Assembly (NCBI GenBank): GCA_016776505.1
Contig: JADHTG010000007.1
Location: forward strand, 1 to 64,000
DNA from: Bacteroidota bacterium
Lineage (GTDB): Bacteria > Bacteroidota > Bacteroidia > CAILMK01 > JAAYUY01
Length of the DNA stretch: 64,000 bases
Direction: 5' to 3'
Part shown: positions 1 to 64,000 of the stretch, one piece after another
How the letters are laid out: every line of letters begins with the position of its first letter
Numbering within the stretch: the first letter of the stretch is position 1
Program-made: the position numbers and the translations under genes
The notes under the pieces: model-generated
Told to the model about the DNA's origin: nothing
Databases searched by the model: none
Seen by the model: only the letters and a program-made list of their open reading frames with translations

Positions 1-2
1 CG

Positions 3-704
3 ATTGACTATCTGAAAATGCCAATACAGACCTTAAAAGTAGGTTCTTTGGGAACCCATAATTTATTAGGCCTGGCTTTGGCAAAAAACTCCACATTATT
101 GATTGCTTCTACATCTGAGGTGTATGGGGATCCACTGGTTCATCCACAAAACGAAAGCTATTGGGGAAATGTGAATCCTATTGGACCCCGTGGTGTGTAT
201 GATGAAGCAAAACGTTTCCAGGAAGCCATCACCATGGCATATCATACCTACCATGATCTGGATACCAGGATAGTGAGAATATTCAACACCTTTGGTGAAA
301 GAATGCGACTGAATGACGGAAGAGCGTTACCCGCATTTATTGGCCAGGCATTGAAAGGAGAAGACATCACTGTATTTGGAGATGGTCTTCAAACCCGCTC
401 ATTCTGCTACATAGATGATCAGATTGAAGGAATTTATCAATTATTATTAAGTAAATATACGGATCCCGTAAATGTGGGTAACCCGGAAGAGATAAGCATT
501 CTGGATTTTGCAAAGGAGGTGATCCGATTGACCGGCTCCAAATCTAAGATCATCTTTAAACCTTTACCCATCGATGATCCTATGCAAAGGCAACCTGATA
601 TTTCCCTGGCAAAAAAAGTAATGAATTGGGAACCAAAATATAGCAGGAAAGAAGGCTTATCAAAGACTATTGAGTATTTTAAGAAATTGCCGGAATTTAA
701 TTAG
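3..704 (+). CDS. UDP-glucuronate decarboxylase-like NAD-dependent epimerase (5' truncated by window)
   Basis: Short-chain dehydrogenase/epimerase of the UDP-xylose synthase type, which converts UDP-glucuronate to UDP-xylose. The window opens inside the gene: the reading frame is open from base 3 and encodes [15 protein letters not shown] before the first in-frame ATG at 18, so that ATG is not the true start and the N-terminal Rossmann glycine motif lies outside. Visible family motifs are STSEVYGDP, the catalytic GVYDEAKR (YxxxK), [10 protein letters not shown] and [16 protein letters not shown]. The stop is two bases before rfbB, so the two are co-transcribed with nucleotide-sugar synthesis. 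Another family member acting on a related UDP-sugar is possible. Confidence 0.9.
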
Positions 705-706
705 CT

Positions 707-1762
707 ATGAAAAAAATATTAATAACCGGAGGGGCGGGTTTTATTGGATCTCACCTGCTTAAACTTTTAATAAGAAAATACCCGGACTATCACATGGTGA
801 ACCTGGATAAACTCACCTATGCAGGGAATCTTGAAAATTTAAAATCCATTGAGAATGCATCCAATTATACTTTCGTCAAAGGGGATATAGTGATCAGGGA
901 TTTTATTCAAAAATTATTTGAAGAGCATCAATTTTATGCAGTTATTCATTTAGCGGCAGAATCACATGTGGATCGTTCAATCCTTGCACCAAATGAATTT
1001 ATTGAAACAAATATTTTAGGCACATTTAATTTGCTGCATGCAGCAAAAACAACATGGAATGAAAAGGATGAACATATTTTTTATCATGTTTCAACGGATG
1101 AGGTGTTTGGAAGTTTAGGAGAAAGCGGATATTTTTTGGAGACGAGCTCCTACGACCCAAGGTCCCCCTATTCAGCTTCAAAAGCAAGTTCAGATCACCT
1201 GGTAAGAGCCTATTTTCATACTTACAATCTTCCTGTTAAAATTTCCAATTGCTCAAACAATTATGGACCTTACCAGTTTCCAGAAAAACTTTTGCCCCTG
1301 ATGATCAATAATATAAAAAATGAAAAACCTCTACCAGTTTATGGAAGGGGTTTGAATGTCAGGGATTGGTTATGGGTCGAAGATCATGCGGCTGCTATTG
1401 ACGAGATTTTCCATCGTGGCAGTTTTGGAGAGACTTATAATATAGGTGGAAAGAACGAATGGAAGAACATTGATATAGTGACTAAACTTTGCCAGATAAT
1501 GGACCAAAAATTAGGACGAGAGACTGGGGAAAGTGCCGGATTAATTACCTATGTGAAGGACAGGGCCGGACATGATCAGCGATATGCCATTGATCCTTCC
1601 AAACTGGAAAATGATCTGGGTTGGAGTCCGTCTTTGACATTTGAAGAAGGTCTTGAAAAAACGGTGGATTGGTATCTGGAAAATGAAGAATGGATGAACA
1701 GGGTCACATCCGGGGCGTACAAGAGTTATTATGAAAAGCAATATACGAAAAGGGAGGCCTAA
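707..1762 (+). CDS. rfbB: dTDP-glucose 4,6-dehydratase
   Basis: Second step of dTDP-rhamnose synthesis: dTDP-glucose to dTDP-4-keto-6-deoxyglucose, NAD-dependent, cytosolic. 351 residues, the usual length. N-terminal GGAGFIGSH binds NAD; HLAAESHVDRSI, STDEVFG and the catalytic YSASKASSDH are all present. The ATG lies two bases after the preceding stop. The stop codon (within CCTAACCACC) is formed by the left edge of the repeat unit that begins here, so the last few residues may have been altered by its insertion. rfbA follows only after about 760 bases of repeat material. Confidence 0.96.
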   Translation: MKKILITGGAGFIGSHLLKLLIRKYPDYHMVNLDKLTYAGNLENLKSIENASNYTFVKGDIVIRDFIQKLFEEHQFYAVIHLAAESHVDRSILAPNEFIETNILGTFNLLHAAKTTWNEKDEHIFYHVSTDEVFGSLGESGYFLETSSYDPRSPYSASKASSDHLVRAYFHTYNLPVKISNCSNNYGPYQFPEKLLPLMINNIKNEKPLPVYGRGLNVRDWLWVEDHAAAIDEIFHRGSFGETYNIGGKNEWKNIDIVTKLCQIMDQKLGRETGESAGLITYVKDRAGHDQRYAIDPSKLENDLGWSPSLTFEEGLEKTVDWYLENEEWMNRVTSGAYKSYYEKQYTKREA

Positions 1763-2206
1763 CCACCAAGGCACTAAGAAAATGAAGAAGAGTGAATTGG
1801 ATAAAATAGCATCCAAAATTGTTAATGCAGCTTTTGATGTTCATAAGGAGATTGGTCCTGGATTGTTAGAATCCGTATATCAAATTTGCTTAATTAAAGA
1901 ATTGAAAAACAGAGGTCTTAAGGTTGAATCACAAGTGATTGTTCCTGTGGTTTACAAAGGTGAGATTCTTTCAAAAGACTTTTATAGATAAATTGGTGGA
2001 AGACGAACTAGTAATTGAACTGAAGGCAGGTGACGTATTACTTCCTGTTCATGAAGCCCAGCTGATCACTTACCTGAAACTGGCAGATAAAACAATGGGA
2101 TTTCTATTAAATTTCAATGTTGATTTAATAAAAAACGGAATAAAACGAAGAATAAATGGTTATTTTGGAGACAATTAATACCGTGCCTTCATGTCTCAGT
2201 GATTAA
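1759..2206 (+). repeat. Inverted-repeat-bounded unit 1, carrying the GxxExxY gene
   Basis: Left arm CTAACCACCAAGGCACTAAG at 1759-1778; right arm at about 2180-2206 (CCGTGCCTTCATGTCTCAG then GATTAA) is its imperfect reverse complement. The same arms bound two shorter units immediately downstream. The unit holds a whole GxxExxY reading frame, so it resembles a mobile or transferred cassette with terminal inverted repeats. No transposase is present and no target-site duplication was established. Confidence 0.65.
1782..2178 (+). pseudogene. GxxExxY family protein, frameshifted
   Basis: GxxExxY proteins (PD-(D/E)XK-like fold, about 125 residues, function unknown) carry the motif seen here as GPGLLESVYQ. 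The first frame runs from ATG 1782 through FDVHKEIGPGLLESVY and YKGEILSKDFY to a stop at 1989-1991. The second half is in another frame from about 1975: FIDKLVEDELVIELKAGD, LLPVHEAQLITYLKLAD and NFNVDLIKNGIKRRING, ending at 2178. Joined, they give a full-length family member, so a small deletion near 1980-1986 (two bases fits best) has broken it. Programmed frameshifting or a sequencing error cannot be excluded. It lies between inverted repeats. Confidence 0.85.
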
Positions 2207-2217
2207 AAAATAAAATA

Positions 2218-2346
2218 CTAACCACCAAGGCACTAAGGCACCAAGAAAGGGAATTATAGATGAAATTATAGAAAATTGAATAAAACGGAGAATCAATATT
2301 TATCTTAACGAAAATAAAAACCGTGTCTTCGTGCCTCCGTGGTTAA
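2218..2346 (+). repeat. Shrunken satellite unit 2 of the GxxExxY element
   Basis: Begins CTAACCACCAAGGCACTAAG and ends with CTTCGTGCCTCCGTGGTTAA, near-perfect inverted arms. The interior is only about 75 bases and keeps an echo of the GxxExxY 3' end: AATAAAACGGAGAATCAATA here against GGAATAAAACGAAGAATAAA in the gene. It looks like an internally deleted, MITE-like derivative of unit 1. Confidence 0.6.
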
Positions 2347-2356
2347 AAATTGAATG

Positions 2357-2484
2357 CTAACCACCAAGTCACCAAGTCACCAAGAAAAAGAAATAAAGAT
2401 GAAATAATAAAATATGGACAGAAACGGAGAATCGATGTCTATTTAGTAAAAACTAAAACCGTGTCTTCGTGCCTCCGTGGTTAA
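2357..2484 (+). repeat. Shrunken satellite unit 3 of the GxxExxY element
   Basis: Begins CTAACCACCAAGTCACCAAG and ends CTTCGTGCCTCCGTGGTTAA. The interior matches unit 2 closely (GATGAAAT then ACGGAGAATC in both), so units 2 and 3 share one deletion history. Units 2 and 3 fill the whole gap between the GxxExxY remnant and rfbA; no gene is visible in it. Confidence 0.6.
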
Positions 2485-2526
2485 TCCTTTAACCTTTAAT
2501 TTTCAAACCTTTAACTTTCAACCAAA

Positions 2527-3399
2527 ATGAAAGGAATTATTTTAGCCGGTGGAGCCGGCACCAGATTACACCCATTGACTTTAGCTGTAAGCAAACAGTT
2601 AATGCCTGTTTACGATAAACCCATGATTTATTATCCACTTTCGATATTAATGATGGCGAAAATCCAGAAAATTCTGGTTATTTCTACACCTGAGGATCTT
2701 CCAAACTTTGAAAGACTATTAGGTGACGGCAGTCAAATAGGAATGAAGTTTTCCTATAAGGAGCAAGTCATTCCAAATGGTCTGGCCCAGGCTTTTGTGC
2801 TTGGGGAAGAGTTTATAGGGGATGATAAAGTCTGCCTCGTTTTAGGCGATAATATTTTCTATGGAAAAGAACTCCCTCATACATTGCAATCATGCAGTGA
2901 TCCTGATGGTGGAGTCGTTTTCGCCTATCATGTGTCAGATCCTGAAAGATATGGTGTTGTTGAGTTTGACCAGGACAGAAATGCCTTAAGCATAGAAGAA
3001 AAGCCAAAGCATCCTAAATCCAATTATGCTGTTCCGGGTTTGTATTTTTATGATAATTCAGTGGTGAAAATAGCGAAAAACCTTAAACCATCCGCAAGAG
3101 GAGAATATGAAATTACAGATGTAAACAAAACTTATTTGGAACAGGGGAAACTGAAAGTGCAAGTCATGAGCAGGGGAACCGCCTGGCTGGATACCGGAAC
3201 TTTTCATTCGCTTATGCAGGCATCCCAATTTGTTGAAGTGCTTCAGGAAAGACAGGGGATGAAAATCTCATGTATTGAAGAAATTGCCTGGAAAATGGGG
3301 TTTATCAATTCAGAACAATTGCAAACAATTGCTGAACCTTTGGTGAAAAGTGGGTATGGTCAATATTTATTGAATTTGCTAAAGTTTAAAACTGCTTAA
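2527..3399 (+). CDS. rfbA: Glucose-1-phosphate thymidylyltransferase
   Basis: First step of dTDP-rhamnose synthesis: glucose-1-phosphate + dTTP to dTDP-glucose. 290 residues, normal length. The nucleotidyltransferase signature [11 protein letters not shown] is at the N-terminus, followed by [48 protein letters not shown] and [12 protein letters not shown]. Same strand as rfbB but separated from it by the GxxExxY repeat units. rfbC and rfbD do not follow; an RmlD-like gene lies far away on the minus strand at 49532-50332. Confidence 0.96.
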
Positions 3400-3410
3400 G
3401 GAAAAGTTTT

Positions 3411-4106
3411 TTGAATAAAATCGATAATCGGCACATCCTGAATATTATTATTCGAAGTAATATTTCGTACCAGATATTGCTGGCAAACTCACTTCCTGTT
3501 TTTGGTCTTATTTTTTTTAGTTGGAATGCTTATTACATAATAGCTGCCTATTTCCTGGAAAGCATTGTAATTGGTTTTATAAACATCTTTAAAATCGGAC
3601 TATCATCAAAATATTTTACCGGAAGTAAGGAAAATCCAAAAGGATATTTTGTTATTCCCTTTTTTATTTTTCACTATGGATTCTTCATTTTTGTTCAGTT
3701 AACAATATTGAATAGTGTTTTATCCATGTCCACTACTGATTTTTCCTATCACTCTAATTCATTAATTCCCAACTTCATAGAGTTTTTCTCTGCCTGTTTT
3801 AATCAAAAGGGAGAGCTGCTTTTAGTGATCTTTTTGGTTACCCATTTGTTCGATTTTATGTTCAGATATGTGAGGTCAAAATCATTCAAAAATATCTCAA
3901 CCTCCAAACAAATGTTTGAACCCTATGTAAGAATTTTTGTGCAGCAATTTATTGTCATTTTTGGTGCATTTATGCTATTCATTGTTAACTCAGGGACTGT
4001 ATTGGTGGTCATGTTGGTGTTGTTTAAAACATGTGCAGATCTCATCATGTTTAATCCTGAACTAAGAGAATTAGTAATGAAGAAAAGTTCAAATTCTTCT
4101 CAATAA
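3411..4106 (+). CDS. DUF6498 family integral membrane protein
   Basis: 231-residue membrane protein of unknown function. The segment LIFFSWNAYYIIAAYFLES followed by VIGFINIFKI and then FFIFHYGFFIFVQLTI matches the layout of DUF6498 proteins. About five or six hydrophobic segments are visible, with the last near residues 185-215. The frame has no early ATG; TTG at 3411 is the likely start, preceded by AAGGAAAAG that could serve as a ribosome-binding site. It begins 12 bases after the rfbA stop and probably rides on the same transcript, though nothing links it to sugar synthesis. Confidence 0.7.
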   Translation: MNKIDNRHILNIIIRSNISYQILLANSLPVFGLIFFSWNAYYIIAAYFLESIVIGFINIFKIGLSSKYFTGSKENPKGYFVIPFFIFHYGFFIFVQLTILNSVLSMSTTDFSYHSNSLIPNFIEFFSACFNQKGELLLVIFLVTHLFDFMFRYVRSKSFKNISTSKQMFEPYVRIFVQQFIVIFGAFMLFIVNSGTVLVVMLVLFKTCADLIMFNPELRELVMKKSSNSSQ

Positions 4107-4212
4107 GACTCATTTTGTCAAGAAGCCTTTCATGAATTTTTCAGAATTGAGCTATAAAATATTTCAAAATATTATTGAATCGAAACTCTGCGTCAGACGC
4201 TTACATAACAGT

Positions 4213-4461
4213 TTATTTATCGTTTGGTGTTATAAAATTATGATAAGTTCTCCATATAGCATAGCCAATTAATAATACACTTAGCACAATAACAAGAATG
4301 GATAATTCATTAATGGGACCTTTATTAAGAAGAGGTATAATAATAACGGGAATAATAATCAGCGGTTTTAACTTTTCCAGACCATATTTTGATCTGACCG
4401 GTTGCAAGATAAAATATACAATTACCACAATTGCAACAATATAAACTATTTCTGAATTCAT
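4213..4461 (-). CDS. Small three-helix membrane protein, paralogue A
   Basis: 82 residues, almost wholly hydrophobic: segments near residues 4-20, 33-46 and 53-70, ending in a charged tail. It is clearly a paralogue of the 81-residue protein at 4731-4976: both share YFILxxxxSKYxLxKxKPLI then IIP or VIP and a closing GYxxW. No family is recognised. It lies downstream of its paralogue and of the Cys-rich lipoprotein, on the same strand, after a 269-base gap in which nothing else was seen. Confidence 0.6.
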   Translation of the reverse strand: MNSEIVYIVAIVVIVYFILQPVRSKYGLEKLKPLIIIPVIIIPLLNKGPINELSILVIVLSVLLIGYAIWRTYHNFITPNDK

Positions 4462-4730
4462 AATTTAATAAATTGAGAGTTATATCAGAGCATAACAATG
4501 AAATTGTCAGGATGTAATTCCATTAGTTGATATTAATCAATCACTTAATAGCAAATATAAACATTAAGTTGAATGAAGTGGAGCGTTAAATGAAAAACTA
4601 GAGCTTCAAGAATTCCTGTTAAATCAATCTCATTTCTAAATTTTACTGCCAATTGCCAGTATAGAAACTCTAAGAACATTCTATTGATTATTAAATGCAA
4701 TAGAATGTTCTTTAAATCTAGGTAGTTAAT

Positions 4731-4976
4731 TTAATCAGTATTAGTTCTAAAATTCTGAATTATTTTCCAAACAATATAACCCAAAACTATTCCTGAAATA
4801 ACAATTAAAAATATTGATCCATAATTAAATACCCCTTTTTTAAAAAATGGAATTACTACTATCGGAATTAAAATAAGTGGTTTAAACTTCTGGAGTTTGT
4901 ATTTTGACTTCAGTAGTTTTAATATAAAATAAAGACCAACAACAGCAACGACAATAAACAAGATTTCTAAATACAT
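4731..4976 (-). CDS. Small three-helix membrane protein, paralogue B
   Basis: 81 residues with three hydrophobic segments (about 3-20, 33-46, 52-70), a basic loop KSKYKLQKFKPL and a short polar tail. Paralogue of the 4213-4461 product; the pair looks like an old tandem duplication. Its ATG follows the stop of the Cys-rich lipoprotein gene by 12 bases, so the two are very likely co-transcribed. No family recognised. Possible roles such as anchoring or immunity for the lipoprotein are guesses. Confidence 0.62.
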   Translation of the reverse strand: MYLEILFIVVAVVGLYFILKLLKSKYKLQKFKPLILIPIVVIPFFKKGVFNYGSIFLIVISGIVLGYIVWKIIQNFRTNTD

Positions 4977-4988
4977 ATTAATAATAAA

Positions 4989-5699
4989 TTAGCACCCTGG
5001 CGGGGGGTTATTACAAAATCCACACATGCATAAATAACAACATGCAATATAGAGTGGAAAAACCTCAATTGTAGCAGCACAAACTGCACAACATAAATAA
5101 AATGAAAATGGACAGTCAGGATCAAAACCGCCACCACCAAGACCTCCGCCACCACCAAGACCTCCATATGGGTATGGTTTATTTGCATAAGCTGCATAAT
5201 CAAGTCCATTTCTAACATACATGTCAATTAAATCTTCGCTATTGTTTTCAAAATAATTCAAATAACTTACAAACGTTTCTATGTCATCAGCATCATATGG
5301 TCCACAATTACAGTGGTCAAGACTTGAGGGTAGGTTATAATCAGATAACAGTGCAGCACCATATCCAGCTATATCATCTAATAGATTAGAATATTCTGTT
5401 TCTGTAATTCCAATTAAATTGCTGAAGTCACAATCTGGCATAGTTAACAGATCAGCATAATCTAATATATTTGATCTAATTAGGACATCAGTTACTGCGC
5501 AACTTGTTGCCATTAAATCTTGAAAATTTTGATCATTAATAATAGCATCAAAAATTTCCTCACTTCCTGGGTAAGCTTCAATAAAGGATTGTTTTACATC
5601 GTTTTTTTCTGCTTGTTCTATTTCATTATTGCATGCTGAAATAATTATCAGAAATGGCACAAGGATAATAGCAAGCAAACGAGAAGAAAAAGTTTTCAT
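4989..5699 (-). CDS. Lipoprotein with glycine hinge and ten-cysteine C-terminal tail
   Basis: 236 residues. The signal peptide ends in a lipobox (LIIISAC, Cys23), so export and lipid anchoring are expected. The middle is acidic and predicted helical, with EAYPGSEEIFDAI and repeated D/Y-rich stretches. Near residue 180 there is a glycine run (GGLGGGGGLGGGGF), and the last 43 residues hold ten cysteines, several paired (LCCAVC, ACCYLCMCGFC), ending NNPPPGC. The tail is also hydrophobic. No family was recognised. First gene of a probable three-gene unit with two small membrane proteins. The tail could be a disulfide-rich or metal-binding module, or a processed peptide. Confidence 0.7.
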   Translation of the reverse strand: MKTFSSRLLAIILVPFLIIISACNNEIEQAEKNDVKQSFIEAYPGSEEIFDAIINDQNFQDLMATSCAVTDVLIRSNILDYADLLTMPDCDFSNLIGITETEYSNLLDDIAGYGAALLSDYNLPSSLDHCNCGPYDADDIETFVSYLNYFENNSEDLIDMYVRNGLDYAAYANKPYPYGGLGGGGGLGGGGFDPDCPFSFYLCCAVCAATIEVFPLYIACCYLCMCGFCNNPPPGC

Positions 5700-5745
5700 A
5701 ATAAAATATTTAAAGAGTTGTAAAAAGAACTAAGTAGTATGTTAA

Positions 5746-5753
5746 CAAATATA
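5746..5753 (-). promoter_or_regulatory. Candidate -7 box (TATATTTG)
   Basis: On the minus strand this reads TATATTTG, matching the Bacteroidota TAnnTTTG element, about 47 bases before the Cys-rich lipoprotein ATG. No good TTTG -33 element was found. Confidence 0.3.
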
Positions 5754-5802
5754 AGAAAACTTGATTAATATTTTGCATTTTTTTGGAAAGATTATAACTA
5801 TT

Positions 5803-7344
5803 TCACAAACTCTTTAATATATGTTCGATAGCAACATCCTTTGTAATTTCAACCAGTAGTTCATCAACAGAAATTCTCCTTTGCTCCATCGTATCCCGAT
5901 ACCTGACAGTAACTGTACTATCCTTTAAAGTTTGGCCATCAACAGTTATAGCATAGGGAGTTCCTATGGCATCCTGTCTTCTGTAACGTTTGCCAATGGA
6001 GTCTTTTTCATCGTATTGGCAGTTGAAATGAAAACGCAGCTCTTTGAAAATTTGAATCGCTTTTTCATCCATGCCATCTTTTTTGACCAGGGGTAAAATA
6101 GCAACTTTGACGGGAGACAAAGCGGGGGGTATCTTCAATACCACTCGTTCCGAACCATCTGCCAGTTTTTCTTCATGATATGCGAATGAAAGGATGCTTA
6201 AGAACATCCGATCCAGCCCGATAGATGTTTCAACCACATAAGGAATGTAGCTTTCTTCTATTTCCGGATCGAAATATTGCAGTTTCTTAGCTGAAAACTT
6301 TTCGTGCTGACTCAAATCAAAATCAGTGCGGGAATGAATTCCTTCCAGTTCTTTAAAACCAAATGGAAACCTGAATTCAATATCGACTGCAGCATTGGCA
6401 TAATGTGCTAGTTTTTCGTGGGTATGGATCCTATAATCTTCATCCGGCATCCCGAGGGCATGATGCCATTTGAGCCTGGCTTCTTTCCAGTATTCAAACC
6501 ATTTCATTTCTTCTCCCGGCCTAACAAAAAACTGCATTTCCATTTGTTCAAATTCCCGCATGCGAATGATAAATTGTCGTGCAATGATCTCATTTCTAAA
6601 TGCTTTGCCTATTTGAGCAATCCCAAAGGGGATTTTCATTCTAGCTGATTTCTGAACATTCAGGTAATTGACAAAAATACCCTGAGCAGTTTCAGGCCTT
6701 AAATAGATCTCACTTGCTCCTTCTGCTGTTGATCCTATCTGGGTTGTGAACATGAGGTTAAACTGGCGAACATCAGTCCAGTTCCTGCTGCCGGAAACGG
6801 GACACACTATTTCCTGGTCAAGTATGATCTGCCTGAGCTCTTTTAAGTTGTTTTCTTCCAGGGCCTTTACAAATCTCTTATTAAGCGTATTAATTTTTTC
6901 CTGATTTACTAATACTCTTGGATTTGTTTCACAAAATTGCTTTTCATCAAAACGATCACCGAAGCGTTTAGCTGCTTTATCAATTTCTTTATTAATTTTT
7001 TGTTGAATTTTCTCTAACTGCCCTTCAATCAATTCATCAGCCCTGTAGCGTTTCTTTGAATCTTTGTTGTCAATTAAGGGATCACTAAAACCATCCACAT
7101 GCCCGGAGGCTTTCCAGACTTTCGGATGCATAAAAATTGCCGAGTCAATACCCACCATATTATCATGCAACTGAACCATGGACCGCCACCAGTAGTCCTT
7201 GATGTTATTCTTCAATTCCGCACCGTATTGCCCATAGTCATATACAGCCGCCAATCCGTCATAAATCTCACTCGACTGGAAAACAAAGCCGTATTCTTTG
7301 CAGTGGGAGATGATCTTTTTTAGGTTGTCTTCTTGGGAAGCCAT
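5803..7344 (-). CDS. glyS: Glycine--tRNA ligase (single-chain, alpha2 type)
   Basis: Charges tRNA-Gly with glycine in the cytosol. 513 residues, normal for the dimeric bacterial/eukaryotic-type enzyme, a class II synthetase. Motif 2 is seen in FRNEIIARQFIIRMREFEQ, with EMQFF just after; LRPETAQGIFVNY precedes it, and motif 3 is ETSIGLDRMFLSIL. The C-terminal third is the anticodon-binding domain (KVAILPLVKK, IGKRYRRQDAIGTPYAIT). The ATG at 7344 opens MASQEDNLKKIISHCKEYGF, the expected N-terminus. Confidence 0.97.
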   Translation of the reverse strand: MASQEDNLKKIISHCKEYGFVFQSSEIYDGLAAVYDYGQYGAELKNNIKDYWWRSMVQLHDNMVGIDSAIFMHPKVWKASGHVDGFSDPLIDNKDSKKRYRADELIEGQLEKIQQKINKEIDKAAKRFGDRFDEKQFCETNPRVLVNQEKINTLNKRFVKALEENNLKELRQIILDQEIVCPVSGSRNWTDVRQFNLMFTTQIGSTAEGASEIYLRPETAQGIFVNYLNVQKSARMKIPFGIAQIGKAFRNEIIARQFIIRMREFEQMEMQFFVRPGEEMKWFEYWKEARLKWHHALGMPDEDYRIHTHEKLAHYANAAVDIEFRFPFGFKELEGIHSRTDFDLSQHEKFSAKKLQYFDPEIEESYIPYVVETSIGLDRMFLSILSFAYHEEKLADGSERVVLKIPPALSPVKVAILPLVKKDGMDEKAIQIFKELRFHFNCQYDEKDSIGKRYRRQDAIGTPYAITVDGQTLKDSTVTVRYRDTMEQRRISVDELLVEITKDVAIEHILKSL

Positions 7345-7429
7345 TAAAAATTAAAAGTTAAAAGTTAAAAACTGAAGGTTATGTTAAGCTGTCATTAATA
7401 AAACCTAATCGATACCATTATTATTGGTT

Positions 7430-7437
7430 CAAAGTTA
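7430..7437 (-). promoter_or_regulatory. glyS: Candidate -7 box (TAACTTTG) upstream of glyS
   Basis: Minus-strand TAACTTTG fits TAnnTTTG and lies about 86 bases before the glyS ATG. No -33 partner is obvious. Confidence 0.28.
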
Positions 7438-7440
7438 AGC

Positions 7441-7815
7441 CTATTTCTTATTATACTTCTGCAGATAAGTGATAAACGAAGATATCTGTTTAGAAATTTC
7501 AACAGAATCAGACTTCATGTTTTCGAAAGTTTCATGATCAATAAAGTTGATCCTATTAAGAAAATGCAACTGATTCCGAAATTCACCGCTTTATCCTTTG
7601 GATATCTTTAGAAATCTGATGAATTGGTTATTTGAATTATACTCAAAACCTTCAGCTATATTATTGGATATTGAGAACGAAGAACGTATTATCTAGTCCT
7701 GTATTGAATATTCAAGCTTGAAATTCCCCTTTTTTGTTAAATGATAGGCTTTTACAGCCAAATCCATTGACTTTTGCCAAATTTCCAGATCTTCAAACTG
7801 TGCTATTTTAACCAT
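7441..7815 (-). pseudogene. Four-helix bundle (S23-type) protein, two in-frame stops
   Basis: Reading from ATG 7815, the frame encodes MVKIAQFEDLEIWQKSMDLA, then a TAG where the family has Gln (IQD-stop-IIRSSFSIS), then NNIAEGFEYNSNNQFIRFLK, then ISKG followed by a TAA, then SGEFRNQLHFLNR, and ends in SFITYLQKYNKK with TAG at 7441. These are the landmarks of the 115-125 residue four-helix bundle family (PF05635), so the gene is full length but carries two nonsense changes in the same frame. An intact but divergent relative is at 38883-39347. Two independent stops make a sequencing error unlikely. Confidence 0.85.
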
Positions 7816-7895
7816 ATATTTAGCTTTTATTTGTTTATTACAACTTTCAATTTTCCAATCTTCAACCTTCAATCTTTCCAACCTTCAACCTTCAA

Positions 7896-8990
7896 TCAAA
7901 CATTAAACAAAAAATGCAACTGATCCCCATCCTGCACCACATAATCTTTACCTACCACATGAAATTTAGCATGATCCTTACAAGCCTGCTCCGAACCATA
8001 TTTTACATAATCCTCGTATTTGATCATTTCAGCCCGGATAAAACCTCTTTCAAAATCTGAGTGAATGACTCCTGCCGATTGTGGAGCAGTACTTCCCTTT
8101 GGAGTAGCCCATGCACGCACTTCATTTTTACCGATTGTGAAAAAAGTAATGAGATCCAGCAAATGATAGGCAGCATGAATCAGAACATTCACTCCGGGTT
8201 CTCTCAAGTCGAACATTTGCATGAACTCGATTCGTTCATCTGGATCTTCAATTTCAGCTATTTCGGATTCCAGTCGGGCATTTAATATTACAAGTTCTGA
8301 ATTCTCATTTCCAATGACTGCTTTCAGCGCGTCAACATGTTTATTCCCTTTCATTCCTGCATCATCCACATTGGCCGCATAAAGGATTTTTTTCCCGGTT
8401 AAAAAGGAGAAGCTCCTTAACATTTTCCATTCTTCTGTTGTCAAATTCATCTGTCTGACAAATCCACCCTCATCCAGTTGTTTTTTTACCTGTTCCAGTA
8501 ACTGAAGCAATTGGACTATTTTCTTATCACCACTTTTTACAGCTTTTTTATTTCGTTCAATTGATTTAGCAACTGTCTCAAGATCTTTTAGTTGCAATTC
8601 GAAATCAAGCTCCTCCTTGTCCCTTACAGGATCAACTGTTGTATTAATATGAACAATGTGATCATTATCAAAACACCTGATGACATGTATGATAGCTTCA
8701 GAATGCCTTATGGAATCCAGGAAACTATTTCCCAGACCTTCACCCTGGCTTGCTCCTTTTGCCAAACCAGCAATATCAATAAACTCGACTGTATTAGGAA
8801 TAGTTTTTTGAGGATTTTCCATTTCACTTAGCTTATTTAGCCGGTGATCAGGAACATTTACTACACCAAAATTTGATTCCGTAGTAGTGTATGGGAAATT
8901 CTCGATAGCAATATCATGACCTGTTAATGCTTTAAATAAGGAGGACTTTCCTGCATTCGGTAATCCAACAATTCCACACGGTAAAACCAT
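7896..8990 (-). CDS. ychF: Redox-regulated ATPase YchF (OLA1/Obg family)
   Basis: Universal P-loop protein that prefers ATP and associates with ribosomes. 364 residues. G1 motif GLPNAGKSSLFKALTG sits at residues 7-22, DIAGLAKGASQGEGLGNSFL holds G3 with the long switch, and AANVDD takes the place of a classical NKxD. The C-terminal TGS domain (FFTIGKNEVRAWATPKGST through DYVVQDGDQLHFLFNV) is complete. It is preceded by a good candidate promoter. Stand-alone gene. Confidence 0.96.
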   Translation of the reverse strand: MVLPCGIVGLPNAGKSSLFKALTGHDIAIENFPYTTTESNFGVVNVPDHRLNKLSEMENPQKTIPNTVEFIDIAGLAKGASQGEGLGNSFLDSIRHSEAIIHVIRCFDNDHIVHINTTVDPVRDKEELDFELQLKDLETVAKSIERNKKAVKSGDKKIVQLLQLLEQVKKQLDEGGFVRQMNLTTEEWKMLRSFSFLTGKKILYAANVDDAGMKGNKHVDALKAVIGNENSELVILNARLESEIAEIEDPDERIEFMQMFDLREPGVNVLIHAAYHLLDLITFFTIGKNEVRAWATPKGSTAPQSAGVIHSDFERGFIRAEMIKYEDYVKYGSEQACKDHAKFHVVGKDYVVQDGDQLHFLFNV

Positions 8991-9012
8991 ACACCAATTT
9001 TAAAAATAGCTG

Positions 9013-9041
9013 CAAATTTACATCTTTCAATTTGCTTCCAA
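9013..9041 (-). promoter_or_regulatory. ychF: Candidate Bacteroidota promoter for ychF
   Basis: Minus strand: TTGG at 9041-9038, 17 bases, then TAAATTTG at 9020-9013. This fits the TTTG/TAnnTTTG pattern, about 23 bases before the ychF ATG. Confidence 0.4.
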
Positions 9042-9123
9042 TTAGCTTTCCTAATAATTAAACATCGGCTAACTTGGTACTTTACTTAATACTGTTTTTA
9101 AAATTTGATTTAAAAGATAATAA

Positions 9124-10584
9124 ATGAATACAATTCTTGGACACCTTGAACCAAAAGCTGTTTGGAACCATTTTGAGGAAATTTGCAAGATCCCCCGTCC
9201 TTCAAAGAAAGAAGAGAAAATGATTGCGTATTTGATTGGATTTGCAGAAAAAAATCAACTGAAGTATAAAACAGATAAGCTCAATAATGTGCTCATCTGC
9301 AAAGCCGCAACACCAGGTTATGAAAACATAAAAACAGTAGTTTTACAATCTCACCTGGACATGGTTGGTGAGAAAAATGCAGATACCATTCATGATTTTG
9401 AGAAGGATGAGATTGTTCCCCGGATTGATGGTGATTGGGTAAAAGCGACAGGAACAACCCTGGGTGCTGATTGCGGAATTGGAATAGCTTCCCAGATGGC
9501 TTTACTGGTAGCAGATCACATCCCCCACGGACCGATTGAATGTCTTTTTACGGTTGATGAGGAAACCGGATTAACAGGTGCATTTGGCTTACAACCGGGA
9601 TTTTTTGAGGCCAGGACCCTGATCAACCTGGATTCAGAAGACTGGGGAGAAATATTCATTGGATGTGCTGGAGGCCGGGATACGAAAGCTGAGTTTACTT
9701 TCAAAAAAACGCTAGTGACCCCATCAATGAAAGCCTGCCGTATTTCTGTTACAGGTTTGCAGGGTGGGCATTCTGGTGATGAGATCCATAAGGGATTGGG
9801 GAACTCGATTAAACTGATTAATAGGTTAATTCTCGAAGCAGGAACACATATTGAAATCGCTATTGCAGATATAAATGGGGGGAATGCACGCAACGCCATT
9901 CCCCGTGAAGCATTCGCCACTATAGTTGTGAATGAAAAACAGATGGTTGAATTCGAGGAGTTTGTTATTTCTTTTAACCAAATAGTAAAGAAAGAACTCT
10001 GTATAACAGCCCCTGGTTTGGAAGTGAAAGTTGAAAAAGCTGGGCCTGTATATCATGTACTTGATCGGGAAACGCAAACAAAACTTTGCCTGGCTGTCGC
10101 TGCCTGCCCACACGGCGAGCAGGCCTGGAGTCAAACTCTTGATAATCTGGTGGAAACATCTACTAATCTGGCAACTATAAATACGGAAGGAGATAAGGTG
10201 CTGGTCGGAACTAGTCAAAGAAGTTCTATCAAATCAAAACTGGATGATATAGTCAATACAGTGCAGGCTGTGTTTAACCTGGCAGGCGCCAAAGTGAGTG
10301 CATCAGATGGTTATCCTGGATGGGAACCTAATCCGGATTCAGAAATTCTGAGAATCAGTGAGACATCTTACAAACGATTGTTTAATTCTGATCCCGAAGT
10401 GAAGGCCATTCATGCTGGTTTGGAATGTGGACTGATAGGCGAAAAATATCCTGGTATTGATATGGTTTCAATCGGACCGGATATTAAGGGGGCTCATACC
10501 CCGGAAGAGAGATTAGGGATTAAATCAACACAGGAGTTTTGGGAATTGCTTTTGGATATGCTGAAGAATATTCCTGTAAAATAA
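9124..10584 (+). CDS. pepD: Aminoacyl-histidine dipeptidase (M20, PepD type)
   Basis: Metallopeptidase hydrolysing Xaa-His and other dipeptides in the cytosol. 486 residues, full length. M20 metal-site segments are visible: SHLDMVGEKN, GADCGIGIASQMAL and VDEETGLTGAFGL (catalytic and metal-binding Glu pair), and later HAGLECGLIGEKYPGIDMVSIGPDIKGAHTPEE carries the last histidine ligand. GLQGGHSGDEIHKG belongs to the dimerisation lid. Stand-alone, followed 10 bases later by palindromic repeats. Confidence 0.95.
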   Translation: MNTILGHLEPKAVWNHFEEICKIPRPSKKEEKMIAYLIGFAEKNQLKYKTDKLNNVLICKAATPGYENIKTVVLQSHLDMVGEKNADTIHDFEKDEIVPRIDGDWVKATGTTLGADCGIGIASQMALLVADHIPHGPIECLFTVDEETGLTGAFGLQPGFFEARTLINLDSEDWGEIFIGCAGGRDTKAEFTFKKTLVTPSMKACRISVTGLQGGHSGDEIHKGLGNSIKLINRLILEAGTHIEIAIADINGGNARNAIPREAFATIVVNEKQMVEFEEFVISFNQIVKKELCITAPGLEVKVEKAGPVYHVLDRETQTKLCLAVAACPHGEQAWSQTLDNLVETSTNLATINTEGDKVLVGTSQRSSIKSKLDDIVNTVQAVFNLAGAKVSASDGYPGWEPNPDSEILRISETSYKRLFNSDPEVKAIHAGLECGLIGEKYPGIDMVSIGPDIKGAHTPEERLGIKSTQEFWELLLDMLKNIPVK

Positions 10585-10594
10585 ACCCAATTAA

Positions 10595-10706
10595 AAACCT
10601 CACAGGTTTCGTTTGCATCGATTTATAAAACCTGTGAGGTTTCTTCAGGAGGGGATTCAAACCTCACAGGTTTCGCTTGCTAGGAATATTTAAACCTGTG
10701 AGGTTT
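10595..10706 (+). repeat. REP-like palindrome cluster, left flank of the RAYT remnant
   Basis: Four 15-base words in alternating orientation: AAACCTCACAGGTTT at 10595 and 10659, and its reverse complement AAACCTGTGAGGTTT at 10628 and 10692. They form two hairpins. The joining sequence CTTCAGGAGGGGATTCAA recurs in the right-hand cluster at about 11295, so both flanks derive from the same unit. Confidence 0.85.
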
Positions 10707-10731
10707 CGTTTGCGTGAGGTTTAGCTTTTGG

Positions 10732-11201
10732 CTATGATTCCAGCATTAAATTCTTTATCTTTTCATAATCATTTTCAGTTTGATGAAATTTGATAAATTC
10801 ATTTTTACCTCCAAACCAATCGAGTACAATTTCTCGTTTTAGTTTTGTTGGTTTCATGGAAATCAATGATTGATAAGAGGAGTATGGGTAATTATCAAAT
10901 CTATTTGTATTCCCATGTTTAACAGGATTTAAATGAATATATTGAACCAATTGGCTGAAATATTCTTCAGAATCAATTTTTATTCGTCCAAATCTTTCCT
11001 GTAACAGGCTTCCCCTTCTTTTAAAGTAGCTGTTGAAAGATTTTGAATAAGCATAAAGATGAAGTATTGGGTTAAGATGCTTTGCAAATAATTTTAAAAA
11101 TACATATAATTTTCATGCTCGATAAAAAGTAACTCACGATTGTTTCCTCTGTTGTAAATATGAAAATATTCACCTAATTCGAGTTTAGTTAGTTTGTGCA
11201 T
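10732..11201 (-). pseudogene. REP-associated tyrosine transposase (RAYT/Y1_Tnp), broken and internally deleted
   Basis: From ATG 11201 the frame gives MHKLTKLELGEYFHIYNRGN, typical of these HUH-type transposases, and stops at a TAA around 11098 after ENYMYF. One base earlier in register it resumes as LKLFAKHLNPILHLYAY, then jumps straight to SKSFNSYFKRRGSLLQERFG and YIHLNPVKHG, YPYSSY. Intact relatives have roughly 30 or more residues between LYAY and the FNAY..SFN region, including the catalytic His-x-His (NHFH). That block is missing, so the protein is dead twice over: a frameshift in a T-run and loss of the HUH site. Palindromes lie on both sides. Confidence 0.85.
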
Positions 11202-11245
11202 ATCCAAAATTATGAATTATGGGACATAAAACCTAATAGGGGACT

Positions 11246-11422
11246 AAACCTCACAGGTTTCGGTCGCGATGATATGGTAAACCTGTGAGGTTTTTTCAGG
11301 AGGGGGATTCAATCCTCACAGGTTATGGTTAAACCTCACAGGTCTCATTTGCTTTGAAGTAGAAGACCTGTGAGGTTTCTTTTGGGTTTCATTTGCTTCG
11401 ATGTAGTAAACCTGTGAGGTTT
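11246..11422 (+). repeat. REP-like palindrome cluster, right flank of the RAYT remnant
   Basis: Six copies of the 15-base word or its complement: AAACCTCACAGGTTT at 11246, complements at 11279 and 11408, and diverged copies at 11311, 11331 and 11364. The tract CAGGAGGGGGATTCAA near 11296-11312 matches the left cluster. The gap from pepD to fetB (10585-11508) holds only these repeats, the transposase remnant and the hairpin at 11485. Confidence 0.85.
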
Positions 11423-11484
11423 GGACTTATTCCTGTAAATAATGAAGAATTAAATCCGTTAGCTGTCGGATGTAGTCGGTTAAT

Positions 11485-11503
11485 GTCCGATTGAAAATCG
11501 GAC
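11485..11503 (+). repeat. Perfect 8-bp hairpin downstream of fetB
   Basis: GTCCGATT, loop GAA, AATCGGAC, followed by CTACATT that partly mirrors TGTAG upstream. It lies a few bases beyond the fetB stop. There is no T-run on either side, so it is more like a palindromic repeat than an intrinsic terminator. Confidence 0.5.
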
Positions 11504-11508
11504 CTACA

Positions 11509-12297
11509 TTAGTTTTTAAAAATCCCCTTATTCAATACCCCATAGGCATTGAAACTGCTGCGTGCCGTAAAAAGTATAGTTAGAATCACAGAAACAGTTG
11601 TTACAACAAATATGGCTGTAACGATTGTAATTTGATATTTTACAGCAACCATCGGGCTGGAACCTCCAAGTATCTGTCCTGTCATCATACCGGGAATGGA
11701 AACAATACCAAAGGTAGCCATGCCTGCAATAAAAGGATTTACAGCACTTTTAAATCCTTCCCTGAAAAAGGGGAGGATGGCTTCCAACCTGGTTGCTCCA
11801 AGTGAAAGTTGGTAATGGTACCTATTCTCGTTTCTTTTTATGCTTTTATAGAAACTACTGACACCCACAATATTAGATCGAAGCGAGTTCCCCAATATCA
11901 TCCCTCCAATCGCAATCAGGTATTTGGCATCAAATATATTTTCCAGGTTCAGAATAACAATATTAAAGAAGAAAACTACCGACAGAGTGGAAATAGCCAA
12001 ACTCATAAAACTGGGGAAAAGCAATATCCTATACTTCAAATCTGAATTGCGAATCATAGAAACTGAGGCTACCAGTATCATGAACATTAGCCAGGCTATG
12101 TTGATGAAGGAATTATTTAGTTCAAACAAATACTCAAGGAATAAGCCAACAAGTAATAACTGAATACCCATCCTGAAAGAAGCAATCAATGTTCGTTTGA
12201 TAATCCCAATATTAAACCACCATGAAAATGCAATTGGGATCAGGATCAAAGCAAAGCCAATGATTAGTGGAAGTGTATTTATATCAACTGTTGACAT
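11509..12297 (-). CDS. fetB: FetB-type ABC transporter permease (UPF0014)
   Basis: Membrane subunit of the FetAB (YbbL/YbbM) exporter, implicated in iron export in Escherichia coli. About seven hydrophobic segments are visible. Family landmarks include ISLGATRLEAI-like LSLGATRLEAILPFFREGFK and the loop GIVSIPGMMTGQILGGSSPM. Start taken at ATG 12297 (MSTVDINTLPLIIGF), giving 262 residues; an upstream in-frame start would add a polar tail unlike the family and run into repeat sequence. Last gene of the citDE-citF-fetA-fetB unit, with an unusual 114-base gap to fetA. Confidence 0.9.
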   Translation of the reverse strand: MSTVDINTLPLIIGFALILIPIAFSWWFNIGIIKRTLIASFRMGIQLLLVGLFLEYLFELNNSFINIAWLMFMILVASVSMIRNSDLKYRILLFPSFMSLAISTLSVVFFFNIVILNLENIFDAKYLIAIGGMILGNSLRSNIVGVSSFYKSIKRNENRYHYQLSLGATRLEAILPFFREGFKSAVNPFIAGMATFGIVSIPGMMTGQILGGSSPMVAVKYQITIVTAIFVVTTVSVILTILFTARSSFNAYGVLNKGIFKN

Positions 12298-12304
12298 TAA
12301 ATAT

Positions 12305-12405
12305 GTTAATTTGCCACAAAGCCTTAAAGACACTAAGGTATCACAAATAGTGAATTATAACCTTTGTGAAACTTTGATATTTTGTGCCTCAATGGCCTTG
12401 TACTT
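12305..12405. repeat. Decayed inverted repeat between fetA and fetB
   Basis: GCCACAAAGCC near 12313 and TTTGTGCCTCAATGGCC near 12379-12395, with CACTAAGG and CCTTTGTG inside, form an imperfect palindrome. It resembles the CCAC-AAG-GCAC-AAG arms at 1759-2484. Its insertion would explain the only large gap in this operon. Confidence 0.4.
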
Positions 12406-12411
12406 CATGTA

Positions 12412-13035
12412 TTAATTCAGCTTAAATTCTTTTACTCCTTGTTTTTTCATCCATTCCTTATCATGACTAATGATAATGGCTGTATGATCACTCTCCATGA
12501 AATAACCAATTACTGTTTTCAAAACTTCATCATCCAGGCCTGAAGTGATTTCATCCAAAAAGAAAAAATCACGTTTCAATAAAATAGAAATGATAATGGC
12601 AACTCTTTTCTTTTCACCACCGGATAATTCCTCAAAATCTTTTGCAAGGGTTGATTCTTCCAACCTGAAAAAGTGAAACAATTCTTTGATTTTACCTGGA
12701 TCAGGCTTTAGTTTGATGTTGACTTTTAGAGAGAAAATATCCTCAATCAACTGACCTACTTTCCCTTCTCCAATATCACTATCCTGGGAAATATACCCAA
12801 TACTGCGCCGGACTTTCCAAATATTGTGGTGAGTAATAGTTTCATTTTGAAAGCTTATTTGACCTTCAAAACCAGGAATAAAACCCAAAATGAGCTTTAA
12901 TAAACTGGTCTTACCAGTTCCTGATGGACCACTGATGACCAGCTTATCCCCTTTATTTATACTTAAATTTATGTTTTCAAATAAACTTTGATCTTTAAAG
13001 CTTAAGCTGACATTATTTAGCTCTAATAGTGGCAT
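12412..13035 (-). CDS. fetA: FetA-type ABC transporter ATP-binding protein
   Basis: Cytosolic ATPase partner of FetB. 207 residues, short as usual for this family. Walker A GPSGTGKTSLLKLI at about residues 36-49, signature LSGGEKKRVAI, Walker B FFFLDEITSGLD and switch histidine IIISHD. It starts five bases after the citF stop, so it is in the citrate lyase transcript. The substrate is inferred from the family only. Confidence 0.9.
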   Translation of the reverse strand: MPLLELNNVSLSFKDQSLFENINLSINKGDKLVISGPSGTGKTSLLKLILGFIPGFEGQISFQNETITHHNIWKVRRSIGYISQDSDIGEGKVGQLIEDIFSLKVNIKLKPDPGKIKELFHFFRLEESTLAKDFEELSGGEKKRVAIIISILLKRDFFFLDEITSGLDDEVLKTVIGYFMESDHTAIIISHDKEWMKKQGVKEFKLN

Positions 13036-13040
13036 GCAGT

Positions 13041-14591
13041 TTATTCCTTGATTTTTCTAACGACATCGATGATCGTTCCATCTACCCATTTGATGGCTGC
13101 CACTATTTCATCATCGAATTCAATTTTTGCAGGAGCACCACATATCCGTTCGGCCTCCAACTTTAATTCTTGTATGCTCTTTATTGGCAGGTCTGAATTT
13201 TTGGTTGCATCTATCAGGTCTTTTCTCAATGGATTGATGGCAATACCCCTTTCCGTCACAATGACATCAATTAATTCTCCGGGGCCACATATGGTGGTCA
13301 CTTCATCTCTGATCACAGGAATTCTGTCTCTGAAAAGTGGAATGGGAAGAATAACTGTTTTGGATAGAAGGCAATTTTGCCAGCCTCCGATACCATGCAG
13401 CAGTATACCATCAGAATGAGTCACTACATTGGCATTGAAATCAAGATCCACTTCTGTAGCACCCAGAATGACCACATCCACCATGGTGTTAAAATTTCCC
13501 TTACCGTGGTAATTATAGGAAGTAAAAGGGCTTGTGTCGGTATGATTTGGATTTTCACGCATGGAGCGTACGCCTTCCAGATCAAAAGTTTGCCCATCCA
13601 AAATGTATTCAATAAGCCCTTCCTCCAGCATTTGAACTAAATATTTATTTGAGCCACCACGGGCAAATCGTGCTTTAATGCCCCTTTCACGCATAATGTC
13701 TCCAAAAAAGTTGCCAATGGAAAGAGCAGTTCCACCAGCACCAGCCTGGAAGGAAAATCCATCTTTTATCAAACCTGCCTGATCACAAAAGCTGGCTGAT
13801 AATTCTGCGAGTAAAAGTCTGTCAGGACTTCTTGTAATTTGAGTTGTTCCGGAGACAATTTTTTCAGGAATACCCACTTGTTCAACTTCAACAGTATAAT
13901 CCACGTTATTTCCCTGTATTTGCCATGGAACACATGGAAATGGAACCATGTTATCTGTCACCACGATCACTTTATCTGCATATTGTGAATCCGCAAGTGC
14001 GAAACCCAATAAACCACAAGCGGAAGATCCGGTCACTCCATTTGCATTTCCAAAAGGATCAGCAGTAGGCGCAGCAATGATTGCAATATCAATATGTACA
14101 TCTCCATCCTGTATCGCCTGGTATCTTCCGCCATGGGAACGAAGTATCCCTGTCCCTGTCATTTTTCCTTCTGATGTAAATTGACCCAAAGGTCCATTCA
14201 TACTGCCTTCAATGTGATGAATAACACCTGATTCAAGGTATTGTATTAAGTGTGCATGACAGGGAAAAGAAGCAGAAGGGACCCACACCAGGTCCTTCAT
14301 TCCCAATTCAGCAGCTATGTCAAACACCTGGTTTGCAATGATATCTCCATTTCTGAAATGATGATGAGTGGAGATGGTCATTCCATCTTTTAATCCTGAT
14401 TTGATCAGGGCTTCTTTAATTGAAGGGAGTCTTTTGTCGCCATCAGCAGGATAATCTGCTACGGAGCGTATAGGAATTGCAGCCTTAACACCTTTAGGTT
14501 TATATTTTCCAACTCCCTGAAAAGGGACCTGTTTTTTCCCGTTTAATTCATCGGGAACCATTCTGCCAATTGCATTTTTTATTAGTTTCAT
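13041..14591 (-). CDS. citF: Citrate lyase alpha subunit
   Basis: Citrate:acetyl-ACP transferase subunit: swaps citrate for acetate on the acyl carrier. 516 residues, normal length. The N-terminus MKLIKNAIGRMVPDEL and internal STHHHFRNGDIIANQV, GILRSHGGRYQAI, FQAGAGGTALSIG, and NANVVTHSDGILLHGIGGWQ are family hallmarks. It follows the CitD-CitE fusion by 11 bases. No citC (ligase), citX or citG was seen in the window, although these are needed to make and attach the prosthetic group. Confidence 0.94.
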   Translation of the reverse strand: MKLIKNAIGRMVPDELNGKKQVPFQGVGKYKPKGVKAAIPIRSVADYPADGDKRLPSIKEALIKSGLKDGMTISTHHHFRNGDIIANQVFDIAAELGMKDLVWVPSASFPCHAHLIQYLESGVIHHIEGSMNGPLGQFTSEGKMTGTGILRSHGGRYQAIQDGDVHIDIAIIAAPTADPFGNANGVTGSSACGLLGFALADSQYADKVIVVTDNMVPFPCVPWQIQGNNVDYTVEVEQVGIPEKIVSGTTQITRSPDRLLLAELSASFCDQAGLIKDGFSFQAGAGGTALSIGNFFGDIMRERGIKARFARGGSNKYLVQMLEEGLIEYILDGQTFDLEGVRSMRENPNHTDTSPFTSYNYHGKGNFNTMVDVVILGATEVDLDFNANVVTHSDGILLHGIGGWQNCLLSKTVILPIPLFRDRIPVIRDEVTTICGPGELIDVIVTERGIAINPLRKDLIDATKNSDLPIKSIQELKLEAERICGAPAKIEFDDEIVAAIKWVDGTIIDVVRKIKE

Positions 14592-14602
14592 GATGTCTGC
14601 CT

Positions 14603-15826
14603 TTAATTATCCATTTCAGATTCTTTCCAGTTCTTTCCCAGTTTATTCAATGATATTGCGGTTTCAATAAGTTTAAGAGCCCTTTTAACTACTGGCGGAT
14701 CAATCATTTTTGAGCCCAATGAAACAACCCCAAGACCTTTTTCCTGTGCCTCATCAAATGCCAATACAATTCTTTTTGCCTTTGTTAACTCAACAGGATC
14801 AGGAGCATAGTTTTCGTGAATAACAGGAATTTGTCGGGGGTGAATGCATCCCATACCCTCAAAGCCAAGTCCTTTTGAAACCCATATCGTTTGTTTGAGG
14901 GCTTCCAGATCATCCACATCTGAAAACACAGAATCTATCGCTTGTATTCCAGCTGCCTTGGCCGCATTCACCAAAGCTGACCTGGCATAAAAAGACTCCA
15001 GGGCTTCCTGACTTCTTTTTGCTCCTATATCCGCAGTATAATCCTCCAATCCAATGGCTAAAGCCACCACATTCGCTGAGGCTTTGGCAATGGGGAAGGC
15101 ATTAATAACGCCCAAAGCACTTTCAATAATAGGCATATACCAAATGGGATAGTCCATTCCTTTTTCCTTCCGGATCTCTTTAATTCTGTTGTCCACATCT
15201 ATTATTTGCTGAGCATTTTCAACCTTAGGTATGAGAATTAAATTAACATGATGAGGAACTATAAAATTTAAGTCCTCCAGGCCATTTGGAATTTGATTGA
15301 TTCGAACCATTCTTTCAGAACCGTAAAAATTCACTGACCGAAGTGCGTTTCTAACCATAAACCTGGCTTCATGCTTTTTATCCGGAGCAACAGAATCTTC
15401 CAGGTCAAGTATGATGGCGTGGGATTGATAGATCCCTGAATTGATGAATAATTTAGGTGAATTTCCAGGCAGGTATAAACGGGAAAATCTAATTTGATCG
15501 CGCTCGGTATGATATTTATTATCAGCTATTTGATCAAATAGAAACTCTTTTTTATTGGGTTTTATTAATTGAATAACAGCTTCCAGCCGGGCTGCAATGA
15601 CAAATTCCAGGGCACCCCGGTCCTCTATTACCACATGAGCATGCTCCATATTGAAAAACTGTAAAACAGATTTTATTAAAGTCCGGATTGAATCGCCATA
15701 TAAAGTGCCCACTTTGCTTTTAAGCTCTATTTGAATTCCCCCGGAGGATTTTAATTCAATTTCAACATAGCAATCCGACTTCACATGGTCGCTTTTATTA
15801 CCTGAGCTTGCTCTTAATTGATTCAT
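14603..15826 (-). CDS. Citrate lyase acyl carrier (CitD)-beta subunit (CitE) fusion
   Basis: 407 residues in two domains. Residues 1-90 match CitD, the acyl carrier: VEIELKSSGGIQIELKS, GDSIRTLIKSVL and VIEDRGALEFVIAARLEA. From about residue 113 it is CitE, the citryl-ACP oxaloacetate lyase of the HpcH/HpaI aldolase family: RLYLPGNSPKLF, ILDLEDSVAP, MVRINQ, IPKVEN, MPIIESALGV, ALGLEDY-like AIGLEDYTADIG and GCIHPRQI. The serine that would carry the prosthetic group is ambiguous (S12 or S17). Normally these are separate genes. First gene of the operon; the upstream gap is 175 bases, AT-rich, with no clear promoter. Confidence 0.88.
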   Translation of the reverse strand: MNQLRASSGNKSDHVKSDCYVEIELKSSGGIQIELKSKVGTLYGDSIRTLIKSVLQFFNMEHAHVVIEDRGALEFVIAARLEAVIQLIKPNKKEFLFDQIADNKYHTERDQIRFSRLYLPGNSPKLFINSGIYQSHAIILDLEDSVAPDKKHEARFMVRNALRSVNFYGSERMVRINQIPNGLEDLNFIVPHHVNLILIPKVENAQQIIDVDNRIKEIRKEKGMDYPIWYMPIIESALGVINAFPIAKASANVVALAIGLEDYTADIGAKRSQEALESFYARSALVNAAKAAGIQAIDSVFSDVDDLEALKQTIWVSKGLGFEGMGCIHPRQIPVIHENYAPDPVELTKAKRIVLAFDEAQEKGLGVVSLGSKMIDPPVVKRALKLIETAISLNKLGKNWKESEMDN

Positions 15827-16001
15827 TATGATATTTTAAACGATTTAAAACATAATAGAATAAGCATACAAATTATCAAATAGAAATGAAATCATTATAA
15901 GGATTGACAAGAAAATTAATATTGAATAAGATTCATACTCGATTAAAATTTAAATTCGTGTAGAATTAAATGACAACAAATACAAAGCAGTTAATTTGAA
16001 C

Positions 16002-16535
16002 ATGAACAGAAGACGATTTTTATTTTATGTTGGAATTCTTGGCATTTTGATTCAAATCCCGCTCAATGCATGTAAACGTGCGTTGAAAAGAATGAATTAT
16101 GAATTCAATGATAAAGAATACCTTTCATTATTATCAATTCTTGACCACATCCTTCCTGAAGGTATAAATTCTCCCGGCGCAATGAATTCAAATGCTGGAT
16201 ACCATATTAAAAATATAATTGAGGACAGTTCCATTTCAGATTCGAAGAAACGAACGATAAAAAATGGAATAAGATGGGTTGAGGATTCCGCAGGGAGACA
16301 TTATAGTTCTTCATTTAATGAAATTACAAAAGAGGAGAAAGAAAAAGTTTTGCGTGAGATTGAATCTTTTCGAAAAGGCAAGCGGTTTTTGTCATTAAGT
16401 ATGGCTTATACATTTGAAGCATTATTAGGGGATCCTGTTTATGGTATAAACGAGAACGAGAAAGGCTGGAAATGGTTAGGCCTTATAGCTGGTTCTCCAA
16501 GACCAACTGCTGAAACAAAATACCTAAATTCATGA
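16002..16535 (+). CDS. Gluconate 2-dehydrogenase subunit 3 family lipoprotein
   Basis: Small accessory subunit of a membrane-associated GMC dehydrogenase (PF13618). ATG at 16002 gives MNRRRFLFYVGILGIL and a lipobox-like LNAC (Cys24); the arginine run also suggests a Tat-like signal. The body has the family pattern: YLSLLSILDHILPEG, GIRWVEDSAGRHY and FEALLGDPVYGINENEKGWKWLGLIAGSPRP. The stop overlaps the start of the GMC gene (ATGA), indicating translational coupling. Confidence 0.85.
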   Translation: MNRRRFLFYVGILGILIQIPLNACKRALKRMNYEFNDKEYLSLLSILDHILPEGINSPGAMNSNAGYHIKNIIEDSSISDSKKRTIKNGIRWVEDSAGRHYSSSFNEITKEEKEKVLREIESFRKGKRFLSLSMAYTFEALLGDPVYGINENEKGWKWLGLIAGSPRPTAETKYLNS

Positions 16536-18205
16536 GCAAAGAATTCGACATATGTGTTGTAGGCAGCGGAGCAGGAGCAGGGCCAGTTGCTTTCGAATTA
16601 TCAAAGGCCGGGAAAAGTGTGGTTGTTGTTGAAAAAGGGGCCTGGTATACTGAAAAGGATTTTTCAAAAGATGAAATAGGCACATGCAGGAGGGACCATT
16701 ATGTTCCTGATTTAATGAATGAACCTCATGTGATCGAAAGCCTGGCTAATGGGAATTGGAAAGCAAGTCCAAATACTGAATCAGGAGGTAGTTTTTGGAA
16801 TGGCAACATAGTCGGAGGATCGTCCAATTTTATGAGTGGTTACTTTCATCGAATGAAACCAGTCGATTTCAAATTACTTTCTGAATTTGGCCCAATTGAA
16901 GGGGCAAATATCGTGGATTGGCCAATTACATATGATGATCTGGAACCTTATTTTGCCAGAGTGGAAGAAATAGTCGGGATTTCAGGGAAAGTGATTGATC
17001 ATCCATTTCAGGAACCCAGGTCCACTCCTGATTTTCCCTTCCCGCCCATGCTGGATCATTCTTTTGCAGAATGGATCGATGAAGCAAGTAAGAACTTAGG
17101 ATATCATCCTTTTCCCATGCCAAGGGCAATCCTTACCCAGGCATACAATGGTAGAAAGTCTTGCTACTATTCTGTTTTTTGTGGCAGTTATGGATGTAAT
17201 TCGGGAGCCAAGGGAAGTTCCAGGGCAGCTTTGCTGGATTTGGCTTTAGAGACTGGAAATTGTGAGATCAGACCAAATTCGATGGCTTATAAATTGGTTA
17301 CTGATTCAAAAGGAAAAATAAAAGAGCTTGTTTATTTTGATCAAGAAGGTGAAAGCCGGAAAATTAGTTCGAAGATATTTGTTGTGGCTTGCCAGGCCAT
17401 TGAAAGCAGCAGGTTATTGCTGAATTCCAGGGGACCAAAACATCCCAATGGCTTGGCTAATAATACCGGCCAGGTAGGTAAAAATTTAATATTTTCAGCA
17501 GGAGGTATTGGCCGGGGTGATTTTTATTTTGAAGATTTCAATGCAAAACAGGTGGAAGAATTGAAAATCAGGGGTCCTTTTGTCAACCGGGCGCTGCAGG
17601 ATTGGTATATTATTGATGACCAGGATTTTGGCAGGTTTAAAGGAGGTACTATCGACTTCGTACATGAGCATCCAAATCCCATTCGCAAAGCCAATAAATT
17701 GAAATATGGTGATCATGGTAAACTCCTTTGGGGTCATGAATTAAAAGATAAACTGGAGCTTCATTTTAAAGAGGTGAAACAATTGCAATTCGAAGTTTTC
17801 AACGATTGGTTGCCAACAGATAATTGCTTTGTTTCATTAGATCCGAAAACCAGGGACAAATGGGGTTTGCCTGTAGCGAAAGTAAGGATAGGCTATCATA
17901 AGCACGACCTTAAAATTGGTCGTTATTTGGCTGATAAAGCGAAGCTGCTATTAGAAGAAATGGGTGCCAGGAATATTAAATCAAGCATCAGTGGCTCCCC
18001 ACCTCCCAATTTAATGGCCGGAGGATGTCGTTTTGGCAATGATCCAGCAAACTCAGTATTGGATAAAGATTGTCGGGCACACGATGTGGAAAATTTGTTT
18101 ATTACAGATGGTAGTTTCATGCCCAGCGGTGGCAGCGTTACCTATACCTGGACCATTTATGCAAATTCGTTCAGAGTAGCTGATATAATTAAATCAAGAT
18201 TGTAG
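16532..18205 (+). CDS. GMC family FAD-dependent dehydrogenase
   Basis: Large flavoprotein subunit, 557 residues, probably oxidising a sugar or polyol in the periplasm with the preceding subunit. FAD-binding GSGAGAGPVAFELSKAG at residues 10-26, then GGSSNFMSGYFHRM and SRAALLDLAL. The C-terminal FAD/active-site block reads GGCRFGNDPANSVLD and FITDGSFMPSGGSVTYTWTI. Classical members have His in the first motif (GTHRMGTDP) and Asn in the second (NPTLTI); here these read Cys and Thr. The substrate cannot be named. Followed by a clear intrinsic terminator. Confidence 0.9.
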   Translation: MSKEFDICVVGSGAGAGPVAFELSKAGKSVVVVEKGAWYTEKDFSKDEIGTCRRDHYVPDLMNEPHVIESLANGNWKASPNTESGGSFWNGNIVGGSSNFMSGYFHRMKPVDFKLLSEFGPIEGANIVDWPITYDDLEPYFARVEEIVGISGKVIDHPFQEPRSTPDFPFPPMLDHSFAEWIDEASKNLGYHPFPMPRAILTQAYNGRKSCYYSVFCGSYGCNSGAKGSSRAALLDLALETGNCEIRPNSMAYKLVTDSKGKIKELVYFDQEGESRKISSKIFVVACQAIESSRLLLNSRGPKHPNGLANNTGQVGKNLIFSAGGIGRGDFYFEDFNAKQVEELKIRGPFVNRALQDWYIIDDQDFGRFKGGTIDFVHEHPNPIRKANKLKYGDHGKLLWGHELKDKLELHFKEVKQLQFEVFNDWLPTDNCFVSLDPKTRDKWGLPVAKVRIGYHKHDLKIGRYLADKAKLLLEEMGARNIKSSISGSPPPNLMAGGCRFGNDPANSVLDKDCRAHDVENLFITDGSFMPSGGSVTYTWTIYANSFRVADIIKSRL

Positions 18206-18212
18206 TAAGTAC

Positions 18213-18245
18213 AAAAAAAAACTGAGACTAAGCTCAGTTTTTTTA
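18213..18245 (+). terminator. Intrinsic terminator after the GMC operon
   Basis: A-run, CTGAG (18222-18226), loop, CTCAG (18233-18237), then seven T. The flanking A and T runs extend the stem, so it may act in both directions and also end the convergent KCGEG lipoprotein transcript. Confidence 0.85.
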
Positions 18246-18257
18246 GTTTAAATCAGA

Positions 18258-18557
18258 TTAATTACCATCATCCGCAGAAACTTCTTCAGTAGTTTCCATG
18301 TCCATGGCCTCTTCATCACTACCTTCTCCACATTTACCTTCTCCGCATTTTCCTTCTCCGCATTTCCCTTCTCCACATTTTCCTTCTCCACATTTCATCT
18401 CGGCATCAGCATTCGCATCTGTTTCTGCATCATCGGATATAGATTCTTCAGTTGCGTCATCTTTCGCTTCATTGCAAGAAGTCATGATAACTGTTGTAAA
18501 AGATACCATAGCAATAATTGCAAATAAAGTAATTAGATTTCTGAATTGTTTTTTCAT
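18258..18557 (-). CDS. Lipoprotein with five tandem KCGEG repeats
   Basis: 99 residues. Signal peptide with lipobox VIMTSC (Cys28), an acidic stretch, five perfect KCGEG units at residues 55-79 (bases 18321-18395), and an acidic tail rich in Glu, Asp and Met. The KCGEG/EGKCG pattern is that of HvfA-type precursor peptides whose cysteines are modified to thiooxazole-type groups by DUF692 (MNIO) enzymes, in copper-related systems. Those are usually signal-peptide proteins, though not normally lipoproteins, and no DUF692 or partner gene is in the window. A plain metal-binding lipoprotein is the alternative. It has its own promoter-like sequence. Confidence 0.8.
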   Translation of the reverse strand: MKKQFRNLITLFAIIAMVSFTTVIMTSCNEAKDDATEESISDDAETDANADAEMKCGEGKCGEGKCGEGKCGEGKCGEGSDEEAMDMETTEEVSADDGN

Positions 18558-18585
18558 AATTTATTGTTTAAGTTATTTAATTATG

Positions 18586-18615
18586 CAAATTTATGAATAT
18601 AACATGATTAAACAA
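18586..18615 (-). promoter_or_regulatory. Candidate Bacteroidota promoter for the KCGEG lipoprotein
   Basis: Minus strand: TTG at 18615-18613, 19 bases, then TAAATTTG at 18593-18586, about 29 bases before the ATG. Both the spacing and the -7 box match the phylum consensus. Confidence 0.5.
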
Positions 18616-18668
18616 TATAAATTAGAAAAAATCTTAATAAAAATATAATCTTATTAAAAATTAAAGGC

Positions 18669-19148
18669 TTAATCCATCAGTTTATCTAATGAATTCGTAG
18701 AAACATAATGATCATTTTTTCTGGCTGTTTTATAAACTGTTTTGGCGAATTTTTTATATGCATTATTGAAGAGCAATGCAGTATAAATCCGAAGCAGGAA
18801 TTTTCGTCTGCCCACTGTCATGAGAAATTCCTCGAGCTTAAAAAATATTTTTGAGTAGTAATTAGTAATATAGGATTTAAGCCATTTGTCAAATTTTTCC
18901 CTGCCTAGGAATTTCACTTTTTTGGAAAGTGTAAATTCAGTCTTACGAAGTGGATTTAATTCCACTTGTTGAATTTCCATATCATGGGTGTCAAGTATAA
19001 GAAGGTCAGTTTAATTAACATGGATGATATCATATGTCGCTTTTCCTGTAATAACCCGATTTTCAAAATCAATATTCAGGTCCAGATGAATATGTGTGCT
19101 GTATACGTCTTGAAAATTGGATAGGATGTGATGATCAGTGAGATACAT
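18669..19148 (-). pseudogene. M1 family aminopeptidase remnant with large internal deletion
   Basis: The frame from ATG 19148 reads MYLTDHHILSNFQDVYSTHI, HLDLNIDFENRVITGKATYD, then a TAA, then LLILDTHDMEIQQVELNP: the N-terminal sheet domain of LTA4H-like M1 metallopeptidases (compare VDFxxKxxxGTATYDI and LDTRDLxIxKV). In the same frame, with no zinc-site region (no GAMEN, no HExxH), it reaches LEEFLMTVGRRKFLLRIYTA and YKTARKNDHYVSTNSLDKLM, the C-terminal helical domain. Only about 160 codons remain of an expected 600 or so. Only the downstream part stays open, as a 103-codon frame from 18980. Confidence 0.8.
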
Positions 19149-19187
19149 GTATTCGGATTCAACTTAAGATGATAAAAAAGGGTTCAC

Positions 19188-21800
19188 TTAATAAATCAGC
19201 ACTTTCCGGATAAGTGCTTTAGTTTCCCCTTTCATCGAAATAAAATATATTCCGGGTCTGTATGGAATTTTAGGTGTCCACTTAATTCGATGTGCACCCA
19301 CAAAGATTTTATTATCAACTATTGTCTCCATCTGCTGACCACTTATATCATAAAGCTGGATATGGATATTTTGTTGAGAGCCTAATTCAATGTCCAACCA
19401 TGAACCCTGCTGATTGATTGGATTTGTCATGATCTTTAATTTAAAAGTGCTTTTCTCATCAGGTATGTAATAATCAATTGAATCAATGTCATTGATCACG
19501 AATAATCCACCTGATACGCTTCCTGCCCATAATTTTTTATTGGATTTTACATTGGGATCAACCATTATGGTCCTTGTTCTGCCACCCACATTTTGCGGAC
19601 CTCTTTCTGTCCAATTAATCGACATAGCATTATTCTTTAAAGTTCCTGTGAATAATCCCCTTCCATGAGTAGCAGCAACCACAGTATGGTCTGAATTCCT
19701 TAGTCTCAGCATATCCACTCGTGTAAGTGGTATTCCGGAAAACATAGGTTCCCAAACGGTCTCACCTCCATTTAATTTCCAGGTATAAAATATACCAAGT
19801 TCGGTTGCAATATAGCATGCACCCTTAATCGCAGGATGCAATAAGGCCCATCTTACGGGCAGATCGGGTAGATCTCCATCATGGTTCGTCCATTTCGCTG
19901 AATCTGATAAGGCATGTTGGCACTCCCAGATATTATTGATCCCATAATTTGAAAAAATAACGATAAGATGGTTGGCATCTTCAGGATCCACATAAATATT
20001 TGAGCAGTATGCATTGGGTAATTCAAAATCAGGATTTAGCCAAACAGGTCTTTTTGTCTCATCACTTTCATCGGCATCATCTAAACGATAAATTTTGCCC
20101 CCGTTTCGTCTTCCCAGGAAAACATGATGTGCCACATCTTTGGATACACCTATGGCTGATATATCTCCCCAGTTGTAGCTTGCTTTCTTCCAGTCCTCTT
20201 TGGAAGCATTGCTTGCATTGGTCAGGCGCCACAAGCCTAGGCTGCTTGCCTGATAAATGATTTCCGGATTTACAGGATCAATCTCGATGGGATTGATAAA
20301 AAGAACATCATCATTCTCCAAAAAATCATTTGTAATGGTATCAGGAATACCTTCGCCTCCATCCACATAACGATACATGCGTCTGTATTGGGTGGTGGTA
20401 TATATAATATCCCCATCGTGGGGATTAATGCAGCAAAAGCTTCCATCTGCTCCTGAGATCGTTTTGAAATCCGAAATGCCTTTATCCAATACCATTAAGC
20501 TTCCATTGTCCTGTGTTCCTCCAATGATCTTGCGATTGCCTGGTTCGGGATGAATGGCTGCTGCATAAAACTGGGTTACATTATAGGTATTATTCAGATT
20601 ATAGATCAATGGGGAATCCACTGTAAAATTATCGGAACGCCAGATGCCCCCGTCATTGCCAAAATACACAGTATCAGAGTTTTGAAATATAATTTCGTGC
20701 TGATCTACATGCACATAATTATCGTTTCTTCGTTTTCCTGATGATAGTTTCTGCCAATGGTCTCCTGCATCTTGTGTCCTCCAAAGGTCTAATCCACCAG
20801 CGATCACCACATTTTCATTATTTGGGTCCACCTCAATAATTAAATCATACCAGCCCTGGTTTTTAGCCAGTTTTCTCTCTCCACCGGGATTTTCAGTTTC
20901 TTCCCAGTTCAGGCCTTTATCAAATGAACGATAAAAACCAACTATCAAATGTTTATCCACTGAAATGCTGCTGGTGGGAACAGCATACACGACCTGGTCA
21001 TTAGAAGGAGCTGTGGCAATTTCAATTCGATAAACAGCTGATGGAAAACCATACATCCTGGATTCAAAGGTCCCGCTATCACCAGATTCAGAGTAATAAA
21101 TACCATCTTTTTCAAAAATACCCATGCTCACGAAAACACCACCCTCTATGGTTAATTCAATATCTGCCGCCCTATTGCTTTTAGTGCCGGATGCTGTGCC
21201 TAAAACTTGCTGCCAATTTTGTCCCCCGTCAACTGAGCGTTGCAATCCCCCGTTTCGGGTACTTACATAAATGTGACTAGTTGAGGGATGAACAACTAAA
21301 TCCTGGCAATAATGAAAAGTACTGGTATTTGTTGATTCTAATTGAAACCAGCTATTCCCTGCATCGGTCGACTTCCATACTCCAGCACCTCTTCCGGCAT
21401 CCGCATTAAACCAACCTTCACCAGTACAGAAATAATAAACTTTAGTGTTATTCGGATCAAATGTCAGTTTGCTGATACATAAATTGGACAGGTAGTCGTC
21501 ATAGGGTTTCCATCCTTTTACATACAGTTTTTTAGCTTCTATGTCAGACTTCCTAATTTTTCCCTGCACAAGCAGCTGCTGGTAAGCCTGGTAAATTGCA
21601 TTTCCCGGAACCAAACCTGTAACTGGATTTTTTATTTTATCAAGCTCCTGTTCAAAAGCCAATTGCGGAAATGATGCGTTTAATTCTTTATTTTGAATTT
21701 CTTTTGACACATTTGATTGAAATGATATAATCAGGGTTATCACCAGTATGGAGGCGATAATTAAAAAGGGAAGCAGATATATTAACTTTCTATTGCTCAT
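19188..21800 (-). CDS. Secreted BNR/sortilin-like beta-propeller protein with T9SS sorting domain
   Basis: 870 residues. N-terminal hydrophobic segment (YLLPFLIIASILVITLIISF, residues 9-28) acts as signal or anchor. The body carries repeated VPS10/BNR units: GVWKSTDAGNSWFQLES, GLQRSVDGGQNWQQVLG, YRSFDKGLNWEETENPGG, LWRTQDAGDHWQKLS, plus YFGNDGGIWRSDN and GGTQDNGSLMV. It ends in a type A T9SS domain (IQLYDISGQQMETIV, GIYFISMKGETKALIRKVLI). Cell-surface or secreted; the ligand or substrate is unknown. Confidence 0.85.
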   Translation of the reverse strand: MSNRKLIYLLPFLIIASILVITLIISFQSNVSKEIQNKELNASFPQLAFEQELDKIKNPVTGLVPGNAIYQAYQQLLVQGKIRKSDIEAKKLYVKGWKPYDDYLSNLCISKLTFDPNNTKVYYFCTGEGWFNADAGRGAGVWKSTDAGNSWFQLESTNTSTFHYCQDLVVHPSTSHIYVSTRNGGLQRSVDGGQNWQQVLGTASGTKSNRAADIELTIEGGVFVSMGIFEKDGIYYSESGDSGTFESRMYGFPSAVYRIEIATAPSNDQVVYAVPTSSISVDKHLIVGFYRSFDKGLNWEETENPGGERKLAKNQGWYDLIIEVDPNNENVVIAGGLDLWRTQDAGDHWQKLSSGKRRNDNYVHVDQHEIIFQNSDTVYFGNDGGIWRSDNFTVDSPLIYNLNNTYNVTQFYAAAIHPEPGNRKIIGGTQDNGSLMVLDKGISDFKTISGADGSFCCINPHDGDIIYTTTQYRRMYRYVDGGEGIPDTITNDFLENDDVLFINPIEIDPVNPEIIYQASSLGLWRLTNASNASKEDWKKASYNWGDISAIGVSKDVAHHVFLGRRNGGKIYRLDDADESDETKRPVWLNPDFELPNAYCSNIYVDPEDANHLIVIFSNYGINNIWECQHALSDSAKWTNHDGDLPDLPVRWALLHPAIKGACYIATELGIFYTWKLNGGETVWEPMFSGIPLTRVDMLRLRNSDHTVVAATHGRGLFTGTLKNNAMSINWTERGPQNVGGRTRTIMVDPNVKSNKKLWAGSVSGGLFVINDIDSIDYYIPDEKSTFKLKIMTNPINQQGSWLDIELGSQQNIHIQLYDISGQQMETIVDNKIFVGAHRIKWTPKIPYRPGIYFISMKGETKALIRKVLIY

Positions 21801-21817
21801 GTATTTATAATCTCATA

Positions 21818-21825
21818 CAAAAATA
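21818..21825 (-). promoter_or_regulatory. Candidate -7 box (TATTTTTG) for the BNR protein
   Basis: Minus-strand TATTTTTG fits TAnnTTTG, 17 bases before the ATG at 21800. No -33 partner seen. Confidence 0.3.
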
Positions 21826-21886
21826 GTATATCTGCTTGTTATACTGGCTTTGTTATAAATGCTTTTATAAAAACACTTAATACTCC

Positions 21887-21894
21887 TATATTTG
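21887..21894 (+). promoter_or_regulatory. Candidate -7 box (TATATTTG) for the DUF5606 gene
   Basis: TATATTTG lies 23 bases before the ATG at 21918. It is back to back with the box of the divergent BNR gene. Confidence 0.35.
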
Positions 21895-21917
21895 TAGCTG
21901 AAAATGAGTAAACACAT

Positions 21918-22469
21918 ATGGACCTAAAAGATTTTATTGCCATCAAAGGAAAAAGTGAACTTTTCAGGGTACTTAATAAATCTCCCAAAGGGATAATTGT
22001 GGAAACCCTGAACGAGAAGAGAACCAAATTCAAAGTTCAGCCCAACTTACATGTATTAGTTTTAAAGGACATCACTATTTTCTCAGTAGATAGTTCGGAT
22101 ATTTATCTTTTGGATGTTTACTTGAAGTTTTATGAACAGGGAGGATTGAAATTAGAATTAAATCAGAAATCGGAACCTGAAGCTATCTATTCATTCTTCC
22201 GTGAGCATATTCCAAACCACGACCAGGAAAAAGTATATATCTCGGATATGAAGAAGATGCTTCGCTGGTATCATGTTATTTGCGAGTTTTATCCAGATGT
22301 AATTGAAAATCTTAAAAAAGAGGAAGATGAAGAGGCTGAAGACGGTAGAGAGGGCACAAAAGAGATCAAAAAAGAGAAAACGAAAAACCTGAATCCAACT
22401 TCATTGAAAAAGGCTTCTACAAAGTCCCCAACAGTTAAAAAGCCGGTAGTAAGAAAAGCAGCAAAATAA
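21918..22469 (+). CDS. DUF5606 family protein
   Basis: 183-residue cytosolic protein of a family largely confined to Bacteroidota. The N-terminal 70 residues (MDLKDFIAIKGKSELFRVLN, GIIVETLNEKRTKFKV, ITIFSVDSSDIYLLDVYLKF) form an SH3-like domain, and YISDMKKMLRWYHVICEFYPD is the conserved second part. The tail from about residue 135 is a low-complexity Lys/Glu then Lys/Pro/Ala stretch, like the basic tails of nucleic-acid-binding proteins. Role unknown. Confidence 0.85.
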   Translation: MDLKDFIAIKGKSELFRVLNKSPKGIIVETLNEKRTKFKVQPNLHVLVLKDITIFSVDSSDIYLLDVYLKFYEQGGLKLELNQKSEPEAIYSFFREHIPNHDQEKVYISDMKKMLRWYHVICEFYPDVIENLKKEEDEEAEDGREGTKEIKKEKTKNLNPTSLKKASTKSPTVKKPVVRKAAK

Positions 22470-22493
22470 ATCATTCGTATTAAATAAAAATAG

Positions 22494-22874
22494 ATGGAAC
22501 ATAAAACTAGAAAACGAGTTATTCAGGCCACCCACAGGAAAGATTCTGAGTCATTTCCAGGTTGGATGAAGTTTGAAATCGTGTTGGAGAATGAGGATGG
22601 AACTCAAGAAACCATTCCTGCATATGGTAAAGATTTGCAGGATGCCCTTTCTCGTATAAATCATGATTTACGTGTTAATAAAATAATGCGAATGCTTAAA
22701 TCAATCCCACAATGGATTTCCCTAGTATTATGGTTTGCATATTTTGGAATTCTATCGGCCTGGTCTAATAAAGATAATACCTGGCATATCTTAATTATTG
22801 GTATTGGTTGTTTGCTGGTGATAGGAACTATAATTGCATTTTGGTTTAAAAGACGTAATGTCATAAAGGAATAA
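22494..22874 (+). CDS. Two-helix membrane protein of unknown function
   Basis: 126 residues. The first 65 are soluble (EIVLENEDGTQETIPAYGKD and LQDALSRINHDLRVNKI), followed by two hydrophobic segments near residues 74-90 and 97-117 and a basic end KRRNVIKE. No family recognised. It starts 24 bases after the DUF5606 stop on the same strand and is followed by an intrinsic terminator, so it ends that transcript. Confidence 0.65.
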   Translation: MEHKTRKRVIQATHRKDSESFPGWMKFEIVLENEDGTQETIPAYGKDLQDALSRINHDLRVNKIMRMLKSIPQWISLVLWFAYFGILSAWSNKDNTWHILIIGIGCLLVIGTIIAFWFKRRNVIKE

Positions 22875-22892
22875 CAAGAATAAATAATATTT

Positions 22893-22918
22893 AACCCCTC
22901 TTTTTGAGGGGTTTTTTG
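22893..22918 (+). terminator. Intrinsic terminator
   Basis: ACCCCTC, loop TTTT, GAGGGGT, then a run of T. It ends the DUF5606 transcript just before the M3 peptidase start. Confidence 0.9.
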
Positions 22919-22927
22919 TATACAGAT

Positions 22928-24643
22928 ATGGGCATTGAACTGAAGAATAAAGGACGAAAATTTCTCCACAGCCAATTAAAAATCGAAAATTGGGAAGATA
23001 TTCAATCCCTTTATCAAGAACTGTCGGATAGAAAAATAAGAAATTCTGAAGATCAGCTTAAATGGCTGGCTGATCGTAGTGAACTGGATGCATTTGTAAG
23101 TGAGGATATGGCCTGGCGCTATATTAACTTTACAAGAAACACCCTGGATCAGGAGGCAAAGAATAAATATGATCATTTTATAAATGAAATACAGCCTCAT
23201 CTTGCCCCCATGTCTGACCAGCTGAATAGAAAATTCATTGACTTTTATAATTTAAGCAAAGCACCTTCAGAGGCTTATGAAATTCTTCATCGGTCCTTAA
23301 GGAATAGCGTGGAACTTTTCCGTGAAGAAAACATTCCATTGAATACATCCATTGCAAATGAAGCACAGAAATATGCAAGTATCACTTCAAAAATGACTAT
23401 TGAGTTTGAAGGAAAAGAGCTTACCTTACAACAAGCAGCCATTTATTTGGAAAAGGAGGACAGGGACATTCGCAGAGAGGTTTTTAACAAAGTGGTTGAT
23501 GCAAGATTAAAGGATGCTTCTGAAATTGATGAATTATACAGCACCCTTATAAAACTCAGGCAGAAAGTTGCAGAAAATGCAGCTTTTTCAAATTTCAGGG
23601 ATTATAGATTTTCCGATCTCGATCGATTTGATTACAGCATTGAGGATAACCTGGAGTTTCATGATTCCATACGCGATGAGATAGTTCCCTTAATTAAGGA
23701 AATTCAGGAGAGGAGATTGAGATTAATGGGGCTTGAGGAGTTAAAACCTTACGATCTGGATGCACCCATTCCGGGTGAAAAAAGCCTGACAGCTTTTGAA
23801 GATGTGGATGAATTAGTGGAAAAAACCATTGTTTCATTTAATAATCTGGGCTTTGAACTGGGTGAATATCTCAGGATCATGAAAACAAAAGGTTTCCTGG
23901 ATCTGGAATCAAGGAAAGGAAAGGCACCAGGAGGATATAATTATCCCTTAGCAGAAACGGGCATTCCCTTTATTTTTATGAATGCAAGTGGACGATTAAG
24001 AGACCTGGTTACCATGGTGCATGAAGGCGGTCATGCTATTCATTCTTTTGTAAGCCGAGATTTAGAATTAACATATTTCAAAAGAACACCTTCTGAAGTG
24101 GCTGAATTGGCATCTATGTCCATGGAATTAATATCCATGGGCCAATGGAGTGAATTTTTTGAAGATGCGAAAGAATATAAGCAGGCTGTTCATAAGCATC
24201 TTGAGGATATATTGATGGTTTTGCCCTGGGTTGCTATCATTGATAAGTTTCAGCATTGGGTGTATACTCACCCATCTCACTCGATAACAGAGAGAGATGA
24301 ATCCTGGCTTTCCATATTAAAAGAGTTTGAAACCGGACAAGTAAATTATGAAGGATATGAGGAGTATTTAAAAAAATCCTGGCAAAAGCAGCTGCATTTA
24401 TTCGAGATCCCTTTCTATTACATTGAATATGCAATTGCTCAATTGGGAGCCATTGCAATTTGGAAAAACTACCGGCAGAATAATGAAAAGGGAATAAAAG
24501 AATATTTGGCAGCCTTAAAATTGGGATATACAAAATCAATTCCTGAGATTTACAGAACTGCAGGAATTCAGTTTAGCTTTTCAAAGTCTCATTTAAAGGA
24601 ACTTGCTGGTTTTGTAAGAGGTGAAATTAAAAAGTATGAATAA
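22928..24643 (+). CDS. M3 family oligoendopeptidase (PepF type)
   Basis: Cytosolic zinc peptidase cutting short peptides. Start chosen at ATG 22928 (MGIELKNKGRKFLHSQLKIE, 571 residues); an upstream TTG would fall inside the terminator hairpin. Zinc site TMVHEGGHAIHSFVSR (HExxH), with the third ligand in TPSEVAELASMSMEL. N-terminal helical domain, then QAAIYLEKEDRDIRREVFN, typical of the family. C-terminal FYYIEYAIAQLGAIAIWKNY is the M3 end signature. Confidence 0.95.
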   Translation: MGIELKNKGRKFLHSQLKIENWEDIQSLYQELSDRKIRNSEDQLKWLADRSELDAFVSEDMAWRYINFTRNTLDQEAKNKYDHFINEIQPHLAPMSDQLNRKFIDFYNLSKAPSEAYEILHRSLRNSVELFREENIPLNTSIANEAQKYASITSKMTIEFEGKELTLQQAAIYLEKEDRDIRREVFNKVVDARLKDASEIDELYSTLIKLRQKVAENAAFSNFRDYRFSDLDRFDYSIEDNLEFHDSIRDEIVPLIKEIQERRLRLMGLEELKPYDLDAPIPGEKSLTAFEDVDELVEKTIVSFNNLGFELGEYLRIMKTKGFLDLESRKGKAPGGYNYPLAETGIPFIFMNASGRLRDLVTMVHEGGHAIHSFVSRDLELTYFKRTPSEVAELASMSMELISMGQWSEFFEDAKEYKQAVHKHLEDILMVLPWVAIIDKFQHWVYTHPSHSITERDESWLSILKEFETGQVNYEGYEEYLKKSWQKQLHLFEIPFYYIEYAIAQLGAIAIWKNYRQNNEKGIKEYLAALKLGYTKSIPEIYRTAGIQFSFSKSHLKELAGFVRGEIKKYE

Positions 24644-24696
24644 TGTTTCTAAATAATCTACAATTTGTCAGTTTTATCATTTAACAATTTATACAA

Positions 24697-25308
24697 ATGA
24701 AAATTATTTGTGTAGGAAGAAATTATGTAAAGCATATTGAAGAATTGAAGAATGTGGTGCTGGCTGAACCTGCCATTTTTCTAAAACCGGAAACTGCTTT
24801 GATATCCGGAGAATCCATTTTTTATATTCCTGATTTTTCGTCCAATATTCATCACGAATTGGAAATTGTTCTTAAAATAGACAAAGCGGGAAAAAATATT
24901 CCTATGGAAGATGCTGTTTCATACTTTTCTGAAATCGCATTGGGTATTGATTTCACTGCGCGGGATATCCAGGATAAGCTTAAATCCAAAAAACTGAGTT
25001 GGGAACTTTCCAAAGCATTTGACCAGGCGGCAGCTATCGGGAATTTCATTCCTGTTGATGGTTTAAATGAACCCGATCAAATTGCCTTCTATTTGATGAA
25101 GAATAATGAAAAAGTACAGGAGGGAAGATCCAGCGAAATGATTTTTAATTTCAATTACATTATTTCTTTTGTGTCAAAATATTTTAGTCTCCATGCAGGT
25201 GATTTAATATATACAGGAACCCCGAAAGGAGTTGGCCCTGTTGAACCCGGTGATGTTTTGAAGGCATATCTGGAAGATAACTTAAATTTAGAGATCAGGG
25301 TCAAATAA
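24697..25308 (+). CDS. Fumarylacetoacetate hydrolase family protein
   Basis: 203 residues, a short FAH-fold enzyme. MKIICVGRNYVKHIEELKN, the metal-binding HHELEIVLKI (Glu-x-Glu), then ALGIDFTARDIQDKLKSKKL, SWELSKAFDQAAAIG and TGTPKGVGPVEPGD are present. Such proteins are acylpyruvate hydrolases, oxaloacetate decarboxylases or tautomerases; the sequence does not settle which. The stop shares one base with the ATG of the M23 peptidase gene. Confidence 0.92.
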   Translation: MKIICVGRNYVKHIEELKNVVLAEPAIFLKPETALISGESIFYIPDFSSNIHHELEIVLKIDKAGKNIPMEDAVSYFSEIALGIDFTARDIQDKLKSKKLSWELSKAFDQAAAIGNFIPVDGLNEPDQIAFYLMKNNEKVQEGRSSEMIFNFNYIISFVSKYFSLHAGDLIYTGTPKGVGPVEPGDVLKAYLEDNLNLEIRVK

Positions 25309-27077
25309 TGTGTAAAAGAAATATATTAATCTTCTGTATTTGTGTGTATACCCTTCTTGCCAAATTCACTTTTGGCCAGGAATCCTATCCCCAAAACGAT
25401 TTTATTTCACCTGTTCCAATTCCGATATCACTTTCGGGTAATTTTTCAGAATTAAGGACTGGTCATTTTCATGCAGGATTAGATTTTCGTACCGGTGGTC
25501 AGGTGGGAGTACCTGTGCTTGCCATTGCTGATGGTGTGGTATCACGGATAAGCATCTCAGCATCAGGTTATGGTAAAATGCTTTTTATTCAACATGATAA
25601 TGGCTACACTTCAGGATTTGCTCATTTGTCCGCATTCGAACCTCAATTAGCTGAATTTGTAAAGCAAATGCAGTATCAGGAAGAAAGTTTTGAAGTCAAT
25701 TTAAATCCACCAGTAAAAACATTTAGGTATCAGCAAGGCGATACGATTGCATTTTCAGGAAATTCAGGACATTCTACAGCACCCCATCTCCATTTCGAGA
25801 TCAGGGAAACAGAATCAGAATGGCTGGTTAACCCCTTGTTGTTCGGATACAATTTAAAAGACCAGATTAAACCCACTTTACAGTATATGAGGCTCTATCC
25901 ATTGGATGATTTCAGCGCCATTCAAGTCGTTTATTATGGTAAAAGCGGTACATACAAAAGGAATTACTTTAAAGCTGTTACTCTTCGCCTGCTTAAATCA
26001 AATGGGAGATATGTACTAAGTGGAGTAAAAGAAATAAGGGCAAAAGGAAAACTCGGATTAGCCATTGTATGTAAAGATCAGATTAATGGTTCATCCAGCA
26101 CACTTGATATTTACAAAATGGATCTGGAAATTAATGGAAAGACTATTTACTCTCAACAAAGAGACTTTTTTAGTCTGGACCATACGCGCTATATCAATGC
26201 ACACCTCGACTACAGTGCAAAAGTAGTTTTGCATAAAAACTATCAACGTCTATTTGTATTGCCTAATAATAAATTATCCTTTTACAAACAGCTGGAAAAT
26301 AATGGTGTAATTGATTTGAAATATGGCGATAGCCTGGATGTTCAGGTCACAGCCAGTGATTTTTTCAAGAATAGTGTAAGTCTTACATTTCAACTTAGGT
26401 ATTTTGAGTTTGCAGACAGTCTGATTCCGCAAAAGCATGATACCGGATATAAAAAAATATTCTATTTTAACCAACCGAATGTGTTTATAACCAGCGATAT
26501 TGAATTAAATTTTCCTGAATATTCTTTTTATGAAGATATCAGGTTTCATTATCAGAAGAAAAAAGGATGGGATCAAATGTACTCAGATATTCATTCCATT
26601 CACGATGATAAGGTAGCAGTTCAACATTATTATACGATCCAAATAAAAGCGATTGATTTACCCGAAACTTATCAATCGAAAGCCTACGTAGCTCAAATAG
26701 GGAAAAACAAGACATACTGGTTTGTTGGAGGAACATACGAAAATGGGTATGTGGTATCCAAATGCAGGGGATTTGGAGATTTTGCCATTATGGTCGATAC
26801 GGTTGCACCTACAATTAAATCATTGAATTTTTGGAATAACTCCAATCTGACGGGGGAAAATGACATTCGGTTAAGCATTTACGATCGCTTATCAGGAATA
26901 AAATCTTACAGGGGAAGTATTGACAATAAATGGGTACTGATGGAATATGATAAGAAAAAGAAATTGCTGGTCCACAAATTTGAGGACGTACCTGATGGGA
27001 GGGAGCATATCTTTAAAATAATCGTTACAGATAAAAAGGAGAATGAAAAGGAATTGAAAATAAAATTTAAAAGGTAG
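25308..27077 (+). CDS. M23 family metallopeptidase, exported
   Basis: 589 residues with a signal peptide (ILIFCICVYTLLAKFTFG). The LytM/M23 domain, about residues 40-185, has all zinc-site motifs: GHFHAGLDFRTGG (HxxxD), GYGKMLFIQHDNGYTSGFAHL and HSTAPHLHFEIRE (HxH). It should cleave peptidoglycan cross-links. The remaining 400 residues are beta-rich (SLDHTRYINAHLDYSAK, TVAPTIKSLNFWNNSNL) and probably a surface-interaction region. Coupled to the upstream FAH gene by a one-base overlap and followed 5 bases later by bcp. Confidence 0.9.
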   Translation: MCKRNILIFCICVYTLLAKFTFGQESYPQNDFISPVPIPISLSGNFSELRTGHFHAGLDFRTGGQVGVPVLAIADGVVSRISISASGYGKMLFIQHDNGYTSGFAHLSAFEPQLAEFVKQMQYQEESFEVNLNPPVKTFRYQQGDTIAFSGNSGHSTAPHLHFEIRETESEWLVNPLLFGYNLKDQIKPTLQYMRLYPLDDFSAIQVVYYGKSGTYKRNYFKAVTLRLLKSNGRYVLSGVKEIRAKGKLGLAIVCKDQINGSSSTLDIYKMDLEINGKTIYSQQRDFFSLDHTRYINAHLDYSAKVVLHKNYQRLFVLPNNKLSFYKQLENNGVIDLKYGDSLDVQVTASDFFKNSVSLTFQLRYFEFADSLIPQKHDTGYKKIFYFNQPNVFITSDIELNFPEYSFYEDIRFHYQKKKGWDQMYSDIHSIHDDKVAVQHYYTIQIKAIDLPETYQSKAYVAQIGKNKTYWFVGGTYENGYVVSKCRGFGDFAIMVDTVAPTIKSLNFWNNSNLTGENDIRLSIYDRLSGIKSYRGSIDNKWVLMEYDKKKKLLVHKFEDVPDGREHIFKIIVTDKKENEKELKIKFKR

Positions 27078-27082
27078 ACAGG

Positions 27083-27532
27083 ATGAAATTAAAAATTGGA
27101 GACAGAGCTCCGGATATTACAGCAAATAATCAGGATGGAAGAGAAATTAAACTTGCTGATTTCAAAGGAAAAAAAGTGGTATTATACTTCTATCCCAAAG
27201 ATAATACACCCGGATGTACAGAGGAAGCTTGTAATTTGCGGGATAATTATGAAGCATTGATTAAAGAGGGATATGTTGTATTGGGCGTAAGTCCTGATAG
27301 TGAAAAATCTCATAAGAAATTCATTTCTAAGTATAAACTCCCTTTCGATTTATTAGCAGATACAGAAAAGAAAATCCTGAATGATTATGGAGTTTGGGGA
27401 GAGAAGAAATTATATGGCAGAACCTATATGGGGGTTATCCGAACCACTTTTGTGATTGATGAAAAAAGTTTAATTGAGGAGATTATTGAGAAGGTGAATG
27501 TAAAAGATCATAGTACTCAGATTCTGAAGTAG
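27083..27532 (+). CDS. bcp: Thioredoxin-dependent peroxiredoxin (Bcp/PrxQ)
   Basis: 149 residues; reduces hydroperoxides. FYPKDNTPGCTEEACNLRD contains the peroxidatic cysteine and, five residues on, the usual resolving cysteine of the PrxQ class. VVLGVSPDSEKSHKKFISKY and GRTYMGVIRTTFVID are also typical. Last gene of the FAH-M23-bcp unit. Confidence 0.95.
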   Translation: MKLKIGDRAPDITANNQDGREIKLADFKGKKVVLYFYPKDNTPGCTEEACNLRDNYEALIKEGYVVLGVSPDSEKSHKKFISKYKLPFDLLADTEKKILNDYGVWGEKKLYGRTYMGVIRTTFVIDEKSLIEEIIEKVNVKDHSTQILK

Positions 27533-27578
27533 CCCTAAACTTCATGGTTTCAGATGCTACAAAAATCACTTTTCTTTA

Positions 27579-27703
27579 GACCTAAAAGGTTAAAAAAAAC
27601 CTGTTAAGTCGATTATTGAAGCAGGAAAACTTGTTTTTCATATTGTGGTTTAGTCCTGCGATAACTCGAAGTTGAAGTTTACGGCAATCTCAACCTAACA
27701 AGT
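27579..27703. repeat. ACCTAACAGGTT-type palindrome remnant
   Basis: GACCTAAAAGGTT (27579-27591) and AACCTGTTAAGTC (27598-27610) form a hairpin that could also terminate bcp transcription, although no T-run follows. CAACCTAACAAGTTGG near 27690 is another half. The flank GTCGATTATTGA matches the repeat at 49113. Otherwise nothing is seen between bcp and 27772. Confidence 0.5.
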
Positions 27704-27771
27704 TGGAAAGCTTGTTTTACATGATGGATCTACTGTCCCCGAAAAGGAGATAATGAAGGGTCTTATAGAGT

Positions 27772-28713
27772 TTATTTTTTGGTAATTTTCATCGAATAAT
27801 CCAGGTTTTCAGAGTTTGAGTAGAGTAGTATAATATATGTACCTCTATCCAGTTGGCTTAAATTCCAATGAAAAGGACTCGATAGAATTTCTGATTTCTG
27901 AATGAGTTGTCCAGATGTATTAATGATTTTAACTCCGATTGGTTTTTCAAATGGGTGTTCAATTGTTATTTGATTCTTGACAGGATTTGGATAAAGTTTG
28001 ATTTCAGTTTTATCTAGCTCCTGGACTTCTTTGGAACTTTTGGACTCATTATCCCTTTGAAGAGATGCATTATTGACATGTAATTCTTCATAAAGTGTAT
28101 CAGATTTCGTAAGGATTTCCTTGAAAAAAATCCCATCAGCTTCCCCTAACAGCTTATCAAATGCCTTTAGCGTTTCCCTTTTTTGATTGTCAACTACATA
28201 ACGTTCCAGATCTTTGTTTTTTTCAATTGTAAAACGCTTGAAATTATTTGTTACAAATGCAGTATCTTCAATTCCCCAGAACGCATTTTCAAAATTATAA
28301 ATACTATCCCCCTTGATCCTGAAAGCATTAATAGCCCAATATTTTAGTTTATTATCATATTGTTTCAAATAATAATCTCCTTTCTTCCTGATAATATATC
28401 CTAAATACAAGGTGTCCTTATAGTTTTCAAGGATTAAAAATTCATTTTTTTGTATCCTAATAAATGAAATCGTATCAGTTTCAACCTTTTTATTCGTTGG
28501 ATATTGAAAAATATAATCCCCCTCCAATTCATAAGGATTGTAACCTTTGACATTATTCTTAAACCTGACCTCAACGGAATCGCAACCAAAAAAGCAGAAG
28601 AATGTAAAAACTACAAGTAAGATTTTAAAAACAGGATTGCTGATGGAAATAATTTTCTTGAAATTTGAAAAATATCCTGTTAATAATTCAAATGCTTTTA
28701 AAAAGAAGGGCAT
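27772..28713 (-). CDS. Lipoprotein-like secreted protein with T9SS sorting domain
   Basis: 313 residues. A long basic N-region is followed by ILLVVFTFFCFFGC, whose Cys44 fits a lipobox. The middle, YNPYELEGDYIFQYP through YYLKQYDNKLKYWAINAF, is a beta-rich region of unknown family. The C-terminus is a clear type A T9SS domain: KLYPNPVKNQITIEHPFEKP, KIINTSGQLIQKSEI and GTYIILLYSNSEN. Having both a lipobox and a T9SS tail is odd: T9SS cargo is normally cleaved by signal peptidase I. The ATG at 28713 is the only plausible start. Confidence 0.75.
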   Translation of the reverse strand: MPFFLKAFELLTGYFSNFKKIISISNPVFKILLVVFTFFCFFGCDSVEVRFKNNVKGYNPYELEGDYIFQYPTNKKVETDTISFIRIQKNEFLILENYKDTLYLGYIIRKKGDYYLKQYDNKLKYWAINAFRIKGDSIYNFENAFWGIEDTAFVTNNFKRFTIEKNKDLERYVVDNQKRETLKAFDKLLGEADGIFFKEILTKSDTLYEELHVNNASLQRDNESKSSKEVQELDKTEIKLYPNPVKNQITIEHPFEKPIGVKIINTSGQLIQKSEILSSPFHWNLSQLDRGTYIILLYSNSENLDYSMKITKK

Positions 28714-28759
28714 TGTATTGTTTTTAGTTGATTAATCATTTTACAGAGATTTACTCATG

Positions 28760-28767
28760 CAAAATTA
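28760..28767 (-). promoter_or_regulatory. Candidate -7 box (TAATTTTG)
   Basis: Minus-strand TAATTTTG lies about 47 bases before the ATG at 28713. No -33 partner seen. Confidence 0.28.
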
Positions 28768-28791
28768 AATAACGATGATTCGATCAATTTA

Positions 28792-29247
28792 TTATGGCCC
28801 TGCTGGTGTATAACCAGTAATCCCATCAACTATCAATTTTATCTCCGCAGCAGGGAGATTACTTGCTGAAAAACGACCAGATCTATCTGTATTAATTGTT
28901 TCAATCAACTGATTTTCTTCATTGAAAATCTTAATAACTGCATCATCGAGTGGATCGTCAAAATAATACAATCTGCCACTTACGTCCCCACCAGGTCCGT
29001 TAATCGGGAAATAACTGATTTCAACTACGAAGTTCCCTTCTGGCACATCAGAAAAGTTAAAATTTCCACGGCCATCCGTCATAGTCCTGCTAAATATTTC
29101 ATATCCGGGAACTTTCTTTATGGTTACATCAATATCATTAATTGGCTTGCCTGAGGTCGACACTTTTCCCTTAAAAGCAGGTTTTTCTATTAAGATATAT
29201 CCCATGCTGATTGCTATTACCAGCACGGCCATTAATTTCTTAAACAT
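28792..29247 (-). CDS. Exported protein with two carboxypeptidase-regulatory-like (Ig-like) domains
   Basis: 151 residues. N-terminal hydrophobic signal or anchor (LMAVLVIAISMGYILI). Two short beta-sandwich repeats follow: KGKVSTSGKPINDIDVTI with TDGRGNFNFSDVPEGNFVVE, and GRLYYFDDPLDDAVIKI with TDRSGRFSASNLPAAEIKL. This T/D-G-x-F-x-F-x-x-x-P/L pattern is that of CarboxypepD_reg domains. It starts 20 bases after the C25 protease stop and is probably co-expressed with it. Confidence 0.75.
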   Translation of the reverse strand: MFKKLMAVLVIAISMGYILIEKPAFKGKVSTSGKPINDIDVTIKKVPGYEIFSRTMTDGRGNFNFSDVPEGNFVVEISYFPINGPGGDVSGRLYYFDDPLDDAVIKIFNEENQLIETINTDRSGRFSASNLPAAEIKLIVDGITGYTPAGP

Positions 29248-29267
29248 AAATGAAGGTTAAATCTAAA

Positions 29268-32200
29268 TTATTCAACCATAAATAGTTTTTGAAATACTTC
29301 GTTTTTACTTATTAGCTGAATCAAATACATTCCGTTGGCATCAATTCCACTTTCGATGGAATAGGGATTTACCATTCGCAAACTATTAATTTTACTTTCG
29401 TAAACCAGTTTTCCATTCATATCTGATATTCTTAAAAACTCATAATCGTTTCTTTCAATGACCAGTACAAAATTGCCATTGTTCGGATTTGGATACAGGC
29501 TGATATCATTCTTTAGTTTTAATTCATCCAAAGCATTCACTACTGTCATGTTTTTGGTTAATGAATCTGAACCACAGCCATTATCAACTGTTAAAGTGAC
29601 TTCAAAATCCCCACTTTCTTGGTATTTATGATCACAATGATAATTCATTGTATCTATTTGACCATCGCCAAAATCCCACCGAAAGTGATTTACATCGGTT
29701 GATGTATTAATAAATCGATAGTATAATCCTGAATCTATCATATCAAAATCAGCAATAGCTTGACTTTGATGAATATGAGCAATAACGGGAATTCTTTCAC
29801 TTAAACATTCTTCCTTCTCGGAAATATCCCAATCATAAAAGAAATAATAATAACCTGCCTGGGCTGCTGTACTGCCGGTGATGCTTATTATTCCGGGTAT
29901 TTCGTAGGGATAAATTGCTCCGGATCTGTTCCTGTATAAATCACACCCATTTGCTGAAACTAATTTCAATCCGCTGCCAACAGGAATTTCTATATCCAGG
30001 TCAATACGACTTTCTCCACCCTCTATAAAAACTATCTTTGAACTTAATACCACATCATTGGCATCTTTTAATTCTATGGTACGATTTTTACCACCCGAAG
30101 CATACACATAAACTGAATGAAGAAATAGAGGTTTATGTGCTGTAAAAATGACACCATGTTCATTGGTGTAGCTAAAAATACCACCGGTTCCCATAGTATT
30201 ATTCTCTGGTCCGATTTTGTAGCTTCGCTCATTAATTTGTGCATAGTATGTAGTGGTCTCCAATAAGTAGGGTGTCTTAAAATAATTTCCCTTTCCCAGA
30301 AGTTCGCCATTTGCTAATGAATCATACCATTCAACTGTCCCTTGCCCGATGGCCTGGAGTTCAACAATCCCATTTCCACAACTAGAACCATTTACAACAT
30401 AAGGTGCTTCCGGAAAACTAACGCTTATATAATCAGTTCTAATAAAGCTATCTGCACCATATGAATTCCATGATTTTAGCTGAACTGTATACATACCATT
30501 TTCACTATAGGTATGAACTGGATTTTTATCGGTTGAGGTATGACCATCACCAAAATTCCAGAGCCAGTTATCAGGCGCATTTCTGGACATATCCGTAAAA
30601 TAGATCAGCCCATTGCAGCTTTCCTGAGTAGAGGCAAAGAAATTTGAAATAGGTGCTGCATTCGATTCATTGCAATAGAATAAAAGTTCATATCCCGATT
30701 TTTGAAGCCCCGGATCAGTCATTTGCCGGAGCGTAATGGAAGACGCTGAAGAAGTGATGATTCCTCCGTTTGGCAAATCAAAGCCGGTATAGGACCCAAT
30801 GAGAGGCGCATACTTGTTCGGTCCATCATAAATCAACAGACTGTCATAGTCTAATTCAAAATCAAAGTGTTTGAAAACCAGTGTTATAGAGCTTGCTTTT
30901 GGCGGGGCTATCGTGATACTTCCGTCCGTATTATTTGAATACAAACCTGTTCCGCCATTGTCATATAATACTCCTGTACAATTTGTTATGGTTGCACTTC
31001 CTGAATAGGGATTGAAAAACTCACAATTTTCATTGATATCTATTTCCATTTCCCATTCACTTGTCCCAGCCGGACCAGTGGTTTTTAAGCTAATGGTTTT
31101 AATTCCGGCTGTGGCATAGTTGATTTGGTGTGGACCTTCAGTAGTGGCAGTAGCAGGATTTGCTCCTTCACCGAAATCCCATAAAAAGGAGTTAATATTC
31201 CCGGATGATTTATTTGTAAATAGAATGGGATTATCCACACAATAGTTGGTGCTGCTGCTTTCAAACCTGGATTTTGGACATCCACCAATAATTGGAATTA
31301 AGGCAACATAAGGAATATAATTGTGTTTGGAAATTGTAAGATAGGCCAAATCTCCAGCAATTGCAGGAAAATTAAGAGTGACATTTCCATTGTCCAGTGT
31401 ATCCATAGCGATTAATTCACCGTCAACTACCAATGTAACCAATCCGTCTGCTATAGAACAATTGGTGATATCAAAAAAGGTAGAATTACAAACGATCGTA
31501 TCATTATGGCTTGCATTGTTTATGGGTTGAGGATTTTCAGTAATGATCCGCATGGCAGGATCTCCAAAATAGTGAAATAATTCAAAAGTATATTTACTCG
31601 TGCCCCATGTTTCAACCATTCTCAGCAATCCCTGATTCAAAACATCTCCCATGGTAAAAATATCTTCATGAGGTGTTACGTTGGGATTTTTAATCCCCTG
31701 GCTGCCTGTGAAGTCCGGAATAAGGCCCGGATTTGACCAGATTGCATCAAAAAATCCCATGGTTAAAGCATCATTATAGCCGGAATAACTTATATATGCT
31801 GCAGCAAAAATACCTGCTGCTCCTCCGGATGGTTTGCGTAAAAATGCTTCCGCAAAACATTCTGGCAATTGAAATTCACCAGTATTGCAATTGATGCTAA
31901 ATACAACAGGTAGTTTATTCCCATTGTTCAATAAAGATTTTACAGCATCGGTCTTGAACTGGGGCATATGCCATCCCGTTCCTCCGGCATACCCATGGTC
32001 CCTGTGCAATACATAAAAAGTCCCGCTGTTGATATAACCGGCAATATCAGTATTTGTTCCATCCCATGCAAAACCAGGTTTGAGCAGTGATGAATCCAGG
32101 GGTTCTCCATCTGCATAATAAGTGTTATTCCAATATCTTGGTATGACTTCCGGATCCGCTGCATATACCCGGTTCACTTCAATCCCAATCTCATTTTCCA

Positions 32201-33458
32201 TGTAATCCTTTACATTTTCACTCGTCAGCGAAAACCGCCTGTCAGCATAGCCATTCTTATTGTCATCCTGGTACTGGGCACAATTCAGTCCTGTATTGTA
32301 GAAAATAGTATCAACATATGGTTTTCGTTCATAATTAATAATTTTTTGCATAAGAATGTTAGCTTCTCCTGCATAAGATACTGATATCCTCCCATGGGCA
32401 ATATCTGGCACATAATCTCCTTCTCCATCCATGCATGCGAAATAAAGATCTGTATGGAAATCATTGTTTGAGGGTGCTGTGATTTTATCCCCCGGAACAT
32501 CTTCATTGTCTCCTATAATGACAAAATAATCAGGTTTTGGATTCCAGTCATCATAACGTGTCTTTATTTCTTTTCTCACATCCTCAGCTGTCCAAAATGC
32601 TTTTGAGATGATCTCTACCTTGTATCCCAGCTGCATTTTCCAATGGGCCAGACTGTCTGCTGCCTGCTTGTATTTTGAATGGGTGATAATGATATAATTC
32701 TTTGACTCTCCTCTCAGGCTCTCTGATCGTGATCTATTCTGCTCAAGTAAGTTGATCTCATTTTTAATTGTGAGATCATTCAGAATGAAATTGGGCATGG
32801 ATTTGAGGAAAGAAATGGATGATTTTCGATCTATGAAATCCCCGTCAGCCTTAAATACAATTTTGTATTTAATCTTTGAATAAACTATGATTTTTTGCTG
32901 AATCGGGTTAAAATGAACAGGACAAATTTGAATAAATGCGATATTCATTCCCCTGATTTTATTGATCTCAACCAACTTAATAGAAGCTTCAGGATAAAAA
33001 ATGTCTGAATTGTAGAATTCAGTATCCATTTCAAATTCAGGCTCAGGGTCGCCCCACCTGTCACTTGCCGGTTGCAAAGCAGGATAGACCATATAGCCAT
33101 CGTATTCCTTTTTTTCGTATGACAGAACTTTTATGGATACACTCTGAATCCCTTTGGGTAAGGCAATGATATCGGTATGAGATGGCAAGGCTGGCTTTCC
33201 AACTTCTTTTAAATGAGAAAATCCTTCAATAAATATATTCTGAAAATTGATCCCGTTTTCTGTTTGCTGGCTTACTAAGGCACCAGGAAATTGATATTCG
33301 AGTATTAATTTATTAGTTCCTTTTTCTTCTACAGTTCTAACAGGCATTTTAGTTTGGAATGTCATTTCATTTTGACTAAAATGCAGAAATCCAGTTTGAG
33401 CAAATACACAGCTGGACAATAGCATAAAGGCCCCTATGAGCTTAACTTTTTTGATCAT
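29268..33458 (-). CDS. Gingipain-like C25 family cysteine protease with PKD, CUB-like and T9SS domains
   Basis: About 1,396 residues. ATG 33458 (MIKKVKLIGAFMLLSSCVFA) gives a clean signal peptide; the longer frame does not. After a propeptide-like region, the C25 catalytic domain shows YIIITHSKYKQAADSLAHWK, DYFVIIGDNEDVPGDKI, the catalytic histidine in YVLHRDHGYAGGTGWH and the catalytic cysteine in VVFSINCNTGEF. Then come PKD-like units (SFLWDFGEGANPATAT, NWLWNFGDGHTSTDKNP, HFRWDFGDGQIDTMNYH), a CUB-like stretch (DYDSLLIYDGPNKYAPLIG), and a type A T9SS tail (SLYPNPNNGNFVLVIE). An extracellular protease, probably for protein degradation. Confidence 0.92.
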   Translation of the reverse strand: MIKKVKLIGAFMLLSSCVFAQTGFLHFSQNEMTFQTKMPVRTVEEKGTNKLILEYQFPGALVSQQTENGINFQNIFIEGFSHLKEVGKPALPSHTDIIALPKGIQSVSIKVLSYEKKEYDGYMVYPALQPASDRWGDPEPEFEMDTEFYNSDIFYPEASIKLVEINKIRGMNIAFIQICPVHFNPIQQKIIVYSKIKYKIVFKADGDFIDRKSSISFLKSMPNFILNDLTIKNEINLLEQNRSRSESLRGESKNYIIITHSKYKQAADSLAHWKMQLGYKVEIISKAFWTAEDVRKEIKTRYDDWNPKPDYFVIIGDNEDVPGDKITAPSNNDFHTDLYFACMDGEGDYVPDIAHGRISVSYAGEANILMQKIINYERKPYVDTIFYNTGLNCAQYQDDNKNGYADRRFSLTSENVKDYMENEIGIEVNRVYAADPEVIPRYWNNTYYADGEPLDSSLLKPGFAWDGTNTDIAGYINSGTFYVLHRDHGYAGGTGWHMPQFKTDAVKSLLNNGNKLPVVFSINCNTGEFQLPECFAEAFLRKPSGGAAGIFAAAYISYSGYNDALTMGFFDAIWSNPGLIPDFTGSQGIKNPNVTPHEDIFTMGDVLNQGLLRMVETWGTSKYTFELFHYFGDPAMRIITENPQPINNASHNDTIVCNSTFFDITNCSIADGLVTLVVDGELIAMDTLDNGNVTLNFPAIAGDLAYLTISKHNYIPYVALIPIIGGCPKSRFESSSTNYCVDNPILFTNKSSGNINSFLWDFGEGANPATATTEGPHQINYATAGIKTISLKTTGPAGTSEWEMEIDINENCEFFNPYSGSATITNCTGVLYDNGGTGLYSNNTDGSITIAPPKASSITLVFKHFDFELDYDSLLIYDGPNKYAPLIGSYTGFDLPNGGIITSSASSITLRQMTDPGLQKSGYELLFYCNESNAAPISNFFASTQESCNGLIYFTDMSRNAPDNWLWNFGDGHTSTDKNPVHTYSENGMYTVQLKSWNSYGADSFIRTDYISVSFPEAPYVVNGSSCGNGIVELQAIGQGTVEWYDSLANGELLGKGNYFKTPYLLETTTYYAQINERSYKIGPENNTMGTGGIFSYTNEHGVIFTAHKPLFLHSVYVYASGGKNRTIELKDANDVVLSSKIVFIEGGESRIDLDIEIPVGSGLKLVSANGCDLYRNRSGAIYPYEIPGIISITGSTAAQAGYYYFFYDWDISEKEECLSERIPVIAHIHQSQAIADFDMIDSGLYYRFINTSTDVNHFRWDFGDGQIDTMNYHCDHKYQESGDFEVTLTVDNGCGSDSLTKNMTVVNALDELKLKNDISLYPNPNNGNFVLVIERNDYEFLRISDMNGKLVYESKINSLRMVNPYSIESGIDANGMYLIQLISKNEVFQKLFMVE

Positions 33459-33621
33459 AATGGTGTTTTTCAATTCATTTATTAAAAGAATAATCCTTAA
33501 ATAAATATAATTAGCTGCAATATATGACATTTAGCGCTTTTAATGAAAAGAGAAGAATCAATTTATTGTTGAAATTGATTTATGTAGAAATTCGATTCGT
33601 TTGCACATGCTACGCAAGGAG

Positions 33622-34605
33622 CTACCAATCCAGCAAATAGGCAAAAATCAGGGGTGCTACTATAGTTGCATCTGATTCGATGATGAATTTAGGTGTATCT
33701 GTTCCAAGTTTACCCCAGGTAATTTTTTCATTTGGAACAGCTCCTGAATAGGATCCATAGCTTGTAGTGGAATCACTGATCTGGCAGAAATAGGACCAAA
33801 CCGGAATATGTGTAAATTGAAGATCCTGATGAAGCATGGGAACCACACAAATAGGGAAATCTCCTGCTATGCCTCCACCGATCTGAAAGAATCCAATTCC
33901 ATTTTCAGCATTCTTTTGATACCAATCTGCTAACATCATCATATATTCAATACCTGATTTCATTGTAGAGGGGAGGAATAATCCTTCTATGCAATGAGCA
34001 GCAAAAAAGTTGCCGCAAGTGGAGTCTTCCCAACCCGGAACAATGATGGGAATGTTTTTTTGAGCAGCAGCCAGTAACCAGGAATTTTTTGGATCTACGG
34101 TTGAATCATATTCCAATTCCTTACTCAATAATATTTGATAGAAAAACTCATGGGGAAAAAAGCGTTTTTTATCCACATTGGATTGCGTCCAGGCTTTAAC
34201 CAGATGTTTTTCAATTCTTCTCATGGCTTCTTCTTCCGGTATACAGGTGTCTGTAATACGGTTGAAATGATGATCCAGTAAATCCTTTTCATCTTGTGGT
34301 GACAAGTTTCTATAATCAGGTATTCTCTTATAATGGCTATGAGCGACCAAATTGAAGACATCCTCTTCCAGGTTGGCACCTGTACAAGTGATAATATGGA
34401 CTTTGTCCTGGCGTATCATTTCGGCCAGTGATTTCCCCAACTCCGCAGTGCTCATGGCGCCAGCCAAGGTGATCATCATCTTCCCACCTTTATCCAATTG
34501 TTGTTCATATGCTTTAGCAGAGTCTACCAAAGTAGCCGCATTGAAATGGTTAAAATGTTCCATTATGAACCGAGATACAGGACCCTTATTCATCATGTTT
34601 GTCAA
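33622..34605 (-). CDS. Deoxyhypusine synthase-like protein
   Basis: 327 residues of the NAD-dependent DHS/homospermidine synthase family, which moves an aminobutyl group from spermidine or putrescine to an acceptor. Seen: ITLAGAMSTAELGKSLAEMI, ITCTGANLEEDVFNLVAHSH, IPIIVPGWEDSTCGNFF, GIGFFQIGGGIAGDFPIC, and EKITWGKLGTDTPKFIIESD, where the WGK lysine corresponds to the catalytic lysine of DHS. Bacteria have no eIF5A, so the acceptor is unknown; homospermidine synthesis is the usual suggestion. It overlaps the agmatinase gene by 20 bases. Confidence 0.9.
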   Translation of the reverse strand: MTNMMNKGPVSRFIMEHFNHFNAATLVDSAKAYEQQLDKGGKMMITLAGAMSTAELGKSLAEMIRQDKVHIITCTGANLEEDVFNLVAHSHYKRIPDYRNLSPQDEKDLLDHHFNRITDTCIPEEEAMRRIEKHLVKAWTQSNVDKKRFFPHEFFYQILLSKELEYDSTVDPKNSWLLAAAQKNIPIIVPGWEDSTCGNFFAAHCIEGLFLPSTMKSGIEYMMMLADWYQKNAENGIGFFQIGGGIAGDFPICVVPMLHQDLQFTHIPVWSYFCQISDSTTSYGSYSGAVPNEKITWGKLGTDTPKFIIESDATIVAPLIFAYLLDW

Positions 34606-35440
34606 ATTTATAACTTAGCATTTTATAATAGAGTTTGGCAAGCAGGAATTGCGGTGAATTAAAATTCTGAATGGGAGCCAACTCAACCAGATCGAAACCC
34701 ACTACATTTTTTTGTTGAAATAGCATTTTTAAATATTGAATAGTGGTGTTCCAGTCCAGGCCACCGGGTTCAGGTGTTCCTGTAGCAGGCATAATGGAAG
34801 GATCAAGAACATCCAAATCCAAAGTAATATATACTTTTTCTCCCAACATATCGATGGACTTTTGCATCCAATCCTGATGTCCATACATATCTTCAGCAAA
34901 AAAACACTTTTCCCGGTTCAGAAATGGAAGTTCAACCCGGTCCATGCTGCGAATTCCAATTTGCACCAGGTTGGTTTTTATGGATGCATCATGAAGTGCA
35001 CAGGCATGATTAAAGGGCGTTCCCAAATAAGTGGGCCTTAAATCTGCATGAGCATCCATTTGAAGAATACTTATATCCTGGTATTTTTCGTAAAATGCCT
35101 TAATGATCCCAATACTGATTGCATGTTCACCCCCAAAAAAAGTAAGGAATTTATTTTGTTTCAGTAATTCTACTGTTCGTTTATGGACTGCATGAAATAC
35201 AGCTTCAGGGGATTGATCTTCTTTAATTTCAGGCAGGATGTGGACGCCTTTATACACCACTTCAGAATCGGTTTCAATATCGTAAATTTCCATGTTGTCG
35301 CATGCATCCAGGAAAGCAGAAAATCCTTTGTCAGCGCCTTTTCCCCAGGTACTGGTGCCATCGTAGGGGATAGACTGTAATAAAACAGCAGCTTTATCAA
35401 AAGAGGTGTTTTCATGTTCTATTCCTGCAAATATTCTCAT
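34586..35440 (-). CDS. speB: Agmatinase
   Basis: Agmatine to putrescine plus urea, manganese-dependent. 284 residues. All ureohydrolase metal-site motifs are intact: FFGGEHAISIG, LQMDAHADLRP and ITLDLDVLDPSIMPATGTPEPGG. N-terminal FDKAAVLLQSIPYDGTSTWG is typical. It follows arginine decarboxylase by 27 bases and overlaps the DHS-like gene, giving a complete arginine-to-putrescine route in one operon. Confidence 0.95.
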   Translation of the reverse strand: MRIFAGIEHENTSFDKAAVLLQSIPYDGTSTWGKGADKGFSAFLDACDNMEIYDIETDSEVVYKGVHILPEIKEDQSPEAVFHAVHKRTVELLKQNKFLTFFGGEHAISIGIIKAFYEKYQDISILQMDAHADLRPTYLGTPFNHACALHDASIKTNLVQIGIRSMDRVELPFLNREKCFFAEDMYGHQDWMQKSIDMLGEKVYITLDLDVLDPSIMPATGTPEPGGLDWNTTIQYLKMLFQQKNVVGFDLVELAPIQNFNSPQFLLAKLYYKMLSYKFDKHDE

Positions 35441-35467
35441 CCTTTTTATTCATGAATTCAATAAGTG

Positions 35468-36874
35468 CTAGGTGTTATAACCTAAAATGCTCAGCATATC
35501 ATCTACAGATTGCTCACTCCGATACACATAATCCACAAAATTACCTTTTTCATCCCTGTCAATGATCACATGTTTTGGAGATGGAATTAAACAATGTTTG
35601 ATCCCTCCATATCCGCTGATTGAATCCTGGTATGCACCGGTATGGAAAAAGCCCAAATAGAGTGGTTCCTCGTCTTTTACTGGGTAGGAAGGTAGTAAAA
35701 GTTGTTGATTTAAATCTTCTGAATTATAATAGTCTGAGCGGTCGCAGCTGATTCCACCAATATTTACTTTGGTGTATTCATTGTCCCATTTATTTATTGG
35801 GAGTAAAATAAACTTTTCGTGAAGAGACCAGGCATCCGGAATTGTGTTCATCAGGCTGCTGTCTACTATATACCAAAGCTCAGCATCATTTTGCTTTTTT
35901 TGTTCTACTACAGAAAAAATAATTGCACCACTTTCTCCAACAGTATATTTTCCAAATTCCGTATAAATATCAGGTTCCTCAACATTTTCGTTGATGCAAG
36001 CTGTTTTTATATTCTTGATAATTTCACGAATCATGTATTCGTAATCATACTCAAAGCCCAAATTGTTTCGTATAGGAAAGCCTCCTCCCAGATTCAATGA
36101 GTCCAAATCTTTAGATTGTTTCTTCATCTCCACGAATAACTTGATTGCTTTTTGAAACTCACCCCAATAGTATAAGCTATCTTTAATGCCGGAATCAACA
36201 AAAAAATGAAGCATTTTAAAAGTGACATTTTTATTGTTTTCAATTCGTTCTTTATAAAAACTAAGCAATTCTGTATGACGAATCCCTAAACGGGATGTAT
36301 AGTATGAAGATTGGGGTTCTTCATCTATGGCCATCCGGATCCCTATCTTAATCTTCATCCCTTCCGCCATTTTTTCAATTTTATTGAGTTCATCTTCACT
36401 ATCCAGGATAATAACAGAATTCGTAAAACCTTCTTTATAAAGACGGATTATTTTATGAATATAATCGTCACTTTTATAGCCATTATGCAACAGGGTGATT
36501 GATTTTTGTATTTCTCCCCTTCGATACAGTTTTTCTATAAGATCAATATCAAATGAGGAGGAAGTTTCTAAATTTACATTATGCTTTAATGCTGCACTGA
36601 TTACATGATGAAAATGGCAGCATTTGGTGCAATAGCAAAAATGATATTTGCCGTTATAATTATTTGCTCTTAATGCCCTTTTGAATAAATTTCTTGCTTT
36701 TTTTATTTGGTCTCCAATCCGAGGTAAATAAATCAATTTGAAAGGAGTACCATACTTTTTGATCAAATATTTAAGAGAAACACCATAAAATGTAAGATAC
36801 CCTTCCTGAAGATCAAAGCCTTCCTGTGGAAAATAAAATGTTTGCTCTACCAGGTCAAAATATGTATTTTTCAT
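35468..36874 (-). CDS. speA: Arginine decarboxylase (short fold-III PLP type)
   Basis: Arginine to agmatine. 468 residues, shorter than the roughly 630-residue SpeA of Escherichia coli but like the short Bacteroidota forms. PLP lysine in YHFCYCTKCCHF, followed by LETSSSFDIDLIEKL; SLNLGGGFPIRNN is the glycine-rich phosphate loop; IGGISCDRSDYYN carries the substrate-site cysteine-aspartate; GYGGIKHCLIP ends the barrel. Operon with agmatinase and the DHS-like gene. Unusual feature: a CTKCC cysteine cluster at the active-site lysine. Confidence 0.9.
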   Translation of the reverse strand: MKNTYFDLVEQTFYFPQEGFDLQEGYLTFYGVSLKYLIKKYGTPFKLIYLPRIGDQIKKARNLFKRALRANNYNGKYHFCYCTKCCHFHHVISAALKHNVNLETSSSFDIDLIEKLYRRGEIQKSITLLHNGYKSDDYIHKIIRLYKEGFTNSVIILDSEDELNKIEKMAEGMKIKIGIRMAIDEEPQSSYYTSRLGIRHTELLSFYKERIENNKNVTFKMLHFFVDSGIKDSLYYWGEFQKAIKLFVEMKKQSKDLDSLNLGGGFPIRNNLGFEYDYEYMIREIIKNIKTACINENVEEPDIYTEFGKYTVGESGAIIFSVVEQKKQNDAELWYIVDSSLMNTIPDAWSLHEKFILLPINKWDNEYTKVNIGGISCDRSDYYNSEDLNQQLLLPSYPVKDEEPLYLGFFHTGAYQDSISGYGGIKHCLIPSPKHVIIDRDEKGNFVDYVYRSEQSVDDMLSILGYNT

Positions 36875-37011
36875 TGGCTAATCAGGCATAAAAAGAGGTT
36901 AAAGTGAAACAAATAATCATGTGCAAATAAACTATTTTTTTTTGATTTTCAAGCTTTTAGGATGAATAATTTTGCAGGGATATTGAAAATGTTCTGAGGC
37001 CTTTATAGCTT

Positions 37012-38055
37012 TTATGCTTTTTTCAGCGTAAAACTAAAAGTAGTTCCAAGCTTTGGTGTGCTTCTTACATTTATATTTTGTTCGTGAGCCTCTATGATGT
37101 GCTTCACAATTGCAAGGCCAAGCCCGCTTCCTCCTTCGCTTCTCGATCTTGCTTTATCGACACGGTAAAAGCGCTCAAATAACCTGGGGAGATGTTCAGC
37201 GCTTATGCCAGGTCCATCATCTGACACTTCCACTAAAATGTTTTCATGCATGTCGTAAAAGCCAATTAATGTTTTGCCATTGTCTTTTCCATATTTAAGG
37301 GAATTGGATATCAGATTAATCAAAACCGTTTTGATTTTATCCAAATCAGCAAGCACATAAAAACTCTTGTTAGATCCCTCTTTAAACGACATATTGATAT
37401 GATGGCGCTTTTTTAAAAACTCAAGCGATTCAAACACCTCCTGGCATAATAGATGAATGTCAAAAGTTTTCAGTTCAAGGGGTATGTCACCTGTTTCCAG
37501 GCGTGAAATAATTTCCAGATCATTCACTATTTCAGACAAATTATCCAGGTTCTTTGCAGCTTTAACCAGGTATTTTTGGTTTACTGATGGATCATTTAAG
37601 CCACCATCCAACAGGCTATGAACAAATCCCTGAATGTTGAAAATGGGTGTTTTCAATTCATGTGAAACATTAGCAAGGAATTCCCTCCTGAATGTTTCAA
37701 CGTTTTTAAGCTGAGTTAACTCGATGTTTTTACTTTTTGCCCACTCAGCCACTTCTTCATTTATTTCACTGATAATATCCTCTTTCAGCTCTATTTTAAA
37801 CTTATTCTTATCTCCTTTGAATTTTAAATTATGAATTGATTTGTAGATCAGTTTTATTTTCCTGTAGATAAAAAATTCCAGCGTATAGCCAAATACAATA
37901 TATGAAATAAGCCAGGTAATTGAGACGATGATAAGAACTATATACCATGGATGGATTTGAACGGGAACAAGCACCAAAAGATAAAGAATACCCACTATTA
38001 ATGAAATAATGCTTGAATTGAGAAGAGCTAACTGAAAAGGAGTGAGGTTTTTCAT
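37012..38055 (-). CDS. Sensor histidine kinase (PhoR-like)
   Basis: 347 residues. Two N-terminal membrane helices (about 9-31 and 38-60) with almost no periplasmic loop, a linker without a clear PAS domain, H-box FLANVSHELKTPIFNIQGF, N-box VLINLISNSLKYG, G1 VEVSDDGPGIS, and G2 EGGSGLGLAIVKHI. It follows the response regulator by 43 bases. The short sensor suggests it senses the membrane or a partner, as PhoR does with phosphate transport; the signal is not known. Confidence 0.92.
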   Translation of the reverse strand: MKNLTPFQLALLNSSIISLIVGILYLLVLVPVQIHPWYIVLIIVSITWLISYIVFGYTLEFFIYRKIKLIYKSIHNLKFKGDKNKFKIELKEDIISEINEEVAEWAKSKNIELTQLKNVETFRREFLANVSHELKTPIFNIQGFVHSLLDGGLNDPSVNQKYLVKAAKNLDNLSEIVNDLEIISRLETGDIPLELKTFDIHLLCQEVFESLEFLKKRHHINMSFKEGSNKSFYVLADLDKIKTVLINLISNSLKYGKDNGKTLIGFYDMHENILVEVSDDGPGISAEHLPRLFERFYRVDKARSRSEGGSGLGLAIVKHIIEAHEQNINVRSTPKLGTTFSFTLKKA

Positions 38056-38098
38056 GAGTGCATTCCCTTCATTGAATCAAATTTTTAAAGGCTTTAAA

Positions 38099-38779
38099 CT
38101 AAAATTCAAATTTATAACCGATTCCTTTAATGGTTTTAATATATTCATTTCCAATCTTTTCTCTCAGTTTGCGAATGTGAACATCGATTGTTCTTTCACC
38201 CACAATAACTTCTTCTCCCCAAATAATCTTTAGAATCTCATCACGGGTAAATACTTTACCTGGTTTTGAGCTAAGGTAGGAGAGCAATTCAAATTCTTTT
38301 CGGGGAAGTGAAAATTCTTTTTCATTTTTTATCACCAGGTAGCGTTCACGGTCAATTGACAGGCTCCCAAATAATTGGATATCCTCCTGTTGGTTATCTT
38401 TGTTTCGTCTAAGCAGGGCTTTTACCCGGCTCAAAAGTACATGGGGTTTGATGGGTTTCAGGATGTAATCATCGGCACCTACATCCAAGCCAGCTACCAG
38501 CGAATAATCTTCCCCGCGGGCAGTAAGAAATGCGATAATGGTATGGTTTAACCCGGGAATACTCCTCAGTTTCCTGCAAGTTTCTATACCATCCATTCCC
38601 GGCATCATCACATCCAGTATGATCAAATCAGGAATTATGCTATTAGCTAATTCGATGGCCTCATTTCCAGTAGATGAGGTATGAACAATATATCCATCTT
38701 TTTGAAGATTATAACTAAGAAAATCCAGTGTATCATAGTCATCATCAACAATATGGATAAGTTGTTTAGGGAAACTCAT
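38099..38779 (-). CDS. OmpR/PhoB family response regulator
   Basis: 226 residues. Receiver domain with acidic pair DDDYDTLDF, phospho-acceptor Asp in DLIILDVMMPGMDG and lysine in DDYILKPIKP. C-terminal winged helix: FELLSYLSSKPGKVFTRDEI, VGERTIDVHIRKLREKIG and IKGIGYKFEF. First gene of the two-component pair with the kinase at 37012-38055. Confidence 0.94.
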   Translation of the reverse strand: MSFPKQLIHIVDDDYDTLDFLSYNLQKDGYIVHTSSTGNEAIELANSIIPDLIILDVMMPGMDGIETCRKLRSIPGLNHTIIAFLTARGEDYSLVAGLDVGADDYILKPIKPHVLLSRVKALLRRNKDNQQEDIQLFGSLSIDRERYLVIKNEKEFSLPRKEFELLSYLSSKPGKVFTRDEILKIIWGEEVIVGERTIDVHIRKLREKIGNEYIKTIKGIGYKFEF

Positions 38780-38882
38780 TTTTGTACTTTAATCGCAATG
38801 CCTGAACAAATAATTGAATGAAAATTCGTTCACAAAATGAGAATGTAAATAGATAAGACTTGAAGAAAATAATTATTTTGCA

Positions 38883-39347
38883 TTATATATCGTCTTCAAT
38901 AATATCCATACCGTGTTCAGTGCTTGGTGGCAAATCTTCAACTGAAGGATTATCACTTCCTGAACTTCTTCTGTATCTTTGGTCCGATGAACTCGATCGC
39001 TTGTAATATTTGATGAATCCAAACAGGAGCCTTTTTGAAGTGTTCAGCGTTTCTAACATAGATTCAAGCAATTCATCATCGATATGTCCCAATTTATTGG
39101 CCAGATAAATGTGAGATTCTACTTCATAAATCAGGTCTCTTGATCGAAACAAATGACGAAGTGATTCTTTTCCATGTTTTCGACTTGCTGCAGCTGAAAC
39201 GTTTGCCGGAATATTGGTAACCGTTCTTCTGATTTGTGCTGATAATCCGTAATTATCTGAATCAGGGAATTCAGAAGTAATCTCATAACAGCGCTTGGCA
39301 AGTTCGATTGCTGCCTTCCACACTTCAAGTTCTGTAATCTGCATCAT
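38883..39347 (-). CDS. Four-helix bundle (S23-type) protein
   Basis: 154 residues. The family pattern is intact in the first 115: LEVWKAAIELAKRCYEITSE, YGLSAQIRRTVTNIPANVSA, LRHLFRSRDLIYEVESHIYL and LGHIDDELLESMLETLNTSK. The remaining tail (SSSSDQRYRRSSGSDNPSVE onward) is a low-complexity Ser/Arg then acidic extension that most family members lack. It starts 22 bases after gcvT. Function unknown; relatives occur as inserts in 23S rRNA genes and elsewhere. A dead relative sits at 7441-7815. Confidence 0.85.
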   Translation of the reverse strand: MMQITELEVWKAAIELAKRCYEITSEFPDSDNYGLSAQIRRTVTNIPANVSAAASRKHGKESLRHLFRSRDLIYEVESHIYLANKLGHIDDELLESMLETLNTSKRLLFGFIKYYKRSSSSDQRYRRSSGSDNPSVEDLPPSTEHGMDIIEDDI

Positions 39348-39369
39348 AATGATAAATTATTAGATAGCG

Positions 39370-40461
39370 TTAAGTAATTTTTTTATAAAAAGGTAATTTT
39401 ACAACTTTAGCTTGTAATAGCTTATTTCGTGATTGAACAATCAATTCAGTATCAGCTTTTGAAAAAGCTTTTAAAACATATCCCAAGGCAATGTTTCTTC
39501 CCGTATAAGGAGATTGAGTCCCGGATGTAATCTCACCGATTATTTCTTCATCTCTGTTTAAGATAATCATATGCTGACGAGGAATACCCTTATCTATAAG
39601 TTCAATTCCAACTAATTTTTTTGTAACCCCTTCTTCCTTCAATTTCAGGTGATAATCTTTCATCATGAAATCTTTATTGAACTTAGTAATCCAGCCAAGT
39701 CCGGCTTCAATGGGAGATGTGGTGTCATCGATGTCATTTCCATACAAACAAAATCCAACTTCCAGTCGTAAAGTATCTCGTGCTCCCAATCCGATGGGTT
39801 TTATTCCAAACGGGGCTCCTGCTTCCAGCACTTTATCCCAAATTTCAGGCATGTATTCATTTTGGCAATAAAGCTCAAAACCTCCTGATCCTGTGTATCC
39901 TGTGGCAGAAATGAGGACATCCGGAATGCCTGAGAAATGAACCGATGTAAATGTATAATAAGGGATATCATCAAGGGGAACATCTGTTAATCCCTGAAGT
40001 GCTTTTAAAGCTTTGGGTCCCTGTACGGCAACTTGTGCTATCTGATCTGAAATATTCTCCAGCTCAACATCATAGTTTTTAGCCAGCTTGTTTATCCAAT
40101 CCCAGTCCTTTTCTATATTTGAAGCATTTACTACAAGAAAATAAGAGTTTTTATCATGACAATAAACCAGCAAGTCATCCACTATTCCCCCCTGATCATT
40201 TGGGAAGCAAGTGTACTGGATTTTACCTGTATGAAGAGCTGAAACATCATTGGAAGTAACGTATTGAAGGAAATTGAGAGCATCATTGCCTGTTACTGTG
40301 AACTCTCCCATATGTGATACATCAAATATACCGAGGTGATCTCTAACTGTATTGTGTTCAATTTTAATTCCCTCGTAGTAAACAGGCATATTAAATCCTG
40401 CGAATGGAACCATTTTAGCCCCAAGGGCAATGTGCTTGTCGGTTAATGCAGTAGATTTCAT
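39370..40461 (-). CDS. gcvT: Glycine cleavage system T protein (aminomethyltransferase)
   Basis: Transfers the methylene of glycine to tetrahydrofolate, releasing ammonia. 363 residues, normal. MVPFAGFNMPVYYEGIKIEH, the conserved FDVSHMGEFTVTG, YTGSGGFELYC, GARDTLRLEVGFCLYGND and TSGTQSPYTGRNIALGYV are all present. The P and H genes are not adjacent. glyA, which works with it in one-carbon supply, is far off at 56020-57297. It starts the transcript with the four-helix bundle gene. Confidence 0.96.
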   Translation of the reverse strand: MKSTALTDKHIALGAKMVPFAGFNMPVYYEGIKIEHNTVRDHLGIFDVSHMGEFTVTGNDALNFLQYVTSNDVSALHTGKIQYTCFPNDQGGIVDDLLVYCHDKNSYFLVVNASNIEKDWDWINKLAKNYDVELENISDQIAQVAVQGPKALKALQGLTDVPLDDIPYYTFTSVHFSGIPDVLISATGYTGSGGFELYCQNEYMPEIWDKVLEAGAPFGIKPIGLGARDTLRLEVGFCLYGNDIDDTTSPIEAGLGWITKFNKDFMMKDYHLKLKEEGVTKKLVGIELIDKGIPRQHMIILNRDEEIIGEITSGTQSPYTGRNIALGYVLKAFSKADTELIVQSRNKLLQAKVVKLPFYKKIT

Positions 40462-40694
40462 TAGGAATAATCAGTTCAATTAGTATTACGTTTGCGTAAG
40501 ATTTAAGCCTTTTAATGCGAAACCGTATACAAATATCGATTATTTGCTTAAATAATGACATTATTAAAAATATAATTTCAGCAATTTATATTTAATATCA
40601 AAAAGATGTGAATAAAAGATTTTTATCAAATTGAAGCAAAAAGATTTATACAAGCTTGGTTCAAATTATTTTCGGACATAGTAATTCAGATTCT

Positions 40695-41843
40695 TCAGCT
40701 GAGTTTCTTAAGTGCTTTCCACCATCTTTCAGGAATCTCTCCTTTAGTCGACAATTCATAATCTTTATAAGAGCAAGGGAATAGTTCTTTTCCAATGTAG
40801 TTTTTCTTTTTATGGCTAACAGGGACTTCCATCCACCAACGATTGCTTTTTTTACTTTTATAAAATACCATTTCGTGAATATTCGATTGATCTGTGCTTA
40901 TGTATTTTACAAAAGTACTGCTGTCATTAAACTTTCCCTCTGTGATCCGGTGGTACACACCATCTGTAAAATACCAAATCATTTGGGCAATTAGCTGAGC
41001 TGTCTGGCTTCTTTTGTCTTTCTGAGAATTGTATTCATAAATAGCTGCTGAAGACAGATTATTACTCATTCCCGCAATTCTGGCAATTCTGCAGGCTTCC
41101 TCGGCAAATAATCCACTTGGAGATGGAAAATTACATCCTGAAGAGTCAGCTTGACGAATGGCTGAAATATCAAAGGAAAGGAGATCTCCACTTCTGACAA
41201 TGGGTTCAATTTCATCAAAAGAATCTCTTATTTTACCTAAACGGATCAAGTCGAAATGATAATTTTCCAATAGTTTTAATATTCTGTTGTCAGTTTGATG
41301 CGATTGAAATGCGAGTTGACACAAATTAAAAAGAAAAGGAGGTTCTTTCACCAGTATTTTTGACAGGTAATTGTCTTCATGTAACTCCCCGCTATCATCC
41401 AGGTTTAAATCTATTCTTGAGTCCACGTTGATGATGTTGACGTACTTCTCAAGGTATTCATAAGCCAGGTATTGTGCATAGGTTAATTCCTGGCTGTTGC
41501 CGATTAATAGGGGTATTAATCCAGAGGTAATTAACTCGCTGAGTGTAAATCCTAATTTTTCCTGTATTTTACCGTCCTGGTGATCAAACATGAAGTTCCC
41601 TAAATCTGCAAAAACAGAGGCATACTCTAATTTTGTCATGGAATATAAATGACTTCTAATATGGTTTGCTTCAAAATTTGAATCCTCTGAAATAATTCCG
41701 ATCAATGCAATTTTTTTACCGTCTAAAATTGGAAATAATTTCTCATGAATGGCTACGCTATTAATCCAGCAATCGGAGGAATAATTCTTGACGTTTAGTT
41801 CATCTTCCACATGAATGGGGATGAAATTTTCACTCAGGCTCAT
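40695..41843 (-). CDS. Ureohydrolase-fold protein with degenerate metal site (formimidoylglutamase-like)
   Basis: 382 residues with the arginase/agmatinase fold. The places where metal ligands belong are altered: IGNSQELTYAQYLAYE replaces the GGxH region, INVDSRIDLN replaces DAHxD (His lost), and LLSFDISAIRQADSSG replaces the DxDxxDP region (second Asp lost). The intact agmatinase at 34586-35440 is a useful comparison. Proteins of this kind in Bacteroidota are often labelled formimidoylglutamase, but a catalytic binuclear manganese site looks unlikely. The product SFDIS and long C-terminal half (KKSNRWWMEVPVSHKKKNYI) are well kept, so it is not a decaying gene. Confidence 0.8.
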   Translation of the reverse strand: MSLSENFIPIHVEDELNVKNYSSDCWINSVAIHEKLFPILDGKKIALIGIISEDSNFEANHIRSHLYSMTKLEYASVFADLGNFMFDHQDGKIQEKLGFTLSELITSGLIPLLIGNSQELTYAQYLAYEYLEKYVNIINVDSRIDLNLDDSGELHEDNYLSKILVKEPPFLFNLCQLAFQSHQTDNRILKLLENYHFDLIRLGKIRDSFDEIEPIVRSGDLLSFDISAIRQADSSGCNFPSPSGLFAEEACRIARIAGMSNNLSSAAIYEYNSQKDKRSQTAQLIAQMIWYFTDGVYHRITEGKFNDSSTFVKYISTDQSNIHEMVFYKSKKSNRWWMEVPVSHKKKNYIGKELFPCSYKDYELSTKGEIPERWWKALKKLS

Positions 41844-41862
41844 GATTATAGATTTTGAAGAA

Positions 41863-41870
41863 CAAAGCTA
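41863..41870 (-). promoter_or_regulatory. Candidate -7 box (TAGCTTTG)
   Basis: Minus-strand TAGCTTTG lies 19 bases before the ureohydrolase-like ATG. No -33 partner. Confidence 0.3.
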
Positions 41871-41960
41871 CTAATCAATACCTACTTAATTATGTTAAAT
41901 TATGCACAGCCCTTGTTCAGAATGGCTGGAATGAGGAGGTTCTAATTAGTCATTATTCCC

Positions 41961-41968
41961 TAATTTTG
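41961..41968 (+). promoter_or_regulatory. Candidate -7 box (TAATTTTG)
   Basis: TAATTTTG lies 17 bases before the epimerase ATG at 41986, and would drive the epimerase-uvrB unit. No -33 partner. Confidence 0.32.
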
Positions 41969-41985
41969 AAGCCTCAAGAATTTTT

Positions 41986-43002
41986 ATGATATTGATAAGT
42001 GGAGCTACAGGATTTCTGGGTTCATATCTGCTATACCGGTTAATTAAGGAAGGACACAAGATAAGGGCTGTAAAGCGTACTTCAAGCAACTTCAAGCAAG
42101 TGAAAATTGCTTTTGATTTTATGAATAAGGGCCACTTTAAAGATTTTGACAGCTATCAAGAGAAAATCGAATGGATAGATGCGGATTTAACTGAATTAGA
42201 TGATTTAAAACCTGCTTTTCAGGATGTTTCAGAAGTGTTTCATTTATCAGGGGTGGTCAGTTTTCAGGCAAAAGATAAGCTGGCTGTTCTTAGCGGAAAT
42301 GTGGGTGCAACGAAAAATATGGTCAACCTTTCCTTACAAAACGGGATAAAGCGATTTCATTTTGCAAGCTCTATCTCATCCCTGGGAAGAGGAAATGAAG
42401 CTCAGGTGGATGAGTCTGACCTCAGTACTCAAAAATCATCTAATTCCATTTATGGCATGAGCAAATTGATGTCGGAACTTGAGGTTTGGAGAGCGTTTAA
42501 TGAAGGATCAAAAGGAATAATCATCAACCCGGGTGTTGTAATTGGACCGGCTATAGAGGAAAATGATATAAGCAAAATTTTTCGATTGCTTCAAAAAGGA
42601 TTTAACTATTATACCACCGGAATTAATGGCTATGTGGATGTCAGGGACGTTGCTGATTTCATGTATGAGATGAGTCGGGATGAGGAATTGTTCAATGAAC
42701 GTTATCTACTGGTTTCCGAAAATGTAAGTTATAAAGATCTATTTGCCCTGGTGGATGCAGGCTTTGGACTTCAAAATGTCAAAAAAGAAGCAAATGATAA
42801 AATGAGTCGATTGGTTTCTTTAGCCGACCGCTTACGGGCATTTGTCACCAGGTCAAATCCCATTATTACAGCTGAACTTTTAAGGCTGGCAACGAGCAAG
42901 TATTATTATGATAATTCAAAAGTAAAAAAAGCCTTAAACAAGGAGTTTATCTCTATCGGGCAGTCAGTTGCCGATACCTGTGAATACTTAAAATATGCTT
43001 AA
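41986..43002 (+). CDS. NAD-dependent epimerase/dehydratase family protein
   Basis: 338 residues, extended short-chain dehydrogenase. ISGATGFLGSYLLYRLI binds NAD(P); VFHLSGVVSF, FASSISSLGR, catalytic YGMSKLMSE and GIIINPGVVIGPA follow. It resembles dihydroflavonol-reductase-like members rather than nucleotide-sugar epimerases. The substrate cannot be assigned. Its stop is directly followed by the GTG start of uvrB with no spacer, which suggests translational coupling. Confidence 0.88.
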   Translation: MILISGATGFLGSYLLYRLIKEGHKIRAVKRTSSNFKQVKIAFDFMNKGHFKDFDSYQEKIEWIDADLTELDDLKPAFQDVSEVFHLSGVVSFQAKDKLAVLSGNVGATKNMVNLSLQNGIKRFHFASSISSLGRGNEAQVDESDLSTQKSSNSIYGMSKLMSELEVWRAFNEGSKGIIINPGVVIGPAIEENDISKIFRLLQKGFNYYTTGINGYVDVRDVADFMYEMSRDEELFNERYLLVSENVSYKDLFALVDAGFGLQNVKKEANDKMSRLVSLADRLRAFVTRSNPIITAELLRLATSKYYYDNSKVKKALNKEFISIGQSVADTCEYLKYA

Positions 43003-45027
43003 GTGAATTTTAAATTACATTCGGATTATTCACCGCAAGGTGATCAGCAAGAGGCAATTGAGCAGCTTATCAAAGGGATAAGGAATGATGAAAAGTACCA
43101 GGTTTTACTGGGAGTAACTGGTTCAGGCAAAACCTTTACTTTGGCCAATGTAGTACAGGAGGTAAAAAAACCTACACTGGTTTTAAGTCACAATAAAACA
43201 TTGGTTGCACAGCTATATGGTGAGTTTAAGCAGTTTTTTCCTGAAAATGCAGTTGAATATTTCGTTTCTTATTATGATTATTATCAACCTGAAGCATTTC
43301 TTCCTGCAAGCAATACGTATATCGAAAAAGATTTAAGCATTAATGATGAAATCGAAAAACTGCGACTCAGGGCCACTTCTTCCCTGCTGTCAGGCCGCAG
43401 AGATGTGATTGTGGTTGCTTCTGTTTCCTGTATTTATGGTATTGGAAACCCAGAATCTTTTAAAGATGCGACCATTACTTTAAAAGTGGGTGATGAAATT
43501 AACAGGAAGCAATTCCTGCTTCAATTAATTGACAGCCTGTACGTCAGGACAAATATTGAATTGAATAATGGTACCTTCAGGGTAGCAGGCGATGTAGTTG
43601 ATATTTTTGCCTCTTATGCGGAAGAAGCATTTCGGGTGAGCTTTTTGGGAAATGTAATTGAAAAGATAGAAAGCATACATCCCAAAACAGGTCGGAGACT
43701 GGAAAAACTGGATACCGTTGTTATTTTTCCTGCGAACCTGTTTGTTACTCCACCTGATGTGATACAGCTTGCGCTTGAAGAGATCAGGAATGATTTACTG
43801 GATCAAACATCTTATTTTGACAACATAGGTAAACATTTGGAAGCCAGGCGATTGAATGAAAGAGTGAATCTGGACATGGAAATGATAAAGGAATTGGGTT
43901 ATTGTTCCGGAATAGAAAATTATTCCCGTTATTTTGACAGGCGGCAGCCAGGAGACAGGCCATTTTGCCTGCTTGACTATTTTCCCAAAGACTACCTGAT
44001 GATAGTGGATGAAAGTCATGTAACGATTCCACAGGTAAGGGGAATGAATGCAGGCGACTTATCCCGTAAAAATGTGCTTGTTGAATATGGTTTCAGGCTG
44101 CCAGCAGCATTAGATAACCGGCCTTTAAATGTTACTGAATTTGAAAATATCCAAAACCAGGTAGTGTTTATGAGCGCTACTCCGGGACCCTATGAACTTG
44201 AGAAAACAGGTGGATCCATAGTGGAACAGATTGTCCGGCCAACCGGATTAATTGATCCTATGATTGAAATACGACCCTGCCAGAACCAGATTGATGATCT
44301 ACTGGCTGAAATTGATGAAAGAACGAAGGTGAATGAAAGAGTTCTGGTAACCACATTAACCAAGCGAATGTCAGAAGAATTAAGCAAGTACATGCTAAAC
44401 ATCCATATCAAATCGCGCTATTTGCATTCTGAAGTGGATACACTGGAGCGAATTGAAATTTTACGGGACCTGCGTCTTGGGAAATTTGATGTACTGATAG
44501 GGATCAATTTACTGAGAGAAGGCCTTGATTTGCCTGAAGTCTCCCTGGTTGCGATATTGGATGCCGATAAGGAAGGATTCCTCAGATCGGAAACCTCACT
44601 GACGCAAACAGCAGGACGTGCAGCCCGGAATATCAATGGAAAAGTTATTATGTATGCCGACAAGGTGACCGGAAGCATGCAGCGTACAATTGATGAAACC
44701 AATAGAAGACGTGAAAAACAATTGCATTACAACCGGATTCATCACATTAGCCCGACCAGTATTAAAAAATCTGTGGAACAAATCATGGAACAAACTTCTC
44801 TGGCTGATTCTCAAAAGAAACAGGATGTATTTGATTTCGGACAGGAAAAAATGAACCTGGTAGCTGACCCGGTCATAGCCTATATGAATCGGGAGCAAAT
44901 GGAAAAAGCCATTGCGGACACAGAAAAGAAAATGAAAAAATCAGCAAAAGAACTCGATTTCATCATGGCAGCTCAATTCAGGGATGAATTGTTCGAATTA
45001 AGAAAAATATTTAAGGAAAGGTTTTAA
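43003..45027 (+). CDS. uvrB: Excinuclease ABC subunit B
   Basis: Damage-verification helicase-like subunit of nucleotide excision repair. 674 residues. GTG start abutting the previous stop; MNFKLHSDYSPQGDQQEAIE is the expected N-terminus. Walker A GVTGSGKTFTLANV, the beta-hairpin YYDYYQPEAFLPASNTYIEK, Walker B MIVDESH, motif V/VI GINLLREGLDLPEVSLVAIL and QTAGRAARN, and the C-terminal UvrC-binding coil (MEKAIADTEKKMKKSAKELD) are complete. Confidence 0.98.
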   Translation: MNFKLHSDYSPQGDQQEAIEQLIKGIRNDEKYQVLLGVTGSGKTFTLANVVQEVKKPTLVLSHNKTLVAQLYGEFKQFFPENAVEYFVSYYDYYQPEAFLPASNTYIEKDLSINDEIEKLRLRATSSLLSGRRDVIVVASVSCIYGIGNPESFKDATITLKVGDEINRKQFLLQLIDSLYVRTNIELNNGTFRVAGDVVDIFASYAEEAFRVSFLGNVIEKIESIHPKTGRRLEKLDTVVIFPANLFVTPPDVIQLALEEIRNDLLDQTSYFDNIGKHLEARRLNERVNLDMEMIKELGYCSGIENYSRYFDRRQPGDRPFCLLDYFPKDYLMIVDESHVTIPQVRGMNAGDLSRKNVLVEYGFRLPAALDNRPLNVTEFENIQNQVVFMSATPGPYELEKTGGSIVEQIVRPTGLIDPMIEIRPCQNQIDDLLAEIDERTKVNERVLVTTLTKRMSEELSKYMLNIHIKSRYLHSEVDTLERIEILRDLRLGKFDVLIGINLLREGLDLPEVSLVAILDADKEGFLRSETSLTQTAGRAARNINGKVIMYADKVTGSMQRTIDETNRRREKQLHYNRIHHISPTSIKKSVEQIMEQTSLADSQKKQDVFDFGQEKMNLVADPVIAYMNREQMEKAIADTEKKMKKSAKELDFIMAAQFRDELFELRKIFKERF

Positions 45028-45043
45028 GCGAATAGTACAGCTA

Positions 45044-45505
45044 ATGAACAATAACGATATATTACGCAGTATCAGGTATATATTCGACCTCAGTGATTCC
45101 GAAATGATCGAGTTATTTGCCCTGGCAGAACAAACAGTAAGCCGGATGCAGGTTTGTGATTGGTTGAAAAAAGAAGATGATCACGCATTTAAAGGGATAG
45201 TGGACAGGGACCTGGCCAATTTCCTGAATGGATTTATCATGGACAAAAGAGGCAAAAAGGAAGGTGCTCAACCTATTCCTGAAAAAAAGCTGAATAATAA
45301 TATTGTTTTTAGAAAATTAAAAATAGCACTCCATCTGAAGGATACTGATATCCTCTCGATGTTGGATTCAGTTGGTATGCGCATTAGTAAACACGAACTA
45401 AGTGCATTTTTCCGTAAGCCAACTCAAAGCCAATATCGACCGTGTAAAGATCAGATTTTACGGAATTTTCTGAATGCCATGAAGATTAAATATCAGGACA
45501 GCTGA
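45044..45505 (+). CDS. DUF1456 family protein (YehS-like)
   Basis: 153 residues in two repeated halves: ILRSIRYIFDLSDSEMIELF with DWLKKEDD, and VFRKLKIALHLKDTDILSML with HELSAFFRKPTQSQYRPCKD. This two-repeat architecture is that of DUF1456. Function unknown. It starts 16 bases after uvrB on the same strand. Confidence 0.92.
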   Translation: MNNNDILRSIRYIFDLSDSEMIELFALAEQTVSRMQVCDWLKKEDDHAFKGIVDRDLANFLNGFIMDKRGKKEGAQPIPEKKLNNNIVFRKLKIALHLKDTDILSMLDSVGMRISKHELSAFFRKPTQSQYRPCKDQILRNFLNAMKIKYQDS

Positions 45506-45572
45506 TATTTAGATAAAAATTTTTCTAATAATATATTGAATAAATGATTGATGCATAACAAAATTTAAGAAA

Positions 45573-45923
45573 ATGGATAACTCACGAGTATTTAAAATGA
45601 CATTTGAAAGTGTCTATCCACTCTATATCCAAAAAGCGGAGAAGAAGGGCCGTAGCAAGGAAGATGTAGATGCTATCATTTGTTGGCTGACAGGATATGA
45701 TCAAAAATCGTTGCAGCATCAAATTGATCAAAAAACTGATTTTGAAACCTTTTTTGCACAGGCACCACAAATTAATCCAAATGTTTCAAAAATTACCGGT
45801 CTAATATGCGGCTATCGGGTGGAAGAAATTGAAGACAAACTGATGCAAAAAATTAGGTATTTAGATAAGCTGATTGATGAATTGGCTAGAGGAAAATCAA
45901 TGGAGAAGATTTTAAGAAAGTAG
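45573..45923 (+). CDS. DUF2200 family protein
   Basis: 116 residues, small cytosolic protein. [51 protein letters not shown] and [20 protein letters not shown] cover the whole DUF2200 pattern. Function unknown. It follows DUF1456 by 67 bases and converges with glutamine synthetase. Confidence 0.92.
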
Positions 45924-45971
45924 ATGAGACTGTCTTTGCAGCAAATCATACTTTTAAAAATTCAACACGGA

Positions 45972-48161
45972 CTATCTGTTAAACAACAGTTCCCTGTACT
46001 TGGGCATGGGCCACATCCTGTCGTCCACGATAAGTTCCAGTCGGTCAATGTGCGAACGAATTTCAAGCAGGTAGGGTTTGATTATTTTACTATAAGCATT
46101 TGCCTGGTCCAGGATTTTTTCCATTTTATTTGCTTTCTTTCGTTCTTCTTTCATTTCATTCACCAATTTTTTAACTGCATTGATCCTTTCGGAAATATCA
46201 AGTATGGTATCCATCTGTAGGGAGGAGAGCCTTTTAAAATCCTCTTTTGAGCTTACTTCTTTAAGCCCGTTTACATTCTCAATCAGCTTGGTCTGGAAAT
46301 TAATGCAGGTAGGAATGATGTGATTAATAGCCAGGTCACCTAAAACTCTTGATTCAATTTGCACTTTTTTTGTAAAACGTTCCAGTCGAATATCAAAGCG
46401 GGCATTTATTTCAACTTCACTAAGTACATGGCAGGCAGAAAACATGTCTTTTGATTTTTTTGTCATAAAAGCGCTGAAGGAATCCGGAACATCCTTGATA
46501 TTAGATAATCCACGTTTTTCTGCTTCTTTGATCCAGCTTTCACTATATCCATCTCCTTCGAACCTGATTTTTTTGGATTTAACAATATAATCCTTCAGGA
46601 CCTGGAATATAGCCTCATCTTTTTTCACACCGTTTTTTCTCAGGGCTTTCACATCTCTTGTGAATTCCATTAATTGATTAGACACTACCGTATTAAGGGT
46701 GGTCATTGGATTAGAAGTATTTGCTGAACTTCCTATGGCCCTGAATTCAAATCTATTACCTGTGAATGCAAAAGGAGAGGTTCTGTTACGGTCTGTATTG
46801 TCCAGCAGAATTTCAGGAATTTTTCCTACGTCCAGCTTCAGACTTGTTTTTTCATCCGGAGTCATTTTTTTGGTGCTGACCCTACTGGCAATTTCATCCA
46901 GCATTTTAGTCAGTTGTTCACCGATAAATACAGAAATAATGGCTGGTGGTGCTTCATGGGCACCAAGCCGGTGTGAGTTTCCGCTCGACATGATGCTAGC
47001 ACGTAGTAAATCCTGCCAATCGTGAACTGCCTTAATGGTATTGATAAGGAAAGTTAAAAACTGCAAATTTGATTTGGGTGTTTTTCCTGGTGATAATAAA
47101 TTCACTCCTGTATTGGTAGCAAGCGACCAGTTACAGTGTTTCCCACTCCCATTAACTCCTTTATAAGGTTTCTCATGGAAAAGTACCCTGAAATTGTGGT
47201 GCCTGGCAATTTTATCCATGATGTCCATCAGCAATTGATTATGATCAACTGCCAGATTGATTTCTTCATAAACAGGTGCGCACTCGAACTGGTTTGGAGC
47301 TACTTCATTATGTCTTGTTTTAATGGGTATTCCCAGTTTATATGCCTCAATTTCAATTTCTTTCATAAAAGACATGACACGCTCAGGTATTGAACCAAAA
47401 TAATTATCAGCCAATTGCTGATCCTTTGCAGAGGCATGACCCATAAGAGTTCTCTTCGTTAACATTAAATCAGGACGGGCATGATACAAAGCTTCATCCA
47501 CCAGGAAATACTCCTGTTCCCAGCCCAAAGTACCGTTCACTTTAGTTACATTCCGGTCAAACAACTGGCAAATTTCAACAGCGGCTTTATCCAGGAGGTT
47601 TAAAGACCTCAACAAAGGCGTTTTATAGTCTAATGCTTCACCTGTGTATGACACAAAAATAGTCGGGATGCATAATGTGGTTCCAATTACAAAGGCAGGT
47701 GATGAGGGATCCCAGGCTGTATAGCCACGAGCTTCAAATGTGTTTCGAATACCACCGCTGGGAAAACTGCTGGCATCGGGTTCCTGCTGTACCAGTTTAT
47801 CGCCTCCAAAATTCTCAATAACTCCCCCGTCTTTTGTCGGCTGGAAAAAAGCATCATGTTTCTCGGCAGTAGTTCCATGCAGGGGCTGAAACCAGTGGGT
47901 GTAATGTGTAGCACCTCTGTCCAGTGCCCAGGATTTAATTCCGGATGCAATTTGTTCCGCTACTTTCCTTTCTATCTTACTTCCTCTCTCCACAGCCTGT
48001 TTTACACTTTCATACGCCTCCTCTGATAAATATTCCTGCATTTTCTTTAAATCAAACACATTGGATCCGAAATATTCTGAAGTTTTAACGGATGGAAGTT
48101 GAACTTCAACTGCTTTCCTTTTCCTGATATCTTCCAGGGCACTAAAACGCAAATGTGACAT
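45972..48161 (-). CDS. glnN: Glutamine synthetase type III
   Basis: ATP-dependent synthesis of glutamine from glutamate and ammonia. Start set at ATG 48161 (MSHLRFSALEDIRKRKAVEV), 729 residues, the normal GSIII length; a GTG eight codons earlier overlaps the promoter box. Seen: THYTHWFQPLHGTTAEKHDAF, GWEQEYFLVD, RHNEVAPNQFECAPVYEE, GSGKHCNWSLATNTG, SGNSHRLGAHEAPPAIIS and NRTSPFAFTGNRFEFRAIGS. GSIII is common in Bacteroidota and often nitrogen-regulated. No other nitrogen genes adjoin it. Confidence 0.97.
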   Translation of the reverse strand: MSHLRFSALEDIRKRKAVEVQLPSVKTSEYFGSNVFDLKKMQEYLSEEAYESVKQAVERGSKIERKVAEQIASGIKSWALDRGATHYTHWFQPLHGTTAEKHDAFFQPTKDGGVIENFGGDKLVQQEPDASSFPSGGIRNTFEARGYTAWDPSSPAFVIGTTLCIPTIFVSYTGEALDYKTPLLRSLNLLDKAAVEICQLFDRNVTKVNGTLGWEQEYFLVDEALYHARPDLMLTKRTLMGHASAKDQQLADNYFGSIPERVMSFMKEIEIEAYKLGIPIKTRHNEVAPNQFECAPVYEEINLAVDHNQLLMDIMDKIARHHNFRVLFHEKPYKGVNGSGKHCNWSLATNTGVNLLSPGKTPKSNLQFLTFLINTIKAVHDWQDLLRASIMSSGNSHRLGAHEAPPAIISVFIGEQLTKMLDEIASRVSTKKMTPDEKTSLKLDVGKIPEILLDNTDRNRTSPFAFTGNRFEFRAIGSSANTSNPMTTLNTVVSNQLMEFTRDVKALRKNGVKKDEAIFQVLKDYIVKSKKIRFEGDGYSESWIKEAEKRGLSNIKDVPDSFSAFMTKKSKDMFSACHVLSEVEINARFDIRLERFTKKVQIESRVLGDLAINHIIPTCINFQTKLIENVNGLKEVSSKEDFKRLSSLQMDTILDISERINAVKKLVNEMKEERKKANKMEKILDQANAYSKIIKPYLLEIRSHIDRLELIVDDRMWPMPKYRELLFNR

Positions 48162-48184
48162 TTTATTATTATTTAAATTTGACA

Positions 48185-48192
48185 CAAAAGTA
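48185..48192 (-). promoter_or_regulatory. glnN: Candidate -7 box (TACTTTTG) for glnN
   Basis: Minus-strand TACTTTTG ends 24 bases before the GSIII ATG, in a very AT-rich gap. No -33 partner. Its position supports the downstream ATG as the true start. Confidence 0.38.
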
Positions 48193-48371
48193 TATATTAA
48201 TTTTTATAACCCCTATAAAAACTTATACACTTTCTGAAAAATATATATTATTTTATGATTGATTGGTTATTTACAGGGGGTTGTGTAAATATATTATATA
48301 TTTTTCTTTTGGCTATAAAATATGTGTGATCCTAGAGAGGATTCAATAAGTAGTTCTTGAGAATTAGTAAA

Positions 48372-49001
48372 TTAATTCCTCTCCAGTTTTTTCAAAACTT
48401 TTAGAATACGTTTTTTTTGAGAGTCTTTGTCCAGTTGATCCAATCGCATTTCAAGAATTGTACAGAATTCATTCCTGTTCGAATGGTCAATGATTTCCAT
48501 TCCTTTTTCTGCATACATAGGAAATTGAGTAGGAGGACTATTTTTCAAACACTTGAAGTAAAGTCCTGAGCATTCCAAATGGAATTCAGCTAGTTTAGAC
48601 AGGTTGATAAGGATAGAAACGGCAGCATCTTTTGTAATAACAGAACCTTCATCTACCGCCTGCAATATTTTTGAAAGATGTGGATAAAGTTTTTTAGATT
48701 CTATGGTCGAAATGCAACTTAACGCAATCATGCATCCCCAAACCATGCGGTTATTTTTACTGGAAAGCAAATCCAAAAAAAGATCCAGATAGGGTAAAAG
48801 CAATTGGGGCTTTATATAACCGATTTCATAAAGTACTTTTATGCTGTCGCTTTGTATTGCCCTGTTTTGGTAACTTAGTCGTGCAACAAGTTCCTTTATT
48901 TCTTTTTTATCATTGCTTTCTGCAATGAGCCTGGCTCTTTCTTTATTTGAAAGTTCGTCATTTTCATCGAGCACACTGGCAAGGTCAGAAAATATACTCA
49001 T
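48372..49001 (-). CDS. HEAT-like alpha-helical repeat protein
   Basis: 209 residues, all helical, in HEAT/armadillo-like pairs: KKEIKELVARLSYQNRAIQS, DSIKVLYEIGYIKPQLLLPY, RMVWGCMIALSCIST and TKDAAVSILINLSKLAEFH. No signal peptide or catalytic motif. A scaffold or binding role is the usual inference for such folds. Stand-alone gene; no partner is evident from its neighbours. Confidence 0.7.
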   Translation of the reverse strand: MSIFSDLASVLDENDELSNKERARLIAESNDKKEIKELVARLSYQNRAIQSDSIKVLYEIGYIKPQLLLPYLDLFLDLLSSKNNRMVWGCMIALSCISTIESKKLYPHLSKILQAVDEGSVITKDAAVSILINLSKLAEFHLECSGLYFKCLKNSPPTQFPMYAEKGMEIIDHSNRNEFCTILEMRLDQLDKDSQKKRILKVLKKLERN

Positions 49002-49112
49002 CGTATTAGAAATTAATTCGTAGTTTTTGGCCTACCTGACCTTCAAGGATTAATGGTAGAGTTTCGTAAACTGCAAAATTGTCAAATTGATAAATTGTAT
49101 GCTGTTTGTATC

Positions 49113-49143
49113 AACCTAACTGGTTGTTACAAACCTGTTAGGT
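49113..49143. repeat. ACCTAACAGGTT-type palindrome
   Basis: AACCTAACTGGTT and AAACCTGTTAGGT form a hairpin between the zinc-ribbon and HEAT-like genes. The right flank GTCGAATGATTATTGA resembles that at 27608-27620, so the two are copies of one repeat. Confidence 0.7.
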
Positions 49144-49159
49144 CGAATGATTATTGAGT

Positions 49160-49420
49160 TCATTTCCAGCGTTCAAGTTTTGGAATATTCATGGTGAAAA
49201 AACCTCCCAGAAATCTGGGAAAGCCCATATCTTTCAGTTTCCCTTTAACAAATGATTTCATTTGATCCACATCCATCTCAGCTTGTGTGAATTTTCCTTC
49301 ATCATAGCAATGACTACAAAACTTTACAGATTTTGTCCCATCTGCATTTGTCCCACCACCTTTTTCATCTTTTTTTAAAGGCATTCCACAACTTTGGCAG
49401 TTTTTGTATTTTTTATCCAT
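49160..49420 (-). CDS. Zinc ribbon domain protein
   Basis: 86 residues from ATG 49420 (MDKKYKNCQSCGMPLKKDEK). NCQSCGMP and VKFCSHCYDEG supply four cysteines of a zinc ribbon (putative zinc ribbon family PF12674); DQMKSFVKGKLKDMGFPRF is the conserved helical tail. The in-frame stretch upstream of this ATG lacks family similarity. Function unknown. Confidence 0.85.
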   Translation of the reverse strand: MDKKYKNCQSCGMPLKKDEKGGGTNADGTKSVKFCSHCYDEGKFTQAEMDVDQMKSFVKGKLKDMGFPRFLGGFFTMNIPKLERWK

Positions 49421-49531
49421 TTTGTATTGATTTATTTTGTTTTCAAACTTAATTACTTCGAATTGAATTGCAGACAAACTTTTCAGAGTTCTGGTTTCTA
49501 GATAACAGCAACAAGAAAACAGTCTCGATAT

Positions 49532-50332
49532 TCATCTGCTAAATCGTTCATTCAGAGTTTTTATTTTTATTCTGTCATCTATCATCCGCTGATCATGTTC
49601 ATAATCTTTAGTTTGAACAATATTCCAGTCTTTATTGAAATAATTTTTCAATGCAGTCACAATTTGAAAAAATGACCAGTCCGTATTCGAATTTAGCTGG
49701 TAGATCCCTTCTGAAAATGTCAGGCTTTGACCCATAATTCCAACCGTATCCTGAACATAAGAGCAGGAGGGAAACCATTTAGTGCTGGCTTTGATTTCAC
49801 CCGTATTTTTCATCTGCTTATCCAGGGAGGCAATCATTGAGTTTTTGCTTTCAGGACTTCCAGCTTTGTCTTCGGCAATCTGCCACCCTAATCTGAGGAT
49901 TACTGAATCAGGATTTTGAGACAACACTCTTTCTTCCGCAAGTCTTTTTTCAAGTCCATAACCAGATTGCTCATCAGGAATAGATTCAAGGGAAAAGGGT
50001 CCGTTTTGTTGCTGACTAAAAACCATGGCGGATGAGGTGAATATAAATTTAATTTGATGAATTCTGCAAATCCAGGCCAACTCAGATGGCCATTCATAAT
50101 TTACCTGCCAGCTATTTATCCTGTCATTCTCATCAAGCGAAGTGATCGCAGCAAGGTGAATAAGTGCTTTGGGATTATTAAGCTGGATAAAATTCTCCAT
50201 TTGATGGTAATCATCAACAGGAATCATTGACCTGTTCCAGGCTAGCACATCAAAGCCTTTTTCTTGCATAAAAGGAACAAGTTGCTGTCCCAGGGTTCCA
50301 CGGGTTCCTGTGATGATTATTCTGGAATTCAC
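49532..50332 (-). CDS. RmlD-like sugar-nucleotide reductase
   Basis: 266 residues. GTRGTLGQQLVPFMQEKGFD binds NADPH; ALIHLAAITSLDEND, FTSSAMVFSQQQNGPF, and the catalytic YGLEKRLAE follow the dTDP-4-dehydrorhamnose reductase pattern. It is shorter than typical RmlD (about 285-300) and sits far from rfbA/rfbB at the other end of the window, so it may act on another sugar. Stand-alone gene. Confidence 0.82.
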   Translation of the reverse strand: MNSRIIITGTRGTLGQQLVPFMQEKGFDVLAWNRSMIPVDDYHQMENFIQLNNPKALIHLAAITSLDENDRINSWQVNYEWPSELAWICRIHQIKFIFTSSAMVFSQQQNGPFSLESIPDEQSGYGLEKRLAEERVLSQNPDSVILRLGWQIAEDKAGSPESKNSMIASLDKQMKNTGEIKASTKWFPSCSYVQDTVGIMGQSLTFSEGIYQLNSNTDWSFFQIVTALKNYFNKDWNIVQTKDYEHDQRMIDDRIKIKTLNERFSR

Positions 50333-50508
50333 AAATTATAACTGAATTGTAATTGCTTTAATAATTCTCAATGCAAGGCATTCGGCCAGTATCAAGAATA
50401 AATAAGAATATATTAATTTCTTCTTCTATAGAAATAGTAATTTCTGGGAAATAGAGTTTGAATTCTGTGGGCTTTTAAATAATGTTTATTATCCAAATTA
50501 TTTATCTC

Positions 50509-52179
50509 CTAATCAAGTAATATCATCCTGATAAAGGAACTTTTTTCAGTATGGATGTAAATTAGATACATGCCTTTAATTTTTGAATCTAAACTGATTG
50601 TATTATTATTTCCATTATTTACATGCTCCACTTTAACTTCTTTGCCATTCAGATCATACATCTGGATTTCATTGATCTGGATGCCATTTGATTGTATAGA
50701 GAAACATCCATTTTTAACGGGATTTGGGAAAATATTCAGCACATCTCTGCCTATATCCTCCAGGCTGTGAGAGCAATCAATTACTTTAATATAAATAGTC
50801 GTTCTTGCTACACATCCTTTTTCTGTGACAGCTTCAAGCACTAATTCGAAGGATTTTTCAGGAGCGAATTTGGTGACCCTGTATTTATGGCCATTACTCC
50901 AATTGTAATAAACAAATCCATTGGAAGCTTCCAGAATAATGGTATCTCCTTTACATATTACAGCAGGATTAGGTGAAGAATGTATTTTTAGTTCAGGAAT
51001 ATTGGCCTGTTTGATGTGAATACTGTCTCGACATTTTTTTGAATTTGAATCAGTGACTTCAATCCAATACCAACCTGCTTTATAAACCCATAATATTCTG
51101 CCGGTTTGATGATTAGACCAGAGATAAGTAGTATAACCGTTTTTTGCCTCAAGGACGACAGAATCTTTTTCACCACATAGAACTGATTTAGGCCATGCTT
51201 CAATAATTCCCTTGCACTTGTTACAACTATCCTTTACTACAATGTCAATTACAGCATGAGTCATGCATCCGTTTTTATCTTTGGCATGCAGGATTATTTT
51301 TTTACTTTTCTCAGCAACATAAACCACCCGGTTGCCGGATCCGGGAATATTCCAATCATACAATTGAAAGCCGGATGTGGCCTCTAAAATGACTTTTTCA
51401 TTTTTACATACTACAGGAGGAGAGGGGTTGCTATAAATGTGCAGTGGAGCAGCACCTGATGTAATTTCAATTGAATCAGTGCATTTATTTCCATGCTGAT
51501 CTTTAGTTGTAACATAATAAATACCTGGTTTTGTAACATGAAGAAAGCGGTGGGTCGAGCTGTCAGACCACGTATAGGAAGAATATCCGCTTTTGGCCTC
51601 AAGAATGACGGTGTCGCCTGTTTTACAAATGCTTGTGCCAGGCCAGGCCGTAATGATATCACAACTATCACAAATTTTGACTTTTATATGAATTGAATCC
51701 CGGTAATGGCACGCATTTGAATCAACTGCTATTAGAATCAACCAGTGCGATAAAGTAGGAGTTATAACAATTCGATCTCCTTTTTTGCCATTGCTCCAAT
51801 GGTAGATTTTAAATCCAGGACTTGCCTCCAGTACCAGTTCTGCCCCTTTACATATAACAGCTGGTTTTGGATTGGAATAGATAGACAAATTTTTCTTTGG
51901 AAACATGTAGACCATTAATGAATCCACATGGGTCTGGTGGTACTGGTCTGTGGCAGTGCATTTATACAAGCCTGCTTTATTCACTTCAATTATTCTGGTG
52001 GTTTTCCCATTCGACCAGTGATAGGAGGAATAACCAGCTTTTGCTTCCACTTTTAATGATTCACCATGGCAGATGGTATCTATTCCATTAGGATATATGC
52101 TGAATTGAACTTGCGAGTATAAAGAATTATTCAACAAAACTGAGATCAGCAACAGCAATGAAAATTTAAATACTTTCAT
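50509..52179 (-). CDS. Secreted Ig-like repeat protein with T9SS sorting domain
   Basis: 556 residues from ATG 52179, which gives the signal peptide MKVFKFSLLLLISVLLNNSL; the longer frame does not. Six repeats of about 75 residues follow, each with Cys-x-G/E, LEA, YxW, and a closing C. They alternate between two kinds: one with GYSSYxW and a GLY/GIYY line (VEAKAGYSSYHWSNGKTTRI, LEAKSGYSSYTWSDSSTHRF, LEAKNGYTTYLWSNHQTGRI) and one with GFxxYxW (LEASPGFKIYHWSNGKKGDR, LEATSGFQLYDWN, LEASNGFVYYNWSNGHKYRV). It ends in a type A T9SS domain (NIFPNPVKNGCFSIQS). A surface or adhesin-like protein. Confidence 0.82.
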   Translation of the reverse strand: MKVFKFSLLLLISVLLNNSLYSQVQFSIYPNGIDTICHGESLKVEAKAGYSSYHWSNGKTTRIIEVNKAGLYKCTATDQYHQTHVDSLMVYMFPKKNLSIYSNPKPAVICKGAELVLEASPGFKIYHWSNGKKGDRIVITPTLSHWLILIAVDSNACHYRDSIHIKVKICDSCDIITAWPGTSICKTGDTVILEAKSGYSSYTWSDSSTHRFLHVTKPGIYYVTTKDQHGNKCTDSIEITSGAAPLHIYSNPSPPVVCKNEKVILEATSGFQLYDWNIPGSGNRVVYVAEKSKKIILHAKDKNGCMTHAVIDIVVKDSCNKCKGIIEAWPKSVLCGEKDSVVLEAKNGYTTYLWSNHQTGRILWVYKAGWYWIEVTDSNSKKCRDSIHIKQANIPELKIHSSPNPAVICKGDTIILEASNGFVYYNWSNGHKYRVTKFAPEKSFELVLEAVTEKGCVARTTIYIKVIDCSHSLEDIGRDVLNIFPNPVKNGCFSIQSNGIQINEIQMYDLNGKEVKVEHVNNGNNNTISLDSKIKGMYLIYIHTEKSSFIRMILLD

Positions 52180-52512
52180 ATGTGGGATTTTAAGTTGAAC
52201 ATAATTTTTAATAACCAAGACAATGCAAGAAGTAAAATTACAACTTTTAAAGCATGCTATTAACAAAATTAGAACAAAAATCTAGATATTCTAGTATTAT
52301 ATTTTCAAGCTTTTCCATTTTTAATTGGTTTTATGAGATCTTGTTAAAACTTAATTTTACTGTATGTTATAAGCCAAACTACAATCTCAAGAACATTAGA
52401 TGTGTTTATTATAGTTGATTTAGCAATTAATTATTCTGATACCAGTAAAAAGAAAAGTAAAACCATCGTAAAGAACAATGGAATAATGAGTTAAAACCCT
52501 TTATCGACTATC
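52180..52512. other. Non-coding gap of 333 bases
   Basis: AT-rich intergenic sequence between two T9SS genes. It should contain the promoter of the Ig-like repeat gene, but no convincing TAnnTTTG box, terminator or repeat family was recognised. A short inverted repeat CTAGATATTCTAG near 52282 is probably chance. Confidence 0.6.
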
Positions 52513-53403
52513 CTATTCTTTAACAAATTTTGAAGAAATGATCCCTTTTGATGAATTCAAGACTATAAAATATATTCCAGGATTGAACTTCTCCATGTTT
52601 ATTTTTGAGATTTGGTCGTGAACATAACCAGACCGAATGGAGCGTCCATACATGTCAAATATGTTAAAGCTGTTTTTTTCGAGTGTATTTTGCTCAATGA
52701 ATAAATGATCATGAACCGGATTGGGATAAATATGGAAGGAATTCTGTTGTTCATCAATACTGCCTGTGTAATCAAAAGTTATTTTATCTACCCAAAATTC
52801 GCCTCCGCTTATGGGCGATTGAGGATAGGTCGAATAAAATGCAACTACAATAGAATCAGGAGTTTCGTCCTTGATGATGTAGGATATCGGAACTTCAAAA
52901 TAGGTGTATTCTGAGGTTGGATTGAGCAAGGTTTTTGAACCCACACCAATATTGATGATGGTGTTGCTGTTGGGATCATACTTTTTCAATAAAACGTAGG
53001 CATAGGCCCAGTCTTCAATGGGAGCATTTGATTTAAATTTATAAAACCCCATGAGCTTAAAAGGCTTATAAGGAAATGGCTCCCCAGCGTATAAAAGCTT
53101 TTGAAAATCGTTACTCCCGGTGGGTACAAGTTGTCCATTTACTACAAAACCCGGATATGGAACAGGAGGTGTTCCCAAATCAATGGTTTGAATTTTAACG
53201 GCATAATTACCCACAAAACTATTGGAATCGGGATGAACTGTATAAGTTCCAACAGTAGCCGTATATTCATTTGATGTGCTCCATCCGGTAGGTTTTTGGA
53301 CAAAACCACCAATGGTCCAGTCCTCAAAACCAGAATTATGAATATTTTGAGCACTTAAATGAAAAGAACCTATAAGCAAAAAGAGGATAATTACCCGTTT
53401 CAT
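52513..53403 (-). CDS. Secreted protein with T9SS sorting domain (carbohydrate-binding-like)
   Basis: 296 residues. Signal peptide (VIILFLLIGSFHLSAQ), then a jelly-roll-like body: NSGFEDWTIGGFVQKPTGWS, FKLMGFYKFKSNAPIEDWAY and GGEFWVDKITFDYTG. This layout (FEDW...P.GW... at the start, WVDxIxF at the end) is typical of carbohydrate-binding-like domains in secreted Bacteroidota proteins. Type A T9SS tail HIYPNPVHDHLFIEQNTLEK to GIYFIVLNSS. Target unknown. Confidence 0.82.
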   Translation of the reverse strand: MKRVIILFLLIGSFHLSAQNIHNSGFEDWTIGGFVQKPTGWSTSNEYTATVGTYTVHPDSNSFVGNYAVKIQTIDLGTPPVPYPGFVVNGQLVPTGSNDFQKLLYAGEPFPYKPFKLMGFYKFKSNAPIEDWAYAYVLLKKYDPNSNTIINIGVGSKTLLNPTSEYTYFEVPISYIIKDETPDSIVVAFYSTYPQSPISGGEFWVDKITFDYTGSIDEQQNSFHIYPNPVHDHLFIEQNTLEKNSFNIFDMYGRSIRSGYVHDQISKINMEKFNPGIYFIVLNSSKGIISSKFVKE

Positions 53404-53509
53404 TACTCCGTTTAATTAGGCTGGAAAAAGGAATACTAGTTTCCTTTTTCCAATTTTATAAAAAAAGGCAGTGAAAAACAGAAAATGATAGTCAGCCTGT
53501 TATATTTTT

Positions 53510-55852
53510 TTACTCTTTAGTAAACTTTGAATACCACTGTTGGTTATTACTCAAAATGCTAATAAAATAAACTCCACTGGACAGGTCTTTTACATTTATA
53601 CTAACATTCTCAGCGCTAAATGAACCTTTTGCAATGGTATGGCCAAAGATGTCTGTAATCAAATAAATCCCTTCATTTATGTTCTTCATATCCAGCTGAA
53701 CTCTATCTTTTGCAGGGTTAGGATATGCGTTTACTTCATTGGAAGAAATCCTGTTTTCCTTCACATCGGTAAATAAACCATAACTCATTACAGCAAAGTT
53801 TTCATTGTTTCCTCCATCCCTGTAACTAACAAGAGGCATGTTATTGTTATCAACCACCAATTCTCCAAAACTGATGTTCCCCCTGTTAAATCCCCTCGGT
53901 CCAACACTTTCCCAGGTACTGCCATTCAAGGTCATTAAAGTGGCCCTGTTTTTTTTGAGTCCATCCCGGAACAGGACATAGACTTTCCCCCAATTATCCA
54001 CAGCAATTCTTGTATTGAATGCCTCTCCTCCGGTAATGTTTTCACCAATTACACTCCATGAGGTGCCATCGTATTTATAGACCATTATTTGTTTCATATA
54101 GTTCCTGGTAAGGGCGACATAAATATTATCATTCTTATCGATCGCAAAACCGTAATAACCATAGACTCCGCTGGTGTCAAACGAATTTCCTCCAACCACA
54201 TCCCATAAATCGTTCTCAAAAAATTTAACATAAGGGATCTGATTGTGATCAATATCAGCATAAAGGGCATGAGGTCTGTTTTTACTGTCAAAAGCAATGT
54301 TCGTTCCTGCACCGCGGTATGCAAAGCTATAACCCACTAAATCCCAGAAACCATTCGATTTATTGTATTTCAACATCATAGCATTGTTTTCACCTTCACG
54401 GCAGGAAACATGAGCCACATTGTTATTATCGAAAGCGATGTCAATTCCATCTGTTCGTGCTCCTGAAATAATCTGTCCTACCCGCTCCCAGCTACTACCG
54501 TTAAAGCGTTTTACTTGCAGGTCTTTCACATCAGTTCCATCGTATAAGTTATAGAGTACCCATGGAATACCATCTTTATCCACTGCTATGGAATTCCAGT
54601 TAGCTCCAAAATCTACTGATCCTCCAACCTGTTTCCAACTACCGTTTACCAACTGAAAAACATATAATATCTGACTGCTGTTATCTGTATAGGAAGCAAA
54701 TAATGAATTGTTCCTGTTCACTGCAATATCAGGCGCAAAGGCAGGAGTTGAACTTACATGATTTCCTCCAACTAATTGCCAGTTCTCCGGATATGCAGCA
54801 TTGACAATAATATCAAATACTTTTGTAATGCTTTCAGTACCGTCATCAATTTTTAATTCCAGTGGAATAGTTCCCATGGCAGTTGGTGTTCCTTTTAGTG
54901 TAACTACTTTTCCTTTAACAGTTACATTCAACCAGGGCGGAACACTTCCCACTGTTGTAATGGTCAATATTTTATCATCCGGATCGTGTGCATAAATTAT
55001 TTCTTCATATTCGGTCCCTACATAGGCATCCGGATCGGGTGAATTGATGAAGAAAGGTCTGGCATTGGTGTTTCCGGCTAAATAAGGACTTTTTCTTGCA
55101 TTGATGATTTCAGCTGTTGCCGCATCAACCACTAAGCCTGCCACCCGAAGGTAGTTTTCATCATAGTCGGCAGGTACCGTATAACTGAAGGTATAAGAAA
55201 ATGAATCTCCTGAGGTGATCGTTCCCGGCATGCTGTTTTGTTTTCCATAATATCCTCCAAGCAATGCGCGTCCAACATGGTCATATGCAATCATAGAGTA
55301 GGGGATAGAAGCAGGTAATTTTTCAAACCCACCCCAGTAACTGCTGTTTCCGGAATAATAATTTGTTTGATTGTATTGTGTATTATCCCCGCTTACTCCG
55401 TCTTCCAAAACAATCGCAGCAAAGCGGTAATCTCCACTTAGATTCTGATGAAATTTTGCTGATACAATGGCAGTTAATTCACGGCTTGAAGCATTGAAAC
55501 TTGTCTCTATATAAACTGCTGCTTCAGGAATTTCTTTCATTCTAACATCCACACCCTCGAACCAAACGCTGGTACTTAGGGCTTTTTTGACCCTGTCCAC
55601 ATTGGCAGTGGGTGCTCCAGTCAGGTTGGTTGAATCAGGGTAGCCTGGCAATTCCATGGGATCATTTACATGAACTGAAATAAAAATCAAATCCTCATAC
55701 ATATGTGATAATGAATCTCCGTACCATGTACCACGTGGACAAAATGTACACCAGGTACCTGTTAACTCCTCAACAACAATGTGTCTTTTAGGTTGAGAAA
55801 AAGCAGTAATCCCTAAGAATAAAGCAAGAGCAACAATTAATAATCTTTTCAT
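53510..55852 (-). CDS. Omp28-related surface protein with thioredoxin-like start and T9SS sorting domain
   Basis: 780 residues. Signal peptide (LLIVALALFLGITAFS), then HIVVEELTGTWCTFCPRGTW, the WCxxC thioredoxin-like motif typical of Omp28-related proteins, with ISVHVNDPMELPGY. An Ig-like/cadherin-like putative domain follows (NSPDPDAYVGTEYEEIIYAH, VTLKGTPTAMGTIPLEL), then a beta-propeller of about seven blades (SWKQVGGSVDFGANWNSIAV, SSWERVGQIISGARTDGIDI, TSWSVIGENITGGEAFNTRI). Type A T9SS tail NAYPNPAKDRVQLDMKN. A possible cell-surface disulfide or redox function is inferred only from the WCxxC. Confidence 0.85.
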   Translation of the reverse strand: MKRLLIVALALFLGITAFSQPKRHIVVEELTGTWCTFCPRGTWYGDSLSHMYEDLIFISVHVNDPMELPGYPDSTNLTGAPTANVDRVKKALSTSVWFEGVDVRMKEIPEAAVYIETSFNASSRELTAIVSAKFHQNLSGDYRFAAIVLEDGVSGDNTQYNQTNYYSGNSSYWGGFEKLPASIPYSMIAYDHVGRALLGGYYGKQNSMPGTITSGDSFSYTFSYTVPADYDENYLRVAGLVVDAATAEIINARKSPYLAGNTNARPFFINSPDPDAYVGTEYEEIIYAHDPDDKILTITTVGSVPPWLNVTVKGKVVTLKGTPTAMGTIPLELKIDDGTESITKVFDIIVNAAYPENWQLVGGNHVSSTPAFAPDIAVNRNNSLFASYTDNSSQILYVFQLVNGSWKQVGGSVDFGANWNSIAVDKDGIPWVLYNLYDGTDVKDLQVKRFNGSSWERVGQIISGARTDGIDIAFDNNNVAHVSCREGENNAMMLKYNKSNGFWDLVGYSFAYRGAGTNIAFDSKNRPHALYADIDHNQIPYVKFFENDLWDVVGGNSFDTSGVYGYYGFAIDKNDNIYVALTRNYMKQIMVYKYDGTSWSVIGENITGGEAFNTRIAVDNWGKVYVLFRDGLKKNRATLMTLNGSTWESVGPRGFNRGNISFGELVVDNNNMPLVSYRDGGNNENFAVMSYGLFTDVKENRISSNEVNAYPNPAKDRVQLDMKNINEGIYLITDIFGHTIAKGSFSAENVSINVKDLSSGVYFISILSNNQQWYSKFTKE

Positions 55853-56019
55853 TTGATTAAAATTTATGATGTTAACAGTCTTTTCCAGCGAACTAAATTA
55901 GAGAATTTAAGCGTAATAGCAAATTCTAATTTTGCGAGATTTACTTTATTAACAAGTGTTGTGATGATTTGTAATGATGTTTTTTTGCCCCTTGACTGGC
56001 AAATTGGAAATTGGGTTAA

Positions 56020-57297
56020 TTAAGCAAACAATGGAAAATCAGACATCATCTCGTTGACTTTTTTCCTGGTTGTAGCAATCATGTCTTCATCCTCGTGATT
56101 GCCAATTACATCATCTATTAATTCCACGATAGGAGCCATTTGCTCTTCTTTCAATCCCCTGGTGGTGATGGCAGGTGTTCCTACTCTTAGCCCGGATGCC
56201 TGAAATGGAGAACGGGTATCAAAAGGCACCATGTTTTTATTGACTGTGATATCCGCTTTTACCAGGCTATCTTCAACAATACGCCCTGTAATTTCCGGGA
56301 ATTTTGTCCTGAGATCGATAAGCATCAGGTGATTATCCGTACCTCCGGAAATTACTTTATAGCCTTTATTTACAAATGCATCAGCCATCACCTTTGCATT
56401 CTTCTTCACCTGAAGGATGTATGTCATGTACTCATCTGTTAAGGCCTCACCATAAGCTACTGCTTTTGAAGCAATTACATGTTCCAATGGCCCACCTTGA
56501 ATTCCAGGGAATACTGCAGAATCAAGCAATGAAGACATTTTTCGAATGGTTCCTTTTTTGGTTGTTTTTCCCCAGGGATTTTCAAAATCTTCTCCTATCA
56601 GAATCATTCCACCTCTCGGTCCTCTCAGCGTTTTATGAGTGGTCGTGGTTACTATATGGCAATGTGGTAAAGGATCATTTAAAATTCCCTTTGCAATTAA
56701 TCCAGCCGGATGAGCGATATCTGCCATCAGAATGGCACCTATCTGATCAGCTATTTCTCTCATGCGTTCATAATCCCAGTCACGGGAATAAGCGGAGGCT
56801 CCTGCAATGATTAATTTGGGTTTTTCAGCCAGTGCAACTGCTTCCATCTTATCATAGTCAATCATGCCCGTTGTTTCCTCCACACCATAAGCAACCTGCC
56901 TGTATAGAATTCCTGAAGAATTTACAGGGGAACCATGTGATAGATGACCTCCATGTGCCAGGTCAAGTCCCATAAAAGTATCCCCTGGTTTCAGACAGGC
57001 AAGAAATACTGCCATATTTGCCTGGGCACCTGAATGAGGCTGCACATTTGCCCATTCTGCATTGAATAATTCTTTAGCCCGGTCAATGGCCAGTTGCTCA
57101 GTTTCATCCACAAACTGACATCCTCCATAATACCTTTTTCCGGGATATCCTTCGGCATATTTATTGGTCATCACCGAACCCATGGCTTCCAGTACCTGCT
57201 CACTGACAAAATTTTCAGAGGCGATTAATTCGATCCCCTGCATTTGTCTTTCTTTCTCTTTCTGAATCATGTCAAAAACCGCTCTGTCTCTTTGCAT
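56020..57297 (-). CDS. glyA: Serine hydroxymethyltransferase
   Basis: Serine to glycine with transfer of the methylene to tetrahydrofolate; PLP enzyme. 425 residues. [52 protein letters not shown] and the PLP-lysine region [16 protein letters not shown] are present. It supports the same one-carbon pathway as gcvT. Stand-alone gene with a candidate promoter box. Confidence 0.98.
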
Positions 57298-57331
57298 TTT
57301 TGTATTCTTTTAGAAAATTAAAATTCTGAAG

Positions 57332-57339
57332 CAAATGTA
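57332..57339 (-). promoter_or_regulatory. glyA: Candidate -7 box (TACATTTG) for glyA
   Basis: Minus-strand TACATTTG lies about 35 bases before the glyA ATG. No -33 partner. Confidence 0.32.
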
Positions 57340-57415
57340 GGAAAATTGTTTAATTCCAGATCTTGTGTTCATTTTTCTATTTTGAAAAGCTGCTGGTCGC
57401 GAGTATATTAAGTAC

Positions 57416-59233
57416 TTAATTATCCTCTAATTTCTGCAATTCAAACAGCATTTTGTAGGCTCCATTTTTTGCAATCAGTTCTCCATGTTTGCCGGATTCT
57501 TTAATTTCTCCTTTATCCATCACATGGATCATATCTGCTTTTTGAATGGTGCTTAATCTGTGAGCAATAACGATGCTGGTCCGGTTTTCCATGAGTCTGT
57601 ACATAGCATCCTGCACAATTTTCTCGGAAGCAGTGTCCAGGGCAGATGTGGCTTCATCCAATATCAGAATAGGCGGATTCTTGAGGATGGCCCTCGCAAT
57701 GCTGATTCTTTGTTTTTGCCCACCAGAAAGCAATCCTCCCCGGTCTCCGATATTCGCCTGGTATCCATGTTCTGTTTCCATGATAAATTCATGCGCATTG
57801 GCAGCTTTGGCTGCTGAAAGCACTTCTTCCTGATTGGGATGCCTGATCCCAAAAGCAATATTATTGAAAAAAGTATCATTGAATAAAATGGGTTCCTGTG
57901 TCACAACTGCCATCAAATTACGCAGGTCAAATAGTTTTATTTGTCGGATATCATTTCCATCCAAAAGTATTCGCCCTGAATCTACATCATAAAAGCGCAG
58001 AATTAATTCTGCCAAAGTAGTTTTCCCACTACCTGACTGGCCTACCAGCGCAATGATTTTTCCTTTGGGAATCTCAATATTAATATTTTTAAGTACTTTT
58101 TCTGACGTATAGGAGAAATTTACATTTTCGAGTTGGATACTCTTGGTAAAATTACTTATGGCGATGGGCTTTGCACTTTCTTTAATATGTGCTTCTGTAT
58201 CAATAAGTTGAAATATTCTTTCTCCGGATGCCGCACCTTTCATGATTTGACCATAAGCCTGGGAAAGTTTTTTTGCAGGTTGGGTGATTTGTTGAAAATA
58301 GATCACAAAGATCATGATGAGGGTGTATTGAAGCTTGCCTTCAAAAACGAGTCTGCCACTAAAGTAAAGAAAAACACCAACGGTCAGAATGCCTAAAGAT
58401 TCAGAAATAATGGGTATAGCCCTGCTTTTATTCAATACTTTTTTTGATTGTTTCCGGTATTCATTATTGTGTTTATTGAAAACAGATTTCACATATTCCT
58501 CGGCATTAAAGGCTTTGATAACCCGTATTCCGCTTGTGAATTCATCAATAACCGTACTGATCCATCCCAGCTTTTCCTGGCTCTTAAGTGAATTTTTTTT
58601 CAAAGACTTCCCAATGAATGTTACAATAAGTGCCATGGGTGGAATCAGCAAAAACACATATAAGGTTAATGGAGGAGAAGCAGATATCATTAAATAAATG
58701 AAAATAATGATGGTATAGGGATCCCTTACCAGGCTTTCCAGGGTAGCGATGATAGATTGTTCTATATTCAGCAGATCAGCAGTAAAACGACTCATGATAT
58801 CTCCTTTATGCTTCCCTTCAAAATGAGCAATATGCAGATCAGTTGTTTTATAAAACATATCTCTGCGAACATTCTGGATCATTTTGGTCCTTATGGAATT
58901 CATTAATAATTGGGAAATATAGCGGATCGCGTTGCTTAAGAGATATACACCGACCACAAAACTGATAGCTAAGGTCAGAGCCCTGCTTTTGCTTTTTTCC
59001 TCGAGATTATTGATTAAAAATTGATTTATACTGTCTAAAAATTCAAAAGGCGAATTTTTTAAACTTTCAATAGTGGTAAAGCTGTCGCCAGAAAAAAGCA
59101 ATTTTAAAACACTGTCCAGAAATGAGATGGATAATCCCAGCAAACTGACAGCAATGATCATTGTTAAAGTGTGTAAAAGAAATTTTCCCGTATAGGGTTT
59201 TAAATAGGCGATAATGCGCCAGAATGTTTTCAT
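57416..59233 (-). CDS. ABC exporter, fused permease-ATPase (MsbA-like)
   Basis: 605 residues from ATG 59233 (MKTFWRIIAYLKPYTGKFLL); the longer frame would run back into the rbfA region. An N-terminal six-helix transmembrane domain to about residue 340 (LLHTLTMIIAVSLLGLSISF, ALTLAISFVVGVYLLSNAIR, PLTLYVFLLIPPMALIV), then the ATPase: Walker A ALVGQSGSGKTTLAELI, signature LLSGGQKQRISIARAI, Walker B ILILDEATSALD and switch VIAHRLST. MsbA flips lipid A-core; other lipid or peptide exporters are possible. Divergent from rbfA. Confidence 0.92.
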   Translation of the reverse strand: MKTFWRIIAYLKPYTGKFLLHTLTMIIAVSLLGLSISFLDSVLKLLFSGDSFTTIESLKNSPFEFLDSINQFLINNLEEKSKSRALTLAISFVVGVYLLSNAIRYISQLLMNSIRTKMIQNVRRDMFYKTTDLHIAHFEGKHKGDIMSRFTADLLNIEQSIIATLESLVRDPYTIIIFIYLMISASPPLTLYVFLLIPPMALIVTFIGKSLKKNSLKSQEKLGWISTVIDEFTSGIRVIKAFNAEEYVKSVFNKHNNEYRKQSKKVLNKSRAIPIISESLGILTVGVFLYFSGRLVFEGKLQYTLIMIFVIYFQQITQPAKKLSQAYGQIMKGAASGERIFQLIDTEAHIKESAKPIAISNFTKSIQLENVNFSYTSEKVLKNINIEIPKGKIIALVGQSGSGKTTLAELILRFYDVDSGRILLDGNDIRQIKLFDLRNLMAVVTQEPILFNDTFFNNIAFGIRHPNQEEVLSAAKAANAHEFIMETEHGYQANIGDRGGLLSGGQKQRISIARAILKNPPILILDEATSALDTASEKIVQDAMYRLMENRTSIVIAHRLSTIQKADMIHVMDKGEIKESGKHGELIAKNGAYKMLFELQKLEDN

Positions 59234-59238
59234 GGCGG

Positions 59239-59246
59239 CAAATTTA
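59239..59246 (-). promoter_or_regulatory. Candidate -7 box (TAAATTTG) for the ABC exporter
   Basis: Minus-strand TAAATTTG lies only 5 bases before the ATG at 59233, so a transcript from it would be nearly leaderless. No -33 partner. Confidence 0.22.
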
Positions 59247-59286
59247 ATTATTTCTGTAGAAAGGATAATTGTCGGAACTTTGCAAA

Positions 59287-59676
59287 ATGATAAGTAGAAG
59301 GCAGGAAAAATTCGCAAGATTAATTCAGAAAGAACTGGGATACATTTTCTTAACTGATGGAAAAAAATATTTTGGCAATGCTATAATAAGTGTGACTCAC
59401 ATTAAGGCATCACCTGATTTTGGATACGTCAAAGCCTATCTTAATTTTTTAAATGTAGGGGATCCTGATCAAATGATCAAACTGATTGAGAAGCATAACA
59501 GGGATATAAGAAAGTCGCTTGCCAATCAGCTTAAGAACTCGGTAAGAAAGGTGCCTGAACTGAGTTTCTATTATGATGATACTTTAGATTACATGGAGAA
59601 AATGGATGAGGTGTTTAAAAAACTTCATGAAAAGGAATCTTCCTCTGCAGAATCTTCGGAAGATAAGAAGGAATAA
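59287..59676 (+). CDS. rbfA: Ribosome-binding factor A
   Basis: 30S maturation factor needed for 16S rRNA 5' processing. 129 residues from ATG 59287 (MISRRQEKFARLIQKELGYI); the upstream in-frame TTG is less likely. KH-like domain with IISVTHIKASPDFGYVKAYL and RDIRKSLANQLKNSVRKVPE, LSFYYDDTLDYMEKMDEV. Family members usually close like this, with a short charged tail. It starts a plus-strand unit with a methyltransferase and a LolC/E-type permease. Confidence 0.94.
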   Translation: MISRRQEKFARLIQKELGYIFLTDGKKYFGNAIISVTHIKASPDFGYVKAYLNFLNVGDPDQMIKLIEKHNRDIRKSLANQLKNSVRKVPELSFYYDDTLDYMEKMDEVFKKLHEKESSSAESSEDKKE

Positions 59677-59687
59677 AAATAGCTGAA

Positions 59688-60512
59688 ATGAAATACGAAC
59701 CTATAAAACATAGTATCGATCATTTTATATCACGAAACCCATTTTTTAAACGAATATTTTTCCGTTTAGTTGATCTATACCTCTTAAGAACATGGCATGT
59801 TCATAAAGAAATCAGGAAAATTAAACCCTTTTTTAAAAACGGTCTTCATGTCCTGGATGCAGGTGCCGGCTTTGGACAATATTCATATTGGATACTAAAA
59901 AAATTTAAGAAAACTAAAATCACGGCAATTGATATCAGTCAGAGTCATGTCGATAAAGCGCAGCCATTTTTTGATCAATCAGGCTTTAAAGGAAGGGCTC
60001 AATTCAAGCAGGCTGATTTAACAAAATATATTGCTGAAGGGAGTTTTGATGTAATTATTTCTTTCGATGTAATGGAACACATCCAGGAGGACAGAAAAGT
60101 ATTTATAAACTTTTACAAATCGTTAAAGAATGGCGGGCTCCTGATCATTTCCACTCCATCCGACCAGGGTGGTTCAGGTGTTCATGATCATGAACATAAA
60201 AATGTCGGAAACGCTTCTTTTATAGATGAACATGTAAGGGATGGGTATGGAGTGGAGGAAATAAAAGAAAAACTAAACACAGCAGGTTTTTCTAAAGTAG
60301 AAGTGAAATTCACTTATGGCATTCCCGGAAAATTATCCTGGATATTATTGATGAAATTCCCGATCAGTTTATTGAATATTTCCAAATTATATTTTATTCT
60401 TTTGCCCTTTTACTGGATCATCGTTTTTCCCTTCTGTCTGATCCTGAATTATGTGGATATTATGATAAAACACAAATCGGGAACCGGTTTAATGGTAAAA
60501 GCTTTCAAGTAA
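59688..60512 (+). CDS. Class I SAM-dependent methyltransferase
   Basis: 274 residues. SAM motif I VLDAGAGFGQYSYWILKKF at about residue 56, acidic motif II KITAIDISQSHVDKA, then DVIISFDVMEHIQEDRKVF and LKNGGLLIISTPSDQGG. The C-terminal 45 residues hold two hydrophobic stretches (LYFILLPFYWIIVFPFCLIL), suggesting membrane attachment. Substrate unknown. It starts 11 bases after rbfA. Confidence 0.88.
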   Translation: MKYEPIKHSIDHFISRNPFFKRIFFRLVDLYLLRTWHVHKEIRKIKPFFKNGLHVLDAGAGFGQYSYWILKKFKKTKITAIDISQSHVDKAQPFFDQSGFKGRAQFKQADLTKYIAEGSFDVIISFDVMEHIQEDRKVFINFYKSLKNGGLLIISTPSDQGGSGVHDHEHKNVGNASFIDEHVRDGYGVEEIKEKLNTAGFSKVEVKFTYGIPGKLSWILLMKFPISLLNISKLYFILLPFYWIIVFPFCLILNYVDIMIKHKSGTGLMVKAFK

Positions 60513-60554
60513 TAAACATTTTTTTTAGTCAATTAAACTTCAGTCACTGATTAT

Positions 60555-61790
60555 ATGAACCTTTCCTTCTGGTTTGCAAGAAAGTATTTTTATTCCAATA
60601 AAGTCAGGAATGTGATCAACCTGATTTCAAGAATCTCACAGATAGGTATTACAGTCGGAACAATGGCCCTGGTTGTTATTTTATCTGTATTCAACGGTTT
60701 TGAAGATGTCATCCTTTCTTTATATAATTCATTTGACCCATCCCTGCGCATTTCACCCGCTGAAGGAAAATATTTTGAAGTGGACAGCCTGAAAATAGCA
60801 GAAATTAAATCCCTGGACGGAGTGCTCTATCTGAGTCCGGTTATTGAGGAAAATGCATTGATTAAATACAAAGAAAACCAGACTATTGCTACCCTGAAAG
60901 CCATGAACCAGGAATATTTTGGCTATAGCGGACTGGATTCAATGATCATTGTCGGTCACGCAAAACTCATAGCAAAAGGAGCGTATTTTGCCATTCCAGG
61001 TTCAGGAGTAGCTTCTAAACTGGGATTGAGTTTAATGGGATTTGATGAATACCTGGAGATCTTTTATCCCCGGAAAGGTTCCCCTTCCTCATTTGTACTG
61101 AATCCGAATTCAGCTTTCAGTCAAAAGAAAATTCCCATGTCAGGTGTATTCCAGGTTCAACAGGATTTTGATGAGAAATATATTTTAGTACCTCTTGAAT
61201 TTGCTCAAAAACTGCTTGAAAAAAAGCAATATACATCACTTGATATTTTGCTGATGGATGACATGAAAATGTCTGAAGCAAAAAAAAATATAAGCGAGAT
61301 TTTGGGTGAAAATTATATTATTAAAGATCGATTTGAACTTCATAAATGGCTTTATAATATTTTGAAATCAGAGAAACTGATGGTTTACCTGATATTATCC
61401 TTTATCCTTTTGATCGCAGGTTTCAATTTAATTGGTTCCCTTCTGATGCTTACACTGGAGAAGAAAAGGGATATGATGGTGTTGAGAAGTATGGGTGGGG
61501 GTGAACTGCTGATACGAAGGATATTCTTTTATGAAGGTCTCATGTTATCCGTTACCAGCGCAGTCATTGGCATCCTGTTAGGATTGATTTTTTGTATAAT
61601 TCAAATGCAATTTGGGATAATTAAAATAAACCAGGGATCCACATTTATCCTGGACGCTTTTCCGGTAAGTTTTCGAATAATGGATTTTCTCTGGGTTTTT
61701 ATTACAGTGGTTATACTTGGATTTATTTCATCTTACCTGCCCGCGCGTGCAGTTTGGAAAAATCTATCCATTAAAGACCTGAACAAGTAG
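60555..61790 (+). CDS. FtsX-like ABC transporter permease (LolC/LolE type)
   Basis: 411 residues. N-terminal helix near 22-48 (GITVGTMALVVILSVFNGFE), a large periplasmic domain, then three C-terminal helices (LMVYLILSFILLIAGFNLIG, SVTSAVIGILLGLIFCIIQM, FLWVFITVVILGFISSYLPA). LMLTLEKKRDMMVLRSMGGG is the cytoplasmic coupling helix region. Probable lipoprotein-release permease; its ATPase is not in the window. It follows the methyltransferase by 42 bases. Confidence 0.9.
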   Translation: MNLSFWFARKYFYSNKVRNVINLISRISQIGITVGTMALVVILSVFNGFEDVILSLYNSFDPSLRISPAEGKYFEVDSLKIAEIKSLDGVLYLSPVIEENALIKYKENQTIATLKAMNQEYFGYSGLDSMIIVGHAKLIAKGAYFAIPGSGVASKLGLSLMGFDEYLEIFYPRKGSPSSFVLNPNSAFSQKKIPMSGVFQVQQDFDEKYILVPLEFAQKLLEKKQYTSLDILLMDDMKMSEAKKNISEILGENYIIKDRFELHKWLYNILKSEKLMVYLILSFILLIAGFNLIGSLLMLTLEKKRDMMVLRSMGGGELLIRRIFFYEGLMLSVTSAVIGILLGLIFCIIQMQFGIIKINQGSTFILDAFPVSFRIMDFLWVFITVVILGFISSYLPARAVWKNLSIKDLNK

Positions 61791-61804
61791 AAGAATTATT
61801 CTCC

Positions 61805-64000
61805 TTACCTGATTAAAGAAATGTTTCCTGTAATAATTTCCTGTTGCTCTTTAGTCCCAAATGCCACAATACGGAAGTAAAAAACACCTGTTTGACAAAA
61901 CTGATCTTTGTGTTTTCCATCCCAACTTTTAGTTATATCATTGCTTTCAAACATCATTTCACCCCAACGGTCGAAGATCTGGATAGAATAAGAAGAAATG
62001 TATTTTCCTTTTACCTGGAATTCATCATTTACACCATCATTATTTGGAGTGAATGAATTGGGAGGCCATATGAGTAAGGGAACAGAAATACAAGCAACAT
62101 TCGAATAAGATTCAACAGAAGTTAAATTTTCAACTGCTTTAATCCGGTAACAATATTCATTTAGTAAATCGACAGTTTGATAATCAATAAAGCTAAGTTC
62201 ATCTGGCGTTCTTGAAATAACTGTATTGAAAACACCATGATCATCCATTAGTTGAACTTCCTGGTATGAAACGCCCTGACTCCATTCCTCATAAGGTGTC
62301 CAGTTTAATTCTGGCGCCTCTCCATCAGCATTTACTTTCAGCAGAATCGTTTTTCCAATATTCGTATAAGGCGTTAGAAAATCACAACTATCAGTCACCC
62401 TTATTCGGTAGCGGTATGAAAAAGCAGAAGTATTCGCACTTCGGTCGACATGGGAAATTGATAATGGACTTTTTTCGGCAAGAAGGGAAAAGTTTACTCC
62501 ATCCATTGACCTTTCTATCAGGTATTTACTTGGAGAACCCACAGATGTAGGTGTCCATTCAAGCAAAACCTGGTTTACATCGGAAACAGTAGCACGTATT
62601 AAGCTGTTTTGCACAACATGATCGTTGATTTTAACGAAACCAGAGGTTTGTCCTGTACAGTCATTGTTTGAGCTGACTTCCAGATCGATTTTATATATCC
62701 CGGGTGTTGAAAAGAGATATGGAGGATCTCTCAGACTTGAAAAAGAGATCCCGTCGATTTTCCATTCCCAGGAATTGATTACATCAGGAGAATTAATAGT
62801 AGATGCATCATTAAACAAGGTATTCTCATCCAGGCAGGCATTCGTCACAGTAAATTCCGCTTCAGGCATAGGATAAACCACGATGGCGGTAGTGAAAGAG
62901 TCTGAGCATCCCTGCTGGCTGGAAACAGTCAGTCGCACACTATATGGGTTATCATTTAAATAAGTATGAGAAGCATTCACAGTAGAAGCGGTTGATCCGT
63001 CTCCAAATCTCCAGAAGTTGACCGTAATAGAACCGAATGGAATGCTTGATAAATTGCTGAAATTAAACTGATTCCCACTTAAACATTGGGCGATTTGATT
63101 TACATTGAAGGAAGCAATTGGCATGGGATTAACAAAAACAGTTTTCATTAAACTATCGTAACATCCAAAGGAAGAAATGCTGATCAGTTTAACTTCAAAT
63201 GTGTCATAATAACTGTAATTATGACTAACAGTACCCAAAGTGGACTGACTTCCATCTCCCAAATCCCAAAGCCTGTCGATAATTGATCCGGAGCTAATGG
63301 TGGTTTTGTCCTCATATATGAAATTATTTCCATCCAGGCATTGAATCTGATCATTTATATCAAAATTTACTGACGGAATTGGATGAACATATACAGCTTT
63401 TACCATGGAGTCATTACACCCCTGATTGGATGTCACCATATATTTAATATAATAGGTATTGGCAGACGAATAGGTGTGGTAAACTGCATTTTGGACATAA
63501 GTCTTCCCATCATCCATATCCCATAAATAAGAACTGATTGAACCGCTTGAAATAGTAGAACTATCTATGCAGCTAAAATAGTTTTCATTCAAACACTGCG
63601 TCGTATCATTTATGTTGAAATCTGCCTCTGGCATTGGAAATATAAATACCTTTTTGATGATGGAATCCCGGCAACCATAATCTGAAACCAATGCCAGCTT
63701 GATGTCGTAATTCCCTTCCTGCAAATAGCTGTGTACAATATTCTGGCTGTTATAGTATCCCCCATCTCCTGTTTCCCAAATGTATTGACTCAGGTAGCCA
63801 GATGCGATAGTAGATTCATCAAAACATGAGAAACTATTTTGTGATAAACACTGTGTATTGTCATTGATTCGAAAATCCACCAGTGGCATGGGGTAAATAA
63901 AAATTTGCCCGTATGCAGTATCATGGCAATCAGCAATTGAAGATGCGATCATCCTTATTTGGAATGTGTCATGTGTAGGAAACTGATGGTCAGGATCTTT
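61805..64000 (-). CDS. Giant PKD-repeat surface protein with gliding-motility-type (T9SS type B) C-terminus, N-terminus outside window
   Basis: The frame is open from base 64000 (KDPDHQFPTHDTFQIRMIA), so the methionine at 63952 is internal and the gene is longer than the 732 codons seen. Four near-identical PKD repeats of about 84 residues, plus a fifth shorter one, each read YPMP/FPMP, QCL, then W..GDG, HxY and CxDS (YIWETGDGGYYNSQNIVHSY, YLWDMDDGKTYVQNAVYHTY, RLWDLGDGSQSTLGTVSHNY, NFWRFGDGSTASTVNASHTY). A fibronectin III-like pair follows (VLLEWTPTSVGSPSKYLIER). The end is a CHU_C domain: WPPNSFTPNNDGVNDEFQVK, IQIFDRWGEMMFES and TGVFYFRIVA. Surface adhesin or filament. Confidence 0.92.
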   Translation of the reverse strand, partial: KDPDHQFPTHDTFQIRMIASSIADCHDTAYGQIFIYPMPLVDFRINDNTQCLSQNSFSCFDESTIASGYLSQYIWETGDGGYYNSQNIVHSYLQEGNYDIKLALVSDYGCRDSIIKKVFIFPMPEADFNINDTTQCLNENYFSCIDSSTISSGSISSYLWDMDDGKTYVQNAVYHTYSSANTYYIKYMVTSNQGCNDSMVKAVYVHPIPSVNFDINDQIQCLDGNNFIYEDKTTISSGSIIDRLWDLGDGSQSTLGTVSHNYSYYDTFEVKLISISSFGCYDSLMKTVFVNPMPIASFNVNQIAQCLSGNQFNFSNLSSIPFGSITVNFWRFGDGSTASTVNASHTYLNDNPYSVRLTVSSQQGCSDSFTTAIVVYPMPEAEFTVTNACLDENTLFNDASTINSPDVINSWEWKIDGISFSSLRDPPYLFSTPGIYKIDLEVSSNNDCTGQTSGFVKINDHVVQNSLIRATVSDVNQVLLEWTPTSVGSPSKYLIERSMDGVNFSLLAEKSPLSISHVDRSANTSAFSYRYRIRVTDSCDFLTPYTNIGKTILLKVNADGEAPELNWTPYEEWSQGVSYQEVQLMDDHGVFNTVISRTPDELSFIDYQTVDLLNEYCYRIKAVENLTSVESYSNVACISVPLLIWPPNSFTPNNDGVNDEFQVKGKYISSYSIQIFDRWGEMMFESNDITKSWDGKHKDQFCQTGVFYFRIVAFGTKEQQEIITGNISLIR

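Follow-up and report, generated by a model that had tools for sequence, protein, structure and literature searches.

The pentamer KCGEG is commonly read as the mark of thiooxazole copper peptides made by MNIO (DUF692) enzymes, and an NCBIfam repeat model labels any KCGEG-repeat protein a modified RiPP metallophore. In the stretch of Bacteroidota DNA analysed here (64,000 nucleotides, hereafter the window), a 99-residue open reading frame on the minus strand (18258-18557) encodes five perfect KCGEG units, which raises the question of whether its product is such a peptide and, if not, what the pentamer does there. The window genome (G000; 3.33 Mb, 129 contigs, 93% complete) was compared with one congener (G001, 96% complete).

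The translation, which reads MKKQFRNLITLFAIIAMVSFTTVIMTSC/NEAKDD...EM(KCGEG)x5 SDEEAMDMETTEEVSADDGN, has the features of a bacterial lipoprotein. A signal peptide with a basic N-terminus and a hydrophobic core (aa 1-27; 18477..18557, on the minus strand like all features of this gene) is predicted to be cut before the lipobox cysteine Cys28 (MTSC; 18474..18476), and is followed by an acidic linker beginning NEAKDDATEE (aa 29-54; 18396..18473), the five tandem KCGEG units (aa 55-79; 18321..18395), and an acidic tail with the stop codon (aa 80-99; 18258..18320). The Cys28 lipobox, five units, and acidic tail described in an earlier note on this DNA are thus all present. The DNA units encoding the repeats, AAATGTGGAGAAGGA/G, AAATGCGGAGAAGGA/T, and AAATGTGGAGAAGGT, differ from one another, all of the differences being silent, and KCGEG was absent from a six-frame translation of the rest of the window. 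Lipobox calls here are sequence patterns, and the lipidation that the note had predicted is supported in this sense by MTSC, which is kept in the congener (LTSC in genus g146, described below). The NEAKDD that follows Cys28 is partly like the Bacteroidota lipoprotein export signal, K-(D/E)2 after the cysteine with lysine best at +3 (PMC5080379), but its lysine is at +5, and the congener has C-DNADED, without lysine, where the window protein has C-NEA-KDD. An AlphaFold2 model built from a five-row alignment had a mean pLDDT of 51, with the signal helix as its sole fold and no fold in the repeats. A conotoxin match in Pfam fell below threshold and was put down to composition, as were the three PDB matches, all protein A constructs (best E 8e-4, aa 23-55), which fell on the acidic linker rather than on the repeats.

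The lipoprotein gene stands alone, converging on a GMC oxidoreductase gene across an intrinsic terminator with a 12-pair stem and a T tail (18215..18244, minus strand) that is kept in the congener, and in both species the flanks are GMC oxidoreductase and sortilin/BNR genes. A promoter-like sequence belonging to the gene itself had also been noted. A sigma-70 scan found no promoter, but a putative Bacteroidota-type promoter can be recognized by eye 28-58 bp upstream (18586..18615, minus strand), composed of TTG (18615-18613), 19 nt, and TAAATTTG (18593-18586), and at the equivalent position the congener has, also by eye, TTG and TATATTCG at the identical 19-nt spacing. No metal gene was identified beside the lipoprotein gene, and DoxX had no match among the neighbour genes scanned. 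Upstream lies a fragment (18669-19160, minus strand) matching Leuk-A4-hydro_C of M1 peptidases; in-frame sequence upstream of this fragment, across a stop, resembles the M1 N-terminal region by eye, and an internally deleted pseudogene is the probable explanation. It was left out of the finding because it is absent at the congener's locus.

The resemblance to HvfA-type peptides that had been proposed for this protein holds for the repeat, since NF050137, the NCBIfam HvfA repeat domain, matches at 29.2 bits against a cut-off of 19.5. The full-length HvfA equivalog, NF050188, was not reached (27.7 bits, cut-off 95), but this failure does not discriminate and is no argument against membership, because the MNIO-linked Bacteroidota precursors L003 and L111 also fall below that cut-off. 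On enzyme content, by contrast, the likeness does not extend to family membership. Profile searches gave no match to MNIO/DUF692 (PF05114) or to HvfC/DUF2063 (PF09836) in the window genome or the congener (93% and 96% complete assemblies), whereas in controls MNIO-bearing genomes of the same class scored E of about 1e-95 with PF05114, and PF09836 was found in six of six MNIO-positive genomes. MNIO was likewise lacking in ten genomes from other genera of the same family and order (G002-G011). YcaO, a family unrelated to MNIO that modifies cysteines or the backbone in peptides, was ruled out as an alternative modifier by its absence from all nine genomes searched, the window genome and congener included. 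The earlier note had seen no DUF692, DUF2063, or DoxX gene nearby and had proposed a genome-wide DUF692 search, an empty result of which would count towards refuting its interpretation; for DUF692 and DUF2063 the lack is now genome-wide, within the limits of a 93%-complete assembly, and for DoxX it applies to the neighbours scanned. Of the two readings that the note had offered, an orphan precursor modified in trans is disfavoured by the missing MNIO, HvfC, and YcaO matches in genome and congener. Modification in trans by another organism's enzyme is also unlikely, because known MNIOs are cytoplasmic, action in the cytoplasm before export having been stated for DybH (PMC12636315).

Comparison with the congener indicates that the gene is maintained under purifying selection and is not decaying. 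The syntenic orthologue (L002) is 67% identical over the aligned stretch, with dN of 0.20 and a near-saturated synonymous divergence (dS 1.26, against 2.1 for one neighbour and saturation for the other). The 25 aligned pentamer codons contain 10 silent and no replacement differences, versus about 20 silent and 33 replacement differences elsewhere in its sequence (Fisher p = 2e-4). The array itself has been rearranged, from five in a row in the window protein to three plus two in the congener or the reverse, yet each has exactly five units, and it is their retention at near-saturated synonymous divergence that argues for maintenance. A decaying relic of an oxazolin locus, left after enzyme loss, is therefore barely credible: loss of function has been suggested for rare orphan peptides (PMC12452194), and MNIO, present in most genera of family f8, is lacking in the orphan genus g146, but the reading frame here is intact, the terminator and the number of units are kept, and the absence of MNIO from G002-G011 gives no sign of recent loss in the lineage.

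The lysine, glutamate, and glycines of the pentamer are kept as strictly as the cysteine, which exceeds the need of plain thiol metal binding and is compatible with a modifying enzyme not yet recognized or with a structural constraint. If the pentamers were modified by an enzyme belonging to neither MNIO nor YcaO, conservation of the whole unit in an otherwise diverging protein would be explained, and the same pentamer recurs in several Bacteroidota lineages that lack MNIO. We nevertheless regard this as improbable, as no candidate enzyme was found, YcaO is absent, and the orphan lineages have no conserved neighbour gene in common; moreover, uniform units could also result from a structural constraint or from exchange among the copies.

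To place the window protein among its relatives, we sampled 395 genomes of the class, of which 20 matched NF050137 and 15 of these also PF05114; the MNIO gene adjoins the precursor in all 15. The five genomes with the repeat and without MNIO are the two of the window genus (g1), G028, G256, and G265. Three more genomes with MNIO came from a phylum sample and five from family f8, which also yielded two other species of g146, the genus of G265, both without MNIO; a contig scan contributed L061, with no MNIO in its genome, and L098, identical in protein sequence to that of G759; a scan of the family around G028 covered one genome only. Among the 37 proteins of the Bacteroidota set, a lipobox was found in 1 of 26 with MNIO versus 8 of 11 without (p = 3e-5, a descriptive value uncorrected for kinship among related rows). 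Precursors beside MNIO have a Sec signal and, in 24 of 26 cases, an LGSGAELR-like segment, whereas the eight MNIO-less lipoproteins, which come from g1, g146, G028, and L061, are without this segment. The three MNIO-less proteins that are not lipidated are L156 (G265), L084, which lies beside DoxX near a contig end, and L013 (G256), a KCGEG/KCGD gene apparently frameshifted near its end and with no evident signal peptide.

A leader HMM built from the N-terminal regions of 25 MNIO-linked precursors scored 62-93 bits on 24 of its training members, 30 on L003, and 13-88 in leave-one-out runs, but 0.7 bits on the window protein, which has no LGSGAELR-like segment. These traits have exceptions. L111 of Cytophaga aurantiaca, which is lipidated and has an adjacent MNIO, also scored low (15.6 bits), so that a missing leader segment is no proof against modification, and because L111, L105 of Neisseria wadsworthii (also with adjacent MNIO), and NedA of N. 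dentiae are all lipidated EGKCG peptides with an MNIO, neither is lipidation.

The lipidated, enzyme-less combination recurs in three species of g146, one of which (G265) is assembled as a single contig. That contig encodes three KCGEG proteins (L008, L027, and L156), two with a lipobox, one of them rich in further Cys-Lys repeats, and had no match to MNIO, DUF2063, or YcaO. In two g146 assemblies (L027, L098) the KCGEG lipoprotein gene lies about 100 bp after a FAD-linked oxidase/4Fe-4S gene, the counterpart neighbour in g1 being the GMC oxidoreductase. An acidic low-complexity linker is common to the orphan proteins, which are of low complexity outside the repeats and may or may not form one family by descent. 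Related proteins were also seen outside the Bacteroidota set: five Colwelliaceae loci (L068, L070, L075, L103, L129) encode Sec-type EGKCG proteins in genomes without PF05114, and a Lysobacterales MAG with no PF05114 match encodes a KCGEG/KCDGKGKDGK lipoprotein (L064) with a second Cys-rich fragment just upstream.

Known systems match the window protein in part. HvfA/oxazolin and the EGKCG captophorins (fontiphorin, gonophorin) are likewise small, acidic, exported proteins with tandem EGKCG/KCGEG repeats, but they come with an MNIO and a DUF2063 partner, as a rule encoded next to them, and most have SPI signals, where the window protein has a lipobox and neither MNIO nor partner was found in its genome. 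In HvfA/oxazolin the cysteines become 5-thiooxazoles (PMC12668002, PMC13419390), and HvfBC prefers HvfA with its Sec signal retained, the signal acting like a leader (PMC13419390). MNIO-linked Bacteroidota precursors such as L005, L007, and L053 share phylum and pentamer with the window protein but have the Sec signal, LGSGAELR-like segment, and adjacent MNIO that it lacks. NedA, a lipidated oxazolin (DAG-RiPP), shares both lipobox and EGKCG repeats, and its lipidation and a change of -12 Da for three motifs (three changes of -4 Da) were shown experimentally (PMC12636315); it is, however, coexpressed with and modified by NedBC, and no such genes were found for the window protein. Published orphan EGKCG precursors share with it a precursor gene in a genome without MNIO, a situation recorded for 67 of 2583 complete genomes (PMC12452194, Table 3), and it has been suggested that these rare peptides either function unmodified or have no function; in the sections of that paper drawn on here they are not described as lipidated or as kept within genera. 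In the literature we found no report of the lipidated, orphan EGKCG combination as a conserved class, each feature having been published alone, and a lipidated, enzyme-less protein kept within at least two genera is thus a new combination.

The precedent of NedA, the rarity of published orphans, and the above-threshold repeat domain would be consistent with a genuine RiPP of the oxazolin type, its MNIO and partner genes having fallen into the gaps of both assemblies. We consider this very improbable, given that PF05114 and PF09836 are lacking in both congeners, that MNIO adjoins the precursor in the 15 class genomes whereas here the flanking genes are others in both species, and that the same enzyme-less combination is found in g146, including its single-contig genome.

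We give instead about an even chance to a lipidated envelope protein whose cysteines remain unmodified and which binds Cu(I) or Zn or buffers thiols. The product of the single gene would leave the cytoplasm through Sec, receive its lipid on Cys28, and be anchored in the envelope, probably in the outer membrane and perhaps exposed at the surface, where the flexible acidic linker could hold five cysteines, spaced five residues apart, away from the membrane. Since no MNIO was found in the lineage, these cysteines most likely stay free thiols, a case made mainly by the missing enzymes, and they might serve as a redox buffer or as ligands for a soft metal such as Cu(I), or for Zn(II). The second reading in the earlier note, an unmodified metal-binding lipoprotein, accordingly fares better than modification in trans, with the metal part suggested by analogy with modified EGKCG peptides, which bind copper; no metal gene was identified next to this one. 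An envelope thiol or structural acidic lipoprotein with no relation to metal, its repeat resemblance convergent, is unlikely but deserves consideration; it would suit both the acidic low-complexity linker common to the orphans and the lack of an identified metal gene nearby, although in several lineages the pentamer exactly matches a repeat known to bind copper.

More broadly, we suggest tentatively, as a possibility short of probable, that lipoproteins with KCGEG repeats are a recurrent class in Bacteroidota, independent of MNIO, whose functional unit is the oxazolin pentamer itself, either as membrane-tethered free thiols or as the substrate of some undiscovered enzyme family. Where the exact pentamer is kept without an enzyme, either the motif is functional in its own right, and the metallophore annotation misleads for such proteins, or its conservation points to an unknown modifying enzyme.

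Two other loci in the window may be of interest. At 13041-15826 (minus strand), CitF (citrate lyase alpha) is encoded next to a protein in which an ACP/CitD-type domain precedes an HpcH/HpaI (CitE-type) domain, an apparent CitD-CitE fusion. At 11509-13035 (minus strand), a UPF0014 membrane protein gene adjoins an ABC ATPase gene, a pair that we take to resemble the FetAB iron exporter.
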